A model generated the notes under the pieces. That model worked only from the letters and a program-made list of their open reading frames with translations, did no database searches and had not been told where the DNA came from. Shown here in pieces: positions 1 to 64,000 of a stretch of DNA of 64,000 nt. A program made the position numbers and the translations under genes. Within the stretch, counting starts at the first letter, position 1; each line of letters opens with the position of its first letter. Origin of the DNA: Acidobacteriota bacterium (lineage in GTDB: Bacteria > Acidobacteriota > Thermoanaerobaculia > Multivoradales > J023); contig JAJCXO010000025.1 of the NCBI GenBank assembly GCA_029263395.1, positions 1 through 64,000 on the forward strand. Reading direction: 5' to 3'.

Positions 1-442
1 CCCCTACCTTGCCGGCGATCGACGCGATATTGATGATCCGGCCCCACCCACGCTCCACCATAGCGGGCAGAAAAGCTTGGGTGCATAAAAACGTGCCGGT
101 GACATTGACCGCAAACACACGCTCCCAATCCGCCAGGCGGATCGCCGCCAGTGGCGCCGAGAAACCGACGCCAGCATTGTTGACCAGCACATCGACCCCG
201 CCGAGCTTGTCCTCAGCCTCGCGACGCAACCCATCCACCGAGGCCGGATCGGTGACATCACAGGGCACGGCCCAAGCCGTGTGGCCGGCGTCGCGCAAAC
301 CGCTGGCGGTCGATTCAATTTGATCTTGCGAGCGCGCCGCCACCATCACCGCGGCGCCTGCACTTGCCAAGCTTTCGGCGATCGCGGCACCAATACCTCG
401 TCCGCCGCCGGTAATCACAACTCGTTGCTGCTGAAATTCCAT
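1..442 (-). CDS. SDR-family oxidoreductase, C-terminus beyond the window
   Basis: Reading from an ATG at 442 on the minus strand gives an open frame of 147 codons that runs off the window edge. It shows the hallmarks of short-chain dehydrogenases: the Rossmann glycine motif TGGGRGIG near residue 10, the NNAG motif near residue 87, and IASIAG near residue 140, whose serine is the catalytic Ser of the family. The YxxxK motif would lie outside the window. The family performs NAD(P)-dependent oxidation or reduction of alcohols and ketones, often 3-oxoacyl thioesters. The substrate cannot be told from this fragment. The gene lies downstream of the creatininase-like gene on the same strand, about 50 nt away, so co-transcription is likely. 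The family call is secure; the specific role is unknown. Confidence 0.9.
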   Translation of the reverse strand, partial: MEFQQQRVVITGGGRGIGAAIAESLASAGAAVMVAARSQDQIESTASGLRDAGHTAWAVPCDVTDPASVDGLRREAEDKLGGVDVLVNNAGVGFSAPLAAIRLADWERVFAVNVTGTFLCTQAFLPAMVERGWGRIINIASIAGKVG

Positions 443-462
443 GGCAGCGACCTTAGAGTCCG

Positions 463-498
463 GGTGATTGGCTGTCAACCGGTGATTGGCTGTCAACC
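463..498. repeat. 18-bp perfect tandem duplication over a stop codon
   Basis: Two perfect adjacent copies of ggtgattggctgtcaacc lie at 463-480 and 481-498. The second copy contains the TGA stop of the creatininase gene, read on the minus strand at 493-495. The first copy sits in the short gap before the SDR gene. The duplication therefore repeats the stop-codon region of the upstream gene. It is one of several short duplications at gene ends in this window. Confidence 0.9.
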
Positions 499-1260
499 AC
501 TGTCGCCAACCTGTGCCAAAACCGCCTCGGCGAGGATCGATCCCAGCGTCTGAATGGTCGCTTGCCCCTCCCCCACCGTCGCCGATGCCGGGTCACCGAA
601 ATAGGCTTCGGGACCTCCGGCCGCTTCGAACGAGTCGAGCCCTTGACGGATCGCGGTCGACAAGGAGTTGGGATTAGCCGGCAACGCGCCCCGGATCTCG
701 TCGCGCACCAAGTCGGGTCGCCGCTCCATCACCACCGAACCCTCGTATTGGCCAGCGTGACACGCTCCGCTCTTGAACTCGTCGCTCAGCCGCAACGCCC
801 ACGGCTTGCGGGTGATGTCGGGAAAGATCACCACCAGATCACTCGACGCCCGGATCTGCTCGATCGCAGCGTAAATCGACCCGAGGTGGGTGGGATCGAG
901 ATGGGCGTTGGCCAGCGCCAAATATCGGATCTTCCAACGCACCACCGACGCCGCAATATCGACCAGGAGCGCGGTAGCCGTCTCCGGCCGGATCGACACC
1001 GTGCCGGCGAAGTTGGCGGCAAAACCCGCCGCGGTGTAGTCGACCGGCGGCAGCATCAAAGGTACAAGGCCACAACTCGTCAGCTGACGGGCCCCATCCT
1101 CAACCATCGCCTGGGCGATGATCCGATCCGTCGACAGCGGCAAATGCGGTCCATGGGCCTCGACTGCTCCGAGGGGCAGTAAAGCCACGGCACGCTCCCG
1201 GTCGAGATCACGAACCTCGGGCCAGGTCATTTCAGATGCACGATGAAGGTTCATCGTCAC
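493..1260 (-). CDS. Creatininase-family amidohydrolase
   Basis: The protein is 255 aa, the usual size for the creatininase (creatinine amidohydrolase) family. The N-terminal segment reads LPLGAVEAHGPHLPLSTD, the signature E-x-H-G-x-H-L-x-x-x-T-D of these metal-dependent enzymes, with Glu, His and Asp as metal ligands. The later GGxE-like ligand region appears changed: HAGQYEGSV near residue 165 supplies the usual HAGxxETS motif, with G in place of T. The family hydrolyses cyclic amides and some members mature peptide cofactors (MftE-like), so the substrate is open. The start is a GTG at 1260; an ATG two codons later at 1254 is also possible. It lies between glnA and an SDR gene on the same strand. 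Confidence 0.85.
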   Translation of the reverse strand: MTMNLHRASEMTWPEVRDLDRERAVALLPLGAVEAHGPHLPLSTDRIIAQAMVEDGARQLTSCGLVPLMLPPVDYTAAGFAANFAGTVSIRPETATALLVDIAASVVRWKIRYLALANAHLDPTHLGSIYAAIEQIRASSDLVVIFPDITRKPWALRLSDEFKSGACHAGQYEGSVVMERRPDLVRDEIRGALPANPNSLSTAIRQGLDSFEAAGGPEAYFGDPASATVGEGQATIQTLGSILAEAVLAQVGDSG

Positions 1261-1310
1261 ATCTTACCGTCCTGGCCCGCTGGATCCCACCAACAAGAGG
1301 GCGGCCGGCG

Positions 1311-1332
1311 CTCCCCCTTGGAAAAGGGGGAG
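1311..1332. terminator. Perfect 9-bp hairpin between glnA and the creatininase gene
   Basis: The arms ctccccctt (1311-1319) and aagggggag (1324-1332) are perfectly complementary around a 4-nt loop. The hairpin lies about 40 nt past the glnA stop and 50 nt before the next gene, both on the minus strand. There is no T-run on either side, so it may be an inter-cistronic terminator, a pause site or an mRNA-stabilising stem rather than a classical rho-independent terminator. Confidence 0.5.
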
Positions 1333-1372
1333 ACGGAGAGGGATTGTCTTCGGTGGCCCTCTGCCCAAAAAA

Positions 1373-2701
1373 TCAATATCCGTTCAAGTACCGTTCCTGC
1401 TCCCACGGATGGACGTGTGAGATGTAGTCTGCCCACTCTTGACGTTTGGCCGCCAGGTAGTGACTGGCGATGTGCTCACCGAGCGCTTCTTGCAACACCT
1501 TGTTACGTTCGAGCTTGTCCAAGGCACTGCTGAGATCGGCCGGCAGCTGGCTGATCTTGTGCCGGCGCTTCTCACGCTCGCTCATGGTGAAGATGTTCTT
1601 GTTCACCGGCTCGCCAGCATCGAGCCCCCGCTCGATACCGTCGAGACCCGCGGCCATCATGCACGCCAGGGCGAGGTACGGATTACACGACGGATCGGGC
1701 ATGCGGAGTTCACAACGGGTCGACATACCGCGGCGCGCTGGCACCCGCACCAATGGGCTGCGATTCTTCTCCGACCATGCAACGTTGGTCGGCGCTTCGA
1801 AACCCGGTACCAGTCGTTTGTAGGAGTTGACCAGCGGGTTGGTGATGGCAACCAGGGCGCCGGCATGCTCGAGCAAGCCACCGATGTAGGACAACGCGGA
1901 GTTCGACAGCTGCCATTTGGCGTTCTCATCGAAGAAGGTGTTCTCGCCGTTCGCCGACAGCAGACTCATGTGGACGTGCATACCCGAGCCGTTGACACCA
2001 AAAATCGGCTTGGGCATGAAGGTGGCGTGTAAACCGTGCTCGAGCGCCACCTTTTTCACGACAAACCGGAACGTCGACACGTTGTCGGCACAGGCCACAG
2101 CCTCGGAATACTTGAAGTCGATTTCGTGCTGACCGGGAGCCACTTCGTGATGAGCTGCTTCGACTTCGAAACCCATCGATTCGAGCACGATGACGATGTC
2201 CCGCCGACACTCTTCGCCCCGATCAACGGGCGTCAGGTCAAAATAGCCACCAACATCGTGGGTGTCGAGCAGCGTCGCGCCGGTCTCATCCTTCTGGAAG
2301 AGGAAAAACTCGGCTTCAGGACCTGCCACCATGGTCAAACCGAGGGCGGTAGCGCGTTCGACTTGACGTTTGAGGGCCAACCGAGGACAGCCGGGGAACG
2401 GCGCACCATCGGGCAGGTGGACGTCGCAGATCATTCGCGCTACCCGCGAGTCGCCTTTACTGGTCCAGGGATTGATCCGAAAGGTGTCCCAGTCGGGAAC
2501 CAATAACATGTCGGACTCTTCGATCCGGGTGAACCCTTGAATCGACGAACCGTCGAACATGATCTGACCATCGAGCGCCTTCTCGAACTGACTGCGCGGC
2601 ACCTCGACGTTCTTGATCACGCCCAGCAGGTCGGTAAATTGAAGCCGCAGAAAACGCACATTCTCAGCATCAGAGAGGCGTAGGATCTCGTCTCTAGTCA
2701 T
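1373..2701 (-). CDS. glnA: Type I glutamine synthetase (GSI-alpha-like)
   Basis: This enzyme makes glutamine from glutamate, ammonia and ATP. The 443-aa length fits the short GSI-alpha class typified by Bacillus and Thermotoga. Visible signatures include MFDGSSIQGF near residue 50, the metal-site segment GPEAEFFLF near 128, GVNGSGMHVHMSL near 235 and the ATP-site segment NRSPLVRVPA. The adenylylation-site region of GSI-beta enzymes (NLYxLP) is absent; the corresponding segment reads NKNIFTMS, as in GSI-alpha, so control by feedback or protein contact is more likely than adenylylation. I chose the ATG at 2701 because GAGGA lies 5-6 nt upstream and the homologous part begins there. A longer frame reaches 2758 but adds only an unrelated extension. 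Confidence 0.95.
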   Translation of the reverse strand: MTRDEILRLSDAENVRFLRLQFTDLLGVIKNVEVPRSQFEKALDGQIMFDGSSIQGFTRIEESDMLLVPDWDTFRINPWTSKGDSRVARMICDVHLPDGAPFPGCPRLALKRQVERATALGLTMVAGPEAEFFLFQKDETGATLLDTHDVGGYFDLTPVDRGEECRRDIVIVLESMGFEVEAAHHEVAPGQHEIDFKYSEAVACADNVSTFRFVVKKVALEHGLHATFMPKPIFGVNGSGMHVHMSLLSANGENTFFDENAKWQLSNSALSYIGGLLEHAGALVAITNPLVNSYKRLVPGFEAPTNVAWSEKNRSPLVRVPARRGMSTRCELRMPDPSCNPYLALACMMAAGLDGIERGLDAGEPVNKNIFTMSEREKRRHKISQLPADLSSALDKLERNKVLQEALGEHIASHYLAAKRQEWADYISHVHPWEQERYLNGY

Positions 2702-2758
2702 AACATCCTCGTGCAGATTGTCATTGAAAAATCGATCAACTGGCGCGATCATAGGCAT

Positions 2759-2912
2759 ACAACGAGACGATTAGCAAGATAAACATGCAGATTGCTCGAA
2801 AATTTGCCATCAATCAGCCAAAAACTCAGACAACCAACCAAATCCTGCCCAGCCCGGCCTTGCGGTTGGGCACGTGGTATCTTCAGCCTGATCAACAGGA
2901 GCCAAATCACTG
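2759..2912. promoter_or_regulatory. Divergent intergenic region of glnA and the flavoprotein gene
   Basis: This stretch (with 2702-2758) separates two divergently transcribed genes and should hold both promoters. It is noticeably more AT-rich than its surroundings around 2760-2830. I cannot identify convincing -35/-10 pairs or an operator. AGGAG at 2897-2901 serves as Shine-Dalgarno sequence for the gene starting at 2913. Confidence 0.35.
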
Positions 2913-4532
2913 ATGGATGAGCCCCCCGGATCAGCCGCTGCCCCCGAACCTGCACGCTGGCGACGGCGCAAACAACGCCGACCTCGGCGACGAGACGGAC
3001 AACGTGCCGGCCGGGACCGAAACCGCGGCGCAATTGATCCGGAGCCCCGGCCTGTCTACCATCTGGTGGTCGTTGGAGGCGGTACTGCGGGGCTGGCTGC
3101 AATTGCGGCTGCCGTCCAAATCGGCGCCCGTGTAGCCCTGGTCGAACGTCGCCAGCTGCAGGACAACCGCACGGTCGCTGCTGCCTCCTCAGTCAGCCTG
3201 ATCCAGGCAACACGAGCCTGGGCAAGCTCAACGCATCATGAGCGCGGTGGGTTCGGTGGGCGTCGGACCGCCGATGCCAGCAACTTCACCTCAGTGATGA
3301 CCCACGCTCGCAACCGGGAGTTGAGTCTCGCGGTGGGCGCCGATGCGGCTCGCCTGTGCCGCCAAGGGGTCGACATCTTCTTGGGTGAAGGCCGGTTTAT
3401 CGCCGCAGACGCGGTGGAAGTCAACAACCAGCGACTGCGTTTCCGTCGGGCGTTGATCGCCACCGGTTCCCGCCCCACCACTCCGCCGATCCCAGGGCTC
3501 GACGAGATCAACTATCTGACACCGGAACACGTCCTCGAGCTTCAAACGCTGCCACCACGTTTGGCGATTCTCGGTGACAATGCCGAGGCCTGCGAAATGG
3601 CGCAAGCTTTTGCCGCTCTCGGCAGTCGTGTCCATTTATTCACCTCGGCACCTCGCCTGCTTCCCCACGGTGATGCGATCGCCGCGGAGGCGGTCACGCG
3701 AGCCATCTCACGGACCGGGGTGCAAGTGATTCGCAAGTGCAGCCTGGTCGAGATTCGGCCGCTGATCGGCAGCGCTTCAGGCAGTGCTTCAGGCGATGTT
3801 GCAGACCAGGCTCCAGGCCGTGCCTCGATTGTGTCGACCGACCATCCAGAGCTGCCAGTCGACGAGATTCTGGTGGTCGGCAAGTTGACTCCCAACGTCG
3901 AGCGCCTGGGGCTCGAGGCGGCTAGCATCGATTACGACTTGACCGGAATCGAGGTCGATCACAGGTTCCGGACCAGCAGCCGGTACGTTTATGCCGCTGG
4001 TGACGTGCTCTCACCGGCTGGTCTCGAGCGCGCTGCCGAGGATGAAGCCCGTCGCGCAGTACACAACGCGTTGCTGCCGCGTTTTGCACGCAGCAGCCCT
4101 TTGGCGGTGCCCAACGCCGCCTTCACTCAGCCTGAAGTGGCCTGGGTAGGGCTCAATGCCGACGACGCCAAGGCGCTTGGCACCAAAATCGAGACCATGA
4201 CGATCCCGCTGCGAGATCATCCATCGGGGGACCCTCGATCAACGGCGTCAGATGGAGCCAGGGAGGAAGAGAACAAGGGCTTTTTATGCCTCCATCTCCA
4301 GCGTCGTTCAGGCCAAATTCTCGGCGGCACCCTGGTTGCCTCCAACGCCACCGAAACGATTGCCCCGTTGGCGCAGGCGGTGCAACACAAAATGCGTCTC
4401 GTTACCTTGGCGCAGACGTTGGTCCCGTATCCCGCCGAGGGGGAGGTCTATCGCCGCGCCGCCATGCAATGGGAAAGTGCCCGACGCCGGCCACCCCGCA
4501 ACCTGCTCGAGCTGTGGCTGCGCCTCACCTGA
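2913..4532 (+). CDS. Pyridine-nucleotide disulfide oxidoreductase-like flavoprotein lacking redox cysteines
   Basis: The 539-aa protein has the fold of mercuric reductase and dihydrolipoamide dehydrogenase. It carries an FAD-binding VVGGGTAGLAA near residue 54, ALIATGSRP near 180, an NAD(P)-type nucleotide-binding segment near 220, and a GDV segment in the FAD region (YAAGDVLSPAG). The redox pair CxxxxC that should follow the first FAD segment is missing: the aligned stretch QLQDNRTVAAASSVSL (about 81-96) has no cysteine. The C-terminal catalytic His of the HPYPT motif is replaced, with VPYPAEGEVYRRAA in its place. It therefore probably cannot do disulfide chemistry, although FAD and NAD(P) binding may persist. 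An Arg-rich N-terminus (residues 15-38) precedes the domain; in that stretch the neighbouring frame looks more protein-like, so a frameshift or misjudged start is possible. The start at 2913 has AGGAG 11 nt upstream. Confidence 0.8.
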   Translation: MDEPPGSAAAPEPARWRRRKQRRPRRRDGQRAGRDRNRGAIDPEPRPVYHLVVVGGGTAGLAAIAAAVQIGARVALVERRQLQDNRTVAAASSVSLIQATRAWASSTHHERGGFGGRRTADASNFTSVMTHARNRELSLAVGADAARLCRQGVDIFLGEGRFIAADAVEVNNQRLRFRRALIATGSRPTTPPIPGLDEINYLTPEHVLELQTLPPRLAILGDNAEACEMAQAFAALGSRVHLFTSAPRLLPHGDAIAAEAVTRAISRTGVQVIRKCSLVEIRPLIGSASGSASGDVADQAPGRASIVSTDHPELPVDEILVVGKLTPNVERLGLEAASIDYDLTGIEVDHRFRTSSRYVYAAGDVLSPAGLERAAEDEARRAVHNALLPRFARSSPLAVPNAAFTQPEVAWVGLNADDAKALGTKIETMTIPLRDHPSGDPRSTASDGAREEENKGFLCLHLQRRSGQILGGTLVASNATETIAPLAQAVQHKMRLVTLAQTLVPYPAEGEVYRRAAMQWESARRRPPRNLLELWLRLT

Positions 4533-4545
4533 TCGGCACTCCCCT

Positions 4546-5673
4546 TCAAACCCCAGCCTGCGACGATCTCATCAAAGCCCTGACCGGTGTTTCGAGGGTT
4601 GCCAACTCTTGCCGGACAACTTCGAGATCAGCCTGCTCCCGAGTCATCAACACATAAAACGCGGTACGACGATCCCTTCCGAGGGGACGCCACAGCTCGA
4701 TCAACGCCTCCAAGCTAGTCACCACTTCCTCAACTTGCTCGCCGTCGTCGAGCTCCAGCCGACGGCGGAAGGAGGCGGCGGCAACCATGGCCCGATCAGA
4801 AAAATCGGGCCAGTAGGAAAAGCAGCGATAACCCAGCAGCTCAGCCTGTTGGACGTCAACGACCGCAACCCCAACCGCTCCGGCAGCCTGCATCGACGAC
4901 TGGTCGAGAACCTTCGGTAACCGCAGGCGTAAGCGGTCGATGCCACTGTCAGCCAACGCTAGCGGCACCGTTGCAATCCCCGAATCACTGGACCGGCGTT
5001 CCGGTGCAGGATGTTCGTCGAGATCCCTGGCGGCATCCAAAACCACTCCATGTAACGGCCGAAAGATCAGCCGTTCAACATAATGTGGCACGCTGATATC
5101 GATTTCTCCGTCCGCCCAAGACAAAATCTCGAAGACTGCGGATTCCCCCTGCAGTCGATGGAAGTCCGCGTTGATCAAGTCGCCGTCCATGATGTGGATC
5201 CGACCGGTCCGCCCCGCCGATCGGACGGTCAACATGCAGGTCTTCTTCTCGAAGTTCAGCAGCTGTAGAAAACCGAGCAGCGAGACCCCGGCCAGATGGC
5301 CTTTGGAGATCCGCCCTAGAGTCTCGAGCACTGCATCCACAAGGCTCTGGAGATCGAACGGCTTCTCCAGGAAACACAAGGCGCCTTGACGCCCTACGCG
5401 GTCTCCCATTTCAGGCACTTCATAGGCACTCATCACGATACAAGGCACCGACGCAAAACGGCGCACCATGTGCGTCAAGAGCTCGAAGCCGTCCATCACC
5501 GGCATATCGAGATCGGTCAACAGCAGGTCGATCGGCTGGTGTTCGAGAATCGCCAACGCTTGCTGGCCATCCTCTGCCGTCACCACTGCAAGCTCCTCTG
5601 AGAAGCTCGAGAGATACGCCACAATGGTCTGTAGGATGACCGTATCGTCATCAACTACCAGGACCGTCTTCAT
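4546..5673 (-). CDS. Response regulator with REC, PATAN (DUF4388-like) and a C-terminal roadblock-like region
   Basis: Residues 1-120 form a receiver domain with acidic pocket DDD (8-10), phosphoacceptor Asp54 in TDLDMPVMDG and Lys104 in FLEKPF. Residues 125-215 resemble the PATAN/DUF4388 domain: LLGFLQLLNFEKKT, then GRIHIMDGDLINADF and ending in EILSWADGEIDI. The remaining 150 residues are less clear and resemble a roadblock/LC7-type fold. PATAN proteins often accompany small-GTPase and surface-motility or polarity systems, so an output through protein contact rather than DNA binding is likely. It has no histidine kinase partner nearby. It converges on the flavoprotein gene with a 13-nt gap. 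Its start codon is the last unit of a tandem array. Confidence 0.85.
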   Translation of the reverse strand: MKTVLVVDDDTVILQTIVAYLSSFSEELAVVTAEDGQQALAILEHQPIDLLLTDLDMPVMDGFELLTHMVRRFASVPCIVMSAYEVPEMGDRVGRQGALCFLEKPFDLQSLVDAVLETLGRISKGHLAGVSLLGFLQLLNFEKKTCMLTVRSAGRTGRIHIMDGDLINADFHRLQGESAVFEILSWADGEIDISVPHYVERLIFRPLHGVVLDAARDLDEHPAPERRSSDSGIATVPLALADSGIDRLRLRLPKVLDQSSMQAAGAVGVAVVDVQQAELLGYRCFSYWPDFSDRAMVAAASFRRRLELDDGEQVEEVVTSLEALIELWRPLGRDRRTAFYVLMTREQADLEVVRQELATLETPVRALMRSSQAGV

Positions 5674-5758
5674 CGTTGGACTGTCTTCATCGCAGGACCG
5701 TCTTCATCGCAGAACCGTCTTCATCGCAAAACTATCTTTACCGCCAAGCCGCCTTCAA
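5657..5758 (-). repeat. 17-bp tandem array made of the start codon and first codons of the response regulator gene
   Basis: Read on the minus strand, six consecutive 17-nt units end at 5673, which is the gene's ATG unit. Units begin at 5758 (TTGAAGGCGGCTTGGCG), 5741 (GTAAAGATAGTTTTGCG), 5724 (ATGAAGACGGTTCTGCG), 5707 (ATGAAGACGGTCCTGCG), 5690 (ATGAAGACAGTCCAACG) and 5673 (ATGAAGACGGTCCTGGT). Divergence grows with distance from the gene. Because 17 is not a multiple of 3, each repeated ATG lies in another frame; the one at 5724 is in frame but meets a TGA after six codons. The array may affect translation initiation through competing start codons. Confidence 0.9.
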
Positions 5759-6118
5759 CTCAATGCTCCGAACGTTATCGGATCATATCCGACTGGCGCT
5801 CCACTCGACGCCAGCGGAGACTTCGACTAGTCGAGTTGACAGTTTCTGTCGCCTCCGCTGGACAGGGTTGTCACTCGCTGGGCTGCAAACTACGAATCCA
5901 AGAATAATCTATGACTTCTGAGGGCTAAACGGTCCAAATTCATGGCATCGAGCTTGCTTGAAGGTTGCGACAAGCAACGGAGTACGCACAGGGCAAACCG
6001 TGGGCGACCACGGGACGCAAAGCTTCGGGACTCCTCGAGGATGTCGGCCGGGCTGTCAGCCTCCAAGAATTCGAGGTCGAATTCCCATGATCCGACAACT
6101 CACGGTCTAGAGGTCACC
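5759..6118. other. Intergenic region upstream of the metalloprotease gene
   Basis: No convincing gene is seen here. The frame of the downstream protease stays open back to 5942, but that extension lacks protein-like composition. A small inverted repeat, tcggat-cat-atccga, lies near 5778-5792, and tggcg/cgcca arms follow near 5794-5813. A TTGACA at about 5838 lacks a matching -10 element. Promoters for the divergent pair must lie here. Confidence 0.3.
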
Positions 6119-7612
6119 ATGAACCGATTACGATTTTTCTCATTCCCCATAGTCACCAACTCTGCGCCGCGTACCAGCTCTGCACCGCGGATCGCAACCG
6201 GACTGAGTGCGGTAGCGCTGAGCTTGCTGGCAGTGAGTTGTCCGTCTCTTGCCAGTGCAGCCACGGTTGAATCCGAAGCTGGCAGCGCCAACACCACTCT
6301 CACAGTGGAGGTTGGCGAAATCTTCGCATCCGAAGCTTTGGGGCCTTTCGCCGAAGCCTTCGAAATACCAAACGCCGTCACCGAAACGCTAATGGCGACC
6401 ACCCCTGGGACGTCGATTTGGTTGGATGGCTTCCCGGTAGCTGCCGGAGTCCGGGCCACCGTGATCCTCGAACCGTTCGAAGTTTACGCTGCGGGAGCCC
6501 GGGTGTTGGTGGTTGACGCCGACGGTGAACGTCAGATTCCGCGCTCGCAACATCGCCATTTCCTCGGCCGCGTCGAGGGTAGTCCAACAGCTCGCCTCGG
6601 ACTGTCGCTCGACCCCCAAACCGGCCATCTCAATGGGCTCATTGACGGCCCGCTAGGAGAGCACCAACTGCTGCCGCCAGCGACGGCCTCCTCACGGCAT
6701 CGCCTCGAACGCCCCGACGCTGCCTTGGCCATCCATGGCGTCCAGCTCGACACTGATTGTGCCACCGATGAGATGCCGCTCCCTGACACCTTGGATGATC
6801 TGCTCGTTCGGGCGCCGGACAACGCCGGTGAGCGCGGGTCCATCCCGACCCACTCCGCCACCATCGCGGTCGACACCGACGCCGAGCTACTCGACAAAAA
6901 ATTCAGCAACAACACCACCACCGCCAGCAATTGGATCGCCACTCTCATCGTCCAAATGAACGTCGCCTACGCACGCGATGTTGGCCTCACCTTGCTGCTC
7001 GGCGACTCCATCCTGCGCACCGGCAGCCCGCCCTACGATAACGACCCCTACGACGTCGAAGGCTCGCCAGCGAGCAGCGCCCATCTCAACGAATTCGGCA
7101 ACTTCTGGGCCAACACGATGAGTAGTGTGGATCGGGTGCTCGCCATGCTGCTGTCGGGCAAGTCGAGCTCCAATAACTCGGCATCCGGTATCGCCTGGGT
7201 CGACGGCTACTGCGAATTCCAGAACACCGGCGGTGGCTACAGCATCAACCAGGTTTTTCTCGCAAACTTCTCCTCGGCCACCCTCGTCGCCCACGAGCTC
7301 GGCCACAACTTCGGCTCACCCCACACCCACTGCTACTCACCGCCAGTCGACCAGTGTTTCAACGCCCAGAGCGGCTGTTACAGTGGTCCCGTCAGCTGCC
7401 CGGGAGGCCCGGGAACCACCATGAGCTATTGCAACTTTGGCGCCCCGAACGGTGCTGGTTGTGGCCAAAACCGACTCGAGTTTCACCCCACCGTCGTTGG
7501 GCTCTTCGACTCTTTTATCGCGAGCCATGCTCCGGGCTGCGTCAACGAGCTCGGCACGGCAGAGATTTTTTCGGACGGTTTCGAGTCCGGCAATACCAGT
7601 AATTGGAATTAG
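6119..7612 (+). CDS. Secreted M12B (reprolysin)-like zinc metalloprotease with C-terminal DGFESG tag
   Basis: The 498-aa protein starts at the ATG at 6119, with AGAGG a few bases upstream. A signal peptide follows (hydrophobic segment about residues 27-48, ending ASAA). The catalytic zinc motif AHELGHNFGSPHTH begins near residue 391 (HExxHxxGxxH), and the Met-turn MSYCNF follows about 40 residues later. These two elements define the metzincin M12B-like fold. The region before is a propeptide-like domain. Several cysteines around the active site (HCYSPPVDQCFN, SGCYSGPVSCPGG) suggest disulfides. The C-terminus ends in EIFSDGFESGNTSNWN, a short acidic/aromatic tag recurrent on secreted proteins of some Acidobacteriota and gammaproteobacteria. 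The role is probably degradation of external protein; the true substrate is unknown. Confidence 0.9.
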   Translation: MNRLRFFSFPIVTNSAPRTSSAPRIATGLSAVALSLLAVSCPSLASAATVESEAGSANTTLTVEVGEIFASEALGPFAEAFEIPNAVTETLMATTPGTSIWLDGFPVAAGVRATVILEPFEVYAAGARVLVVDADGERQIPRSQHRHFLGRVEGSPTARLGLSLDPQTGHLNGLIDGPLGEHQLLPPATASSRHRLERPDAALAIHGVQLDTDCATDEMPLPDTLDDLLVRAPDNAGERGSIPTHSATIAVDTDAELLDKKFSNNTTTASNWIATLIVQMNVAYARDVGLTLLLGDSILRTGSPPYDNDPYDVEGSPASSAHLNEFGNFWANTMSSVDRVLAMLLSGKSSSNNSASGIAWVDGYCEFQNTGGGYSINQVFLANFSSATLVAHELGHNFGSPHTHCYSPPVDQCFNAQSGCYSGPVSCPGGPGTTMSYCNFGAPNGAGCGQNRLEFHPTVVGLFDSFIASHAPGCVNELGTAEIFSDGFESGNTSNWN

Positions 7613-7769
7613 GCGGCGAAGGACGGTTCACCGGGAGGGACCGCGCGACGATGCGGGCGGAGCGAGGAGGGCGCTCCGCCCGCCGCCGATCCGACGACTG
7701 TGATGCCGATGGCGGCGCAAAATTTGTTGACTTGACCGGTCTGATCGTCGATCCGGTCATGGAATCCGT

Positions 7770-7960
7770 CAGGAGACCACAATTTTCGCTCGATCGTGGT
7801 CTCGGTAGCTTCGGGATACTGCAATCAACGCTCGATCGTGGTTTCGGGACGGTGAGAAGACCACGATCAACGCACGATTGCGGTATCGGGACGGTCAGGA
7901 GACCACGATCAACGCTCGATTGCGGTATCAAAGCCGTAAAGGGACCACGATCGAGCATCC
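7770..7960. repeat. 42-bp tandem repeat array, 4.5 units, each with an inverted repeat
   Basis: Units begin at 7770, 7812, 7854, 7896 and 7938 (partial). All share a core of the form gaccacgatcaacgctcgat. In the ancestral unit, ccacgatc and gatcgtgg flank a short spacer and could form an 8-bp stem. Individual copies keep one or both arms: the arm gatcgtgg is seen in units 1 and 2 and the arm ccacgatc in units 3, 4 and 5. Units are directly adjacent with no spacers, so this is not a CRISPR array. The function is unknown; a protein-binding array, a structured RNA or a remnant of repeat expansion are all possible. Confidence 0.85.
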
Positions 7961-8042
7961 TCTGGGAGTTTGAGCCAGCCGGCCGGTTTGCTCAGTGAGC
8001 TCACCAACCAATCCCTGTCTGAGGCTTCCGGGTCTTCTCACA

Positions 8043-8077
8043 CCACGATACTTCGCGATGTCAACGAAATATCGTGG
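8043..8077. repeat. Hairpin sharing the stem sequence of the 42-bp array
   Basis: Arms ccacgata (8043-8050) and tatcgtgg (8070-8077) are perfectly complementary around a 19-nt loop. The outer ccacgat/atcgtgg is the same as the stem of the 42-bp repeats about 100 nt upstream. This suggests a common ancestor or a common binding protein. It could also act as a terminator for one of the two convergent genes, but no T-run follows. Confidence 0.6.
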
Positions 8078-8265
8078 AAACAGCCCTTTGCCCGGCTGTT
8101 ATCCAGATCCGTTCAGAGAACACTAAGCAACCCGATAACAAGGTTTGAAGACTCATAGATCCAAAGGGCTACCTGCCGCTGCCGCCGAATTTCTCACCAT
8201 CGAGACCGGCTCGATCTTACCGATGGCTTCAAAAGCGGCGACACATCAGCCTGGCCTGAGCGGCG

Positions 8266-11200
8266 TTAGTACGCCCTGCGGACATACCAGTTCTGGGAAC
8301 CAGCTCCCGCGCACAGGAAGGGCGAAATCTGACACCTGAAAGACTGCAGGTGGTCAAAGCCTCCGAGGCCACGTCGCCGTTCTTCTTCTAAGCTACGGCG
8401 ATAGGCATCACGCTGCGGGGTACCAGCCGCTTCGTCAGCTTTCGCGTCCACTGTCGCATCAGGTTTACCCTTGAACACCACATTGCCGTTGCTGTCCGTT
8501 TCCAACACACTGCCATCCGAGTAACTGATGGATGTTCCACCGCCAACGAGTTTGACAACATCCGTGACCTCTACACCATCCTCGGTAATCAAATCGATAC
8601 CCCCTACCAGCATGCCATAGTAGAGAGCGATCGCAACTTTCCCCCAAGGTCCAGACTTGCTCGCAAATTCTAGCAAGGGTGCTGCAGCGCCGGTGCCGAA
8701 GCCGAAATAGATCGAGTTGTCAACAATGTCTCGACCGGGGTCGAAGGGCTCGCCGCTAACAGCGTAGTATCCTGTATTCCAAGCCATTCGTGTTGTCATA
8801 CCCAATGCGATGTGTTTGGCGAAGACAAAACCTCCGGGCACAGTGCCGATCAGCACTGGACTGACAATCAGAGCTGCTCGCCGCAAACCTTCGTCGGTCC
8901 AATAGGGCCTCGTCCTGTCCTTAAAATACCGGTTGGCCGCTTGATCGAGCCCGATGGCCGTGCTGCTCTCTCGCCCGTCAGGATCGACCTTGTTGAGCGG
9001 ATTGCCCATGACGTAGGCGTACCGGTTGAGGCTTTGTGGATTATCGGCATGCCCCCGCTTCTCGTCGACGCTCAAAAAGCGCCCGATCGACGAAAGATAG
9101 TGGCGAGCATGCATGTAGTCGGCACCCGTCGATTGGTCCCGCTCATGTCCGGCATAAGCGTGATCGTCGACTCCGGATGGGTACGGAAACTCGGTTCCGT
9201 AGGCCAGAAACATCGGCGCCGCCAACACTGTCCGATCTTCTCGGGTGACGAGCCGCGACGACCCGAGATGATCCAGATGGTGATGGAACTTCTCACCTGA
9301 TCCACCATCTTCCCAACCGATCAAGCGCCCACTCGAGTAGATCCAGTCTCGCTCTCTGGCATAGTTACCGTTGGCGTAGGAGACATGACTGATGTGGTTG
9401 TTGGCGAGGTCTCGTAAATGGTAGTGCAGGGTCTTCTGCGGCACATTGGGAATCGATACAACTCGCTCACCGGAAGCATCGTAGATGTAACGCATCCAAG
9501 CTTGAGAAACCAGCCGATTGCTGGTGTCGTATCCGAAACCGTAACCTCCCCACTGAGTGACATTGCCGGCTCCGTCGTAAGCCACTGCACCGCTCAACCG
9601 ATTGGTAGCGCCATCGACCACAAAAGTTTGCGTTTGGCCATCCGTTGACCGGCTAGTGAGGTTGCCAAAACGGTCGTAGCTGAACTGCTGCGCCACCGTG
9701 GCATTACCAAACGACGCCTCGGTCAGGCGGTTGACCGCGTCGTAGGCGAACGTATCGGTTCCCAACGCAACGATGTTGCCGCTACCGTCGTAGCTGAACG
9801 GCCCGCTATCGAAATCCGAACCAGCTGGCAGAGCACCAACGGTTCGGACTCGTCCTGGTCTACTCCGTAGAGTCGGATGCGGTTCCACAACATCGCGCAC
9901 GCCGTTGGCGTGCAGGATCTCGGTCCAACTACCATGGTCATCGTAAGTGATCGACGTCACCCATCCTGGGATCACAATCGGACGCCCCTCGGCGTACTGC
10001 GTGGTGATGGTGGGACTGGTCGACGCGGCCGAAGTAGCACACCCGCCAGTCACACAGCTTGGGTAGGTCAAAGAATCGAGATTACCGAGGTCGTCGTAGC
10101 CGAACCAACTACGGAATCGATCGGAGCTGCCTGGCCAGGTGAACAACGTGTCACGCACTGACACCGCACCGTTGGGCCCTCCATAGCTATAGATATGCTG
10201 GACCGATACGGTGTCATCGGCTGACCCCGGCGTCCATGGCAAGTCGAGGTAGTTGTAACGGGTCGCCTTCCACAGATGGCCCTGCCCACCAGGCGATGGC
10301 GAATCGTAGACCAGGCTTGTTACCAGTCGATCACCCTGGTTGTTATCCCGCGTTGCGGTGAGCCGTCCGAGGCCGTCGAAGTTAAAATCCAGGTCATTCG
10401 GACCGTCGACCACACGCTGTGCTCGTCCAGAGGCATCGTAGTCGAAGTAGGACACCGCGCCATTCCCTACAACACCCTTCTCAGGATGCGTTTCCTGCAA
10501 TAGGAAACCTCGGTTGTCGTAGGTGTAACTGCGGACTTGCTGCGGTGCCCCAGGCGTACGGATCTCCGTCAGCCGACCCGCCACATCGTAGCGATAGTCG
10601 GTCGCCACTTCGCTGCCGCCGGTACTCGAAGGCTCTCGCAACCGCCGCAAACGCCCGAAGCGATCCTTCTCACGAGTTGTCGACACCCAAGTCTCTACCC
10701 CGGTCAGGGACGTCTTGACCTTACGCTCGAGGCGACTCAGTCGGTCTCCCTGATAGCTCATGCGCAGTTCGTGTACCGCACCGTCAGGTGGCACGACAAC
10801 GGTCGGACGGCCAAAGGGATCATGGCCAATGAACTCCGTGAGCAAGTTGGAATCGCCCGTCTGCGAGATCGCCGTCACCCACCCTCGGGCGTTGTAGTGA
10901 GTCTCACGCTCAGTCCAAAAACCGGTTGGCTGGCGGCTACGTTCCAATCGTTTGCGGCCAAAGTCGTCATACTCGACTTCGCCACGGGTGAATTCGATGG
11001 AGCCATTCACCGGCGTATTGACCATCATCGACTTGGCAGGGTCGTTGGGGCTGGCCAATTGGTAGGACAGTTGGGCACGGGCCACCCCGTCCTGCCGAAC
11101 CTCGACTGGACGACCGGAGACGTCGTAGACCGTGGACGAGTAGATTCCCGCTGAGTTCCGACTGCCGATCACTTTATCCGTGGTCGGATCGAGGTCTACG

Positions 11201-13311
11201 TCATAAGTCAGGAAAGGTCCATCGCTACCGTTTGGATACCGCGGTCGGCTGGTGACTCGCTGATCCCGTTCATAGGTGTGATGGTTCCAGTAGACCGGCT
11301 GTCCGGGAGCCGTTCCGCAGCCAGAACCAGACGTCGACAGGGGTTGTGAATCACCGCCGTAAATCTTTTCATCAGTGAGGTTGCCACGGCTGTCATAACT
11401 GTAGACCCGCATGACATCGGTTGTACTCCGCACGGTCCCCGTCCTCAATGACCGGGAGCAAAGCAGCATACCCGTGTTGGGATCAACTTCGAGTTCAGTC
11501 ATGTTCTCGGTCTCGCCAAGGGCCTCCGGGCGACTTGCTCCATGATGGTCGAGCAACTTGAGGAGCCAAGGTGTACTCGGTGCGATGGGTTGATAAGTTC
11601 CCGGGTAGACACCGGTTGATCGGTTGAAACCGGTGGTAGTGACCACTCGCTCATCGTTGTTGGAGCCATCCCACAAATTACCGGTACCGACCGACCGCCG
11701 GAAGTTGCCAAGGCCATCGAATTCCGAAAACTCACGTTGGGTGAACCGATCTTCGTCGTCATGGTAGACCACCCGGTGGATGTCTGGCTGTCGATTGCGA
11801 TTGAGCCAGTCGGCTCGCGTCGGGCAACCGGGAATCGGATTGAGCTCGTCGCACACTGAGCTCGGAAGCTCGTCGTGGCGAAACCTGAGAAACGTCGACC
11901 GTAGTGGCTCGCTATTACCGATTGTCCGACAGCCGCCGGTGCCGTTACTCGAGCTCCAGATCTCGCTCGACAAAAAGGCGTCACCACTTGATTCGGTCTT
12001 GGTAAACGGCAGGCCATACTCCCAACCTCGGCCTGCCGCAGGATCGACAGAAAAGCGGGCGTTGAAGAAATGTTTGGAGCAGTCGCCGGTGGGATAAACC
12101 ACCTCGGTCTGCATTTCGGCATCTTGCCCGTTGGACGGATCGATCGACGTCATCTTGTACGTCCAAGTCCCATCCACCGTGTTGTTCTTACGAACCAGCG
12201 AACGTACCTCGACCCCTGCCGTTGTGTTGAACACCGACTGGGCTGCCCCGGGCGGAAACTCGACCTGTTGATAGCTCCACTCCACGCTACCGCCAGTGGG
12301 CAACTTGACGTCTTTGATGGCACCTGGAAGGTCGTCGATCTGAGGTGTACATTCGGTGTAGTAGTAAGGACCGAAGTGATCCCCCATGCGGTAGGACGAG
12401 CCATCCGGCAGCTCGACCTCGACCAAAAGCGGCACACGGACCGCCGCTGAAACCGGCGCTTGGTTCTTGCACGAACGCTCGGTCAACACCTGATTGTCAT
12501 AGGTCAAGGTGTAGATCGCCCGCTGGTCATGAAAGGACGCTACATCCACCTGGGTGACGACACGATCCATCCAAACCAACGGAGAACCGTCGAGCAGATC
12601 GCCAGCCTTGACGAGGTGAACAAAGTGCTGGCGACCGTACCGATCCGCCAATGTACGTAACGTATCGTCGGCATTGTAAGTAACGGTGAGGTCTGGATCA
12701 CTCGCCGAACCGAACCGATCCCAGGCCTTGCGAAAGGTTTTCTCGGCTTCGGCGCCACAGACACCGCCAGCGCCGGTAAACCTGCGGGTCGTGCCGTCTG
12801 GTGTCTCGATGTCGGCGTGGCAATCGTCGCTGCTGATCCGCACGCGGAGATAACTCCCATCGCGGCTATAAAACACATTGGAATCGCCATCCTGTTCGCC
12901 TTCGTGCAACTCATCGTAGAAGGTATGGCGCCCCCCATCGTCACTGACGTAGAGCCATCTGCCGGTGTCATTGTACCAATGATCGGGATCGTACACCTCT
13001 CCCCAGCCGAGTTGCCAACCGAGCCCAGCGGTCATCTTCCGATCAGGGAAAGCCTCGATCAATCCGTCAGCATCTCGTCGATAACGCCAAACGTTGCTGT
13101 TGTACGCCAGCGAAAACGGCCCCATTGGAATAGCAATGTTGAGGGCTCCGGAAAACAGGTCGACCTGATCGATCTGATCAGCTGATGCTTGAGTAGATCG
13201 CTCGGGATCGAGCCCTTGAGGTTGATTGGGATGGATGGCGGACAACGGACCTGCCAGAAGTGTCAACATCAAGACAATCATCCCGAACCGCCGACTCTTT
13301 GTTGTATACAT
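8266..13311 (-). CDS. Secreted RHS/YD-repeat protein with a unique 231-aa C-terminal tail
   Basis: The 1681-aa protein begins with a signal peptide (MYTTKSRR then a hydrophobic run ending LLAGPLSA). The body contains many YD repeats (patterns such as YDxxGRLTEIRTP and YDRFGNLTSRSTDGQT). The RHS-associated core reads DHLGSSRLVTRE, then YMHARHYLSSIGRFLSVD and ends in NPLNKVDPDGRE. RHS proteins form a shell around a variable, often toxic, C-terminal domain. Here the tail after the core has a glycine-rich hydrophobic segment followed by a charged end, and I do not recognise it. I chose 13311 because GAGGAG abuts the ATG at 13320 but is correctly spaced (9 nt) from the one at 13311. No immunity-like ORF follows the stop. 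It lies downstream of a small secreted-protein gene and probably shares its sigma-54-type promoter. Confidence 0.9.
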   Translation of the reverse strand: MYTTKSRRFGMIVLMLTLLAGPLSAIHPNQPQGLDPERSTQASADQIDQVDLFSGALNIAIPMGPFSLAYNSNVWRYRRDADGLIEAFPDRKMTAGLGWQLGWGEVYDPDHWYNDTGRWLYVSDDGGRHTFYDELHEGEQDGDSNVFYSRDGSYLRVRISSDDCHADIETPDGTTRRFTGAGGVCGAEAEKTFRKAWDRFGSASDPDLTVTYNADDTLRTLADRYGRQHFVHLVKAGDLLDGSPLVWMDRVVTQVDVASFHDQRAIYTLTYDNQVLTERSCKNQAPVSAAVRVPLLVEVELPDGSSYRMGDHFGPYYYTECTPQIDDLPGAIKDVKLPTGGSVEWSYQQVEFPPGAAQSVFNTTAGVEVRSLVRKNNTVDGTWTYKMTSIDPSNGQDAEMQTEVVYPTGDCSKHFFNARFSVDPAAGRGWEYGLPFTKTESSGDAFLSSEIWSSSNGTGGCRTIGNSEPLRSTFLRFRHDELPSSVCDELNPIPGCPTRADWLNRNRQPDIHRVVYHDDEDRFTQREFSEFDGLGNFRRSVGTGNLWDGSNNDERVVTTTGFNRSTGVYPGTYQPIAPSTPWLLKLLDHHGASRPEALGETENMTELEVDPNTGMLLCSRSLRTGTVRSTTDVMRVYSYDSRGNLTDEKIYGGDSQPLSTSGSGCGTAPGQPVYWNHHTYERDQRVTSRPRYPNGSDGPFLTYDVDLDPTTDKVIGSRNSAGIYSSTVYDVSGRPVEVRQDGVARAQLSYQLASPNDPAKSMMVNTPVNGSIEFTRGEVEYDDFGRKRLERSRQPTGFWTERETHYNARGWVTAISQTGDSNLLTEFIGHDPFGRPTVVVPPDGAVHELRMSYQGDRLSRLERKVKTSLTGVETWVSTTREKDRFGRLRRLREPSSTGGSEVATDYRYDVAGRLTEIRTPGAPQQVRSYTYDNRGFLLQETHPEKGVVGNGAVSYFDYDASGRAQRVVDGPNDLDFNFDGLGRLTATRDNNQGDRLVTSLVYDSPSPGGQGHLWKATRYNYLDLPWTPGSADDTVSVQHIYSYGGPNGAVSVRDTLFTWPGSSDRFRSWFGYDDLGNLDSLTYPSCVTGGCATSAASTSPTITTQYAEGRPIVIPGWVTSITYDDHGSWTEILHANGVRDVVEPHPTLRSRPGRVRTVGALPAGSDFDSGPFSYDGSGNIVALGTDTFAYDAVNRLTEASFGNATVAQQFSYDRFGNLTSRSTDGQTQTFVVDGATNRLSGAVAYDGAGNVTQWGGYGFGYDTSNRLVSQAWMRYIYDASGERVVSIPNVPQKTLHYHLRDLANNHISHVSYANGNYARERDWIYSSGRLIGWEDGGSGEKFHHHLDHLGSSRLVTREDRTVLAAPMFLAYGTEFPYPSGVDDHAYAGHERDQSTGADYMHARHYLSSIGRFLSVDEKRGHADNPQSLNRYAYVMGNPLNKVDPDGRESSTAIGLDQAANRYFKDRTRPYWTDEGLRRAALIVSPVLIGTVPGGFVFAKHIALGMTTRMAWNTGYYAVSGEPFDPGRDIVDNSIYFGFGTGAAAPLLEFASKSGPWGKVAIALYYGMLVGGIDLITEDGVEVTDVVKLVGGGTSISYSDGSVLETDSNGNVVFKGKPDATVDAKADEAAGTPQRDAYRRSLEEERRRGLGGFDHLQSFRCQISPFLCAGAGSQNWYVRRAY

Positions 13312-13338
13312 CACGTTCATCTCCTCGAAGTCAATAGC

Positions 13339-14037
13339 TCACCGCCGGCCGGTATTCGCTGCTGGAACAGTAAAGTGATAAGTCGCAAGTGTTGTGGTAT
13401 CGACCCCCACAACAAGATCGCCAGGCAACAGGTTACTGAGCCCCACGCCCGTAGCCGTGCTCGAGGTGGCAACCTTGGTCAACGTGGCCAACTCGAGGAG
13501 AACCCGCCCATCATCGGCAGGCCCAGCATCCCCAGCCCCACCATCGGTAGCCGTGCCATGCCAGGCCCCTCCCCCAGGTCGCAGGACCAACAGCCGCAAC
13601 CCCTGGCGTACATCTTCCAATTTGCCTGCGGTCGCGATCATCGGAGTCGGATCAACCGTCAGCACATTGGGCGGATTCGACGTCGGGTTGGAAACCTCGA
13701 GGCTACCGGTTGCAACGTCGGCGGCAACCCACACCGCCCGCCTCGCCAACGGTTCCCCAACTGAATATTCGATTTGCCCGTCCTGGTTGGTGTCGACCAC
13801 CGCGGCGAGATGAAAAACCAGCCTGGACGTCCAATCGTAGGGTTCTTGGCAGACGGCGAAGAGCAACGCTTCACCTCCCACCGAAAGTTGACTCACCGTA
13901 AGGCCTGCCGGCGCCCCGAAGGTCATCACCGGGATTGCCATTAAAGACGAAGGGACGACGGCGGCCAACGCGGTCGTAACCAGCATGGCCCGGGCCAGAG
14001 TTGTGATGGAGCGGCTACAGTTTCTTGTTGAGCGCAC
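13339..14037 (-). CDS. Small secreted protein of unknown function, upstream of the RHS gene
   Basis: The preferred start is a GTG at 14037, preceded by AGAGAGG at a spacing of 8 nt. This gives 232 aa with a clear signal peptide (LARAMLVTTALAAVVPSSLMA). A longer frame reaches 14151, but its N-terminus is Cys- and Arg-rich and implausible. The mature part contains an EF-hand-like acidic loop DTNQDGQIEYSVGE and otherwise a beta-rich composition. I do not recognise the family. The stop is 18-27 nt from the RHS start on the same strand, so the two are probably co-transcribed. It might be an accessory or carrier protein for the RHS product, but that is inference from position only. Confidence 0.7.
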   Translation of the reverse strand: MRSTRNCSRSITTLARAMLVTTALAAVVPSSLMAIPVMTFGAPAGLTVSQLSVGGEALLFAVCQEPYDWTSRLVFHLAAVVDTNQDGQIEYSVGEPLARRAVWVAADVATGSLEVSNPTSNPPNVLTVDPTPMIATAGKLEDVRQGLRLLVLRPGGGAWHGTATDGGAGDAGPADDGRVLLELATLTKVATSSTATGVGLSNLLPGDLVVGVDTTTLATYHFTVPAANTGRR

Positions 14038-14180
14038 GATCGATACCTCTCTCGGTTGTAGGACGAAACACGACACAGTCGTCGCTTGAGCGAGACGGCG
14101 GGCTGCTAGCAGGCACAGCCTGCAGCAACACACTCGCGACTCTGAAGCCACCGTTAGTAGGCGAGTGCAGTCACTTAAAG

Positions 14181-14196
14181 AGCAGGCATCATGCCA
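14181..14196 (-). promoter_or_regulatory. Sigma-54-type -24/-12 promoter candidate
   Basis: The minus-strand 16-mer TGGCATGATGCCTGCT matches the sigma-54 consensus TGGCACG-N4-TTGCW, with the invariant GG and GC in register (positions 2-3 and 14-15). It lies about 145 nt upstream of the small secreted protein gene and points toward it and the RHS gene. The gene immediately upstream encodes a sigma-54-type activator. The rest of 14038-14360 shows no gene; an activator-binding repeat is not obvious by eye. Confidence 0.6.
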
Positions 14197-14360
14197 GCTG
14201 AGTTAACGGCATCGGCGGTGCCCATGTAGACCGCAAAAAGCTGAAAACAAAAAGATTTATGCTGGGCCAACCATCGACTCACCGGTATCTACTGGCGGAT
14301 ACAAGCTGGCGCCTGTGCAGCGGCGCACAGCCCACCTCACAACCTGTGCGCAACCGCTCG

Positions 14361-16268
14361 TCAGCCCGAGGTATCGTTGGCGCCGTGCTGTTCGATCCGG
14401 CGCCGCAGGGTGAAGCGAGAGATCCCCAGCAGGCGTGCGGCTTGAACTTGATTGCCTTCAGTCTTGGCGAGCGCTCGACGAATCGTCCGCCACTCGACCC
14501 TCGTCAAGTCGAGCTCTTCGATGTCGTCGAGTTGCTTGTCCCAGGGCATGTCAGCAACGGCTTGCCGGATGTGTGGTCCAACGGCGGCGGCCCGCAGCGG
14601 TTGGCGATCCGGGCATCGCAGCACCAAGCGCCGAATCTCGTTCTCGAGCTCACGGACGTTTCCTGGCCAAGGATACGCGCTCAATAGACGCAGCGCCTCG
14701 ACCGTGACCCCTCGGACCCGTCGTTTGGCCTCCACCGCAAAGCGGCGGACAAAGTGCTCAACCAACGCGGGTAGATCGTCTCGACGACTTCTTAGCGGCG
14801 GAATCTCGATGACTGCTCCTGCCAGCCGATAATAGAGATCAGCCCGAAAGCCACCCTCTTCGATCTGCCCCCTCAAGTCGGCATTGGTTGCCGCCAGAAT
14901 CCGCACGTCGACAGCTACCGGCGCCTCGCCGAGGGGTTGCACCTCATGCTCTTGGAGTGCTCGCAGAAGCTTGACTTGAATATCACTCGACAACTCGCCG
15001 ATCTCGTCGAGAAACAGGGTACCGCCCATGGCGCGTCGAAACTGCCCGAGCCGCGCTGCCACCCCGGTGGCAACACCCCGTCCGATGCCAAAGAGCTCAG
15101 CCTCGACCAAGTCGTCCGGGATCGCCGCACAGTTGATAGCGACAAAAGGCCCTTTGGCGCGATCACTCGAGCGATGGATGAGGCTTGCGATCTGTTCCTT
15201 ACCCACCCCGGTCTCGCCGAGAATCAACAATGGCACCTGGGTGGCGCACACCAGGCTGATCTCTCGATGAAGCTCACTAGCCGCAGGCGACGTGCCAGCC
15301 ACATAGTCGGCGGGAAACTGCAGAACATCGTCGGTGATCGATGCCAGGTCGGTCTGCGAGTCAGCAAAGACAGGTGACATCACAGTCTGGCCGACGGCCG
15401 AAGCCATTCTCACCAGAGTGCCCAACAGTCGGGGACACACCGCGGGTCGCAGGGATCCGGAGAAGACCAAGGCGGTTCCGTCGCGATCCGATACCTCTTG
15501 ACCCGCACCGGCGCCATCCTTGCCGGCGTGATCCACACCCCTGCGATCCAATCTCTTGCTGCACGCAACCACGGTCAGCGGCAACCCCGTCGCTCCGTCT
15601 TGGCAGTTGACGATCTCAGCATCTCCGACCAGGGTCTCGTTGACCGAGTTCGCCAAGGCATCGAGAGTCGGAAGTGAGCCCGCAGAGGCCCTCAAGATGA
15701 CCGAATCGTCCGCTGTCACTTCCATCCAAGCAGCTCCAGCAGCGCCTAGGGGTTCCAGCAGCGCAGCCAGCGCCAACCCAGAGGCTGCCAACTCGTTACG
15801 AGCGAGAGACTCACTGAACGCCGCAACAATCGCCAGCGGATCCAACGCCCTTTCGAAGCGATGTGACCTGGTATCTGAGATTGTGGACCGGCTCAGATTG
15901 GGCCGGCTAGACAGTGAAATCGCCAACTCCACGTCCGCCGCAGCAGCCGGATCTAACCGCAGGCATACCGTACCGATCTCGATCTCGTCACCGATCTCGA
16001 GGCGGCCATGCTCAAACGGCTGGCCGTTGACCGTGATGCCATTTTTGCTAGCTAAGTCCAACAGGCTGACGCCATCGTCACCCAACGTGAGATCGGCATG
16101 GAGCCGAGATACCCCAGGCGCCGACAACACCACATCGTTGTCGCGCCGTGCCCCGATGTGGTTGACCCCACGGCGCAACGGGAAAAAGGCTACGACGTCG
16201 CTGTCGAGCCGGCAGAGTCCATAACTATTCGGGGCCGCGTTAGGCTCGAGGTGGTCTGGCACTACCAT
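14361..16268 (-). CDS. FHA-domain sigma-54-type transcription activator with altered GAFTGA loop
   Basis: The 635-aa protein has an N-terminal FHA domain (about residues 20-105). The phosphothreonine-binding elements are visible: VSRLHADL and SKNGITVNG. A GAF-like region spans about 140-300. The AAA+ domain has Walker A GETGVGKE (about 350), Walker B LFLDEIGEL (about 418) and the R-finger region. The sigma-54-contacting GAFTGA loop reads GVATGV. A Fis-type helix-turn-helix ends the protein (TEGNQVQAARLLGISRFTLRRR). FHA domains bind phosphothreonine, so the partner is plausibly the Ser/Thr kinase encoded immediately upstream; the two genes overlap by 29 nt. A GTG two codons in (16262) has better Shine-Dalgarno spacing from GGAGG than the ATG at 16268. 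Confidence 0.9.
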   Translation of the reverse strand: MVVPDHLEPNAAPNSYGLCRLDSDVVAFFPLRRGVNHIGARRDNDVVLSAPGVSRLHADLTLGDDGVSLLDLASKNGITVNGQPFEHGRLEIGDEIEIGTVCLRLDPAAAADVELAISLSSRPNLSRSTISDTRSHRFERALDPLAIVAAFSESLARNELAASGLALAALLEPLGAAGAAWMEVTADDSVILRASAGSLPTLDALANSVNETLVGDAEIVNCQDGATGLPLTVVACSKRLDRRGVDHAGKDGAGAGQEVSDRDGTALVFSGSLRPAVCPRLLGTLVRMASAVGQTVMSPVFADSQTDLASITDDVLQFPADYVAGTSPAASELHREISLVCATQVPLLILGETGVGKEQIASLIHRSSDRAKGPFVAINCAAIPDDLVEAELFGIGRGVATGVAARLGQFRRAMGGTLFLDEIGELSSDIQVKLLRALQEHEVQPLGEAPVAVDVRILAATNADLRGQIEEGGFRADLYYRLAGAVIEIPPLRSRRDDLPALVEHFVRRFAVEAKRRVRGVTVEALRLLSAYPWPGNVRELENEIRRLVLRCPDRQPLRAAAVGPHIRQAVADMPWDKQLDDIEELDLTRVEWRTIRRALAKTEGNQVQAARLLGISRFTLRRRIEQHGANDTSG

Positions 16269-18729
16269 CCTCCAGCCAAGCCTCGAGCCTGCTGCGGCTT
16301 GCCGCGGCGCGCTGGCCCAACGCCTCGTAGCCGCTCAACGCTTCGTTCGCCAGGGCGCGCCAGCGGCTCGGCGCCAGGTCCAACTCACGCAGGACTCGAG
16401 CCAAGCCATAGGCCGCGTGAGCATCGTCGATCGGATCCCCGTCCTGCGACCGATAGATGTCGTAAGCGTGTTCCATCGGCCCCAAAGCCTCCGCGGCCTC
16501 ACCGCTCTCGAGTAACGCTTCACCCAGGCCGAGCTGATGCATCGCAGTCCTCAGATGCCTGGCTCCATAAACACGAGCTGCCAGCTTCGACCCTTCGCGC
16601 GAGCTGGCGACAGCGGCTGAGGGCTCTCCAAGCTTGAGCTGGACAATGCTGAGATTGTGCAATATTGAAATTCGGTCGGGATGGTCCTCGCCAAGCGCCT
16701 GCGTCACCTTGCCGAGGCGTTCCTTGTAGAGAGCCTCAGCCTCGCGATACCGCTCCAAGCCACGATAGGCAACCGACAGATTGTGCGTGGCGTTCGCCAT
16801 CCAAAGTTGTTCGTCACCGAAGGCTCGCGCATGTGCTGCAAGCGAGCGCTCGAAGTAACCGACCGCAGTTTCGAAGTTGTGCCGACGGTTGCTGAGCATG
16901 CCGAGACGATTGTAAAGCTGGCTCTCGAGTTCAGCATCCCCCCCAAGACGTTTGATCGTCGAGCTGGCGACGGCGGCATAGCGGTCCGCCTCGTCATGAT
17001 CACCCGCCCGCCAACCAATGATGACGAGATCGAGCCAGATCTGAGCTGCCTCACGATCGGCTTGACCGCGCTGCGCGGCCTCCAATGCCTGGAACAGTCC
17101 CTGCCGCATGCCTTCCATATTGCCCATGCGCCCCTCAATCTCGGCTCGACGCCGACGAGCCTGGGCCAGCAGCGGTGGATAGTCGACGGTTTCGGCAACA
17201 GCAAGGGCAGCTTCGGCCGCCGGCAATGAGATCGCAAACTGGCCAGCGTCTTCGAGCACCTCGGAACGAGAGATTTCAGCCGAGGCACGCTCGATACGGG
17301 CTACAACCTCAGGTGCCGTTGGTCGCGGCGCCATCGCCAACAGCGATTGGATGTTGGCGCAAGGTGCAACGCTAGGAAGGCCGTTAACAACCTTCATGGC
17401 CTTGGGCAGGAGGTCGGCGCTGGGATCGATCAGCAGATCTGTCGCACCAACCAACGCTAGCCGTTGGTCCTCGAGACAAGCCATGCGTAGATCCATCAGC
17501 GACTCACTCTGTTCACCCCGCACGTGCGTCGCTTGGCACACCTCGGTGTGCATGCTGGACCAGCTCCCAGCATACGCGTCGAACTGGGTTGCCACCGCAG
17601 TGCCTACCGCTGTTGCATAAGGGGGTTCGAGCGCCGCAAATCCGCCGATCAACGAGGCGCGACGATCGGCATCCCAAACACCCCCCAGCCGCTCCTCAGC
17701 ACCACTGCACAATTGCCTGGCACTGCCTCCGGACTGAGATGCAAAATACGCCGCCCCAACAGCGGCCACCACCAAGGCGGCGGCGCGGAAGCGTCGAATC
17801 CGCCACGGGTGGCGCGCCAGCGCAGCCAGCATCGCGTCCATTGATTCGAAACGCTCGGCGGGATTGACCGCAAGCCCACGCGAAAGCACCCTGGACAGCC
17901 AGCGCGGCAGGCCTGCTCCGGCAGCAGGACCGGCTCCACAACAGGAGGGTCGTCGACCGGTCAACGCCTCGAGCAGGCTGACACAGAAGCTGAATTGGTC
18001 TGACCTAGAATCGACCGCGGCACCAAGCCTGACCTCGGGAGCCATGTAGGCAGGAGTGCCGCCGCCGCCGATCTGGATCGACCCGCCGCCTTCCAAATCC
18101 GGTCCACCTGCACTCTCCGGACTATCGTTCGAGGCTTCGGTGTCGATCACTGACGCCAGGCCCAGATCGACCACTCGTAACCGCCCATCGTGTCCGATGA
18201 TCAAATTACCTGGTTTGACATCTCGATGTACGAGACCCGCACGATGGATCGCGGCCAGCCCCTCGCCCGCCTCACGAAACTGTTCTAGGATCGCGCTTCG
18301 AGAACGCGGAGTTCGTTCCAGCCAACTGGCTAAGGTCTCGCCTTCGACCAACTCCATTACAAAAAAGACATCGTTCTTATGCACCCCGGCATCGAAAACC
18401 TGAACCACATTCGGGTGCGACAACCGTGCCAAGGCTTTGGCTTCGGCCAATAGCTGAACTTGGTGATGTTCACTATCGCCCGAGTCCGGCCGTGACCGGC
18501 ACAACTTGACCGCAACGTTGCGATCAAGGTCGGCATCGTAGGCCAGATAGACAATGCCCATGCCGCCGCTACCCAGCGCTCGCAGCGCGACGTAGCGGCC
18601 GAGTACCGAACCACGCGCCAAGCCGATACTGCGGCGCTGTCGCTCGCCTGGAAACAGGGTGATCGTGTCGTGCTGTCCGGTCGCGTCACCCGGGAAAGCC
18701 TCATCAGGAGAAGTGGTTCTTGCACTCAT
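16240..18729 (-). CDS. Membrane Ser/Thr protein kinase with C-terminal TPR domain
   Basis: This is an 829-aa Hanks-type kinase. The glycine loop GSGGMGIVY (53-61), Lys75 in VAVK, the catalytic loop HRDVKPGN (Asp170) and DLG (188-190, in place of DFG) are all present, with APE-like MAPE near 229. One transmembrane helix lies at about 314-331 (AALVVAAVGAAYFA). The remaining 480 residues hold TPR-like helical repeats and would be periplasmic if topology is typical. The TPR segment could sense or bind a partner. The gene overlaps the FHA activator gene, which is strong evidence for a functional pair: the kinase phosphorylates, the FHA domain reads, and sigma-54-type transcription follows. That chain is inference. 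Confidence 0.93.
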   Translation of the reverse strand: MSARTTSPDEAFPGDATGQHDTITLFPGERQRRSIGLARGSVLGRYVALRALGSGGMGIVYLAYDADLDRNVAVKLCRSRPDSGDSEHHQVQLLAEAKALARLSHPNVVQVFDAGVHKNDVFFVMELVEGETLASWLERTPRSRSAILEQFREAGEGLAAIHRAGLVHRDVKPGNLIIGHDGRLRVVDLGLASVIDTEASNDSPESAGGPDLEGGGSIQIGGGGTPAYMAPEVRLGAAVDSRSDQFSFCVSLLEALTGRRPSCCGAGPAAGAGLPRWLSRVLSRGLAVNPAERFESMDAMLAALARHPWRIRRFRAAALVVAAVGAAYFASQSGGSARQLCSGAEERLGGVWDADRRASLIGGFAALEPPYATAVGTAVATQFDAYAGSWSSMHTEVCQATHVRGEQSESLMDLRMACLEDQRLALVGATDLLIDPSADLLPKAMKVVNGLPSVAPCANIQSLLAMAPRPTAPEVVARIERASAEISRSEVLEDAGQFAISLPAAEAALAVAETVDYPPLLAQARRRRAEIEGRMGNMEGMRQGLFQALEAAQRGQADREAAQIWLDLVIIGWRAGDHDEADRYAAVASSTIKRLGGDAELESQLYNRLGMLSNRRHNFETAVGYFERSLAAHARAFGDEQLWMANATHNLSVAYRGLERYREAEALYKERLGKVTQALGEDHPDRISILHNLSIVQLKLGEPSAAVASSREGSKLAARVYGARHLRTAMHQLGLGEALLESGEAAEALGPMEHAYDIYRSQDGDPIDDAHAAYGLARVLRELDLAPSRWRALANEALSGYEALGQRAAASRSRLEAWLEDGSARPPRA

Positions 18730-19032
18730 TACTCCTGTAGGCGCCAGACGTCGACAAAATCGATCAAGATTTCCCTAACTCGATCCCGTCCAGTTTTGCC
18801 ATTTTCGGCTCAGTGAGCGAGGCCTCGTGGAGCGAGCAAGCAGCGAGCATGTTTGAGTTTCGCACCTGTTGGCATCTCGTATTCATTGGCACCAAAAGGA
18901 CTTAGGCATACTGCCAAAGATCCGGCGAGTTCTGGAGCGGCGGCGCAGCCCACAACATCGACCGAACTCTCGATGCGTTTGATAGGTGAGATCTAACTCG
19001 GCTGGTACTTTGGGACCGAAGCGACGCTCTAC
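18730..19032. other. Gene-free stretch upstream of the kinase gene
   Basis: I see no gene, repeat or recognisable promoter motif here. It should contain the promoter of the kinase and activator genes, which read away from it on the minus strand. A sigma-54-type motif was looked for and not found. Confidence 0.4.
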
Positions 19033-19218
19033 CTAACTGCCATTAGCCCCCCGAAAGATGAAGTGGGTCGCGGCCAACAGACACAAGGCAGCCCAGACAT
19101 AGTCCAGCTTGATGGCGGTTTTCATCACAATGAGAGAGAACGGGATGAACATCAGCAAGGACATGCCGACCTGAAGAATCTGCAGCTGCGACAGGGATAG
19201 CGCAGTGCTGCCTACAAC
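19033..19218 (-). pseudogene. 5'-truncated DUF486 (DMT-like) membrane protein remnant
   Basis: Reading the minus strand to a TAG at 19033-19035 gives about 61 codons with a convincing C-terminal end of a small four-helix transporter. The segment SLSQLQILQ is followed by two hydrophobic stretches and ends HFIFRGANGS. This matches my knowledge of the C-terminal half of DUF486 proteins (QLKxxQE, then LxFxxFSxxY, then FxxFRG). A TGA lies directly upstream in frame at 19219-19221, and no N-terminal half is present before the subtilase gene. It therefore looks like a gene decayed or cut by a rearrangement. Confidence 0.6.
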
Positions 19219-19282
19219 TCAAGCTACACAGCCTGGAAAACGTTCGAGATCCACTGACCCTAAACGGGGCCAAGCCGGGCGC

Positions 19283-21541
19283 CTACTTGTAGACAATCAC
19301 GAGCCGAGGCTCGAAGCCCACCGCCTCGCGACTGTGGAACTTGATTTCGCCGTTGCCGCCCGTTGCATCGACTAGAAAGCCATGGTTCGCGAACGTGCCA
19401 TCAACCCAGGCTTGGACGAGGGCAGTGACGTCGGCATCGACGTAGACGCCCGTCGTAGACGTCACCAACGAGCCTGACGCTGTGGCATCAAAATCGCCAC
19501 CCGAGTTCGTCCAGGAAGTGGGCTCATCGCTATAACCCCAGTCGGCGCCAGCCGTGTCGACACCCGTCCCTTCCGACCAACTCTTAGTGAGGCGATGGAC
19601 ATTGACCGTTACGCCCACTTTCTTGCGGGTGACGTAAAGCTCGAGTTTGGCAGAGGTCACAGTCGCCGACGATGGGACCGTCGACAGATCGAACTGCAAC
19701 AGCGAACGGCGTTGTTTACCGCTGTCAGCCTTCAACCTAATGTCGGTCTCGTCACCTAAATTCTTGTCGGTCTTCGAGGCGTCGATATAGGTGTCGGCCA
19801 CCGCAATGAAGGACTCGGCAACCTGGATCGTAACGGTCGTCGAGCCGGTCAACAGCACGCTGTCGGTCGCCGCGGCGGTGATCGTGTGGGTACCAGCCGA
19901 CAACACCGATGTGCTGAACGAACCACCGGAGCCAATCACCCCGTCGATGTCCGAGGTCCAAACAAGCGCTGATGTCAGGTCGCCATCCTCGACGTCGGAT
20001 GCGGAGCCGGTGAACGCTACACTGTCTCCCACCGTTGCGGTCGAGCCGCCAGCTGGAGCAGTAATCGTGGCACTCGGAAACGCATTGCTGGAGCCACTGC
20101 AGCCACTCGAGCCAGTCGCCGGCAGTTGCGACAGGTTGTCCAGGGCGGCCCGGATGTCGACGCGGCCATCACCACACTTCGCTGCCCCCGATCCAAAAAT
20201 CGGATCAGCATAGGATAAGGCATTGTCGACTTGGGAAAATCCAACGCTGCCCGCCGTCCCATCCCCCTTGGCATCAGCCAACAACGCCACCGCCCCAGAG
20301 ACCCAAGGGGCGGCAAACGAGGTACCCGAGGCCCCCGCCCATCCACCACCCGGGTAGACCGTGATGACGTTTTCCCCTGGCGCTGCCAGGGTCACCAAGT
20401 CGTTGCCGAGATTGGAAAAGGCACTCACATAGTCTCCGGTGTCGGTTGAGCCGACTCCAAACACGTTACACAACCCCGCCGGGAAAACCATCGATTCGAG
20501 ACCTTCGTTGCCCACTGAGGCCACCACGCTGACGCCATTCTGATCGGCGTAGTCCATTGCCGTGATCAATTCCTGAGAAGGGATCTCGAGACTGAAGCTC
20601 ATGTTGATCACTGTTGCACCGTGGTCCACCGCGTAATAGATCGCACGCACAACATCAAAGACGTTCGCTCGGCCATCGCCGTCGAAAACCCTCAGCGGCA
20701 TAATCTTGGCTTCTGGCGCCACCAGGTGCACAATGCCGGCCACCATCGTGCCGTGGCCAAAGGCTTCCGGAATGGCCGTTGGATCGAGTTGGTTGATCTG
20801 GTTGTTGCCAAGAATGGCCATCGACGACTGATTGATCACCAGGACATCGTCGCTGCCCAGAATGGCCATCGACGACTGCCCGAGGATGGCCATCGACGAT
20901 TGATCCAGAACACTCCACTCCGACGCGTCGCCGGCTTGCTCGAGCAGGAAGTCGTAACCTGGCACCAAGTGGCCATCGAACAAGGCATGGTTGGGATCGA
21001 TGCCACTGTCGATAATCGCGACCACAGCTCCATCGCCGGTCTCCACGGTCCGAGCCGATGAAGCTCGCACGAGATTATCAGCATCCTGCTGGACATAACC
21101 TGTCCAGACGTAACGGTCGGCACCGAGCGAGTCCTTGCCGAACAACACCGTGCTGGTGTCGCCCAAGGCACCCAAGATCTCACCGATGGATTGACTGAGG
21201 ACCACGTTGCCAGTGGTCTCAGGGAGGCTCGCCAGGAACACTTCCTCGATCACGACCACCGAAGGTTCTGCGGATACCACATCAGAAATGATCTGCGCGG
21301 GTACCACCGAGGGATCCGCACGCACAACACAGACCTCCTCGCCCGTCGGTGCTGGATCGAGGCGCCCAACTTCCGTCAGGCCATGGCGCGCCAGCACTCC
21401 AGCAATCTCTGAGGCTGCTGCGCGGATAATGAAATCGTTGTTCGACGCCGATGTGGGTGGTTGTTGGGCGAGCGCACTTTGCGTCAGCCCGAGAAACATT
21501 GCGATCGACAAGAGTACAATAATGCTGGTCCGGTTTTTCAT
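19283..21541 (-). CDS. Secreted subtilisin-like serine protease with PKD-like and DNRLRE domains
   Basis: The 752-aa protein starts with a signal peptide (MKNRTSIIVLLSIAMFLG, ending SALAQ). Residues 40-110 resemble an inhibitor propeptide. The S8 catalytic triad is clear: Asp178 in IIDSGIDPNH, His263 in GHGTMVAGI and Ser408 in GTSFAAPW. Between Asp and His sits an insertion with three copies of QSSMAILG. A PKD/cadherin-like domain follows at about 490-575 (TITAPAGGSTATVGDSVAF). The C-terminal 165 residues look like the DNRLRE/CBM96-type domain (ADTYIDASK, LLQFDLSTVPSSATVTSAKL, WxxG, FHSREA). The enzyme is probably exported and anchored or bound to polysaccharide by the C-terminal domain. Confidence 0.93.
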   Translation of the reverse strand: MKNRTSIIVLLSIAMFLGLTQSALAQQPPTSASNNDFIIRAAASEIAGVLARHGLTEVGRLDPAPTGEEVCVVRADPSVVPAQIISDVVSAEPSVVVIEEVFLASLPETTGNVVLSQSIGEILGALGDTSTVLFGKDSLGADRYVWTGYVQQDADNLVRASSARTVETGDGAVVAIIDSGIDPNHALFDGHLVPGYDFLLEQAGDASEWSVLDQSSMAILGQSSMAILGSDDVLVINQSSMAILGNNQINQLDPTAIPEAFGHGTMVAGIVHLVAPEAKIMPLRVFDGDGRANVFDVVRAIYYAVDHGATVINMSFSLEIPSQELITAMDYADQNGVSVVASVGNEGLESMVFPAGLCNVFGVGSTDTGDYVSAFSNLGNDLVTLAAPGENVITVYPGGGWAGASGTSFAAPWVSGAVALLADAKGDGTAGSVGFSQVDNALSYADPIFGSGAAKCGDGRVDIRAALDNLSQLPATGSSGCSGSSNAFPSATITAPAGGSTATVGDSVAFTGSASDVEDGDLTSALVWTSDIDGVIGSGGSFSTSVLSAGTHTITAAATDSVLLTGSTTVTIQVAESFIAVADTYIDASKTDKNLGDETDIRLKADSGKQRRSLLQFDLSTVPSSATVTSAKLELYVTRKKVGVTVNVHRLTKSWSEGTGVDTAGADWGYSDEPTSWTNSGGDFDATASGSLVTSTTGVYVDADVTALVQAWVDGTFANHGFLVDATGGNGEIKFHSREAVGFEPRLVIVYK
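20807..20902 (-). repeat. QSSMAILG peptide repeat inside the subtilase
   Basis: Three copies of the octapeptide QSSMAILG occupy residues 214-221, 222-229 and 238-245, in an insertion between the catalytic Asp and His. The DNA copies are nearly identical (core aatggccatcgacgactg on the plus strand), so the expansion is recent or conserved by conversion. The first two copies are directly adjacent and the third is separated by eight residues. A similar motif in other subtilases of related bacteria is my recollection, not checked. Confidence 0.85.
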
Positions 21542-21671
21542 AAAATCCCTCGTGATCTAACGTTCGAGAGGTTCACCGCAATAACCCAATGTCAGTTGCG
21601 ACATCCACCTCGTGAATTAACAAGCTTGAGTAAACCCATCCCATGTGACATAAAAAATTGCCTCAATACGT

Positions 21672-21716
21672 CAATTGACATGACTTTTTCATGACACCTC
21701 CTACCGACCGGTCGGT
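21672..21716 (+). promoter_or_regulatory. Promoter-operator module, copy 1
   Basis: A TTGACA (21675-21680, inside caattgacatgac) is followed 28 nt from its start by accgaccggtcggt, a perfect 14-bp palindrome at 21703-21716. The palindrome type is typical of TetR-family operators and sits where the -10 to +1 region would be. The -10 element is weak, as expected of a regulated promoter. It reads toward the solute-binding protein and CHAT genes. The regulator is not encoded in the window. Confidence 0.5.
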
Positions 21717-21838
21717 CTCATGTGACTTGATGTAATTTCCAAGATATTCCCTGTTTTTCAAGTCAGATAGGCCTGTTTCTCTACGCCCTGGGCTTATGCT
21801 GGATGAAGCTTTCTCAAGTGATGTGCCAGGCTCGGGGT

Positions 21839-21864
21839 CTTTACTTGATGTACTTCAAGTAAAG
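21839..21864. promoter_or_regulatory. 10-bp inverted repeat
   Basis: Perfect arms ctttacttga (21839-21848) and tcaagtaaag (21855-21864) flank a 6-nt spacer. The word acttgatgta within it also occurs at 21725-21734. Position between two operator-like modules suggests a second regulator-binding site; a terminator is unlikely because no T-run follows. Confidence 0.5.
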
Positions 21865-21900
21865 ACACCCCGGATGACAACTCAAATGTCTCGAACATGA

Positions 21901-21946
21901 CAATTGACATGACAGATTTTCGCCACTCAGATACCGACCGGTTGGT
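21901..21946 (+). promoter_or_regulatory. Promoter-operator module, copy 2
   Basis: The 13-mer caattgacatgac of copy 1 recurs at 21901-21913. It is followed by accgaccggttggt at 21933-21946, the same palindrome with one mismatch. The spacing from TTGACA to the palindrome is 29 nt against 28 in copy 1. A TCAGAT lies 17 nt after TTGACA as a possible weak -10. This copy is the nearer one to the ATG at 22072. Confidence 0.5.
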
Positions 21947-22031
21947 CTGCCCAACATCCGTCGCCTGACACCGAAACCCCAACCTTTATTAAGTTTTCCA
22001 TCACCCTCGACAGTTCAAAAAGGGCCGAATG

Positions 22032-22059
22032 TTCGATAGGATGTATTCGATAGGATGTA
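22032..22059. repeat. 14-bp perfect tandem duplication upstream of the solute-binding protein gene
   Basis: Two perfect copies of ttcgataggatgta lie at 22032-22045 and 22046-22059, ending 12 nt before the ATG at 22072. Each copy contains AGGATG, which resembles a Shine-Dalgarno/start element. It belongs to the set of gene-end duplications in this window. Confidence 0.85.
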
Positions 22060-22071
22060 AATGCGTGGAAT

Positions 22072-23874
22072 ATGAATAAAGGAAGGGACGAGAGGCATTC
22101 AGTGCCTTGCGGACGATATGTGTTCTTAATTGGGGCGCTGCTCACCGTGATCGTGTTTTTGGTGGCGTGTGCGCCACCGGAGCCACCGCCTGCCGCTCTA
22201 GAAACCTCGACCGACTGGACGACCGCCACCGACCGGGCCGCCGTTGGACGGCTCGGCGGGCGACTGGTCGTTGCCCTAGACGGTGAACCGCAGACTTTGA
22301 ACCCGGCACTCGTGACTGAGCTCACCTCGCGAGCCGTCGTCCACCGGATGACTGCCGATCTCATCCAGATCAACCGCGCATCACAGGACACGGAGCCAGC
22401 ATTGGCCGAACGCTGGACGATGTCCGACGATGGCCGCCGCTACACATTGAAGCTACGTCCCGGGCTGCTCTTTTCCGACGGCCATCCGGCCAGCGCTGAT
22501 GATGCTGTCTTCAGCTTCCAGGTTTATCTAGATGAAGCCGTTGCCTCACCGCAACGCGATTTGCTGGTGTTCAGCGGCCAGCCCCTCACCATCCGCAAGA
22601 TCGATACGTTGACGGTCGAGGTTGAGCTCCCGGCACCTTACGCCGCTGCCGAGAGGCTCTTCGACGGTTTCGCGATCTTGCCGCGACATCTCCTCGGGCA
22701 AGCCTACGAAGAGGGCCGGCTGACCGAAGCTTGGAGGCCCAATACCCCCCCCGAAGAGATTGCCGGCCTAGGTCCCTTCCGGCTGCAGGAATACCGTCCT
22801 GGAGAGCACTTGGTCTTGGAGCGGAATCCCCATTTCTGGAAACATGACGCCGCCGATCAACAGCTGCCTTATCTCGACGAAATCATCTTTCTGTTCACTC
22901 CCAAAGAGACCCAGACCCTCCGTTTCTTGGCTGGCGACCTCGACATCATCAACCGACTCAGCCCGGAAGACTTCGCGGTCCTCAACCGCGACACCAGCCA
23001 CCAGGAATACCGTCTTCATGATCTCGGGGCTGGCCTCGACTACCACTTCTTGTTCTTCAACCTCAACAACCTCGCCACCAAGAACCTGCCCCAAACCACT
23101 CTGAAACAGGATTGGTTCCGCCAGCTGGAATTCCGCCAGGCAGTCCAGGCAACCCTTGACCTCGAAGCCATCGTCCGCCTGGTCTTTCAGGGACGTGCCA
23201 CGCCATTGGCCTCGTTTGTAACACCCGGTAGCCAGCGCTGGGTGAATCGCACCCTCGAGCCACCCGACCGATCGCTGGAACGAGCCCGGCGGCTGCTCGA
23301 AGCGAACAACTATCGCTGGGATTCCGAGGACCGCCTCCATGACGACAATGGCCAGCGGGTGGAATTTTCTCTGTTGACCATCGCCAGCAGCCCGCAGACC
23401 ACCCGCACCGCTACCCTGGTCCAAGACGATCTGCAACAACTCGGTATCGATGTGCAAGTCACCAGCCTCGAGCTCGGGGCAGCGTTGGAACGGTTGTTCG
23501 AGACCTATGACTACGACGCTTGCATCCTGGCTCTGGGAGGCAGCGACGCGGATCCGAATCCAGCAATGAACGTTTTACTGTCGAGTGGCAGCCACCATCT
23601 GTGGCGTCTTGGCCAGAAGTCGATGTCTCCGTGGCAAGCCGAGATCGATCGGTTGATGCAAAAGCAGCGGTCCACTCTCGATCCGGACGAAAGGAAACGC
23701 CTGGTCGATCGGGTGCAGTGGCTGGTGGCCGAGAATCTCCCAATGCTCAGTCTGGTCAGCCCCAACGTGCTAGTTGGTGCCAAAACACTGCTCGGTAACT
23801 TTCGTCCAGCGATCCTGCCTCATCACACCTTGTGGAATGCTGAGGAGCTTTTTTGGCAGCCACCGGACAGCTAG
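22072..23874 (+). CDS. ABC-type solute-binding lipoprotein, family 5 (peptide/nickel type), without permease genes
   Basis: The 600-aa protein begins with a lipoprotein signal whose lipobox is FLVAC (Cys about residue 28). It then shows SBP_bac_5 features: DGEPQTLNPALV near the mature start, WTMSDDGRRYTLKLRPGL, FSDGHPASADDAVFSF, and a long two-lobe body ending at the usual length. Members bind oligopeptides, sugars or metals outside the membrane. No permease or ATPase gene is adjacent, so it is unlikely to work as a simple importer subunit here. Instead its stop codon overlaps the start of a TPR-CHAT protease gene. A GTG at 22102 (GAGAGG 6 nt upstream) would give a shorter, more typical signal and is an equally good start. 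Confidence 0.9.
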   Translation: MNKGRDERHSVPCGRYVFLIGALLTVIVFLVACAPPEPPPAALETSTDWTTATDRAAVGRLGGRLVVALDGEPQTLNPALVTELTSRAVVHRMTADLIQINRASQDTEPALAERWTMSDDGRRYTLKLRPGLLFSDGHPASADDAVFSFQVYLDEAVASPQRDLLVFSGQPLTIRKIDTLTVEVELPAPYAAAERLFDGFAILPRHLLGQAYEEGRLTEAWRPNTPPEEIAGLGPFRLQEYRPGEHLVLERNPHFWKHDAADQQLPYLDEIIFLFTPKETQTLRFLAGDLDIINRLSPEDFAVLNRDTSHQEYRLHDLGAGLDYHFLFFNLNNLATKNLPQTTLKQDWFRQLEFRQAVQATLDLEAIVRLVFQGRATPLASFVTPGSQRWVNRTLEPPDRSLERARRLLEANNYRWDSEDRLHDDNGQRVEFSLLTIASSPQTTRTATLVQDDLQQLGIDVQVTSLELGAALERLFETYDYDACILALGGSDADPNPAMNVLLSSGSHHLWRLGQKSMSPWQAEIDRLMQKQRSTLDPDERKRLVDRVQWLVAENLPMLSLVSPNVLVGAKTLLGNFRPAILPHHTLWNAEELFWQPPDS

Positions 23875-26780
23875 AGGAATGGCTCGGAGAGCTGACCGAC
23901 CTCGAAGACGATCGAGGAGCGGAGGACTTCCTTCGCCAACATCCCGAGCTCCACACCCGTGAGAGCCTCGAACAGCTCAGCCAGGAGGTCCTCAAAGCCC
24001 TGCGACAGGATCGCGACCTGGCAGAGCGGTTGGCACGGGCCAGTCACAAGCTAGCCGAAGCCATGAACGATGACTACGGCCGTGGCCTGAGCGCCAAGTC
24101 CTTCGGTAACATCCGCTATCTCGCCGGTCACTACGAGGCGGCTCTCAAGTACTACCACACTGCCGTGGAGCTGTTTCGAGCCCGCGGGTTGGCAATCGAC
24201 GCCGCCGTCACCCTCTCGAGCTCGATCCATGCGCAGATCCTGCTGGGGCGATACGACGACGCATTCGCCGCTGTCTCAGAGGCTCGAGCAGTTTTCGAAC
24301 AGCACGACGAACGGTTGCTGCTAGCACGGTTGGACAGCAACGAGGCACAGATCTTCATGCGCCAAGATCGACTCGCCGAAACCGTAAAACGGTACGAGCG
24401 TGTGTTGATCGAATTCCGCCAACACGGTGAGCCTCAGGACATCGCTGCGGCGCTCTACAACATCGCGGTCTGCCGTATCGGGCTCAGTGACTTTCCACAA
24501 GCACTGGCAGCCTATGAGGAACTCTCCGACCACTGCGCACGCCACCAGATGAGGCCGGTTGCCGCCCAGGCCGACTACAACGTCGCCTACCTCTACTTCC
24601 TGCGCGGCGAATACATGCGGGCCCTCGAGCTCTACCGGCGGACTCGCGATCAGTGTGACGAGCTCGGCGACCCTTACCATCGTTCGCTGTGTGATCTCGA
24701 TCAGGCTGAGATCCATCTCGAGCTCAACCTGACTGAGGATGGTGCCCGTTTAGCCAATCTCGCCTTCGCCTGCTTCGAGGAGCTCGGCAACGGCTACGAG
24801 GCCGCCAAAGCGGTCGCCTTCCAGGCGATCGCCGCTAGCCAACAGCACACGGCACAGGAGGCCCTCAAACTCTTCGACCAAGCCCATGAACGTTTTCAGC
24901 GTGAGGGCAACGGGTTATGGCTCGCGATGATCGACCTGTACCGGGCGCTGATCCTGGAGGAAGAAGGTCGCTTGGACGAAGCCCGACAGCTGGCGGAACG
25001 AGCGATGAGCCTCTTCGTCAATTACCACCAGGTTGGCAAAGTTGCGCTCTGCGAGTTGTTATTGGCTCGTATCGAGCTGGCTGCGGGCGATGCGAGCGCC
25101 GCTCGCGAGCGCTGCCTCACGGCGCTCCAAAGACTGGAGGAAATCGACGTTCCTGCCTCCACCTACCAAGCGTATTTTTTGCTTGGGCAGGCCGAGGAAG
25201 CCTTGGACGAACCGCAGGCGGCAATTCGCACGTATCGCCGTGCACACGAGAGACTCGAGAATCTACGCAGCCATTTGCGCGGCGAAGAGCTCAAGATTGC
25301 CTTCTTGAAGGACAAACACGAGATTTACGAGAGCTTGGTCTGGATGACCCTGGCGAACCAGCCAAACATAGAGGATCAACGCGCCGCGCTGCTCTACATA
25401 GAACAAGCAAAGTCCCGCAGTCTTGCTGATCTAGTGGCCTTCCGAGCAGATGCACTGCCCGGATCAGGCGACCGGACGCTAACCACCAAGCTACGCCAGC
25501 AGCGGGACGACCTCAACTGGACCTACCGCCAGATCGACCTGCACGAAATAAAACTGGCACAATTCACCAGCTCCAGCCTCAAAGGAGACGATTCGCAGCG
25601 CCGTCAGAACGATACGGCTCGACAAACCGAGGCTCCCAAGATCGACGAACTACGCCGTCGCTGCCGCGAGCAAGAGCGTCGACTACTCCAGACCCAGGCT
25701 GAGCTGCGCTCGACGGACGCCGAGCTCAGCTCGTTACAAGCCGCCGGCTGCCTCGACCTCGAGGTACTCCAGGCTGCGGTTCCCGAGGGAGCACTGCTGC
25801 TGGAATACTACGAGGCTCGCGGTACCCTCTTCGTAGGCTTGCTGGGACGAGACCAACTTGCTGTTCGACGTCTCGGCGATGCCAGCAAGGTGCGCAAACT
25901 GCAGCATTTCCTTCAGTTTCAGCTCTCCAAGTTCCAGCTCACGCCGGACTACCTCGAAGCCTTTGGAGCAGCCATCTATCGCACAGCTCTGGCCCACCTC
26001 GAGAATCTCTACACCGAGCTCATAGCTCCGATCCGCGATCACCTCGAGACAGACCGTCTGATCATCGTTCCTCATGGCGGGCTCCACTACCTACCCTTCC
26101 ACGCGCTCTGGGACGGTGAAGAGTTCCTGCTCGATCGCTTCGTCATCTCTTATGCACCGAGCGCAAGCGTCTTCGCGATGTGCTGTGCCAAACCGGCAGC
26201 CGAAGGGGCAAAGGCATTGGTACTAGGAGTCCCTGACGAGCTCACACCCCACATCACCGGCGAGGTCGAGGCCGTGGCAGCGTCACTCCCCAATGCCGAA
26301 CTGTTGATAGGTGAGGCAGCCACCGCCGAGCGCCTGCGTGCCCTGGGCCCCAAGTGCCGCCAAATCCACATCGCTACCCATGGTTTCTCGCGCTTCGACA
26401 ATCCGATGTTCTCTGCAATCCAGCTTGGAACGTCGAGGCTGACACTCTTCGATCTTTATGACCTGGAGCTAGAAGCTGAATTGGTTGTGCTTTCGGGTTG
26501 CGCCACCGGTGTCAACGTGGTCGAGAGCGGCGACGAGCTGATCGGCTTGACCCGTGGGCTGTTATTCGCCGGTGCCCGCTCGGCCTTGGTGACGTTGTGG
26601 GACGTCAACGATGCCTCGACCGCCCACTTCATGACCGCTCTCTATCGCCACCTCGAAGCCACTGAAGACCGCGCCGAAGCCGTTAGGCAGGCCATGCTGG
26701 AGCTGCGCCAAACCCACCCCCATCCATACTACTGGGCGCCTTTTGTTCTGATCGGTAAACCCTCTGCACGAAGAGCCTGA
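23853..26780 (+). CDS. TPR-CHAT protease-like protein
   Basis: The 975-aa protein starts at a TTG (23853) with GAGGAG 5 nt upstream, inside the 3' end of the solute-binding protein gene (22-nt overlap), so translation is coupled. Residues 50-500 are TPR repeats (for example GHYEAALKYYHTAVELF). A charged helical or coiled-coil stretch spans about 540-650. The CHAT domain occupies about 690-970. Both catalytic residues of this caspase-like clan are present: His843 in HIATHG and Cys883 in LSGCATG. The end HPYYWAPFVLIG is typical. CHAT proteases are usually triggered by a partner and cleave a specific substrate. No predicted target is obvious, but the upstream lipoprotein and the small gene downstream are candidates. 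Confidence 0.92.
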   Translation: MAATGQLEEWLGELTDLEDDRGAEDFLRQHPELHTRESLEQLSQEVLKALRQDRDLAERLARASHKLAEAMNDDYGRGLSAKSFGNIRYLAGHYEAALKYYHTAVELFRARGLAIDAAVTLSSSIHAQILLGRYDDAFAAVSEARAVFEQHDERLLLARLDSNEAQIFMRQDRLAETVKRYERVLIEFRQHGEPQDIAAALYNIAVCRIGLSDFPQALAAYEELSDHCARHQMRPVAAQADYNVAYLYFLRGEYMRALELYRRTRDQCDELGDPYHRSLCDLDQAEIHLELNLTEDGARLANLAFACFEELGNGYEAAKAVAFQAIAASQQHTAQEALKLFDQAHERFQREGNGLWLAMIDLYRALILEEEGRLDEARQLAERAMSLFVNYHQVGKVALCELLLARIELAAGDASAARERCLTALQRLEEIDVPASTYQAYFLLGQAEEALDEPQAAIRTYRRAHERLENLRSHLRGEELKIAFLKDKHEIYESLVWMTLANQPNIEDQRAALLYIEQAKSRSLADLVAFRADALPGSGDRTLTTKLRQQRDDLNWTYRQIDLHEIKLAQFTSSSLKGDDSQRRQNDTARQTEAPKIDELRRRCREQERRLLQTQAELRSTDAELSSLQAAGCLDLEVLQAAVPEGALLLEYYEARGTLFVGLLGRDQLAVRRLGDASKVRKLQHFLQFQLSKFQLTPDYLEAFGAAIYRTALAHLENLYTELIAPIRDHLETDRLIIVPHGGLHYLPFHALWDGEEFLLDRFVISYAPSASVFAMCCAKPAAEGAKALVLGVPDELTPHITGEVEAVAASLPNAELLIGEAATAERLRALGPKCRQIHIATHGFSRFDNPMFSAIQLGTSRLTLFDLYDLELEAELVVLSGCATGVNVVESGDELIGLTRGLLFAGARSALVTLWDVNDASTAHFMTALYRHLEATEDRAEAVRQAMLELRQTHPHPYYWAPFVLIGKPSARRA

Positions 26781-27018
26781 AGAGGCTGCTAGTTAACGAC
26801 CGAGAGCCGGCACCGTCAGGTTGGCGTTATCTCGTTCGTTATGTTCGCATCTTCTAATAACCCTATCGGGAGGAGGCAAAGAGACTTCGAGCAACTATTT
26901 CGAAGGCCCAAGGCCAGCGCGTTCGGCTCCCGATCACGAGAAGCTCGTCAGGGACTGACTTACCTCTTTTTTAGCTGGGTATTCTTTGTTTCGCCAGCAC
27001 AACTCCATAGGATCGATC

Positions 27019-27489
27019 ATGGCACCCACTGACAGCCCCAACCCATTTCAGGATCGCACCCGCTTACCGGCTAAGCTGGTTTTTGACACTGCCGGTCGGA
27101 CTTTAGCCACCGGCACTCGCCGACGTGAGAGCTCGAGCCGGCATGTGCTTTATGAAGTTGAAGATTTCTGCCTCGACTTGCGGCTCGAGACGTCACCACA
27201 GTCGGCTGCGATGATCGTTGTCGGCCAACTCGCGGACCGTCAAGACCCTCTGGCGCCCCTCGCCGGCCTATCAGTCTTCGTGATGGCGGAAGACACACTC
27301 GTCGCCCGCACCACCAGTAACCGCCAAGGCGAGTTCCAGCTCAGCATTGACTCGGCCAGCGAAGCCGAGCAGGGCGAAAGGCCATCGTCCACGCTCGACA
27401 ATCGGGGCCTGAAGACTTTCCAGGATTTGATGAGCCTCTGCCTTCCGTTCGGCGACGAAGAGTTCGTAGAAGTCCCGCTCTACCCGTAG
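27019..27489 (+). CDS. Small CHAT-associated protein with carboxypeptidase-regulatory-like region
   Basis: The 156-aa product starts at the ATG at 27019, with AGGA 7-8 nt upstream. Residues 10-30 read RLPAKLVFDTAG, followed by YEVEDFCLDLRLE and VVGQLADRQ. The segment LAGLSVFVMAEDTLVARTTS, then NRQGEFQLS, resembles one beta-sandwich repeat of the carboxypeptidase-regulatory type. The end returns to FGDEEFVEVPLYP. Similar small proteins accompany TPR-CHAT and ECF sigma genes in Acidobacteriota as far as I recall. No signal peptide is seen. It lies 238 nt after the CHAT gene on the same strand. Its function is unknown. Confidence 0.7.
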   Translation: MAPTDSPNPFQDRTRLPAKLVFDTAGRTLATGTRRRESSSRHVLYEVEDFCLDLRLETSPQSAAMIVVGQLADRQDPLAPLAGLSVFVMAEDTLVARTTSNRQGEFQLSIDSASEAEQGERPSSTLDNRGLKTFQDLMSLCLPFGDEEFVEVPLYP

Positions 27490-27953
27490 GTCTCTCGTCT
27501 CATCGTGGAGCTGGCCAGCTCGAGCTATCGAGCGCGGCAGGCGCAGCCTCGATCTCCGTTTGGTTGCCAGCGTTCCATCGGTTGAAAAAACCGCCACCAG
27601 CACTCAGGCTCGCGGCTAGGCCGACCTGTCGCTTGAGCTCGGGCTCGATCAAACCGGACGCGTTCACCGCGTAAACCGCTTTTGTTTCAAGCTGGACCCG
27701 GTAACCTTCTCGCTGCTGACGGCATAGAAACAACAGCAGCTATCGAATCCATAGCCCACGAGCTCAACGAAGATCGATAAGAGAGTCCGTACGGAACCAT
27801 CCGATAGGCTAGGATAAGAGCCCCATGACAACTCAATCGCGACGCCTGCGGCCGACCCCTGGGGCGCTACACGACCCTACCTTCGCCGAGCCTGCACTGG
27901 TCGTCTTTTCGAATCGTATCCCCGGACTGCTCTGTCCGCGTATGAGGTAACCC
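27490..27953. other. Gene-poor stretch before sdhC, possibly holding a decayed gene
   Basis: In the plus frame starting at 27488, a protein-like reading runs to a TAG near 27620 and then continues (DLSLELGLDQTGRVHRVNR and on to a stop at about 27721). This suggests a short gene disrupted by one stop. A minus-strand frame at 27500-27733 also reads plausibly, so the coding strand is unclear. A 41-codon ORF (27825-27950) ends four bases before sdhC but has no good ribosome site. The sdhCAB promoter should lie between 27730 and 27950. Confidence 0.3.
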
Positions 27954-28634
27954 ATGAAGTGGATATTCGAGCTCTACCGCTCGCCGATCGCCAAAAAGGC
28001 CGTCATGGCGCTGACAGGCGTCATCCTGTTCGGCTTCGTGCTGAGCCATATGGCGGGTAACTTGAAGGTTTTTCAAGGACCCGAGAAGATCAACGCCTAT
28101 GCTGAGGGCCTGCGCGAGCTCGGCAAGCCAATCCTAGGCCACGGCGAGCTGCTGTGGATTCTACGGGTCGGCCTGCTGGCGGCGGTGGGCCTACACATGT
28201 TGTCGGCCTGGCAACTCACCAAGCTCAATCGCAAGGCGCGCCCCATCAGTTATGCGAAACGGACACCGCAGGCCGCAACTTATGCATCACGCACGATGCG
28301 CTACGGCGGCGTGATCATTCTGTTTTTTATCGTCTACCACTTGCTGCACCTGACGGTGGGTAATGTCCATGTGGATTTCAAACATGGTGACGTCTACCAC
28401 AACCTGGTAACGGCGTTTCAGAACCCGCTGATCGCTGGCTTCTACATCCTGGCTGTAACGTCGCTGGGTTTTCATCTCTACCATGGACTGTGGAGCCTGT
28501 TCCAGTCCCTGGGCTGGAGTGGCCCACGATTCAACGCCTTTCGACGCCAGTTCGCCATCGCTTTCGCCGCCATCGTCACCGTCGGCTTCGTGTCTGTCCC
28601 CTTGGCCATTCTTTCCGGTTTCATCGGCCACTAG
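27954..28634 (+). CDS. sdhC: Succinate dehydrogenase cytochrome b subunit (b558 type)
   Basis: The 226-aa protein has five hydrophobic helices and begins MKWIFELYRSPIAKK. Candidate haem-ligand histidines lie in helices: SHMAGN near 31, GLHMLS near 81, VYHLLHLTVGN near 128 and GFHLYHG near 173. One large cytochrome subunit that binds two haems, with no separate SdhD, is characteristic of the Bacillus/Wolinella-type complexes. These link the flavoprotein to the menaquinone or quinone pool in the membrane. AGG lies 5-8 nt upstream of the ATG. It is the first gene of a tight sdhCAB operon. Confidence 0.95.
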   Translation: MKWIFELYRSPIAKKAVMALTGVILFGFVLSHMAGNLKVFQGPEKINAYAEGLRELGKPILGHGELLWILRVGLLAAVGLHMLSAWQLTKLNRKARPISYAKRTPQAATYASRTMRYGGVIILFFIVYHLLHLTVGNVHVDFKHGDVYHNLVTAFQNPLIAGFYILAVTSLGFHLYHGLWSLFQSLGWSGPRFNAFRRQFAIAFAAIVTVGFVSVPLAILSGFIGH

Positions 28635-28655
28635 AACTACGGGTAGGAAATCGTC

Positions 28656-30566
28656 ATGCCGCTCAATGCAAAAATACCCAGCGGTCCGATCGAACAGAAA
28701 TGGGATCGGCACCGCTTCGACCTCAAGCTGGTCAACCCGGCCAACAAACGTAAGTTCGACATCATCATGGTCGGCACCGGGCTAGCTGGCGGCTCGGCGG
28801 CGGCAACTCTCGCCGAGCTGGGCTACAACGTCAAAGCCTTCTGCTTCCAGGACAGTCCACGGCGCGCTCACTCGATCGCCGCCCAAGGCGGCATCAACGC
28901 CGCCAAGAATTACCAGAACGACGGCGACAGCATTTACCGCCTGTTCTACGACACGGTCAAAGGCGGCGATTACCGGTCGCGAGAAGCCAATGTCCATCGG
29001 CTGGCGCAGGTCAGTGTCAACATCATCGATCAATGTGCTGCTCAAGGCGTGCCTTTCGCTCGCGAATATGGCGGCACCCTCGACAATCGCTCGTTCGGCG
29101 GCGCTCAGGTATCCCGCACCTTCTACGCTCGCGGCCAGACTGGCCAGCAGTTGTTGCTCGGTGCTTATCAAGCTCTGGAGCGCCAGATCGGTGCCGGTAA
29201 AGTGACGATGTATCCACGCACCGAGATGCTGGATGTTGTCCTGATCGACGGCCGGGCTCGCGGTATCGTCACCCGGGATCTGATCACTGGCGAAGTCTCC
29301 TCCCACGCCGCCGATGCGGTGGTCCTTGCCACCGGTGGCTATTCGAACGTGTTTTTCTTGTCGACTAACGCCAAAAACTGCAATGTCACCGCAATCTGGC
29401 GCGCCCATCGTCGCGGCGCTCACTTTGCCAATCCGTGCTTCACTCAGATCCACCCGACCTGCATCCCGGTATCGGGGGACTATCAGTCTAAGCTGACCTT
29501 GATGTCTGAGTCGCTGCGTAACGACGGTCGGATCTGGGTACCCAAAACAAAGGGTGACGAGCGCCCCGCCAACCAGATCCCAGAGGCCGAGCGCGACTAT
29601 TACCTGGAACGCAAATATCCGAGCTTCGGTAATCTGGTGCCACGCGATGTGGCTTCCCGAAACGCCAAAGAGGTGTGCGACGAAGGCCAGGGGGTTGGCC
29701 CGAGCGGCCTTGGGGTTTACCTCGACTTCGCGGAGGCCATCGGCCGGCTCGGCAAGGAAGCGATCTCGGAACGTTACGGCAACCTGTTCGAGATGTACGA
29801 GAAAATTACCGGCGAGGACCCCTACGAGGTGCCGATGCGGATCTACCCCGCCCTGCACTACACCATGGGCGGACTGTGGGTCGACTACAACCTGATGACT
29901 TCGGTCGAGGGTCTGTATGCCATCGGCGAAGCCAACTTCTCGGATCACGGCGCCAATCGGCTTGGTGCCAGCGCCCTCATGCAAGGCTTGGCGGACGGCT
30001 ATTTTGTGCTGCCCTACACCATCGGTGACTACCTCTCGAAGCATATGGATGAAAAAGTCACCACCGACCATCCGGCGTTTGCTGCCACCGAGGCCGAAGT
30101 CCGCGATCGGACCGAGAAGTTATTGGCGATCGACGGCAGTCGGACGGTGGACTCGTTCCATCGTGAACTCGGTAAACTGATGTGGGACCACTGCGGCATG
30201 AACCGTAACGACGCCGGTCTGCGGTTAGCGTTGGAGAAGATCTCAGCACTCGAAGAAGAGTTCTGGCGCGACGTCAAGGTTGTCGGCTCTAGCGATACCG
30301 TCAATCAATCGCTCGAAAAAGCCGGCCGGGTTGCTGATTTCTTCGAGCTCGCCAAACTGATGTGTTACGACGCCTTGGAGCGCACCGAGTCCTGCGGTGG
30401 CCACTTCCGGGAAGAGAGCCAAACCCCGGAAGGTGAAGCCCTACGCAACGACGAGGACTTCAGTTACGTCTCAGCTTGGGGTTACAACCCTGACGGGGCA
30501 CCACAACTGACCAAAGAAGATCTCGAATTCGAATATGTGAAGCTGACTCAGAGGAGTTACAAATAA
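28656..30566 (+). CDS. sdhA: Succinate dehydrogenase/fumarate reductase flavoprotein subunit
   Basis: The 636-aa enzyme subunit oxidises succinate to fumarate or the reverse. The FAD motif [16 protein letters not shown] (about 39-54) and [15 protein letters not shown] (His72, the covalent FAD site) are present. The active-site segments QIHPTCIP and the C-terminal HxGANRLG (HGANRLGAS) follow. The 20-nt gap to sdhC and 1-nt overlap (TAATG) with sdhB show co-transcription. The length and the [11 protein letters not shown] segment match the non-classical SdhABC group. Confidence 0.97.
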
Positions 30567-31318
30567 TGAAACTCACGCTCAACGTCTGGCGCCAAGCCGG
30601 CCCCGACGCCGAGGGTCGTATGCAGCGTTATGAGGCTCCCGACGTCAGTCCAGAGATGTCGTTTCTCGAAATGCTCGACGTGGTCAACCAGCGCCTAGAG
30701 GAGAACGGCGAAGAGCCGATCGTCTTCGACCACGATTGCCGTGAGGGTATCTGCGGCGCCTGTAGCCTGATGATCGATGGCGTCGCCCACGGACCGCAGG
30801 CTGCCACCACCGCTTGCCAGCTCCACATGCGCCACTTCAAAGACGGCGACGAAATTACTATCGAGCCGTGGCGGGCAGCGGCCTTCCCTGTGCTCAAGGA
30901 CTTGATGGTCGATCGCAGTGCGTTCGACCGGATCATCCAATCGGGCGGTTACATCTCGATCAACACCGGCAGCGCCCCCGACGCCAACGAAGTGTTGGTG
31001 CCCAAGGTTGATGCCGACCAGGCTTTCGAAGCTGCGGCTTGTATCGGCTGTGGCGCCTGTGTCGCACAATGTCCAAACGGCGCTGCCCAGCTCTTCACCT
31101 CGGCCAAGGTTTCCCACCTCGGCCTGGTACCGCAAGGCCAGCCGGAGCGTGACCAGCGGGTCGTATCGATGGTGGCACAGATGGAAGCGGAAGCCTTTGG
31201 CTCGTGCACCAACCACCGCGAGTGCGAGGCCGTCTGTCCGAAGGAAATTTCGATCGACTTCATTGCCCGCATGAATCGTGACTACCTGAAGGCACGGATC
31301 ATGTCGCGGGCGAAGTAG
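30566..31318 (+). CDS. sdhB: Succinate dehydrogenase/fumarate reductase iron-sulfur subunit
   Basis: The 250-aa subunit carries electrons from FAD to the cytochrome. The [2Fe-2S] ligands are visible in [13 protein letters not shown] (about 58-70). The [4Fe-4S] cluster motif is [13 protein letters not shown] (about 158-170), and the third cluster uses [19 protein letters not shown] precedes the ATG, whose first base is the last base of the sdhA stop codon. The extra cysteines and length fit B-type complexes with SdhC alone. Confidence 0.97.
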
Positions 31319-31363
31319 CTGGCAACCTACCCTGGAGAGAGAACCTCCGGAAGAGATTTTCTG

Positions 31364-31392
31364 TTGACAGAGAAAGTGCAACCCACTAAGAT
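31364..31392 (+). promoter_or_regulatory. Strong sigma-70-type promoter
   Basis: TTGACA at 31364-31369 is followed after exactly 17 nt by TAAGAT at 31387-31392. The -35 is perfect and the -10 differs at two positions. Transcription would start near 31399, about 125 nt before the ATG of the Cys-tail protein gene. It is the clearest housekeeping-type promoter in the window. Confidence 0.65.
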
Positions 31393-31523
31393 TCTCTTAA
31401 TTAGGCCGAAGGAACTCATTATATCTGTTCTCTATTTGACGCCCAGGCACTGAATACTACGTAGCCTTGGACGTAGCGAAGATCAGATGTCGAGTTCCAA
31501 TGTTTTACACTGGAGGAAGTATT

Positions 31524-32153
31524 ATGCGTACAGGAATCGTAACTAAGACCATCGTTTACAATATTCTCATGGTCCTGATGGCCTCGAGCCTCTTCGCGAA
31601 GGTCCACTCGATTCCCTCTTCGACTCGACTCGTCCAAGGAAAAGTCACATTGGCCAACGGCGAACTTGTTAAGTTCGCTGTCTTGGAAGGGGCGATGCTG
31701 ACCGTGATGGATACGGAATCGGGTTACTACTACGGCTTTACGCCATCGATCACAGACGAAGCAGATCTAGCTGTCAACGTTACATCGTTCAATATCGAGA
31801 AACGCGGTCGAGACTTACACATACTTCGGCAAGCTGGTTCCATCGAGACCTTTTCTGGATTAAAGGCAGCTCTTCCGCAAGATTCCAACGCTACGATCGA
31901 GATTACCGGCATCATAGAAAGCGGTTTGTCTCAAAGCGAATTCGAGGCGCTTCGAAACAGTTTGGCCGTTCCGGCGAAGATAGGGAGTGAAACCAATCTT
32001 TCCGATCAGCGAGACGGAGACGAATGCTGTGTCACCTGCGGCTCAACAACGGCCTGCGCTTGCGCTGTCGAGATGAGTTGTGGCAGCTGTTGTGCGGGTA
32101 CTTGTTGTAGTAGCGGCGGTGGTGGCCCCAGCATAGAGCACAAACCGCAATAG
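31524..32153 (+). CDS. Exported protein with a 10-cysteine C-terminal tail, unknown function
   Basis: The ATG at 31524 has GGAGGA 6 nt upstream, which decides the start against the longer frame from 31467. The 209-aa product opens with a hydrophobic signal-like segment (IVYNILMVLMASSLFA) cut probably near residue 20-25. The middle 140 residues are mixed alpha/beta with no motif I recognise. The last 45 residues contain CCVTC, then CAC, CGSCC and CC groups: ten cysteines in about 30 residues, then a GGGG linker. This could be a metal-binding tail, a disulfide knob or a modified-peptide core. No maturation enzyme is adjacent. Local GC is lower than in the neighbours. Confidence 0.75.
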   Translation: MRTGIVTKTIVYNILMVLMASSLFAKVHSIPSSTRLVQGKVTLANGELVKFAVLEGAMLTVMDTESGYYYGFTPSITDEADLAVNVTSFNIEKRGRDLHILRQAGSIETFSGLKAALPQDSNATIEITGIIESGLSQSEFEALRNSLAVPAKIGSETNLSDQRDGDECCVTCGSTTACACAVEMSCGSCCAGTCCSSGGGGPSIEHKPQ

Positions 32154-32234
32154 ACGTTACCCCCTCAGTGAGAGAGTTCTGCGGAGTGACCTGTGTTCTT
32201 TTAGTCCTATTTAGGGGTTCAGCAGCATCACAGG

Positions 32235-32993
32235 ATGCTGAAGCACCAACCTTTAAGGTCTAGAGTGGCTAACGAGAATAAACACAGCCAGACGTGTGGG
32301 TGCGACTGCACCCACGTACCGCGCAAAGATGGCTGGGATAAGCTGCAGATTTTAGGCGTGTCATTGATGGCACCCATTCTTCTGGCTCTCGTTGGCTCTT
32401 GCTTTAATGACTCCATCAAGCAGCGCGATATTGAAGTTCGATTCGTCGAAATGGCAATTGGCGTACTCAAGCAGGACCCCGCTAAGCACCCTAATACAAA
32501 AGAGATACGAGAATGGGCCTTTGATGTTCTCGTTCAGCACTCTCCAGTAGACTTCTCCGAGTCTGCCCGCCAAGAATTGAAGAATGAACCACTCCTCAGC
32601 AGCCGAGAAGAAGTTGTTGACCTCAGTGTGGATTCTTTCAAAATCGCGTGTAGCGGTGAGAGTCTGGTCTGCGACCGTCAATTCAAGCTAGAGTTTGAAA
32701 CAACTTCGCTCTTCAAAGTACAAATCCATGTCTCGGACGATATGTGCTCTTCCATCAAGGTCCATATCTCCCTTGACGCAAAGGCTGTATATACAACCGG
32801 ATATCTTGGCTGGAAGACACCGTCTGAAGGATTTGACTCCTTGCCATTGAGTACTGGTTTTATTGACTTGGGGCCGTTGAATAGAGGCCGCCATACTCTT
32901 GAGCTAATGGCCGAGGGGCAGCCAGGTGGCTGCACGCCGAATGGATTCCTCGATCAATGGAGTAGCAGAGTTCAAGTCAAGACCTCGAAGTGA
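32235..32993 (+). CDS. Membrane-anchored protein of unknown function
   Basis: The 252-aa protein has one hydrophobic helix at about residues 37-55 (LQILGVSLMAPILLALVG), preceded by a Cys/His-bearing N-terminus (CGCDCTHVP). After the helix, a segment KQRDIEVRFVEMAIGVL, then IREWAFDVLVQHSP, resembles a recurrent membrane-proximal helical domain in bacterial hypothetical proteins. The C-terminal half looks beta-rich and would be on the far side of the membrane. No strong Shine-Dalgarno is visible at 32235 (only acagg). The base composition is lower in GC than the adjacent operons, which may reflect transfer. Confidence 0.65.
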   Translation: MLKHQPLRSRVANENKHSQTCGCDCTHVPRKDGWDKLQILGVSLMAPILLALVGSCFNDSIKQRDIEVRFVEMAIGVLKQDPAKHPNTKEIREWAFDVLVQHSPVDFSESARQELKNEPLLSSREEVVDLSVDSFKIACSGESLVCDRQFKLEFETTSLFKVQIHVSDDMCSSIKVHISLDAKAVYTTGYLGWKTPSEGFDSLPLSTGFIDLGPLNRGRHTLELMAEGQPGGCTPNGFLDQWSSRVQVKTSK

Positions 32994-33017
32994 TCGAGAA
33001 GGAACTCGATCGCTTTT
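32992..33017 (+). terminator. Hairpin with short T-run between convergent genes
   Basis: Arms gatcgag (32992-32998) and ctcgatc (33005-33011) form a perfect 7-bp stem with a 6-nt loop, followed by gctttt. The left arm overlaps the TGA stop (32991-32993) of the upstream gene. It can serve the plus-strand gene and, less well, the opposing one. Confidence 0.6.
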
Positions 33018-33037
33018 GATAGATAGAGCCTTGAAGG

Positions 33038-34012
33038 CTATTTATCCTCGTGGATCTTGGCGACGGCTGCCTGCATGTCCTGGACCCACGAGGCATTCTC
33101 GCTGGTGAGCACGGTCTCGGTGCGTTCGACGAGGATGGCGAATTTGGCGGGTTCGGCCTTCAGGTTGTCCGGTAGACCGCTCCACCAGGTCGCAACGTTG
33201 GTCAATTCGAGTCCGGCACGATTGTAGCCCGCTAGCTGCGGCTCGACATTGCGCAACTGCAGATAAGACGTCAACGCAGTCGACACCCCAACCGCTGCCG
33301 GCAGCCAGATTTCTTGTCCGACCGTGGCGAGCAAGGTGCCGAGCCCGCCGAGACCAGCAATCGCCCATTGGGTTCGATGGTGCCTGCGGTCAAGTGATCG
33401 GGCCTTGCTGACAAAAAAAGCCAGCTGATCGCCGAGGCGCCACTCGAGGTAGTGCTCAGGATCGATGTCGCAGAAACCGTCGTCGCCGGGAGCCGCGCCA
33501 TACTTGGGCGGCAGCTCACCAGCATAGCCCATCATACTGCTCTGCAATACATCAGTATCCATCAAGCGGCTAGTGGCATTGCCCACCGTCGTCGACAGGG
33601 TTTCGGCGCGCTGTTCGGAGGTACAGCCGGAACGGTCATAACAGTCGATCGCGCACCGAAAGCGATAGATCTCCCGTTTGGTGGCTTCGGCGGCACCTCG
33701 CAACGTCACCCAATCGACGCCGCGGGCGAGTTTGCTGGCTCCGGTCGACAGCACAGTGCTCAGAATCGGCGCCATGGTCATCGCCAGCCAAACGTAGAAC
33801 TGCCATTCATCGAATGCCGGGCGCCGGCCCGAAGTGTCGACGTACTGCGAATAGAAGATCGCCAAGGCGGTCGCCAGCACCCCCATCCACAGGATCGCCC
33901 CTCGCAAGCGGAAAAAGCGTGCTTGCAAAACCTTGGCGTTGTGATCGAAGGTGGCGAACCTGATCCAAGCGTTCTCTAATGCAGTCCGTTCGTGGCTCGT
34001 CTGATCACTCAC
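33038..34012 (-). CDS. Tandem SLATT/DUF4231-like membrane protein
   Basis: With the GTG start at 34012 (AGGAGG 5 nt upstream) the protein has 324 aa; an ATG at 34054 gives 338 aa but lacks a ribosome site. Two halves share a plan: a helical segment with an ExxW/F pattern, a pair of transmembrane helices, then an amphipathic helix. Helices lie at about 36-56 and 73-91 in the first half and 215-233 and 236-253 in the second. RGAAEATKREIYRFR and the ALTSYLQLRNVEPQL region resemble the 2TM domains called SLATT (SMODS- and SLOG-associated) or DUF4231. Such proteins are predicted pore-forming effectors in nucleotide-signal defence. No nucleotidyltransferase or SLOG gene is adjacent, so a defence role is only a hypothesis. 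Confidence 0.7.
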   Translation of the reverse strand: MSDQTSHERTALENAWIRFATFDHNAKVLQARFFRLRGAILWMGVLATALAIFYSQYVDTSGRRPAFDEWQFYVWLAMTMAPILSTVLSTGASKLARGVDWVTLRGAAEATKREIYRFRCAIDCYDRSGCTSEQRAETLSTTVGNATSRLMDTDVLQSSMMGYAGELPPKYGAAPGDDGFCDIDPEHYLEWRLGDQLAFFVSKARSLDRRHHRTQWAIAGLGGLGTLLATVGQEIWLPAAVGVSTALTSYLQLRNVEPQLAGYNRAGLELTNVATWWSGLPDNLKAEPAKFAILVERTETVLTSENASWVQDMQAAVAKIHEDK

Positions 34013-34054
34013 CACCGCCTCCTCTGACTCGGGTTGATGTTTGATTGCTCGCAT

Positions 34055-34373
34055 CAGAGCCCGTCGAGGACCTCTCGCAAGCCGATACTCCTGCCCTCTT
34101 GAATTGTGGCAACGAGTAGAATTCTACGGCGTGCTAGGTCAGCTGTGGAACCTCCAGTCGACATGGTAACCTCGCAAAAGCGGCTGCCTGCTGCCGGGAT
34201 CAATCGGCAAGGCCAAAACGGCATGCTTTTGCCACCGCCAGGCCACTCGTTGCCAATGTCTCGGTGCCGCTACACTTCGGAGGTCATGTGCAGATCGAAC
34301 AGGATGGAGGGATTCGTCGACCACGGCGAACGGTCTTGGTACTCAGCGCAGCGCGCCAAACCCCCGGTTACCC
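34055..34373. other. Divergent intergenic region
   Basis: About 320-360 nt lie between the SLATT gene and the GGDEF-EAL gene, which are transcribed away from each other. Small open frames here have no family signal or ribosome site. I see no convincing promoter motif or repeat by eye. Confidence 0.4.
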
Positions 34374-36476
34374 GTGCGCGACCGACAGGCTCTCGCAATC
34401 GTGACCACCGTGCATCGCTTGAGCACCGCAGATGCTCTGCAGTCGTCCGATAGTGACTATCGAGGCCTGTTCGAAGCAGCTCATGACGCCATCCTGATTG
34501 TCGACCCAAGCTCTGAAACGGTCCTCGAGGTCAACCAACGAGCCTGCGAAATGTACGGCTTCGTGCGCCACGAATTCCTCGGTATGCGCCTGGATTTGCT
34601 CTCTGAGGAGGTCGAAAAGAGTCGTTCCTTGATCCGAGAAACCGCACGTGGCGGCCTTTCGACCTCGATCGAAGCGGTGCACTTGCGCCGCGATGGCAGC
34701 AAGATGTTGGTCGACATCCACTCGTCGGTCATCAACTACCAAGGCGACTGGGCGATCGTGACGATCAACCGCGATATCACCGAGCGGGAGCGCACCCGAA
34801 TCGAGCTCGAGACCTCGTTGTCGTTATTGCAGGCAACTCTGGAGTCGACCGCCGATGGCCTCCTGGTGGTCGACACCAGCGGAAAAATTGTCACGTTCAA
34901 TCAACAATTCGTCGAGATGTGGCGACTCCCGAATGAGCTCGTCGACCAAGGTAATGACGCCGAGGTCTTGGACTTCGTTCGCGACCAGCTGCTGCAACCG
35001 CAGAGCTTCCTGGCCAAAGTTCGCCAGCTCTACCAGGATCCGGAGGCTGAGAGTCAAGATCTGCTGCGCTTCAAAGACGGGCGCTTTTTCGAACGCTACT
35101 CCAAACCGCAACGGCTCGGAGGGAAGAGTGCGGGCAGAGTTTGGAGCTTTCGCGACATTACCGAGCGTAAGAAGGCCGAAGAGGCGACCCGCCACCACGC
35201 CTATCACGACCATCTCACCGGACTCCCCAACCGCATGTTGTTCGAAGATCGGCTGCGGCATGCCGTAGCTCAGGCGACCCGCGGCCACCAAATGTTGGCC
35301 CTGTTCTTCCTCGACATCGACCGCTTCAAGACCATCAATGACACGTTCGGGCATGCCGCGGGCGACCGACTCCTAGTGGAGGTCGCCGAACGACTGACTA
35401 GCCGCAAACGTAGCGGCGACACGGTGGCGCGACTGGGGGGTGACGAATTTCTCATTCTGGTCAACAATCTGCGCCGGGTCGAAGACGCGGCGCGGGTCGC
35501 ACAAGGGGTTCTCGAAGCGATTCGCCCTGCCGTCGTGATCGAGGGCCACGAACTCCACGTCACCACCAGCATCGGCATCACACTATTTCCCCACGATGGC
35601 GCTGATGGCGAGACCTTAGTCAAGAATGCTGATATCGCGCTCTACCGCGCCAAAGACCAGGGTCGCGACGGGTATCAGATTTATGCGCCGGACATGAATG
35701 CCCGGGCGCTCGAAAAACTGATGTTCGAGAATAGCCTGCGTCGTGCGATCGATGCTCACGAGCTGCTCTTGCACTACCAACCCCAAGTCGACACCACAAG
35801 CGGCCAAATCACCGGTGTCGAAACACTGGTTCGGTGGCGCAAGAAAAACGGCGAGCTGGTGATGCCCGGCGACTTCATCTCGCTGGCGGAGGATGCCGGC
35901 CTGATCGGCCCGCTGGGAGAATGGGTCCTGGAGACCGCTTGCACCCAAGGTCGCGTCTGGCACGACGCCGGCTTCAATCTGCGGTTGGCGGTCAATCTAT
36001 CGGTGCATCAACTGCAACGTCCGGGGTTTTTAGATACGGTTTCGAGAGTGCTGGAAACCACGGGAATGGATCCCCATTGTCTGGAACTCGAAGTCACTGA
36101 AAGCGCCGTGATGCAGGATCCAGAACAGGGTATCCGCAGTCTGGGGAAGCTACGCGAGATGGGAATCTTGATCGCCATCGACGACTTCGGTACTGGCCAT
36201 TCGTCACTCAGCTACCTCAGGCGTCTACCGGTGACAACGCTCAAAATCGATCAGACTTTTGTCAGCGGCCTAGGCCAAGATGACGATGTCGGCCCGATTG
36301 TCAAAGCGATTATCGCGATGGGCCACAGCCTGGGTATGCATGTGTTGGCAGAAGGGGTCGAGCGCGAAGATCAACATGCGTTCCTGCGTGCCCATGGCTG
36401 CGACGACATGCAAGGCTACTATTTCAGCCGTCCACTCGCCCTCGACGCGATGAACGAGTTGCTCCACAACCGCTGA
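34374..36476 (+). CDS. PAS-PAS-GGDEF-EAL cyclic-di-GMP signalling protein
   Basis: The 700-aa protein has two PAS domains (about 25-145 and 150-280), each followed by the RDITER linker. The GGDEF domain follows with an intact LGGDEF (about 354-359), so diguanylate cyclase activity is likely. The EAL domain has ETLVRW (Glu483 retained), NLS, ELEVTES, DDFGTG, KIDQTFV and AEGVE, so phosphodiesterase residues also look intact. The start is a GTG with no strong Shine-Dalgarno; a GTG nine codons later is possible. There is no signal peptide or transmembrane helix, so it is cytoplasmic and senses through PAS. It sits just upstream of the exopolysaccharide operon, whose output c-di-GMP often controls. 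Confidence 0.95.
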   Translation: MRDRQALAIVTTVHRLSTADALQSSDSDYRGLFEAAHDAILIVDPSSETVLEVNQRACEMYGFVRHEFLGMRLDLLSEEVEKSRSLIRETARGGLSTSIEAVHLRRDGSKMLVDIHSSVINYQGDWAIVTINRDITERERTRIELETSLSLLQATLESTADGLLVVDTSGKIVTFNQQFVEMWRLPNELVDQGNDAEVLDFVRDQLLQPQSFLAKVRQLYQDPEAESQDLLRFKDGRFFERYSKPQRLGGKSAGRVWSFRDITERKKAEEATRHHAYHDHLTGLPNRMLFEDRLRHAVAQATRGHQMLALFFLDIDRFKTINDTFGHAAGDRLLVEVAERLTSRKRSGDTVARLGGDEFLILVNNLRRVEDAARVAQGVLEAIRPAVVIEGHELHVTTSIGITLFPHDGADGETLVKNADIALYRAKDQGRDGYQIYAPDMNARALEKLMFENSLRRAIDAHELLLHYQPQVDTTSGQITGVETLVRWRKKNGELVMPGDFISLAEDAGLIGPLGEWVLETACTQGRVWHDAGFNLRLAVNLSVHQLQRPGFLDTVSRVLETTGMDPHCLELEVTESAVMQDPEQGIRSLGKLREMGILIAIDDFGTGHSSLSYLRRLPVTTLKIDQTFVSGLGQDDDVGPIVKAIIAMGHSLGMHVLAEGVEREDQHAFLRAHGCDDMQGYYFSRPLALDAMNELLHNR

Positions 36477-36497
36477 CACCGACCATAGCGTCGCGAG

Positions 36498-36542
36498 GCC
36501 AACCAACTAAACGTTGGCTGTAATAATGTTGGCTGTAATGTT
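36498..36542. repeat. 15-bp tandem duplication and small hairpin upstream of the polysaccharide operon
   Basis: The unit gttggctgtaat is repeated at 36513-36524 and 36528-36539 with a 15-nt period. The left copy also pairs with gccaac at 36498-36503, giving a 6-bp stem. It lies 35-80 nt before the first gene of the operon and could be leader, operator or terminator of the GGDEF-EAL gene. Confidence 0.7.
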
Positions 36543-36577
36543 GAGGGACTACGCTGTTAGCAGAGAATCAACATTAG

Positions 36578-37756
36578 ATGCGCCACAACGACGATCTGGT
36601 CCCACTTTTGAGTACATCCCGCCGCCGAATCCTGGCTCCCTTGACAGCCTTCGTGCTGGCTCTCGTCACTGTGTACGTCCTCGGGCCGCGAGACTTCATG
36701 ACCGGAGACACGACGCACTACTTGGCGATGGCGCGCGGTGAGGCCGCACCCGCGCCGTTTGCCTACCGATTGTTGACACCCGCCCTTGTAGCGCTCCTCC
36801 CCGGTTCGCCGGGCAGCGGCTTTTTCCTCATCGCCTACCTCTCGACCCTCGGCACGTTGTGGTTGACGTTCAGGCTGTTGCGCCATTTCGATATTTCTCA
36901 GGCGGCGGCCATCGCAACGTGTGTTTGTCTGTGCTTCTCGTACCCACTCGCCAACTACCTCGGGCGTTGGGGCCGTATCGACCCATTGGCAAATTTCTTG
37001 TTCGCACTCGCTCTGTTTTGGATCCTGCGTTACAAGCTAGTGCCGGCGGTGGGCGTGCTGACGATCGGTATCCTCGCCAAAGAGACCTTGATCCTACTTC
37101 TGCCGATCCTGTGTTGGCAGAAGATCCACAGCCAGCCGTCCAACCCGCGAGCCTGGGGTGCCGCCGCCGCACTCTGCCTGCTGCCGATCGGCAGCCTGGT
37201 CACGGTGCGATCGGTAGTCGATGTCGCGGAAGGCTCATTCACTGTCGAATCGCCGGCTGACCTGCCGCGGGTTCTAGGCGAAGTGTGGGCCTATAATGTC
37301 GATCAGTTCGGCTTCTCGAAACGGGTCGCGCGAGATCTGACCAAGTCCTACGGTTTCTTCTGGGCGCTCGCTGCTCTAGGGCTCTTGGTCGAGCATCGAC
37401 TACGTCGCGATGGGCTAGCTCTGATCAGCCTCTATCTGATTGCGATCGGCTTCGGGTTATGCCTCGTCGCGACGGATTGGGCCCGCATGTTAGGCACTGG
37501 TTTTTGGGGTGTTTTCATCCCTGTGGCTTTTTTCTTCGATCGCATCTATCAGCGGCCATCGTGGCGACCACTACTGACCGGATTTGTCGCGTTGAGCATC
37601 CTCCAATGTTACCTTTCGCTGCTGATTTACCGTGATCTGGACGATGGTGGTCAGCTGGCGATGGTCGCCACTCAGATCTTGGTGGTGTTGGTGGGCGCCA
37701 GTCTCGCGGTGTGGGCCTCCTTCTGCCGCGGCCAGCGCCATACAGCAGTTGCCTGA
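36578..37756 (+). CDS. Polytopic GT-C-like membrane protein
   Basis: The 392-aa protein has about ten hydrophobic helices. A periplasmic-type loop after the first helix contains GPRDFMTGDTTHYLAMA, with an Asp in the position expected for a GT-C glycosyltransferase catalytic base, followed by the segment PFAYRLLTPALVALL. GT-C enzymes transfer sugars from polyprenyl-phosphate donors. Family assignment is tentative because GT-C sequences diverge strongly. It is the first gene of a plus-strand operon. Confidence 0.6.
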   Translation: MRHNDDLVPLLSTSRRRILAPLTAFVLALVTVYVLGPRDFMTGDTTHYLAMARGEAAPAPFAYRLLTPALVALLPGSPGSGFFLIAYLSTLGTLWLTFRLLRHFDISQAAAIATCVCLCFSYPLANYLGRWGRIDPLANFLFALALFWILRYKLVPAVGVLTIGILAKETLILLLPILCWQKIHSQPSNPRAWGAAAALCLLPIGSLVTVRSVVDVAEGSFTVESPADLPRVLGEVWAYNVDQFGFSKRVARDLTKSYGFFWALAALGLLVEHRLRRDGLALISLYLIAIGFGLCLVATDWARMLGTGFWGVFIPVAFFFDRIYQRPSWRPLLTGFVALSILQCYLSLLIYRDLDDGGQLAMVATQILVVLVGASLAVWASFCRGQRHTAVA

Positions 37757-37777
37757 GCGGAAAAGGGCCGCGAGGGG

Positions 37778-38665
37778 ATGAACCATTTGGATGTGCGAAC
37801 GATTGGCCGGCAGCTCCTGCGAGAGCCACCATTGCGTGCTGCCCTCGAGCAGCTCGCAAACGGCAACCTTCAAGATCTCTCCGAAACGCTAGCCGAGCCC
37901 CTGCTGGCAGGCCAACTGTGTGAGCCCGATGACAACGGGCTGCGTCTCACCCGCCTAGGCCGTGGTATTGCCTACCACCTGTCCGAGCTCCGCATACAGC
38001 TCGAGAACGGCGGTGCTGATACCTATGTCTCGCAACTCGATATCCGCCACGACTCGAAGGTGTTGGATATCGGGTGCGGAGCTGGCCAGAGCCTGGTAGC
38101 GCTGAGTCGCGAGCAGCCTAGGCTCGGCGTTGGCCTCGAATTCGATCCAGTGGCCTTGGCATTGTTCGCAGCCATCCGCGACGTTGAACAACTGCCCGGC
38201 GTCGATGCCGTACGCGGCAACGCGGAGACCTTGCCGTTTGCCGATAGCAGCTTCGACCGCATCATCTGCCGCAGTGTACTGATGCATGTCCGGGTCTTGC
38301 CAACCCTGGCGGAAATCGCCCGGGTCTGTGCTGATGGCGGGCTGGTCTACCTCCACCTGACTGACTTCTGGTTTTATTTACGCAAGCTCCTGCGGGCTCG
38401 CTGGGAACGGGGTGGCGTTCCTTTCGCCTTGGTTAATGGTCTGCTGCTGCAGAGCTTTAGTCGCCAGATCCGTATGCGGGCCACCCGCACCATGAGTTAC
38501 CAGACCGTCGGCTCGATCAGCCGTCGCCTGGACGGTCTAGGCTTCGACGTCATCGCCGTCGAGCAGGATCGGCGGCAGCTGATGGGACCTCGCCATCGAC
38601 AGCCCAAGATTCTGGCTCGCAAGCGCCTCCTTCAGAACCCAGCTGACGGAGAAACCAAGGCATGA
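37778..38665 (+). CDS. Class I SAM-dependent methyltransferase
   Basis: The 295-aa protein contains the Rossmann methyltransferase core at about residues 85-200. Motif I is VLDIGCGAGQSL (SAM binding), acidic Glu follows in VGLEFD, and the later motif is ETLPFADSSFDRIICRSVLMHV. This belongs to the Methyltransf_11/25 group. In this locus it could methylate a sugar or lipid-linked intermediate. Its 3' end overlaps the next gene by 4 nt (ATGA). Confidence 0.9.
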   Translation: MNHLDVRTIGRQLLREPPLRAALEQLANGNLQDLSETLAEPLLAGQLCEPDDNGLRLTRLGRGIAYHLSELRIQLENGGADTYVSQLDIRHDSKVLDIGCGAGQSLVALSREQPRLGVGLEFDPVALALFAAIRDVEQLPGVDAVRGNAETLPFADSSFDRIICRSVLMHVRVLPTLAEIARVCADGGLVYLHLTDFWFYLRKLLRARWERGGVPFALVNGLLLQSFSRQIRMRATRTMSYQTVGSISRRLDGLGFDVIAVEQDRRQLMGPRHRQPKILARKRLLQNPADGETKA

Positions 38666-39933
38666 AACGCGACGTCCAGATCGACGCCATTCGCGGATTC
38701 TGCCTGGTGTTGATGACCATTTCCCACATCGAAGGACCGGTCAACAAGCTGACCTTCGAGTTCATTGGCTTTGCTGGCGGCGCCGAGGCCTTCGTCTATT
38801 TGTCGGGGATGGTGGCTGGCCTCGTTTACTGTAAGCGATCTGCCAAAATCAGCGAGTCGGCACTCGACCGCGCTGCCCGGGGGCGAGCTTGGACTCTGTA
38901 TCAATACCACCTCGGCGCTTACGCCATGGTGTTGGTTTTTGTCGCGTTGTTGCCGAGCCTCGCGTCCCCGCTGCGGGGTTATGCCCCACTCTTCTTCGAC
39001 AATGTCGGGCTCGCGGCCTTGCTCGGCCCGCTGCTGCTCTACCAGCCCTTGTTCATCGACCTACTGCCGATGTACTGTGTGTTCATCTTGCTGACTCCCC
39101 TCGCGCTGCGTCAATTCAAGCAGGGACGCGAGTGGCATTGGATGGCAGGCAGCGTCACCCTGTGGCTACTCTGCCAACTGGGATTGAATGATCTCTTGCT
39201 GGCGAATACGGTCGCCAAAATCGTCGAGCCACAATTCGGCTTCAGCCCCTATTCGTGGCAGATGATTTACTTCATCGGCTTGTGGGTCGGCTTTCGCAAA
39301 TACCGCGACGGGCGCCTGTTCGACAACTATCACCCGCTGTTGTTGAGGCTCAGCGTTAGCCTCGTGGTGTTGTTCTTCACCATCCGGCACACGATTCGGT
39401 TTATGCGCTGGGCGGACCGTACCGGTTCGTCGCTACTCGACGGCGTCCAGCACCTCCTGCCTTCAGCAGAGACTCTCCAACTCATCGCCGAGATCACCTT
39501 CAAGCTCGATATGAGGCCGGTACGGGTCCTCAACTTCTTCGCCGTGGTTTATGTCTCGAGTTATGTACTCGAACGTTTCAAACCTCTGCTCGAGGCTCGC
39601 TGGTTGATTTTCATCGGTCAGCATTCGCTCGAATGTTACGCCTACCATCTGCCGTTGGTTTATGGCATTCGGGTCTTCGAGGGTAACCTCTTCGATCCCA
39701 CCGCGCCGTCGACTCCGATCCTGCTGACTCTCATCACTTTGCTCGCGGTCGCCAGCCTGACACTTCCGGCCACCCTGCATCAGCGCTACCGTGCAGCCAA
39801 GGCAGCTGTTTCCCAACCGCCCCAACCCGCTCGAGCACCGCTAGGACAACCGTCAGAGCATCCGGCTCGGGTCGACTCGAGGCCACGTGAAGCGGCCGAG
39901 ACGAAGAGATCATCGACATCCGCCGAGGGTTAA
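38662..39933 (+). CDS. OpgC-family membrane protein
   Basis: This 423-aa protein begins MKRDVQIDAIRGFCLVLMTISHIEG, typical of the OpgC/acyltransferase-3-like family, with about ten membrane helices. OpgC succinylates osmoregulated periplasmic glucans in proteobacteria. Here it could modify the exopolysaccharide or a lipid-linked oligosaccharide. The 37-residue C-terminal tail is Pro/Arg-rich and probably disordered. It overlaps the methyltransferase gene by ATGA and precedes the export protein gene by 3 nt. Confidence 0.85.
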   Translation: MKRDVQIDAIRGFCLVLMTISHIEGPVNKLTFEFIGFAGGAEAFVYLSGMVAGLVYCKRSAKISESALDRAARGRAWTLYQYHLGAYAMVLVFVALLPSLASPLRGYAPLFFDNVGLAALLGPLLLYQPLFIDLLPMYCVFILLTPLALRQFKQGREWHWMAGSVTLWLLCQLGLNDLLLANTVAKIVEPQFGFSPYSWQMIYFIGLWVGFRKYRDGRLFDNYHPLLLRLSVSLVVLFFTIRHTIRFMRWADRTGSSLLDGVQHLLPSAETLQLIAEITFKLDMRPVRVLNFFAVVYVSSYVLERFKPLLEARWLIFIGQHSLECYAYHLPLVYGIRVFEGNLFDPTAPSTPILLTLITLLAVASLTLPATLHQRYRAAKAAVSQPPQPARAPLGQPSEHPARVDSRPREAAETKRSSTSAEG

Positions 39934-39936
39934 TGC

Positions 39937-40785
39937 ATGCTAAGCTATCTACCGATGAATCAAGCTCTTATGAGAAGTTCCAAGCATCCTCTAGGACGCT
40001 CTTGTGGGCGTCTCTTCAGGAAGTTGACAGCCGCCTCGAGTGTGATTGTGGCACTTTCTGGGTGCTCCGCATCAACACCGATTCACGCCCCAAAAGCACT
40101 GGATGAGCCGCTACCACCGATCGAGTGGCGCCCCTACCGCATCCAAATCGACGATGAACTCGATATCAAATTTTGGGGCAACGAGGAACTCGACCAAAGC
40201 GTCACAGTGCGCCCCGACGGTATGATCTCGCTGCCCTACGTCGACGATGTCAGGGCCGGTGGACTGACTCCTACCGAGCTCGACAAGGAGCTCACCGCAA
40301 GGTATGCCAAAGAACTGATCAAACCCGAGCTGACCGTTATCGTCACCCAGGCTGGCGGCCAGACGATTTATCTTAGTGGCGAAGTCAGCGATCAAGGTTC
40401 GTTGCGATTAGCCGAGAGGATGACCTTGATGCAAGCGATCCAAGAAGCCGGCGGTCTACTCACCACGGCGCGCCGCGAGCAGATTCTGATCATCCGAACC
40501 ATGCCCGACGGTGAACGCATCGCACGAGCAGTCAATCTACGACCGGTACTGAGTGGCCGCGATCTCTCCAGCGATATTGCGCTGCAAGCCAACGACATCA
40601 TCTTCGTGCCACGGACCAAAATCGCCAACGTCAACATTTTTGTCGACCAGTACATCAACTCCGTCATTCCGATCGACGGCATCGTCTCGGCGGCAATCTT
40701 TCAATCGGATATTTTTGATGACTCGAGCTCAGACGGCGGGACTGTCGAACCCGATCCGCCGGTCGAACCGGAAGGCGACCCATGA
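39937..40785 (+). CDS. Wza-like polysaccharide export lipoprotein
   Basis: The 282-aa outer-membrane export protein begins with a signal and lipobox (VALSGC, Cys about 46). The Poly_export domain follows: PYRIQIDDELDIKFWGNEEL, then VTVRPDGMISLPYVDDVRAGG. A SLBB domain follows at about 145-235 (IYLSGEVSDQGSLRL). It would form the outer-membrane channel with the chain-length protein encoded next (4-nt overlap). The true start may be the ATG at 39955. The acidic C-terminus may reach the partner. Confidence 0.93.
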   Translation: MLSYLPMNQALMRSSKHPLGRSCGRLFRKLTAASSVIVALSGCSASTPIHAPKALDEPLPPIEWRPYRIQIDDELDIKFWGNEELDQSVTVRPDGMISLPYVDDVRAGGLTPTELDKELTARYAKELIKPELTVIVTQAGGQTIYLSGEVSDQGSLRLAERMTLMQAIQEAGGLLTTARREQILIIRTMPDGERIARAVNLRPVLSGRDLSSDIALQANDIIFVPRTKIANVNIFVDQYINSVIPIDGIVSAAIFQSDIFDDSSSDGGTVEPDPPVEPEGDP

Positions 40786-42272
40786 TCGAAGAAAAACCGG
40801 TTCCTTGGCGCGAGCTAATCGAGACGATCTTTCGGCAACGCAGCCTGATCTTCAAGGCCACCCTAGCCGGCGTCCTGATGGCCCTATTGTTTTCCATCCT
40901 GGCGCCGAAGCAGTACAAAACCCGCGCCCGGATCCTGCTGACTGCCCAAGCCCTGTCCGGGCCTCGCCAAGCAGCGATGACGGATCGTCAGGTCAACGCT
41001 GAGATCTCACTCTTGACCAGCCGCGCCTTGACCCGCAGCGTGCTTGAAGAGTACCTCGAGACCGGACGCCCGCTAGAGCCTGTCAAGGCCCCACTGACGC
41101 TGGCCAAACGTGGCATCAAAAACTCCATCAAGAGCGTGCTTCCCAAACGCGCAGAGAGCGCCAGTGCGGTTGATCCGCTCGAGACACGGCTCTCGGGACG
41201 CTTGTTGGAAGGCGCTCTCGAAGCCAAAGCGATCACCGCCACCAATGTCATCCAGCTCGCCTATACAGGTCACGATCAAGATTGGGGGGCAGGATTCCTC
41301 AACGACCTGCTCAGGCACCACGTTACCCGCATCGCCGAGCTCAACGAGAGCGCTGCCGCCGGTACCTTCTTTCATGAACAGCGCAACTTACTCGCGATTC
41401 GCTGGCAGGAAGCTCGCGAGTCTTTTTCGGCTTTTCAGAACGAGCAAGATGCTTCCCTGCTGTCGGGCGACGATAAATACCTGCGCGAGGTTTTGTCGCA
41501 GTTCGAAGCCAGCTTCGCCGAAGCCGAGACCGAGCGCCTCGAGCTCGTGGCTATGGTCGACTTCCTGAAAACTGAGATCGAGCTGCTCCCCGAGAAGATC
41601 ACCTCTGAGTCCCTGGTGACCGAAAATGAAGCGGTCAAGTATCTGAGCTCTCGTATCCTCGAGCTCGAGATCGAGCGCAGTGAGCTGATGGCTCGTTACA
41701 AGCCAACCAGCGCCCGGATCAAGTCGCTTGATCAACAAATTGCGGAGGGTAAACGTCTGCTCGAGACCAAGGAGATGGACACCCTGGCGCAATACACCAC
41801 GATCATCAACCCGGCACGCCAGCAGCTCGAGCTTCAGTTGGTAGAAACCGAAACGCAAATGCGAGGCACCGCCGCCAAGGTGCGAGCGCTGACCGCACAA
41901 ATTGTCGACTACCGCGACAAGTTGAAGTGGCTCGAAGGCTTGGGAACCGAGATGGAGCGGCTGCAGGACGACGTCAAGAACGCCAAAGAGGCCTATCAGG
42001 TCTATTCGCAAAAGGAAGAGGAAGCCAGGTTCTCCAGCTCTCTCGACGAGTCCGGTATCGTCAATGTCAGCATTATCGAAGCTGCCGAAGCTCCCAAACG
42101 GCCGCTGCCGTCCAAGGCTCGTCTATACGTCATCCTGGGTAGCATGGCAGGCCTGATCCTCGGGGTTGTCCTCGCCTTCTTCAAGGATTGGCTCGATCCG
42201 TCGATCAAGGGTAGTGCCCAAGCCTACCGCCTGAGCGGCATCCCAATCATTGCGGAGATCCCTACCCGCTGA
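40782..42272 (+). CDS. Wzz/GNVR-type polysaccharide chain-length or co-polymerase protein
   Basis: The 496-aa protein has transmembrane helices at about 30-50 and 445-465 and a long periplasmic coiled-coil domain between them. The C-terminal membrane motif PKRPLPSKARLYVILG is characteristic of Wzz/BY-kinase adaptors. No kinase domain is fused; the separate degenerate CpsD-like gene two genes downstream may take that place. It controls chain length and connects inner-membrane synthesis to the Wza-like channel. Confidence 0.92.
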   Translation: MIEEKPVPWRELIETIFRQRSLIFKATLAGVLMALLFSILAPKQYKTRARILLTAQALSGPRQAAMTDRQVNAEISLLTSRALTRSVLEEYLETGRPLEPVKAPLTLAKRGIKNSIKSVLPKRAESASAVDPLETRLSGRLLEGALEAKAITATNVIQLAYTGHDQDWGAGFLNDLLRHHVTRIAELNESAAAGTFFHEQRNLLAIRWQEARESFSAFQNEQDASLLSGDDKYLREVLSQFEASFAEAETERLELVAMVDFLKTEIELLPEKITSESLVTENEAVKYLSSRILELEIERSELMARYKPTSARIKSLDQQIAEGKRLLETKEMDTLAQYTTIINPARQQLELQLVETETQMRGTAAKVRALTAQIVDYRDKLKWLEGLGTEMERLQDDVKNAKEAYQVYSQKEEEARFSSSLDESGIVNVSIIEAAEAPKRPLPSKARLYVILGSMAGLILGVVLAFFKDWLDPSIKGSAQAYRLSGIPIIAEIPTR

Positions 42273-42290
42273 GCCCGTTACGACCGGATC

Positions 42291-43256
42291 ATGGAACCGA
42301 CAACACCCAGGCTTGCCAGCCGCAGCCTTGCCGATGTGATGCGCTGGTCGAGGTCCGCGAGTGCGCCAGACGGTCGACCTTCAGCCCAGCCGGAAGCAGC
42401 TGTGGTTGCCCCCAATCCGGTGCGTCCAGCCCAGGTCGACATTTGGCAACGACACTACAACCTCTCGACCGAGCCCTTCGCTTTGACCCCGGATCCAGAA
42501 TTCCTATTTCCCAGCGCCGCCCACACCGAGGCGATGGCCGGGCTCAAACTTGGTCTGTGGGAGCGCCGAGGTCTGTTGGTGATGGTCGGCGAGGTCGGCA
42601 CCGGCAAGACAACCTTGGTTTATTCGCTGCTCAGCCAGCTTGATCCCCAGATTGAGACATCCTATTTGTCAAACACTTTGTTGTCCTTCGAAGAGCTACT
42701 ACAGAACGCCCTCCAGGATTTCGGCGTCACCACAACGAGCCGCAACCGTCTGGACCTGCAGACTGCCCTCAACACTTTTCTGCGGGACTGCGCCAACCGT
42801 GGCAAAACCGCCGCGCTGGTGATCGACGAAGCCCAAAATCTGACCGACGAAGTGTTTGAGCAGTTGCGGCTCCTACTCAACTTCGAAACCTACAAGTCCA
42901 AGTTGCTGCAGATCCTACTCGCCGGTCAGCCAGAATTGGCGGCCAAGCTGAGACAACCCAATCTGCGCCAAATCGGCGACCGCGTAGCCGTACGCTGCGG
43001 CCTCGGCCCCTTGAGCTCGACCGAAGCCCGCGCCTACATCGAACATCGCTTAACCACTGCCGGTGGATCGCTACGTCTCTTCACCCGGCCTGCTCTGGGT
43101 TTGCTGATCCGCAAAGCACGCGGGATTCCGCGGCGGATCAACATTCTGGCGCACAACGCGATGCTTTTTGCTTATGGCCGCGAGATCGACCGAGTCGACC
43201 GCGCCACCATGGCACAAGCAGTGCGCGAGCTTCAGGGATCCTTGGCCACCCCATGA
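42291..43256 (+). CDS. ExeA/GspA-type AAA ATPase of the polysaccharide locus
   Basis: This 321-aa protein has a Walker A VGEVGTGKTTL near residue 98 and a Walker B LVIDEAQNL near 183. The opening YNLSTEPFALTPDPEFLF is diagnostic for the ExeA/MshM-like ATPases linked to XrtA/PEP-CTERM polysaccharide loci. It probably helps assembly or positioning of the export machinery. It overlaps the following gene by 4 nt (ATGA). Confidence 0.9.
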   Translation: MEPTTPRLASRSLADVMRWSRSASAPDGRPSAQPEAAVVAPNPVRPAQVDIWQRHYNLSTEPFALTPDPEFLFPSAAHTEAMAGLKLGLWERRGLLVMVGEVGTGKTTLVYSLLSQLDPQIETSYLSNTLLSFEELLQNALQDFGVTTTSRNRLDLQTALNTFLRDCANRGKTAALVIDEAQNLTDEVFEQLRLLLNFETYKSKLLQILLAGQPELAAKLRQPNLRQIGDRVAVRCGLGPLSSTEARAYIEHRLTTAGGSLRLFTRPALGLLIRKARGIPRRINILAHNAMLFAYGREIDRVDRATMAQAVRELQGSLATP

Positions 43257-44053
43257 GTAACTACTTTCGAGCCTTGCTGCGGCTGGAGAAAGAATCCGCA
43301 GCGCCGCAACAGACGGTGCCAACACATACGGTACCTCCACAACCAGGTTCCACCGAACACGACAGGTTCGACGAACTGCCGATGGACGACGGACTCGCCG
43401 GGACCAGGCCGTCTTACGATCTCAACTCGGCCAAGAAGCAGAATGCCCACGCTGCGTTGCTCGACGCGTTACGCGCAGTCTCCGGCAGAGCACAGACTCC
43501 AACAATCGTCATCGCGGGAATGGCTCGCAGCGACGCGGTCGGCGAGGTCATCAATGGCATTGCCAGCCAAGCCGCCCTGCGAGGTGTTGGTGTCCAAATT
43601 GGCGACGTTGTGGTGTCGACCACCCACCGCATCCTGAGCACCCGGGAAGGTACCCCGGAACCTCGCGGTCTCGATTTTGAAGGCCAACCACTGACAGCCA
43701 GAACATCCCTCGATCTAGAGCTCTCTGCTCCCGCGACTCAGGAAGCGCTCAAGAAGTGGTTTGTCAGTGCCGGCGCCGGCTACGATCTGCTCATTGTTGC
43801 CGCACCGCCATTGCTGAGCTCGGTGGATGCGGCTTTGGTCGCCCGAGCTTGCGATGGCCTGGTACTGGTCGGCGAACCCCTGGTCACCCTGCGGGACGAA
43901 TTCGAGATCGCGGTCGAACGCGCAAGGTCTTCGGGCTGTCGCGTCCTCGGCCTGGTGATGAACGACAACCGAGAATGGCTGCCACGCTTCCTCAGTCGCC
44001 TGTTTGGCACCTACCCGCGATCGATTCTGCCAATCGAGAAAGAGTCGAGCTGA
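43253..44053 (+). CDS. CpsD/BY-kinase-like protein lacking a Walker A motif
   Basis: The 266-aa protein has the size and layout of the cytoplasmic tyrosine kinase (CpsD/ParA-like) found in such loci. The Walker B-like block is retained as YDLLIVAAPPLLSSVDAALV, followed by DGLVLVGEPLVT, and the end resembles CpsD C-termini. The Walker A position reads VIAGMARSDAVGEVING, which has no GKT/S. It probably cannot bind ATP in the normal way. It might be a pseudoenzyme partner of the Wzz-like protein. The Tyr-rich tail of BY kinases is also absent. Confidence 0.7.
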   Translation: MSNYFRALLRLEKESAAPQQTVPTHTVPPQPGSTEHDRFDELPMDDGLAGTRPSYDLNSAKKQNAHAALLDALRAVSGRAQTPTIVIAGMARSDAVGEVINGIASQAALRGVGVQIGDVVVSTTHRILSTREGTPEPRGLDFEGQPLTARTSLDLELSAPATQEALKKWFVSAGAGYDLLIVAAPPLLSSVDAALVARACDGLVLVGEPLVTLRDEFEIAVERARSSGCRVLGLVMNDNREWLPRFLSRLFGTYPRSILPIEKESS

Positions 44054-44059
44054 CCTGCC

Positions 44060-45391
44060 ATGCTGACCATGCAGTTTCTGGGCGTCCTGGGCGCTCTGGC
44101 CTTACTGCTCATTGTGCTGGCACCGTTCTACGGTTTGGTCATGTTGGATCTGGTGATGGTTCCGATCGTCGAGCCTTGGTACTTCGGGAACACCCTCTTC
44201 GACCCCAGCGACTTGATGATCGTCTGTTTTGGCCTGGCGTTGGTGTTACGCGGCAAGTTCTCGCCCGCCCTGCTGTTTAAGAACGCGCCATACTTTACGA
44301 CTTGGCTGCTGCTCGGGATCGTACTCTGCGTCTCCTATCTGGCTTCGCCGCTCAATGCCGAAGCCCTGACCAATCCCGCCCGCGCCGGCTACCAGCTCTA
44401 TCGGTACTGCTTCAAACTCTTGCTCTACTACCCGATCTGCCTGCTCGTGCTGCGCGACCTCCGCAGTGTGCGTATAGTGCTGATCGCGGCGGTGGTCGGC
44501 GCCGATCTCTGTGCGGCTAAAGCGATCTTCCAAGGGTACCGCGGCGACTTTGAACCCCCCGGACCGTTCGACACCGGCAACGAGCTGGCGGCGGTTTTGA
44601 TCGTGCCCTTCATTGTCGCCCTTGCTGGCCTGATCTTCCCAACTTCGCTCAAACATCGGCTGTTTTCAGGCGCCAGCCTGGTGCTGATGACGCGGGCCGT
44701 TTTGTTCTCAGCCTCGCGTGGCGGCATGGTGGCAATCATCGCTGCTGCTGGCTTCTTTGGTGCCCTCGCTTTTCTGCTCCCTGAAGGCCGACGACGGTTG
44801 ATCAAGCTAGCCCCCTGGGTAGCAGCAGCACCTCTGCTGCTGCTGGTCATACGTCCCGATCTGCTCAATCGACCGACGGTGCAACATGCCATCACCCTCA
44901 CTGAGGGCCACAAGACCGCCAACATGCAATGGCGTATTCTCGAACGGTGGCCACACTTCATCGCCATCGCCATGGATCACCCATTGCTCGGCACTGGCAC
45001 CTACATCGACGAGAGCCTGAGCCTCAAGGCCAACACGCCTCACAATGGCTACATCGCGATCGCGGTCAAATATGGTTTCATCGCGCTCGCGCTTTTCCTA
45101 CTCTTCATCTACCGTGTGTTACGCGATTGCCTACGGATCTACCGACGATCGTCAAACCTCGAAGACCGCGTGTTCTTTCTGATGTTTGCCGCGGCCATCG
45201 TCGGCTTGGTCATGCACAATCTGGTCGAGACGACCTGGCCCGAGAACATCATCATGAAGTACTTCTGGATGATCAGCGCAGTCAGCGCCGCCTACACGCA
45301 TCTTTGGCGGACCTCGGACCCAGCGACACCATCCAAGCGCTCCTCTTGGGCAGCCGGCAGCAAACCGCGCCTGGCATCCCAAGCAACGTGA
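44060..45391 (+). CDS. O-antigen ligase/polymerase-like membrane protein (Wzy/WaaL)
   Basis: The 443-aa protein has about eleven hydrophobic helices. The periplasmic loop between residues 280 and 330 contains LERWPHFIAIAMDHPLLGTG and HNGYIAIAVKYGF, the H-N/G pattern conserved in WaaL/Wzy. It would polymerise or ligate lipid-linked repeat units. A second gene of this family lies at 60548-61837. Confidence 0.88.
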   Translation: MLTMQFLGVLGALALLLIVLAPFYGLVMLDLVMVPIVEPWYFGNTLFDPSDLMIVCFGLALVLRGKFSPALLFKNAPYFTTWLLLGIVLCVSYLASPLNAEALTNPARAGYQLYRYCFKLLLYYPICLLVLRDLRSVRIVLIAAVVGADLCAAKAIFQGYRGDFEPPGPFDTGNELAAVLIVPFIVALAGLIFPTSLKHRLFSGASLVLMTRAVLFSASRGGMVAIIAAAGFFGALAFLLPEGRRRLIKLAPWVAAAPLLLLVIRPDLLNRPTVQHAITLTEGHKTANMQWRILERWPHFIAIAMDHPLLGTGTYIDESLSLKANTPHNGYIAIAVKYGFIALALFLLFIYRVLRDCLRIYRRSSNLEDRVFFLMFAAAIVGLVMHNLVETTWPENIIMKYFWMISAVSAAYTHLWRTSDPATPSKRSSWAAGSKPRLASQAT

Positions 45392-45434
45392 CGCTAAGTC
45401 CCGTCACGACAGCCATCTACCGGAGCCTACTGTC

Positions 45435-46607
45435 ATGCGCATCGGCTTGATAGCACCCGAGCTGCCACCTGATGTGGGCGGTATGGCTGAGTTCTCGCGC
45501 GGTCTCGCGAGTGCTCTCGGCGCTACGTCCGATGTCGACCTAGTGACGCTACCCGATCATGCCTTACCGTCGGCCGAGATCACACAACATCCCGTCCTGA
45601 CCGGCTGGCTGCCTCGAGATGCCGGTTTTCTCGCCAACCTCGCAAGCCAACATCGGATCGACGCTTGGCTCGCCCTCAACGCCGGTCTCGCACCTTTGGC
45701 CCGCCGACTCGAAACACCATGTTTTGTCTTCTTCATGGGCAATGACTTTCTCAATCCCTGGATCTCCTACGGTGCAGGTTGGTTGGAGCGATTTCAGCGC
45801 CCTTATGTGGCCCCACTGCGTTACCACCTGCGGCGGGCAGCAGTGCGACGGGCGGTGCCAGCCCTGCGCGGCTTGTTCTCGATCAGCCGAAGTACGTCCC
45901 AGTTGATGACACAGCACCTGGCCGTCGACCCTGGAGAGATCGAGTTGCATCCCCCCGGCGTCGACGACGCATTTTTCCAGCCCGGCACCGCAGGCCAGGA
46001 TCCGACGCTGAGGCTGCTCACCGTGGCACGCCTCAGTCGCTACAACCCACGCAAAAACGTCGACGGTGTCCTGCAAGCCTTGAGTCAAGTTTCGCCCGAA
46101 ATACCGTGGCGTTACACCGTGGTTGGCGGCGGTGACGACCTGCCCCGCTTGCGAGCTCTGGCCCGTGAACTGGCGATTGAAGATCGGGTTGCTTTCCGCG
46201 GAAGGGTCGACAAGGCGGAGTTGCTGTCTTGTTATGCTGACGCCGATCTCTTCATCTTGGCTGCCCGTGCGTCGGGCAAGGACGTCGAGGGTTTTGGGAT
46301 CGTTTACCTAGAGGCCGCTGCGGCTGGCGTACCCGCGCTCGCTAGTCAGGCTGGTGGCGCCACGGATGCGGTGGTGGACGGCGAGACCGGTGTGGTGATT
46401 GCTGAGTCTTCACCTCAGGCCATTGCTGGTGGCATAAGGCGTTTCGTCCGCAACCGTCCAACCTATAGCGCAACTCGGGTGCGCGAATTTGCCGAACACT
46501 TCCGGTGGGCGAAGGTTGCCGCCGGCGTCCAACGTTCGATCGCCGCCAGTCTCACCCAATCTGGCACCGAACCGACACATCCATGGTCTGCCGATCGCGT
46601 CGCATGA
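45435..46607 (+). CDS. GT4 glycosyltransferase
   Basis: The 390-aa GT-B enzyme begins MRIGLIAPELPPDVGGMAEF. The donor-site region has VGGGDDLPRL, VAFRGRV, and EGFGIVYLEAAAAGVPALA with the EGFGxxxxE motif (ExxxxxxxE type). Family 4 enzymes use nucleotide sugars with retention of configuration. Its stop overlaps the next gene's ATG (ATGA), so the two enzymes are probably made together. Confidence 0.92.
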   Translation: MRIGLIAPELPPDVGGMAEFSRGLASALGATSDVDLVTLPDHALPSAEITQHPVLTGWLPRDAGFLANLASQHRIDAWLALNAGLAPLARRLETPCFVFFMGNDFLNPWISYGAGWLERFQRPYVAPLRYHLRRAAVRRAVPALRGLFSISRSTSQLMTQHLAVDPGEIELHPPGVDDAFFQPGTAGQDPTLRLLTVARLSRYNPRKNVDGVLQALSQVSPEIPWRYTVVGGGDDLPRLRALARELAIEDRVAFRGRVDKAELLSCYADADLFILAARASGKDVEGFGIVYLEAAAAGVPALASQAGGATDAVVDGETGVVIAESSPQAIAGGIRRFVRNRPTYSATRVREFAEHFRWAKVAAGVQRSIAASLTQSGTEPTHPWSADRVA

Positions 46608-47791
46608 CGATGCCCTATCGGGCCACGATGCCTTCTCCGAACACGAAGCCCACCAGAGACACGATGCCCTCTACAGACAGGGTACGCGTTGCGCATTGTA
46701 TCCACGGACTCGGATTGGGAGGTGCGCAAAAAGTCATCGCAGCGCTGGTGCGCGGGCGCCAGGACGATCGGCTGGAGTATTTTGTCTATTCGTGTACCGG
46801 GGGTGTACATCATGAGGAGATTGCAGCGGCGGGTGCAACCGTCCGCATCCTGCCTCGCCATCTGCCCAAGCTCGATCCGCTGTGGGCTATCAAGCTCGGT
46901 AACCGAATGCGACGCGACCGAATCAACCTGGTGCACACGCATCTCTTCGGCGATACCCTGCACGGGTCCTTGGCCGCCCAACTCGCCGGGCGGCTGCCGA
47001 TGATCATGACCCTGCACATCGGCCCCGAAGGGCTCCGCGGTCTACAACCAAGAGGCTACAGATGGCTGATGCGGCGAGCCGCCCGCGTTGTCAGCTGTTC
47101 GCGGGCGGTTGGTCTAGCTTTTAGTGATGCTGGGCTCGCCGATGACGTCCACATCAAGGCGATCCCCAACGGTATCGAACTGCCGGAGCGACGGCCGCCG
47201 AACGCTGGCCGGCTGCATCAACTACGTCAACGTCTCGGAATCGAACCGGACACCGTGTTGTTCGCCAGTATCGGACGCCTCGAAGCCCAAAAGGCGCACG
47301 GCGACTTGATTGCAGCCTTCGCCCGTTTGCCAGCAGCGATCGCCGCCCGCGCTCAGTTGGTCGTCCTAGGGACCGGGCCGCTTGATGCCGAACTCCGACG
47401 GCAAGCGGCCAACGCCGGCCTCGGCGACCGCGTACGATTTGCCGGTTTCCGCAAGGATGTGCCGGAGCTGCTACCCGCTATCGACGCCGTCGTATTCAGC
47501 TCCCTTTACGAAGGTCTGCCGGTCGCCCTGCTAGAGGCGATGGCGACCGCCCGCTGCATCGTGACTACTGACGTTCCAGGAATTATCGAGGCGGCCCGTC
47601 ACGACCGCGAAGCCCTGGTTTCACCACGCAGCAACCCGGACGAGCTCGCTAAGGTGCTAACTCGTGTAGTCGAGGATTCGGCCCTCCGGGAGCGTTTGGC
47701 AGCGGCGGCACAACAACGTTTTCGTCAACGCTTTACTGCTGCGGCCATGGTGCGCAGCTATGAAGCACTTTATGATGACCTGCAATCCTGA
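46604..47791 (+). CDS. GT4 glycosyltransferase with repetitive N-terminus
   Basis: The start at 46604 forms ATGA with the previous stop and gives 396 aa. The first 25 residues are a degenerate six-residue repeat (TMPYRA, TMPSPN, TKPTRD, TMPSTD). The enzyme proper starts after them at VRVAHCIHGLGLGGAQKV. The GT4 donor motifs are FASIGRLEAQKAH, LVVLGTGPL and SSLYEGLPVALLEAMA (ExxxxxxxE). An internal ATG at 46664 would skip the repeats. It makes or extends the lipid-linked sugar unit. Confidence 0.9.
   Translation: MTMPYRATMPSPNTKPTRDTMPSTDRVRVAHCIHGLGLGGAQKVIAALVRGRQDDRLEYFVYSCTGGVHHEEIAAAGATVRILPRHLPKLDPLWAIKLGNRMRRDRINLVHTHLFGDTLHGSLAAQLAGRLPMIMTLHIGPEGLRGLQPRGYRWLMRRAARVVSCSRAVGLAFSDAGLADDVHIKAIPNGIELPERRPPNAGRLHQLRQRLGIEPDTVLFASIGRLEAQKAHGDLIAAFARLPAAIAARAQLVVLGTGPLDAELRRQAANAGLGDRVRFAGFRKDVPELLPAIDAVVFSSLYEGLPVALLEAMATARCIVTTDVPGIIEAARHDREALVSPRSNPDELAKVLTRVVEDSALRERLAAAAQQRFRQRFTAAAMVRSYEALYDDLQS
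46607..46678 (+). repeat. 18-bp tandem array at the start of a glycosyltransferase gene
   Basis: Four 18-nt units begin at 46607, 46625, 46643 and 46661, each starting acga(t/a)gcc. Units 1, 2 and 4 contain an in-frame ATG; unit 3 has AAG instead. The gene thus has several candidate start codons in one frame (46604, 46610, 46628, 46664). The period is a multiple of three, so it is translated as a peptide repeat. Confidence 0.8.
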
Positions 47792-47828
47792 TCTGCTAGA
47801 CAGTTCTCCGTTGTGAAGGAAATCACCC

Positions 47829-49121
47829 TTGGATTCGAGCCCCCAAGTCGCCTTGCGGCGGGTGCCCCTGGTTATCGGCATCGCCGGTGTGTTGACCAGC
47901 CTGCTGCTGTCCCCACCAGCCTTCTCGCGCTGGTTTGCGATGTCGTTCCTGCTCGCTCATGAAACCAAGATCTTGTGGCTCGGCTGTGGCCTGCTGCTAG
48001 TGACATCGATCTACGTCGCGTTCAACACCACCAAGCGCCGGCTCGACATAGCTGCCTTGCTCTTCGCCCTATTGATGCTGCTCGCTCTCGAGCTTGGTGC
48101 ACGCCTTGTCGTCGCGCAGACGAATCCGGATGCCAAGCTACGCTTGGCCAAACTCGCCAACCGTACCTACCCCGAGCTGATGGCCTACAAGGGGCATCCT
48201 TTCTTGCAGTTTACAGGCAACCCATCACGTACCGTGGTCGAAGATCGAGTGTTGGGGGAGCTCTCCTCCTTCAACAACCTGGGCTTTCTCGGATCCGATA
48301 TTGAGGCCATCAAGCCACCGGGAGTGATCCGCATTGCCGCCCTCGGCGGATCGACAACGGCTAGTGGCTACCCCGCTGTGCTGCAGGCCTTGTTGAACGA
48401 GCACCCAAATACCTATGAGCACCGTTTCGAGGTCCTAAACTTTGGCCAAGGCTGGTATTCCACCGCTCACTCACTGGTTAATCTGGTACTCAACGTGCTC
48501 GATCTCACCCCCGATATCATCGTCATTCACCACGCCTGGAACGACAAGTCCGTCCGTGATGCCGGTGACCTCTTCCGCAGCGACTACTCCCATGCATTGA
48601 GCAACCTTCAGGTCCCCAACATCCCTGATCGCCATCTCATTCGCGCCAGCATCTGGTACCGCTACTTCAAACATAAACTTACCCTCGAACCCTCGTGGGC
48701 CTTCCTCGACCATGCAACCGTCACCGACCAAGGTCGCAAGGGTGGCAAGAGTTACGACAATCTCGACGAACTGAAACCCTACCGTCGTAATATCACCATG
48801 ATGATCGATCTCGCCCATCTCAGAGGTATCGAAGTTGTCCTAACCACCATGCCCCGTTCCCAGGATCCCGAAGCCAAGGACGCCAGTGTCGCGCCTCACA
48901 TCGACCAATGTAACGACATCATTCGTCAGATTGCCGCAGCCTACCCTGACGTCTTTTTCGTCGACCTGGATCGCCTGATGACCGGCACCATGGAGCACGT
49001 TTTCCTCGACCTCGGCCATGTCGATGCAGAAGGTCGTCGAGTGAAAGCAGAGGCTGTTGGCAAAGCGGTCCTAGAAGCCCTGCGCCCAGTGCGCGAGGCA
49101 TCGAACCAACCTATGAGCTGA
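47829..49121 (+). CDS. Membrane-anchored SGNH/GDSL-like hydrolase
   Basis: The 430-aa protein has two to three N-terminal helices (about 12-30, 39-58, 66-84). Then a soluble domain with the SGNH pattern follows: IAALGGSTTASGYP (nucleophile Ser in block I), NFGQGWYS (Gly block), HHAWND (Asn block) and DLGHVDAEGR (Asp-His block). Such enzymes remove or transfer acyl groups on exopolysaccharides. The start is a TTG at 47829, after a weak GGAA site; a GTG at 47862 is an alternative. It is the last gene of the plus-strand operon. Confidence 0.8.
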   Translation: MDSSPQVALRRVPLVIGIAGVLTSLLLSPPAFSRWFAMSFLLAHETKILWLGCGLLLVTSIYVAFNTTKRRLDIAALLFALLMLLALELGARLVVAQTNPDAKLRLAKLANRTYPELMAYKGHPFLQFTGNPSRTVVEDRVLGELSSFNNLGFLGSDIEAIKPPGVIRIAALGGSTTASGYPAVLQALLNEHPNTYEHRFEVLNFGQGWYSTAHSLVNLVLNVLDLTPDIIVIHHAWNDKSVRDAGDLFRSDYSHALSNLQVPNIPDRHLIRASIWYRYFKHKLTLEPSWAFLDHATVTDQGRKGGKSYDNLDELKPYRRNITMMIDLAHLRGIEVVLTTMPRSQDPEAKDASVAPHIDQCNDIIRQIAAAYPDVFFVDLDRLMTGTMEHVFLDLGHVDAEGRRVKAEAVGKAVLEALRPVREASNQPMS

Positions 49122-49192
49122 GATTGATTCCAGCGTAAACTGCGCCGAGCGACAACTTGCAACCAATCTCCGGTAGTTCGAGGTCCTCCAAC

Positions 49193-50299
49193 TTAATCCG
49201 CCAGGCGGCGAAACACCTCTTCCGTCCGTGCCGCGATTTTCGACCACGCCAGTTCTCCCAGCACCATCTCTGACGCCGCGTTCGACATCTCACGACGCTT
49301 GGTGTCGTCGGTGAGGACTTCGATCATCGCATCGGCCAATGCAGCAAGATCATCGGACTGGACAACTCGCCCGGTAACGCCGTCCCGCACCGCTTCCGGG
49401 ATACTGCCGACATCGGTGACAATCACCGGCTTACCGAAGACGTAGGCAATACGGACGATGCCGCTCTGGGAACCTTCGATATACGGTAAAACCACAACCG
49501 AGGCCTGCTGAAAGAGGCGCGCAACGTCTCGATTCGAGAGGTACCCTTCGTGCAACGTGCAATAGGCACTCGACGCAATCTCCTCCCGGTAGTTGTCCAG
49601 ATCTCCGCCGCGGCCGGCAATAACCAAGCGGAATTCAGTCACCTGAGGCGCGACCATCCTGGCCGCTTGCAAGAGATTGCCTAGGCCTTTGTAGCGATTA
49701 ATACGCCCAAAGAAGAGTACCGTGCGCCCAACCTCGGTGACTGACGTATCGATGCCATGTTTGAATACCGTATAACAACCATGGGGAATCGAAACAACAC
49801 GCCCATCGTCGAATCTGGAGGCTTCGATATAACACTTTCGAAGCCATTCACCGTGCAGGATCACCGCCGAGGCCCGACGCCGCAAGAATCGCCGAACATG
49901 AGCTCGTCGCGGCGGCTCCTGCGAGTCTTCCCCTGGATGTGTTGTCACGTCGTGCACGGTCAGTACCAACGGAGCCTTCGAACCCCAGCGCAAGCAGAAC
50001 GGTAGATAGGTTTGCGTCGCCTCGTGAACGTTGAGGACATCTGGATTCAGCCGTCGTAGCAGGCTGATGAGTTGTGCGATCGTCCACAACTGCCGCGGAT
50101 CCCGCAGCCCGTGCGGGCGATCATCGATCACATGCGCTGTCACCGACGGTGACAACAAGGCCAGCAGCTGATCTCCCACGGTCTCTCGAACGCGGTCCTT
50201 CTTGACAATGATGTCGACGTCGTGGCCCCGCTCAGCCAATGCGTTCGCCATCTCGACGAGGTACTCGACCCAGTTGAGCGACAGCAAGACAATTCTCAT
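49193..50299 (-). CDS. GT4 glycosyltransferase
   Basis: The ATG at 50299 has GAGGA 6 nt upstream and gives 368 aa (MRIVLLSLNWVEYLVEM); the longer frame overlaps the previous gene. GT-B/GT4 features include FFGRINRYKGLGNLL, LVIAGRGGDL and VLPYIEGSQSGIVRIAYVF, in place of the usual EGFG block (EGSQSG). It lies 10 nt after the AlgD-type dehydrogenase gene, so the sugar nucleotide made by that enzyme may be its donor. Confidence 0.9.
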   Translation of the reverse strand: MRIVLLSLNWVEYLVEMANALAERGHDVDIIVKKDRVRETVGDQLLALLSPSVTAHVIDDRPHGLRDPRQLWTIAQLISLLRRLNPDVLNVHEATQTYLPFCLRWGSKAPLVLTVHDVTTHPGEDSQEPPRRAHVRRFLRRRASAVILHGEWLRKCYIEASRFDDGRVVSIPHGCYTVFKHGIDTSVTEVGRTVLFFGRINRYKGLGNLLQAARMVAPQVTEFRLVIAGRGGDLDNYREEIASSAYCTLHEGYLSNRDVARLFQQASVVVLPYIEGSQSGIVRIAYVFGKPVIVTDVGSIPEAVRDGVTGRVVQSDDLAALADAMIEVLTDDTKRREMSNAASEMVLGELAWSKIAARTEEVFRRLAD

Positions 50300-50309
50300 T
50301 GGCCGTCCT

Positions 50310-51620
50310 CTACCAACAGATACCGTGGTAGTGCTCCGGCGGAGCGTCGCGCAACAGGCCGACAAGATCGATCACGATACGATCGCTGACATCGCCCCGG
50401 GCCACCCGCTTGAAGTCTGAATCCGGTGTGGTCACCACCAACACCTCGGCAAAAGCCTCCACCTCTGCAATCGACGCACGCATCAGGCTCGAGATATGTG
50501 GAATCTCTTGTTCAATGTAAGTACGGTTGGCGCCGACGAGGCGGGCCAACAAAACGTTTTTGTCGTAAATCGCCAAGTCGAAGCCTTTGCCGATCAGCAT
50601 CTCCGCGAGTTGCACTGCGGGACTTTCACGTAAGTCGTCGGTTCCAGCCTTGAAACTCAACCCGAGTAAGCCAATTTTTCGCTTGCCGGTTTGACGGACA
50701 AGGCGTAGGGCAAGATCCTTTTGCAGCTCGTTGCTAGGCAGAATCGAACGTAATACCGGCACATCAACATCGCGGGTGCGAGCGTGATGAAGCAAGGCCC
50801 GCAAGTCCTTGGGTAGACACGAGCCGCCAAACGCCGCACCCGGTTTGAGATAAGTCGGCGCCAGATTGAGCTTGGTGTCGAGGCAAAAGTCCTCCATCAC
50901 CGCACGGGCATCGATACCAGCGCTCTTACAGATGTTGCCGATCTCGTTACCAAACGTGATCTTGAGCGCATGAAAGGCATTGTCGACGTATTTCAACATT
51001 TCGGCATGCCGCAGGGTGTTGCGGACCAAGGGCGCCTCGATCCCTTCATAGGCAGCGAGCACCACATCACCGCTGCGCTCGTCGAGTGCGCCGATGACGA
51101 TCCGCGGCGGATCGTGGAAGTCCTCGAGCGATGAGCCTTCGCGCAGAAACTCCGGATTCATCGCCACTCCGAAGTGTTCTCCCGCCCGCCTGCCGGACTC
51201 CGATTCCAGCAGCGGTATCAACTGCTCGTCCACCGTGCCGGGCAACATAGTGCTGCGAAAGGCGACCACATGATAGCTGGGATGCTCACCCAGGGCTGCG
51301 CCGATCTCCCGGGTCACCCGCTGCACATAGGTCAGGCCGAGGGCACCATTCTCTTGGCTCGGTGTACCGACACAAATCAACGACAACTCAGATTGCTGGA
51401 TCGCCTCACCGATATCTTGGGTGGCCCGCAGCTGGCCTGCATCAACTGCCTCAGCCAAGGCCTCGTTTAGACCAGGTTCGATCACCGGACTGCGACCGGA
51501 GTTGATCGCGTCCACTTTGACCGGATTGACATCAACTCCGATCACCCGATGGCCGGCAACTGCAAGGCACGCCGCCGAGACCGTACCAACATACCCCAGC
51601 CCGACGATCGAGATGTCCAT
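50310..51620 (-). CDS. algD: GDP-mannose 6-dehydrogenase-like nucleotide-sugar dehydrogenase (AlgD type)
   Basis: The 436-aa enzyme converts a nucleotide hexose into its uronic acid with two NAD+. The Rossmann motif VGLGYVGTVSAACLA is followed by VGTPSQENGALGL. The catalytic elements NPEFLREGSSLEDF and GGSCLPKDL (active Cys) are present, and the length matches AlgD. The FLREGSSLEDFHDPP segment is the AlgD-like version, in contrast to the other dehydrogenase at 58616. GDP-mannuronate is therefore likely, but the substrate is not proved by sequence. Confidence 0.85.
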   Translation of the reverse strand: MDISIVGLGYVGTVSAACLAVAGHRVIGVDVNPVKVDAINSGRSPVIEPGLNEALAEAVDAGQLRATQDIGEAIQQSELSLICVGTPSQENGALGLTYVQRVTREIGAALGEHPSYHVVAFRSTMLPGTVDEQLIPLLESESGRRAGEHFGVAMNPEFLREGSSLEDFHDPPRIVIGALDERSGDVVLAAYEGIEAPLVRNTLRHAEMLKYVDNAFHALKITFGNEIGNICKSAGIDARAVMEDFCLDTKLNLAPTYLKPGAAFGGSCLPKDLRALLHHARTRDVDVPVLRSILPSNELQKDLALRLVRQTGKRKIGLLGLSFKAGTDDLRESPAVQLAEMLIGKGFDLAIYDKNVLLARLVGANRTYIEQEIPHISSLMRASIAEVEAFAEVLVVTTPDSDFKRVARGDVSDRIVIDLVGLLRDAPPEHYHGICW

Positions 51621-51816
51621 ATAAAGCTCCTACAGCGGCCGGGCATGCCCAGAATCAGAGCCATATTGCGGCGTCGCGAAGGCCGAAATTCTACACCGGT
51701 GACCATCCGTCGTCAATCAAACCACGATGGGCAGCGTACCCCCACCATGACATAATTCACTACCCGACTTCAGACCGCCAGATCGGCTTCACAACCAGTC
51801 TTTCCGGCTCAAAATC

Positions 51817-53784
51817 ATGTGTGGCATCACCGGTATCTTCTCCCTTGGCGATCGCACCGTGCCCGATCGTCTAGAGGCCATGAATGCAACGTTGATCCAC
51901 CGCGGCCCCAACGATGCCGGCGCCTTTCGCGACAGTCGTGCCGGTCTGGCGATGCGTCGGCTGAGCATCATCGGGGTCGACGACGGGCATCAACCGATCA
52001 CCAACGAAGACCGTGATCTGGTGCTCGTCTTCAACGGCGAGGTTTACAACTACCTGGATCTCAAACACCAACTCGAAGAGGAAGAGCACCAATTCACGAG
52101 TAGCAGCGACGCCGAGGTTGCGATCCATCTGTACGAGCAATATGGCAACGACTTCGTAGATCCCATGCGAGGCATGTTTGCCCTGGCACTTTATGACCGT
52201 CGCCGCCAACAACTGGTGCTGGTGCGGGATCGCTCCGGTCAGAAACCGCTTTATTATGCGATCTCCGGTGGTTTCATGATCTTTGCTTCCGAGATCAAAG
52301 CGATTCACGCGTCCGGTCTGGTCGACAAAGAGCTCGACACCGAGGCCCTGGCGTCCTACCTCACCTACGGCTTCGTGGTCGGCACGTCGACCCTGTTTCG
52401 AGGAATCCACAAGCTGCCGGCGGGACACATGCTCACCGCTAAGGCGCACGTCGACACCCTCGAGATCCGACCCTATTGGGATCTGCCGACCACCACCGGC
52501 ACCATCGAGACGCTCGATCAAGCGGCGGCCACCGTGCTCGAACTGTTGCGGGCTTCGGTCGAAAAGCGCCTGATGAGTGAAGTCCCACTGGGGGCGTTTC
52601 TCTCTGGCGGCGTCGATTCGAGCGCCATCGTCGCCTTGATGAAACGCCATTTGGACCATTTCCAGACCTTCTGCGTCGGTTTCGAGGACAGCCGTTTCGA
52701 CGAACTGCCCCACGCCCGAGCCATCGCCAAAAAATTCGGCACCGAGCATCACGAGCTGGTCCTCCGCGGCTGCAACCTCGAGCTCCTGCGTGACCTCAAT
52801 TGGCACTACGACGAGCCGGCCGGAGATCCCGCTGCAGTACCAACCTACTGCCTGTCTCACTTTGCCCGCCAGCACATCACCGTCGTCCTGACCGGCGAGG
52901 GTGGTGACGAAACCTTTGCTGGTTATCCTCACCATCGCCACGCCGCCCGCCTCGGCCGACTCGCCCCGTTCCTCCCCGGCTTGGGCCTCGCCGCTCGCGG
53001 TGTCAGCCGGCTTGAAGGGCGACTCGGCGGCATCGGCTCTGCGCGCTTCTGGAAAGGGGCCTGGATCGCCGGCCTACCGGCTGATGAACGCCACCGAGCA
53101 TGGTACGCCGCCTACACGGACGCGGAATTGTCCAAGTTGCTGAGTACTGACCTCCGGGCCAATTTCGCCAAACGCATGGATACCCTGGCGGGCCCGTTCC
53201 GCACTCTTCAAGCCAAGGTCAACAAGCGGGAAATGCTCGAGCAACTGCTCTACATCGACGCCAAGGTCAGCCTTGCGGATCAACTGTTGATGAAAGTCGA
53301 CAAAACAACCATGGCTGCCTCCCTCGAAGCGCGCTGCCCACTGCTCGACCAAGAGTTGTTGGAGTACGCTGCAGCCTTGCCCGCAGCCCTCAAACTCTCG
53401 GCGAATGGCGGCGCCAAATTGGTGCTGCGCCACGCGCTCCGCGGCCTGCTCACTGACGATATTCTCGACCGTCCCAAACAGGGTTTTGATGTGCCACTCG
53501 AAACCTGGTTGCTGCGGGATCTCGAGGCCCCTGTCCAAGCCGGCTTGCTCGACGACCGGGCGCCGATTGCTGCCTATCTCGATCTAAACACGGTCAAGAA
53601 CACTTGGGCTCGTTTCCGTCAACGTCGAGACATGCGGTCGTGCAAACAAATTTGGCGGTTGCTCAACCTGGCCGTGTGGCATGAGATCCACTGGCCCACT
53701 GGCCACCTCGGCCATCTCGGCCAACCCGGCAACCCCAGTGCCGGCAACCCAGCCGCTGACCTGTTCGTGGAACAGTCCGCCTGA
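51817..53784 (+). CDS. asnB: Glutamine-hydrolysing asparagine synthase-like amidotransferase
   Basis: The 655-aa protein has Cys2 for the N-terminal glutaminase (MCGITGIFSLG) and continues with HRGPNDAG and FNGEVYNY. The synthetase domain has the PP-loop FLSGGVDSSAIVALM near 262 and GEGGDETFAGYP. Such enzymes are common in XrtA-linked polysaccharide loci, where they probably amidate a uronic acid or similar acceptor rather than make asparagine. It stands in a short plus-strand unit with the cupin gene (39 nt downstream). Confidence 0.88.
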   Translation: MCGITGIFSLGDRTVPDRLEAMNATLIHRGPNDAGAFRDSRAGLAMRRLSIIGVDDGHQPITNEDRDLVLVFNGEVYNYLDLKHQLEEEEHQFTSSSDAEVAIHLYEQYGNDFVDPMRGMFALALYDRRRQQLVLVRDRSGQKPLYYAISGGFMIFASEIKAIHASGLVDKELDTEALASYLTYGFVVGTSTLFRGIHKLPAGHMLTAKAHVDTLEIRPYWDLPTTTGTIETLDQAAATVLELLRASVEKRLMSEVPLGAFLSGGVDSSAIVALMKRHLDHFQTFCVGFEDSRFDELPHARAIAKKFGTEHHELVLRGCNLELLRDLNWHYDEPAGDPAAVPTYCLSHFARQHITVVLTGEGGDETFAGYPHHRHAARLGRLAPFLPGLGLAARGVSRLEGRLGGIGSARFWKGAWIAGLPADERHRAWYAAYTDAELSKLLSTDLRANFAKRMDTLAGPFRTLQAKVNKREMLEQLLYIDAKVSLADQLLMKVDKTTMAASLEARCPLLDQELLEYAAALPAALKLSANGGAKLVLRHALRGLLTDDILDRPKQGFDVPLETWLLRDLEAPVQAGLLDDRAPIAAYLDLNTVKNTWARFRQRRDMRSCKQIWRLLNLAVWHEIHWPTGHLGHLGQPGNPSAGNPAADLFVEQSA

Positions 53785-53823
53785 ACGAGCCCCTCGCCTG
53801 CCATCGATCACCGGAGCCAACCC

Positions 53824-54366
53824 ATGCGCGAGCAAATTCTCAAAGCGGATCCCGAAACCGAATTCTGGACCTCGGAACGCGTCTTCATTCTCGAGCTCTC
53901 AAACTCCGAAGCGGACCGGGAAGTCTCGATTGCCCGCGCCCGCGTCGAGCCCGGGGTGACCACCCAACTCCATCGCCTCAACGGCATCATCGAACGGTAC
54001 GTCGTCCAACAAGGCGAAGGAGAAATGGAGGTCGGTGACGAGCCAGAAACCTCTATTGGGCCAGGCGACGTGGTCCTGGTCCCGGCCGGAGTCCAGCAAC
54101 GGATCACCAACACCGGCAACGAAGACTTGTTATTCCTGTGCGTATGTACGCCGCCATTCTTCGCTGACGCTTATGAATCGCTGGAGCCACCAGCTAGAGC
54201 CTCTGATGAAGACCTTGCTTCCAGTGAAGACAGCGCTTCAGACGACGCAAAGGCTGAAGACTCAGCCGACGAAGTCACGTCTCACGTAGAGCCTCAGGAG
54301 GCTGAGTCCGGTGACAACTCCGCAGACTCACCGAGCCAATCCCGCGGCCGCAAGAAGTCCGTATAG
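53824..54366 (+). CDS. Cupin-domain protein with acidic tail
   Basis: The 180-aa protein has a single cupin barrel (about 20-112): motif 1 around [21 protein letters not shown] and motif 2 around [16 protein letters not shown]. The usual second and third metal-binding His in motif 1 are partly kept (one His), so metal binding is uncertain. Residues 120-180 are a Ser/Asp/Glu-rich, low-complexity tail. The final 73 nt overlap the hemF 3' end on the opposite strand. It could be a mannose-6-phosphate isomerase-like or regulatory cupin. Confidence 0.8.
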
Positions 54367-55244
54367 AGTTGCTCCTCCGGCGAACCTGGTTCCGGCGACC
54401 AATCGTAGTTCCAGCGCACCAGTGGCGGCAACGACGCAAGAATCGACTCCACCCGACCGCTGGCCTGTAGACCAAAACGAGTCCCGCGATCGTAGAGCAG
54501 ATTGAACTCCACGTAACGGCCGCGGCGATAAAGCTGGAAATTGCGCTCACTATCGCCATAGGGATGACTCTTGCGACGCTCGACGATCGGCAAATAGGCC
54601 GGTAGCAGATGATCGCCAACGCTGCGCATGAGACCAAAACAATGGTCAAACGTGGGCTGGTCGAGGTCGTCGAAGAACAACCCGCCGACACCTCGCGGCT
54701 CGTCCCGATGCGGGAGATGGAAGTATTCGTCACACCGCGTCTTCAGGCGTGGATACACGTCGTCTCCGAAGGGCAAACAAGCCGCACGAGCCGTACGATG
54801 CCAGTGCACGGCATCATCCTCGAAACCATAATACGGCGTCAGGTCGAAGCCCCCGCCGAACCACCAGACTGGCTCGGCACTAGCCTCACCCGCGATAAAA
54901 AACCGCACGTTGGCGTGCGTTGTCGGCACGTAAGGGTTGCGAGGGTGAACGATGAGCGAAATGGACACCGCCTCAAACGATGCCCCCTCGAGTTCCGGCC
55001 GCCGGCTGGTAGCCGCCGCCGGCATCCGTGCCCCTGAGGTATGCGAAAAGTTCACTGCCGCACGCTCGAACACCGGGCCGTCACTCAAAACCCGAGGCCG
55101 AGCCAAGCCACCGCGTTCGCCAGGAAGCTCTTCACCGCCGAAGCGTGCCTCACCGTCAGCACGCTCAAAGGCGGCACAAATCGTATCCTGTAACTCTAGC
55201 AAGTACTCGCGTACCGGCGCGATCTCAGCCTTGTAGTTCACCAT
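54294..55244 (-). CDS. hemF: Oxygen-dependent coproporphyrinogen III oxidase
   Basis: The 316-aa enzyme decarboxylates coproporphyrinogen III to protoporphyrinogen IX using O2. Conserved blocks are visible: [46 protein letters not shown] and [14 protein letters not shown]. The presence of the oxygen-dependent form argues for at least partial aerobic life. It is unrelated to the polysaccharide genes but sits at the end of their minus-strand run. The start has GAGGG at 5 nt, which lies in the last unit of a tandem repeat. Confidence 0.96.
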
Positions 55245-55245
55245 G

Positions 55246-55311
55246 ATGTCCCTCAGCAGAACGAAGCATATCCCTCAGCACTGCGAAGCATATCCTTTAG
55301 CAGAGTGAAGC
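55246..55311 (-). repeat. 22-bp tandem triplication of a stop-codon/Shine-Dalgarno junction
   Basis: Three 22-nt units occupy 55246-55267, 55268-55289 and 55290-55311. Read on the minus strand, each runs from GCTTC through a TAA or TGA stop to an AGG-type site. The first unit supplies the stop codon of the glycosyltransferase gene (55297-55299). The last one supplies the GAGGG ribosome site of hemF. Confidence 0.85.
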
Positions 55312-56493
55312 ATAAATGGTCTCGAGTTGTGCCGCCACCACAGACAACGCGTGCCGATCGCGTAGACGCTGTCGACCGTTGGTTATCAAATGTTCAGCGA
55401 GCGCCGTGCCACCATCTAGACGCGCGATGCCGGCCGCCAGTTCGACGACGTTGCGCCCCAGCAGCAGATGTTCACCATCTTCAGCATCCAAACCTCGAGC
55501 CGCCTCCGGGGTTGCCACGACAGGCACCCCTCGCGCCCACGCCTCCAGGATTTTGATCCGCACCCCCGAAGCGATACGCAACGGCACCACCAGCACCGAG
55601 CCGGCAGCAAACGCATCTCGACTGTCCTTGGGCGCCGGCAACCAGATCACCCCATCGGCGCGGCTGGCGTCAACAGTTTGCTGGTTGGATGCCGCCAGTC
55701 CGAGCACATGCAACACAGCTCCAGGTGCAACCAGTCGCACCCGCGGCCAGATCTCCCGCACATACCAGTCCGCTCCGCCGCTGTTGGGCAGCCAACCATC
55801 ACTGCCAAACAGCACCACCGGCGGTGCGCCGATGAGCGGCGTGCTGGCCGCTGGTAGCTCGCTCTCGAACGGCGCCGACACTTGATGGATCCGAGCATCG
55901 TCGCACCCGACCGCGGACGCCAGCTCTGTTAAACGCTCGGCGTCGTGCGACGTCAGTGCCAAAGTGGCGGCACAGCGCCCAACGGCCCGCCCTTCCCATG
56001 TCGCCAACTGCCGCGCCTCGCGGGCTAGCAACCACCCTCGCCAGCCGCCCTCCTCTGCTGCCTGGGCCCAAAGATCACTCTCGACATTCTGGGCCCGCAA
56101 GACAATCGGTACGCCGGATGCCATCTCGGCGGCGGGCAACGCTTGCATCTGCTCCGCCATCACCACATCGAAGCGCTCGGCCCCCACCAGTGCCGCGACC
56201 CGTTGCTGAACCGCCGAGACGGTATGCCGGACCACGGTCAACGGTTGCCGTCGCCACTGGGCGCGCAAGGCGTCGATCCACCTCGGCTGCGGTCGAACCG
56301 CAACCAGCTGCGGTCGGCACACAGTCGAAAGTGCAGCCTCGGCCTGTCGGCACTCCTCTTTCCCCACCACCGGTGCCACCAACGTCAACTCGTGCCCGGC
56401 GATGCTCAGCGCTCGCAAGGTGTCGAGCAACAGTCGACGGCCACCATCAACCGGCGGCCAGGGAGCCTTGGTTGCAACCCAGAGAATCTTCAC
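55297..56493 (-). CDS. GT4-like glycosyltransferase
   Basis: The 398-aa protein begins MKILWVATKAPWPPVDGGRR, the GT-B N-terminal signature. The C-terminal domain contains VLFGSDGWLPNSGGADWYV, then VIWLPAPKDSRDAFAAGSVLVVPLR and ILEAWARGVPVVATPEAARGL (ExxxxxP-like region of GT4). It is 10 nt downstream of the epimerase gene. The donor sugar cannot be read from sequence. Confidence 0.88.
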   Translation of the reverse strand: MKILWVATKAPWPPVDGGRRLLLDTLRALSIAGHELTLVAPVVGKEECRQAEAALSTVCRPQLVAVRPQPRWIDALRAQWRRQPLTVVRHTVSAVQQRVAALVGAERFDVVMAEQMQALPAAEMASGVPIVLRAQNVESDLWAQAAEEGGWRGWLLAREARQLATWEGRAVGRCAATLALTSHDAERLTELASAVGCDDARIHQVSAPFESELPAASTPLIGAPPVVLFGSDGWLPNSGGADWYVREIWPRVRLVAPGAVLHVLGLAASNQQTVDASRADGVIWLPAPKDSRDAFAAGSVLVVPLRIASGVRIKILEAWARGVPVVATPEAARGLDAEDGEHLLLGRNVVELAAGIARLDGGTALAEHLITNGRQRLRDRHALSVVAAQLETIYASLC

Positions 56494-56503
56494 CTGATGG
56501 AGG

Positions 56504-58420
56504 CTACATCACCGGCGCGTCTTCTGCGACCGGCTCGCCATCACCGCTGGCCGGTAACAGAGGACGATACTCGGGAACCAGTTGACGCAACCAATACAGT
56601 ATCGCTTCATGATCTTCGGTGACGGCTGCAACTTTCAGATCGTTGAGGCGAGCGTGCAGCTCTTCTCCGGATGGCGGACTCTCGACAACCTTGATTTTGG
56701 AGTCGATCTGTCGCACCACAGTTTCGCCATCGCCGATCAGCTCCTCGCTGAGCTTCTCGCCAGGACGCAGCCCAACGTAGGCGATTTTGACGTCGACATC
56801 GGGCACTCGACCAGACATCGTAATCATCATCCGCGCCAGTTTGGTGATCGAAATAGGCTCCCCCATCTCCAACACACACAGCTGCCCGTAGTCGCCATAG
56901 GCGGCCCGCAGGACCAGCCCAACGGCTTCCCTGATGGTCATGAAGTAGCGCCGCACGTCGGGATGGGTAACGGTGACTGGGCCACCAGCTTCGATCTGCT
57001 CCCGGAACAACGGCACCACCGAGCCCGCGGAGCCCAACACATTGCCAAACCGCACCGCTGAGAAGCGCGTTGACGAAGTCTCGTTCATACGCAAGATCAA
57101 CATCTCACCGAGACGCTTGCTCACCCCCATCACGCTCGACGCTCGCACTGCCTTGTCAGTCGACATGTAGACAAACCGCTCGGCACCGTAGTCCGCCGCT
57201 ACCCGTGCCAGGTTGAGCGTACCAAAAACATTGGTCTTCACTGCCTCACCCGGCGCTGTCTCCATCAGCGGCACTTGCTTGCGGGCTGCGGCATGGAAAA
57301 CATCCACTGGCCGATGACGACTGAACACCACCTCCAGGCGGGCGGTATCGCGGATATCCGCCACTTCGGCAACAATCAAAGCTGTCTCGTAGCGCCGCTC
57401 CAACCGACGTTTGAGCAGGTAAAGCCCATTCTCGTCAATATCGACCAACACCAAGCGCTGGACGCCGGCTTCCAAAAGCTGGACACAAACTTCGCTGCCG
57501 ATCGAGCCGGCTGCGCCAACCACCATCTGCTCACCGCCGCTGACGAAACTTGCCTCTCGCCCCTGCTTGAACTTGACCTCCTCGCGATCGAGTAGATCCT
57601 CTGGAGTCAAATCCTGTAGCAGAGACGACGCCGACTTCTCGTGCAGATCACGATAGGAAAAGGGCAAGATCTTGAATCGCAGCTTGAGGTTGTTGCTGAG
57701 CTCCAAGATCTCGCGCACCTGGCGGGCCGGCAGCCGGGGAATGGCGATCAAGATCTGTCGGATCCCATAACGCTCGACCAAACGAGGAAGATCAGCAACC
57801 CCGCCGAGCACTTCCTTACCGCCGACAAACTGTCCATGTTTGGATTCGGCATCATCGATAAAACCGACAATCCGATAGTCATGATCGGTACGCTGTAGGC
57901 CACGCAGCAACATCTCTCCTGCCGAACCCGCACCGACGATCGCGGTGGCTATCGAGTCCGAATTGCGACCACGGATCAAGTCAGCACGATAAGCCAGGCC
58001 CAAGCGCGGTCCAAATCTCAAGGCTGCCATTAGTGCGGTCGACAGCAACAGCTCGAGCACCAGTACCGCACGGCCGATATTGGCCGGCATTGCTGGATTC
58101 ATCAGGTACAGCGCCAGGACGAACAACGCGGTACCCGAAATGCCAGCCATAACAATCCGTGCGCCATCGGTGAGCCCGGACAGCCGGAACGACCAACGGT
58201 GAAGCTTGAAGACCACCACGCAGGCCAAACGGCAGGCGATCAACAACAGCATGGTCCGCACCGGGTAAAGCCCGAGGTGGGTCTGAGCCTCGGTCGGCTC
58301 GAATCGGAGCAGCAACGCCACAATCAAGCCGACGGCCGTAATCACCGCGTCGATCGCCGCAACCAGGACAAACCGCTGGCTGCCGGTGAGTTCGAGCAAA
58401 CGTTGAAGTCGGTATGCCAT
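56504..58420 (-). CDS. Membrane nucleoside-diphosphate-sugar epimerase/dehydratase (PglF/CapD-like)
   Basis: The 638-aa protein has four N-terminal transmembrane helices (about 20-125) and a CoA-binding-like Rossmann region (AIVGAGSAGEMLLRGL near 165). The SDR-type catalytic domain follows. Its NAD motif reads VVGAAGSIGSEV (near 293) in place of TGAxGSIGxE. The active-site region is MSTDKAVRASSVMGVSKR, with M-x-x-x-K as in the 4,6-dehydratases of this family. Such enzymes convert UDP-GlcNAc toward amino-deoxy sugars. A phosphoglycosyl transferase normally accompanies it but is not in the window. Confidence 0.9.
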   Translation of the reverse strand: MAYRLQRLLELTGSQRFVLVAAIDAVITAVGLIVALLLRFEPTEAQTHLGLYPVRTMLLLIACRLACVVVFKLHRWSFRLSGLTDGARIVMAGISGTALFVLALYLMNPAMPANIGRAVLVLELLLSTALMAALRFGPRLGLAYRADLIRGRNSDSIATAIVGAGSAGEMLLRGLQRTDHDYRIVGFIDDAESKHGQFVGGKEVLGGVADLPRLVERYGIRQILIAIPRLPARQVREILELSNNLKLRFKILPFSYRDLHEKSASSLLQDLTPEDLLDREEVKFKQGREASFVSGGEQMVVGAAGSIGSEVCVQLLEAGVQRLVLVDIDENGLYLLKRRLERRYETALIVAEVADIRDTARLEVVFSRHRPVDVFHAAARKQVPLMETAPGEAVKTNVFGTLNLARVAADYGAERFVYMSTDKAVRASSVMGVSKRLGEMLILRMNETSSTRFSAVRFGNVLGSAGSVVPLFREQIEAGGPVTVTHPDVRRYFMTIREAVGLVLRAAYGDYGQLCVLEMGEPISITKLARMMITMSGRVPDVDVKIAYVGLRPGEKLSEELIGDGETVVRQIDSKIKVVESPPSGEELHARLNDLKVAAVTEDHEAILYWLRQLVPEYRPLLPASGDGEPVAEDAPVM

Positions 58421-58615
58421 AGCGTGAAAGTCTCGGAGAAAAATACACAGATCCCGGAGAAGAGGACGCTACCCAGGCGATAAAGAGATGATTCGGGAGA
58501 CCCGATGTTAACACACGTCAGATCTTACTGATCCGCGAAGCCTCCAACTCCCCATCAGACTTCGACTAATCCCCTGGGCACAACCTCGACTGCGGCCAGA
58601 CCAATGGAGTCAAGG

Positions 58616-60025
58616 TCAAGCTCGAACGACCTTGGGCCCAGGCTGGCAGACGCCACGGGTGTCGACGATCAGCTGGGCGTCCGACGTCAGTTGATCGTAG
58701 TTGATGCCGCTATGGTCGGTGATGATCAACACGGCATCCTGACGGGACACGGTTTCTGGGTCGATGTCGACCGACGCCATCGCCGGTAAGTCGGGCCAGG
58801 TGCGCATCGTCGGCGCTTCCGGGATCAGTGGGTCGTGGTAACAAACTTCGGCCCCGAGCTCGACCAGGCGGGCGATGATCTCGAACGAGGGACTCTCCCT
58901 TGGGTCCGCCACATTCGGCTTGTAGGCCAGTCCAATCACCATCACTCCGCTGCCTTTGACCGGCTTGCCGGCAGTGTTCAGGGCGTCTTGTAGCTTGGAG
59001 ATCACGTAGCGAGGCATCTCGATGTTGACTTCACCCGAGAGCTCGATGAAGCGAGCACGCAAGCCGTATTCCCTAGCTTTCCACGACAGATAGAACGGAT
59101 CGACCGGAATGCAGTGGCCTCCCCACCCCGGCCCGGGATTGAACCGCGTAAAGCCGAAAGGCTTGGTCTGGGCCGCATCGAGCACCTCCCAGATATCTAT
59201 CCCCATCGCGTCATAAACGGTCTTGAGCTCATTGACCAACGCGATATTGACCGCCCGGTAAATATTCTCGGTCAGCTTGGTTGCTTCCGCGACGCGGGTC
59301 GAAGACACCGGGACCACACGCTCGAAGACCTGTGAGTACAGGCACACCGCCAGCTCTTTGGCGGCGCCGTCGACCCCACCGACAACTTTGGGTATTTGGG
59401 TTGTGGTGTGCTGCTGATTACCAGGATCCTCACGCTCAGGAGAAAAGGCGAGATAAAAATCCTTGCCGTGTTGCAACCCGCTGGCCTCCAACAACGGCCT
59501 CACCAACTCATCGGTTGTGCCGGGATAGGTAGTCGACTCCAAAATCACCAGCTGACCGCGGCGCAAACTGGTGCTCGCCTGGCGGACCGTGGTCTCAACG
59601 TAGCTAAGGTCGGGTTCACGGTAACGATCGAGCGGAGTTGGCACACAGATCAACAGCGCGTCGGGCTCCGCTAAACGTTCAAAATTGCTCGTCGCCGCCA
59701 GCCGGCCCGCAGTCACCGACGCCTGAATGCGGTCTGCGCCGAGGTGGTCGATGTAGCTACGTCCGGCGGTCAAGGCGTCGACTTTGCGATCATCGATGTC
59801 AAAACCCAAAACCGAAAAGCCGGCCTCCGCAAACACTAAGCCAAGAGGAAGCCCAACGTAGCCCAAACCGATGACCCCAACTTGAAACTCACGGTCCTCG
59901 ACCCGACTCATGAGCTCCTTGATCGCCGCCGGGCGAGGCTCATGACGATCCTGTTCGCTCCCTCCGTCTTCGTCCCCACCGTGTTCGCCCTTCGTGCCCT
60001 GCTCGCTCATATCCGGTCCACTCAT
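58616..60025 (-). CDS. UDP-sugar 6-dehydrogenase (WbpA/TuaD-like)
   Basis: The 469-aa enzyme oxidises a UDP-hexose or UDP-GlcNAc to its uronic acid. The NAD motif IGLGYVGLPLG follows a 35-residue acidic, low-complexity N-terminus (GEHGGDEDGGSEQDR). Key motifs are CVPTPLDRYREPDL, STTYPGTT, FSPEREDPGN and GPGWGGHCIPVDP (catalytic Cys). FSPEREDPGN is the version of UDP-GlcNAc/UDP-ManNAc dehydrogenases, so it complements the AlgD-type enzyme. Internal ATGs at 60010 or 59911 could shorten the N-terminus. Confidence 0.9.
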   Translation of the reverse strand: MSGPDMSEQGTKGEHGGDEDGGSEQDRHEPRPAAIKELMSRVEDREFQVGVIGLGYVGLPLGLVFAEAGFSVLGFDIDDRKVDALTAGRSYIDHLGADRIQASVTAGRLAATSNFERLAEPDALLICVPTPLDRYREPDLSYVETTVRQASTSLRRGQLVILESTTYPGTTDELVRPLLEASGLQHGKDFYLAFSPEREDPGNQQHTTTQIPKVVGGVDGAAKELAVCLYSQVFERVVPVSSTRVAEATKLTENIYRAVNIALVNELKTVYDAMGIDIWEVLDAAQTKPFGFTRFNPGPGWGGHCIPVDPFYLSWKAREYGLRARFIELSGEVNIEMPRYVISKLQDALNTAGKPVKGSGVMVIGLAYKPNVADPRESPSFEIIARLVELGAEVCYHDPLIPEAPTMRTWPDLPAMASVDIDPETVSRQDAVLIITDHSGINYDQLTSDAQLIVDTRGVCQPGPKVVRA

Positions 60026-60068
60026 GGTTATCTACCGTTGAAGTTGTTCATTCCAGTTGTCTTTCGGG

Positions 60069-60551
60069 TCACGAACCTGCGCCGGCTTGCCTAGGCCGCC
60101 GTTGCTTCAGAAAGCTATCAACCCGTGTCCGAAGTGCGCTGTCCAGAATCACCGCAGTGCGAAAGGACTCTTCGGCCTCATCATAGAGCCCCGCCGCGAG
60201 TTGCGCTTGACCAATGTAGGCATAAACCTCTCCTCGGGGCTCCAGGGTCAGCGCACGCTCGAACGCCGTGAGTGCTGCCCGTGGACGGCCGAGGAGCAAA
60301 TTCTGGCCGCCGCGCGCGATCGGCAGATCAACATCGACCGGACTGAGGGCCTCGGCCTCCCTTAGCAGACCGATGTTACGCAAGATCAGCGGCTTCGTCA
60401 GACTCCTGGTACTTGTCCCCTGTGCTGTAATCAACCGCACGACATTGACCGCCCGGCTCGCCTCCCATAACCGAATTCCGCGGGCAATGTTGAGAGCGAG
60501 ACCAACCGCCAGCAGCGGCGTCAGCACCCAGACCAGGCGATGGCCACTCAA
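60069..60551 (-). CDS. TPR-like membrane-anchored protein of the polysaccharide locus
   Basis: The 160-aa protein has one N-terminal helix (LVWVLTPLLAVGLALNIA) and then helical repeats resembling TPRs (LLLGRPRAALTAFERALTLEPRG, YAYIGQAQLAAGLYDEAEESF). It overlaps the Wzy-like gene by 4 nt (ATGA), so it is likely to work with that membrane enzyme. Many Wzy/WaaL proteins have a fused TPR tail; here it may be separate. Its exact role is unknown. Confidence 0.75.
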   Translation of the reverse strand: MSGHRLVWVLTPLLAVGLALNIARGIRLWEASRAVNVVRLITAQGTSTRSLTKPLILRNIGLLREAEALSPVDVDLPIARGGQNLLLGRPRAALTAFERALTLEPRGEVYAYIGQAQLAAGLYDEAEESFRTAVILDSALRTRVDSFLKQRRPRQAGAGS

Positions 60552-61837
60552 GCTGCCCTCTCGCGCTGGGCGGCAAAAATCCAGCTGACAAAAAACAACA
60601 CCGGATAAGCGACGAGAGCTATGCGCAACGGAAAGTTGGTGGCGGCGAGCAGGATCAGTGCCACCAGCCCAGCAAGCATCACCGCGGCGTCATCCGACGC
60701 ACCCGTCGCGAAAACCTTCCGTAGGGTCCACCCCAGGATAAACAAACCCCACAGAATTGCCGCAATACCCGGAATCCCCCACTCGGCGACCGCCTCCAGT
60801 GGATCACTGTGGGCGTTGACGAAATAAACCGTCTTCGGCCAGCGATGGAATTCGACTCCGGCATTGCGCATGGCATGTTTGGCGTGGCCAAACTCCGCCC
60901 GGTAGGCGCCGTGCCCAACTCCCGTCCAGGGATGGGTCTCGAACATCCAGACTGCGGCCCGCCAGCCGTCCAATCGGCCGCTCATCACCCGGTTGATGTT
61001 GCCATGCTCCAGGCTCTGCAGTTTGTTGTCGAGGCGAACCCTCAGCGGCTCGATCAGTAGTGTCGCGAGCCCCAATACCAACACTAACCCTGCCACCACA
61101 GCCAAGAATCGACGGCGAGGCAGCAGCAGCAGCCAAAGAACCAAGGTACCAAGAATAAACGCAGCGATCGCCGTCAACGTCTGCGTCAGGATCAGAGCAT
61201 AGATACTCATCCCCGCCGCTACTAGCATCGGCAAACGCCATCGGTACTCCTGCTGGCGACGAAGGCTGGCCTGCACCAGTAGACATGGCAACACCAGGTA
61301 CGCCGCAAGGTCGAAGGCGCCGCCGGCAAACGACGTCAACCCGATCCGCTCGGAGACTTGGGTTTCGAATTCGAACGGATTGAAGATGCCGTGGAACTGC
61401 AGAATGGCAACAAATGCCAGCATCGTGGCAGGGACAATCAATCCATCCAACAAGTCCCGAATCTCATCGACTTTCAGCGCCAAACTCCAAGTCACCAGGC
61501 AGGCGAGGCCAATCCAAAGCGACACCAGCCCTCCCTTGACATGGGCGGTGTGGACGCTAGTCAGCAACCCCGAGGTGGCGACAACCAACATCGGCAGCAC
61601 GGCCAACACAACCGGTTGGCGAAAAAAGCCTTTCCAATCGATGCGATTGATGGTGCGCAACCGCCAGACAAGGAAAATGATCGAAGCCACTCCCAGGCAT
61701 TCGCTCAGAAAGAGCTTGGGGAGCCGAAAGTTCTCCCTGGCTGCGGTCGAAAACGCAAACGGGACAAATAGGAACAAAAGCCAGAGCGTCATGGGCCCCA
61801 ACTTCGAGACCCACACCTTGATCGCTTCCCCTCTCAC
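60548..61837 (-). CDS. O-antigen ligase/polymerase-like membrane protein, second copy
   Basis: The 429-aa protein has about eleven helices. The periplasmic loop contains MFETHPWTGVGHGAYRAEF and FVNAHSDPLEAVAEWGIPG, the H-x-x-P/WGxxG arrangement of WaaL/Wzy enzymes. It precedes the TPR gene with overlap. With the gene at 44060 the window has two enzymes of this family, suggesting separate polymerase and ligase functions. Confidence 0.88.
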   Translation of the reverse strand: MRGEAIKVWVSKLGPMTLWLLFLFVPFAFSTAARENFRLPKLFLSECLGVASIIFLVWRLRTINRIDWKGFFRQPVVLAVLPMLVVATSGLLTSVHTAHVKGGLVSLWIGLACLVTWSLALKVDEIRDLLDGLIVPATMLAFVAILQFHGIFNPFEFETQVSERIGLTSFAGGAFDLAAYLVLPCLLVQASLRRQQEYRWRLPMLVAAGMSIYALILTQTLTAIAAFILGTLVLWLLLLPRRRFLAVVAGLVLVLGLATLLIEPLRVRLDNKLQSLEHGNINRVMSGRLDGWRAAVWMFETHPWTGVGHGAYRAEFGHAKHAMRNAGVEFHRWPKTVYFVNAHSDPLEAVAEWGIPGIAAILWGLFILGWTLRKVFATGASDDAAVMLAGLVALILLAATNFPLRIALVAYPVLFFVSWIFAAQRERAA

Positions 61838-61881
61838 ATCGGCGCTCCAGAATCAGCTCAACGAGGCCCCTTGCAACCTAC

Positions 61882-62835
61882 TCAGGCCTGGGCCGCGTCA
61901 GCGGCCGCCTCTTCAAAATAAGAAACGATCATCTCCTGTGCCCGGCGCACATCATCTCCAGGTTCGACGATGCGACCGAAGAGGGTCCGGAAAGTATGTT
62001 GCAGCGCATCGATATCGCGACTCTTCAACAGCTTCACCAACTCCTCGATCACCCTCACCGAGGTTGTACCATAAGCTTCGTTCTTGGCCTCACGCTCGAG
62101 CAGTACAAGGGCAAAAAAGAGTTGATCTGGCAGTTCTTCGCCGGCCTCCAGCACCCGCGACGACAGATCCGTCACCCGGACCCGCCCGGCGGCACTGCTG
62201 TCTCCCGGCACTGTACCAACCGGCACGGTACCAGCCACTGAAGAGACCCCACCGGTGGTGCTAGTTTGCCCGGCCGCAGCCTGACCCGTCGAAACCTGGC
62301 TCGACGCGGCTTGCACGGACGCTGGCTGACCGGACGCTGGCTGACCGGCTGAGACTTGCCCCTGGGCTGGCGGCGCTCCGTCTTGACCAAGTTGCGGCGC
62401 GTCTTTGCGATCGAAGTAGAACGGTAACGAACGCAACTGCTGGGCAAAGCGCGAGAACAGTAGGAAGAGCTCCTTCTCGGAAGAGAAGTTACCGACCAAT
62501 TGGGCGTTCTTGCCGATCTCGATCCCTTCGGTCTCCTGCAGCACAATGCGCGCCTGAGCCTTCTCCTCGAGATGAATCGAGCGCGCCTTCACCTTCCAAG
62601 AGGTGAGGCTACCCTGGACATAACAAGTCTGGGCGCAGCGCACCGATACCGCCTCGACCTCGGCGTTGGACTCGATCCGGATCGAGCCATCCACCGACTC
62701 GATCTCACCGTAGTGACCCGAATTCTGGATTACCAGATTACCCGGCGTCCGCACCGATAGCTGGCCGTGGACATCGATCTGGATCTCGGTGCCGGACGGA
62801 ATGATCATCGTCGGCGAAGTGTCATTTTGTTTCAT
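61882..62835 (-). CDS. Bactofilin-like beta-repeat protein with low-complexity linker
   Basis: The ATG at 62835 is preceded by GGAGG 6 nt upstream; a frame to 62907 extends beyond it without homology. The 317-aa protein has an N-terminal beta-repeat of about 120 residues (SGHYGEIESVDGSIRIES, then AQTCYVQGSLTSWKVKARS) that looks like a right-handed beta-helix as in bactofilins. A linker of about 45 residues is rich in Gln, Ser, Ala and Gly (GQPASGQPASVQAAS). The C-terminal 85 residues are helical (LLEREAKNEAYGTTSVRVI). It may be a cytoskeletal or scaffolding factor for the surface-polysaccharide machinery. The family match is by eye. Confidence 0.6.
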   Translation of the reverse strand: MKQNDTSPTMIIPSGTEIQIDVHGQLSVRTPGNLVIQNSGHYGEIESVDGSIRIESNAEVEAVSVRCAQTCYVQGSLTSWKVKARSIHLEEKAQARIVLQETEGIEIGKNAQLVGNFSSEKELFLLFSRFAQQLRSLPFYFDRKDAPQLGQDGAPPAQGQVSAGQPASGQPASVQAASSQVSTGQAAAGQTSTTGGVSSVAGTVPVGTVPGDSSAAGRVRVTDLSSRVLEAGEELPDQLFFALVLLEREAKNEAYGTTSVRVIEELVKLLKSRDIDALQHTFRTLFGRIVEPGDDVRRAQEMIVSYFEEAAADAAQA

Positions 62836-62894
62836 CGAGGTCCTCCGGTCACGGGCATATCCAGCGACCATCGCGGATGTCGGTCGGTGAGGTC

Positions 62895-62944
62895 TTGGAA
62901 GGGACACGACCTTGGAAGCTGGGCAGTCTTGAAGGTGTGTGGTC
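62895..62944. repeat. Degenerate 17-bp tandem repeat upstream of the bactofilin-like gene
   Basis: Units cttggaagggacacgac (62895-62911), cttggaagctgggcagt (62912-62928) and cttgaaggtgtgtggt (62929-62944) share their first 8 nt and a 16-17-nt period. They lie 60-110 nt upstream of the ATG at 62835. Confidence 0.6.
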
Positions 62945-62979
62945 TGAGAAAGTAGACGTTTGACTCATACTACCCGATG

Positions 62980-63966
62980 TCAGCGGCGCAGAATGCGTGG
63001 CAGAGGCTCGAACCCCCGCGGGTCGGGAGCCTTACGCCCCAGGATCAAGAAGCTCTCCTCGTCGCTCCAGCGATGGTCGAGGATGTAGATGCGTGGATCG
63101 ATCGGTGTAAAATCGCCGCTATCGCCTAAACGGCGTACTTCATAATGCAAGTGCGGATTGGTGCTCCAACCGGTATTGCCGACGGTGGCAATCACATCTC
63201 CCTGTTTCACCTTCTGACCATTGCGCACCTTGATCTCGTCGCAGTGCCCAAACAGGGTGATGAACCGTTCGCCGTTGCGCAACACGACCAGATTGCCATA
63301 TCGGTTCCAGCCGACACTCTGGCGTTGCGGATACCGTCCGGCAAACGCCACTACGCCGTTCGACGGCGCGTAAATCGGCGTGCCTTCGGCAGCCGCTAGA
63401 TCAAGCCCGGCATGGAAGTCGATCTTCTTGGTGAACGGGCTGGTACGGGTACCGAACGGGCTGGTCAGCACAAAGTCACCGCCCCGCAACGGCGAGATCG
63501 ACGGCGTGGTTTCAGCCTGCTCCCGGTGCAGCTCTTCGAAGCTCTCCACTTCGTCGAGAAATGCCGATAACACGCCATGCTGCTCACTGATGCGGGCGTG
63601 CAAGCCATTGCCGCGACGAATCTCGGCGGCGAAAATCGACTGCGGCACCTTGGCCGGCTCGTGCGGATAACCGCCTTTGCCCAGGGAAGAGTCGTCAGAA
63701 AATCCGTAGGCGAGGTAAATCTTCGACATCTCGATGCGCTTGGCGTCGCTCCGCGTCTCGAGCTCTGCCAGCTCGACAACCTTGACCTTCAACCGTTCCC
63801 CTTCGTGCGCCCGCTGCCGAACCAGATCTTCGTATTCACCCATCGCCAAGTAGTTGCCGATGACGGTCGGCGCGATCGCGATCGAGAACAGCACAAAGGC
63901 GACGTAGGATGCGGTCACGAGAACAATCTGAGCAACCTGTTTGCGCGTCAGAAAGAGGTACTTCAC
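62980..63966 (-). CDS. M23-family peptidase, membrane-anchored
   Basis: The 328-aa protein starts with one helix (about residues 10-32) followed by a helical linker. The M23/LytM domain at about 170-290 has the zinc ligands in FHAGLDLA (H-x-x-x-D) and HLHYEVRR (H-x-H), with YGNLVVLRNG between. These enzymes cleave peptidoglycan cross-links or activate amidases. The listed start is a GTG at 63966, but the frame stays open to the window edge (HPHNIRRG), so the true start may be outside. It is the first visible gene of the long minus-strand run. Confidence 0.88.
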   Translation of the reverse strand: MKYLFLTRKQVAQIVLVTASYVAFVLFSIAIAPTVIGNYLAMGEYEDLVRQRAHEGERLKVKVVELAELETRSDAKRIEMSKIYLAYGFSDDSSLGKGGYPHEPAKVPQSIFAAEIRRGNGLHARISEQHGVLSAFLDEVESFEELHREQAETTPSISPLRGGDFVLTSPFGTRTSPFTKKIDFHAGLDLAAAEGTPIYAPSNGVVAFAGRYPQRQSVGWNRYGNLVVLRNGERFITLFGHCDEIKVRNGQKVKQGDVIATVGNTGWSTNPHLHYEVRRLGDSGDFTPIDPRIYILDHRWSDEESFLILGRKAPDPRGFEPLPRILRR

Positions 63967-64000
63967 CCCGCGCCGAATGTTGTGGGGGTGGTATTGGATT

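Follow-up and report, generated by a model that had tools for sequence, protein, structure and literature searches.

The genes at positions 22072 to 27489 of the window, meaning the whole 64,000-nucleotide stretch of acidobacterial DNA analysed here, are best explained as a reduced and derived version of a module conserved among Acidobacteriota, which would act as a peptide-triggered sensor-protease switch, a reading to which, on sequence comparison, we give about an even chance. The full module consists of several components: an OppDFBC importer with its solute-binding protein (SBP), an ECF sigma factor, a TPR-CHAT protease, a small protein joining an anti-sigma domain to a beta sandwich, and a secreted S8 subtilase. 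In the window copy (Table 1), the ECF gene is absent, and the SBP is of the type used by Opp peptide importers, with the matching permease and ATPase genes located elsewhere in the genome.

Table 1 Features of the module copy in the window, with positions counted from its first nucleotide.
Feature	Positions	Strand	Basis
Secreted S8 subtilase, divergent to the SBP gene	19283..21541	-	PF00082 E 1.5e-39; DNRLRE; prodomain in AF2 model
QSSMAILG, three copies	20807..20902 (20879-20902, 20855-20878, 20807-20830)	-	Loop between catalytic Asp and His
SBP_bac_5 oligopeptide-type solute-binding lipoprotein	22072..23874	+	PF00496 E 1.2e-77; lipobox LVAC, Cys33
TPR-CHAT protease	23853..26780	+	PF12770 E 7.2e-66 and TPRs; TTG start; His843, Cys883
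Small protein, 156 aa, Ig/MG-like beta sandwich	27019..27489	+	Family alignments, AF2 model of full-length relative, fold match

The sequence-only reading had described an SBP_bac_5 lipoprotein whose gene overlaps by 22 nt that of a CHAT protease with intact His and Cys, followed by a small associated gene, and this gene structure holds. The open reading frames agree with the stated coordinates, and the overlap lies at 23853-23874. The SBP carries the LVAC lipobox and scores 261.9 bits against PF00496 (cut-off 32.4), which makes it an SBP_bac_5, OppA-like protein. The CHAT gene starts with a TTG at 23853, with GAGGAG shortly upstream, and its C-terminal domain is assigned to the CHAT proteases by a PF12770 match of 223 bits and by the His/Cys dyad: His843 (IATHG, nt 26379-26381) and Cys883 (LSGC, nt 26499-26501) are present and are kept in the paralogue described below and across relatives. 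The small gene is real, since homologues exist; comparison with them moves its likely start from TTG 26986 to ATG 27019, and its product matches no Pfam family above cut-off. To our knowledge, natural triggers are known for few CHAT proteases. Between the divergent subtilase and SBP genes lie two TetR-operator-like palindromes (21703-21716 and 21933-21946), one reading ACCGACCGGTCGGT and the other carrying a single mismatch, a result equalled by 6/100 shuffles; the promoter scan of the locus returned no sigma-70-like sites. At 31467-32153 of the window, a predicted 228-aa protein with the cysteine-rich tail CCVTCGSTTACACAVEMSCGSCCAGTCCSS belongs to no Pfam family.

The source genome (G000; 10.68 Mb, 291 contigs) encodes a second SBP of this kind, about 50% identical, on contig C285, where SBP, ECF sigma factor, TPR-CHAT (47%), small protein and S8 subtilase follow one another on one strand. 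The C285 SBP (L006:8720-10636) contains a tandem insert, RQTVSERQTVLKRQTVSERQTVSERQ, that its orthologue from the same genus (in L123) lacks. A genome-collection scan together with 149 genomes of the class, 12 of which carry the SBP, yields 26 SBP-clade loci, the named ones all from Acidobacteriota. Their neighbourhoods were mapped with nine profiles and checked by Pfam, and 24 are informative. The genomes are drafts, mostly metagenome-derived, in which contig ends conceal some neighbours. The acidobacterial relatives of the window SBP are about 50-57% identical to it, the majority beside OppDFBC, and the usual gene order is OppD, OppF, OppB, OppC, SBP, ECF, CHAT, small protein, S8. CHAT follows the SBP, directly or past the ECF gene, in 20 of the 24 informative loci, mostly through overlapping ORF junctions; this recurrent close coupling of SBP (or SBP-ECF) and CHAT is not due to chance, and because the two genes are co-conserved neighbours in these 20 loci, they are very likely linked in function. 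The sequence-only reading would have an SBP-CHAT pair conserved without permeases: the pair is conserved, but permeases usually adjoin the SBP.

CHAT does not adjoin the SBP in L125, L126, L128 and L130 (4/24); in L126 the SBP, ECF and small-protein genes follow in this order, without CHAT between the last two. Conversely, CHAT-ECF-small-S8 modules without this SBP adjacent occur in L199, L201 and L193-L197. The last group, from another family of the class, comprises ECF-small-CHAT modules with subtilases of about 850-1160 aa that lack octapeptides (see below), and a more distant SBP_bac_5-type gene (E 2e-54) lies near the module in L195. Together, these two sets of exceptions make the importer a frequent, not an obligatory, companion. 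Relatives consistently encode the small protein next to CHAT and ECF. Across the G000 genome there are 42 CHAT-domain matches (for example L136 and L158-L169). Many of them have an ECF sigma factor as neighbour, in some cases together with a putative anti-sigma protein of zf-HC2 type, which amounts to a broad CHAT-ECF theme.

Most relatives encode the SBP at the end of a complete OppD-OppF-OppB-OppC-SBP operon, and OppC adjoins it in 20 of the 26 loci. In the source genome, contig C233 holds part of OppD followed by OppF, OppB and OppC, with no SBP downstream. Against the module's Opp proteins, the C233 OppB and OppC score 355 and 364 bits, whereas the genome's other Opp set (C35) reaches 182 and 136, so that by orthology the C233 genes encode the putative cognate permease and ATPases. 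The same split between SBP and Opp is found in a same-genus genome (G023, contig C349), and all 12 SBP-bearing genomes have an OppC orthologue (E < 1e-50), which neither of the two family genomes without the SBP has. The SBP tree places the window protein as sister to that of L124, where Opp is adjacent (support 100/99), inside the Opp-linked clade; given this nesting, the separation of SBP and Opp is most simply read as derived. The composition is that of an Opp/Dpp importer (OppABCDF), with an SBP_bac_5 protein, two BPD_transp_1 permeases and two ABC ATPases, but in this genus the binding-protein gene lies apart from the permease genes, and one permease set accompanies two SBPs. The lipobox is missing from several SBPs of the clade, the C285 paralogue included, so anchoring as a lipoprotein is not conserved. 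The earlier claims of an orphan SBP with 'no permease' and of a lipoprotein sensor outside the cell therefore give way to an Opp-type importer context, in which a permease operon elsewhere in the genome, that of C233, would, as judged at the sequence level, use this SBP, a case that the sequence-only reading had itself named as refuting.

The small protein would connect the protease to the sigma factor. In most ECF-bearing copies, its N-terminal ~75 aa carry WxDFxR and HLxxGCxxC. The best three PDB matches to the profile of this domain are all anti-sigma proteins of solved structure, with marginal E-values (RsiW, 0.0045; 3hug chain B, 0.049; DdvA, 1.0), and the alignment of the profile with zf-HC2-type proteins that neighbour other CHATs has E 8.6e-9. 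Full-length relatives thus contain the anti-sigma domain, with HxxxxCxxC in most, the zinc ligands being gone from the small proteins of L006, L131 and L132. The AlphaFold2 model of a full-length relative (mean pLDDT 74.5) consists of four helices followed by a beta sandwich, and a PDB fold search, informative on the beta domain and not on the helical part, pairs the sandwich with the MG1 domain of E. coli alpha-2-macroglobulin (Z 9.9, 78 residues). The family is a putative combination of an N-terminal ZAS-like anti-sigma domain and a beta sandwich: it resembles ZAS (zf-HC2) anti-sigma factors such as RsiW in the sequence of the N-terminal domain, and differs from them in its fusion to an Ig/MG-like beta domain and in the absence of the ZAS part from the window copy.

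The window protein begins after the region that would hold the His-Cys-Cys ligands. In both ECF-less copies of the module, those of the window and L124, the helical domain is absent and the sandwich retained, whereas small proteins beside an ECF gene keep the anti-sigma-like domain. This joint loss of sigma factor and anti-sigma domain, probably a single evolutionary event, supports an anti-sigma role for the small protein. A third copy, about 55% identical and likewise without the anti-sigma domain, lies at the edge of a contig, next to the end of a CHAT gene (L135:563-1051, G000:C253).

The divergent subtilase belongs to the module, as its homology (41%) to the C285 subtilase indicates, and S8 genes are co-located in most relatives' loci. 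Its PF00082 match (136.5 bits) and Asp/His/Ser motifs (DSGID, FGHGT, GTSF) place it in the S8 family, and its layout comprises a signal peptide, an I9-like prodomain, the catalytic domain, Big_7 and CBM96/DNRLRE C-terminal domains. In the complete module, this secreted protease would generate extracytoplasmic peptides for import by the SBP and Opp; the TPR part of CHAT would sense them, and the activated CHAT domain would cleave the small protein. In ECF-bearing copies, by analogy with Csx29, Csx30 and CASP-sigma, the sigma factor would thereby be released; the window copy would retain the sensor-protease step, with output no longer passing through a local ECF. We infer this mechanism from the Craspase precedent, in which the TPR-CHAT protein Csx29 of type III-E cleaves Csx30, the inhibitor of the ECF sigma factor CASP-sigma (PMC10028731), and from the layout of RRNPPA signalling (Rap-Phr, PlcR, AimR), in which propeptides, sometimes with one to four pheromone copies, yield peptides that Opp imports (PMC11343458).

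The likeness to Craspase lies in a TPR-CHAT protein encoded with an ECF sigma factor and its would-be inhibitor, and in protease-controlled sigma release, here proposed. The differences are that the putative inhibitor pairs a ZAS-like domain with a beta sandwich, in place of Csx30; that a peptide importer apparently provides the input instead of a guide RNA; and that the window copy lacks both the ECF and the ZAS domain. The CHAT protein scores 55.2 bits against the Csx29 model NF041237, below the curated cut-off of 300, and besides this sub-threshold match the scanned module proteins include no Cas families. With RRNPPA systems the module shares an extracellular protease, an oligopeptide permease and a cytoplasmic TPR protein. 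Unlike them, it is found in Acidobacteriota instead of Bacillota, its output would run through a CHAT protease, and its candidate peptide is embedded in the secreted protease itself; against the model of AimR, the RRNPPA member compared, CHAT scores 15.9 bits (cut-off 70). In the open-access literature, we found no publications on CHAT with SBP, with Acidobacteria or with pheromones; searches on CHAT with ECF or anti-sigma factors returned the Craspase and CalpL papers, this module appearing in none, and those on subtilases and Planctomycetes returned no further relevant CHAT paper.

The candidate peptide is the octapeptide repeated in the subtilase. QSSMAILG occurs nowhere else in the genome beyond its three S8 copies, with no separate propeptide gene, and a six-frame search of the loci found no octapeptide motif in CHAT, SBP or small protein. 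The C285 subtilase has four copies of QSLQPILE, also between the catalytic Asp and His, and other module subtilases repeat QSTVAVLD, QSTGVILD, QRTRAILG, QSITALVE, QSFASILE, QSVAVILE, QSLRAILE (five copies) and others. At least two identical copies are present in 18 subtilases besides that of the window, and not in those of L131, L132 and L201. Same-genus orthologous pairs share an octapeptide (window/L122 and L006/L123), as do both paralogous subtilases of one locus in L124 and L199, and most other loci differ. Family f13 has related ECF-CHAT-S8 modules, that of L195 among them, and their subtilases lack the repeats; at the search threshold applied, no SBP of this clade turns up in f13 genomes.

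These repeats could be a pheromone carried in tandem inside its own maturation protease, imported by Opp and received by a TPR-CHAT protein that frees the ECF factor, an extension of the module model that we consider unlikely. The subtilase would cut itself at Q[S/R]xxx[I/L/V][L/V]x, a pattern also present in some prodomain linkers, releasing many copies, and different loci would use different octapeptides as separate codes. A rival, compatible with the sensor-protease switch and opposed to the pheromone only, is that the octapeptides form a structural or homotypic beta-strand element, an 8-residue periodic fold or amyloid-like zipper, and are not a signal source; this has an appreciable probability, short of even. 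The 8- or 16-residue spacing of the copies, the degenerate 8-mers that separate them and a hydrophobic/polar composition suited to beta strands agree with such an element. Structural repeats normally diverge, however, and here 45 of the 46 Q-initial loop copies are identical within their own protein (pattern census of the 16 proteins with two or more), despite synonymous differences of up to nine nucleotides between copies. The census is a fairer measure than an all-synonymous count, which depends on having picked copies that are identical. An identical copy also lies in the linker after the prodomain, the usual self-cleavage place of subtilases, in L053, L124, L199 and L212, and the AF2 model leaves the repeat loop unstructured, at a mean pLDDT of 51 from a shallow alignment.

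A secreted S8 protease with a peptide importer is a classic nutritional pairing, and the carbohydrate-binding/adhesion-type C-terminal domains of the window subtilase fit one: the subtilase would digest external protein, Opp would import the peptides, and the role of CHAT and ECF would be limited to adjusting expression to the supply of peptides or amino acids, the repeats being unrelated to signalling. Such scavenging is rather unlikely, for it leaves unexplained both the octapeptides, identical within a locus and different between loci, and the tight tie of a single importer set to one TPR-CHAT lineage among 42 CHAT loci. That the module serves phage defence or programmed cell death, with the CHAT protease doing the killing, is very unlikely. 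CHAT proteins do occur in defence systems, but the PADLOC matches, to BovA, are weak (E 3.9e-5), no defence neighbours are seen, and the module couples to a peptide importer, an ECF factor, an anti-sigma protein and a secreted protease; the abundance of CHAT loci beside ECF genes in this genome points to regulation, and the defence assignment was dropped. Least probable of all is an orphan lipoprotein signalling from outside to CHAT inside without a transporter, which has the overlapping genes and the lack of a local permease in its favour and was dropped in view of the SBP-less Opp set on C233 and the Opp neighbours that the SBP has in relatives, the variable lipobox and the lack of any transmembrane relay gene in the module.

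In conclusion, of the sequence-only reading the SBP-CHAT link stands, while the absent permease and the external sensor do not, and the ECF/anti-sigma context and the subtilase had been missed. If the sensor-protease switch is real, a TPR-CHAT protein with an ECF sigma factor and an anti-sigma factor outside CRISPR suggests a possible origin of the Craspase logic, in which a protease frees a sigma factor, and in these Acidobacteriota a protease-sigma switch would be tied to a peptide importer, with the locus-specific octapeptides as candidate ligands for CHAT proteases.
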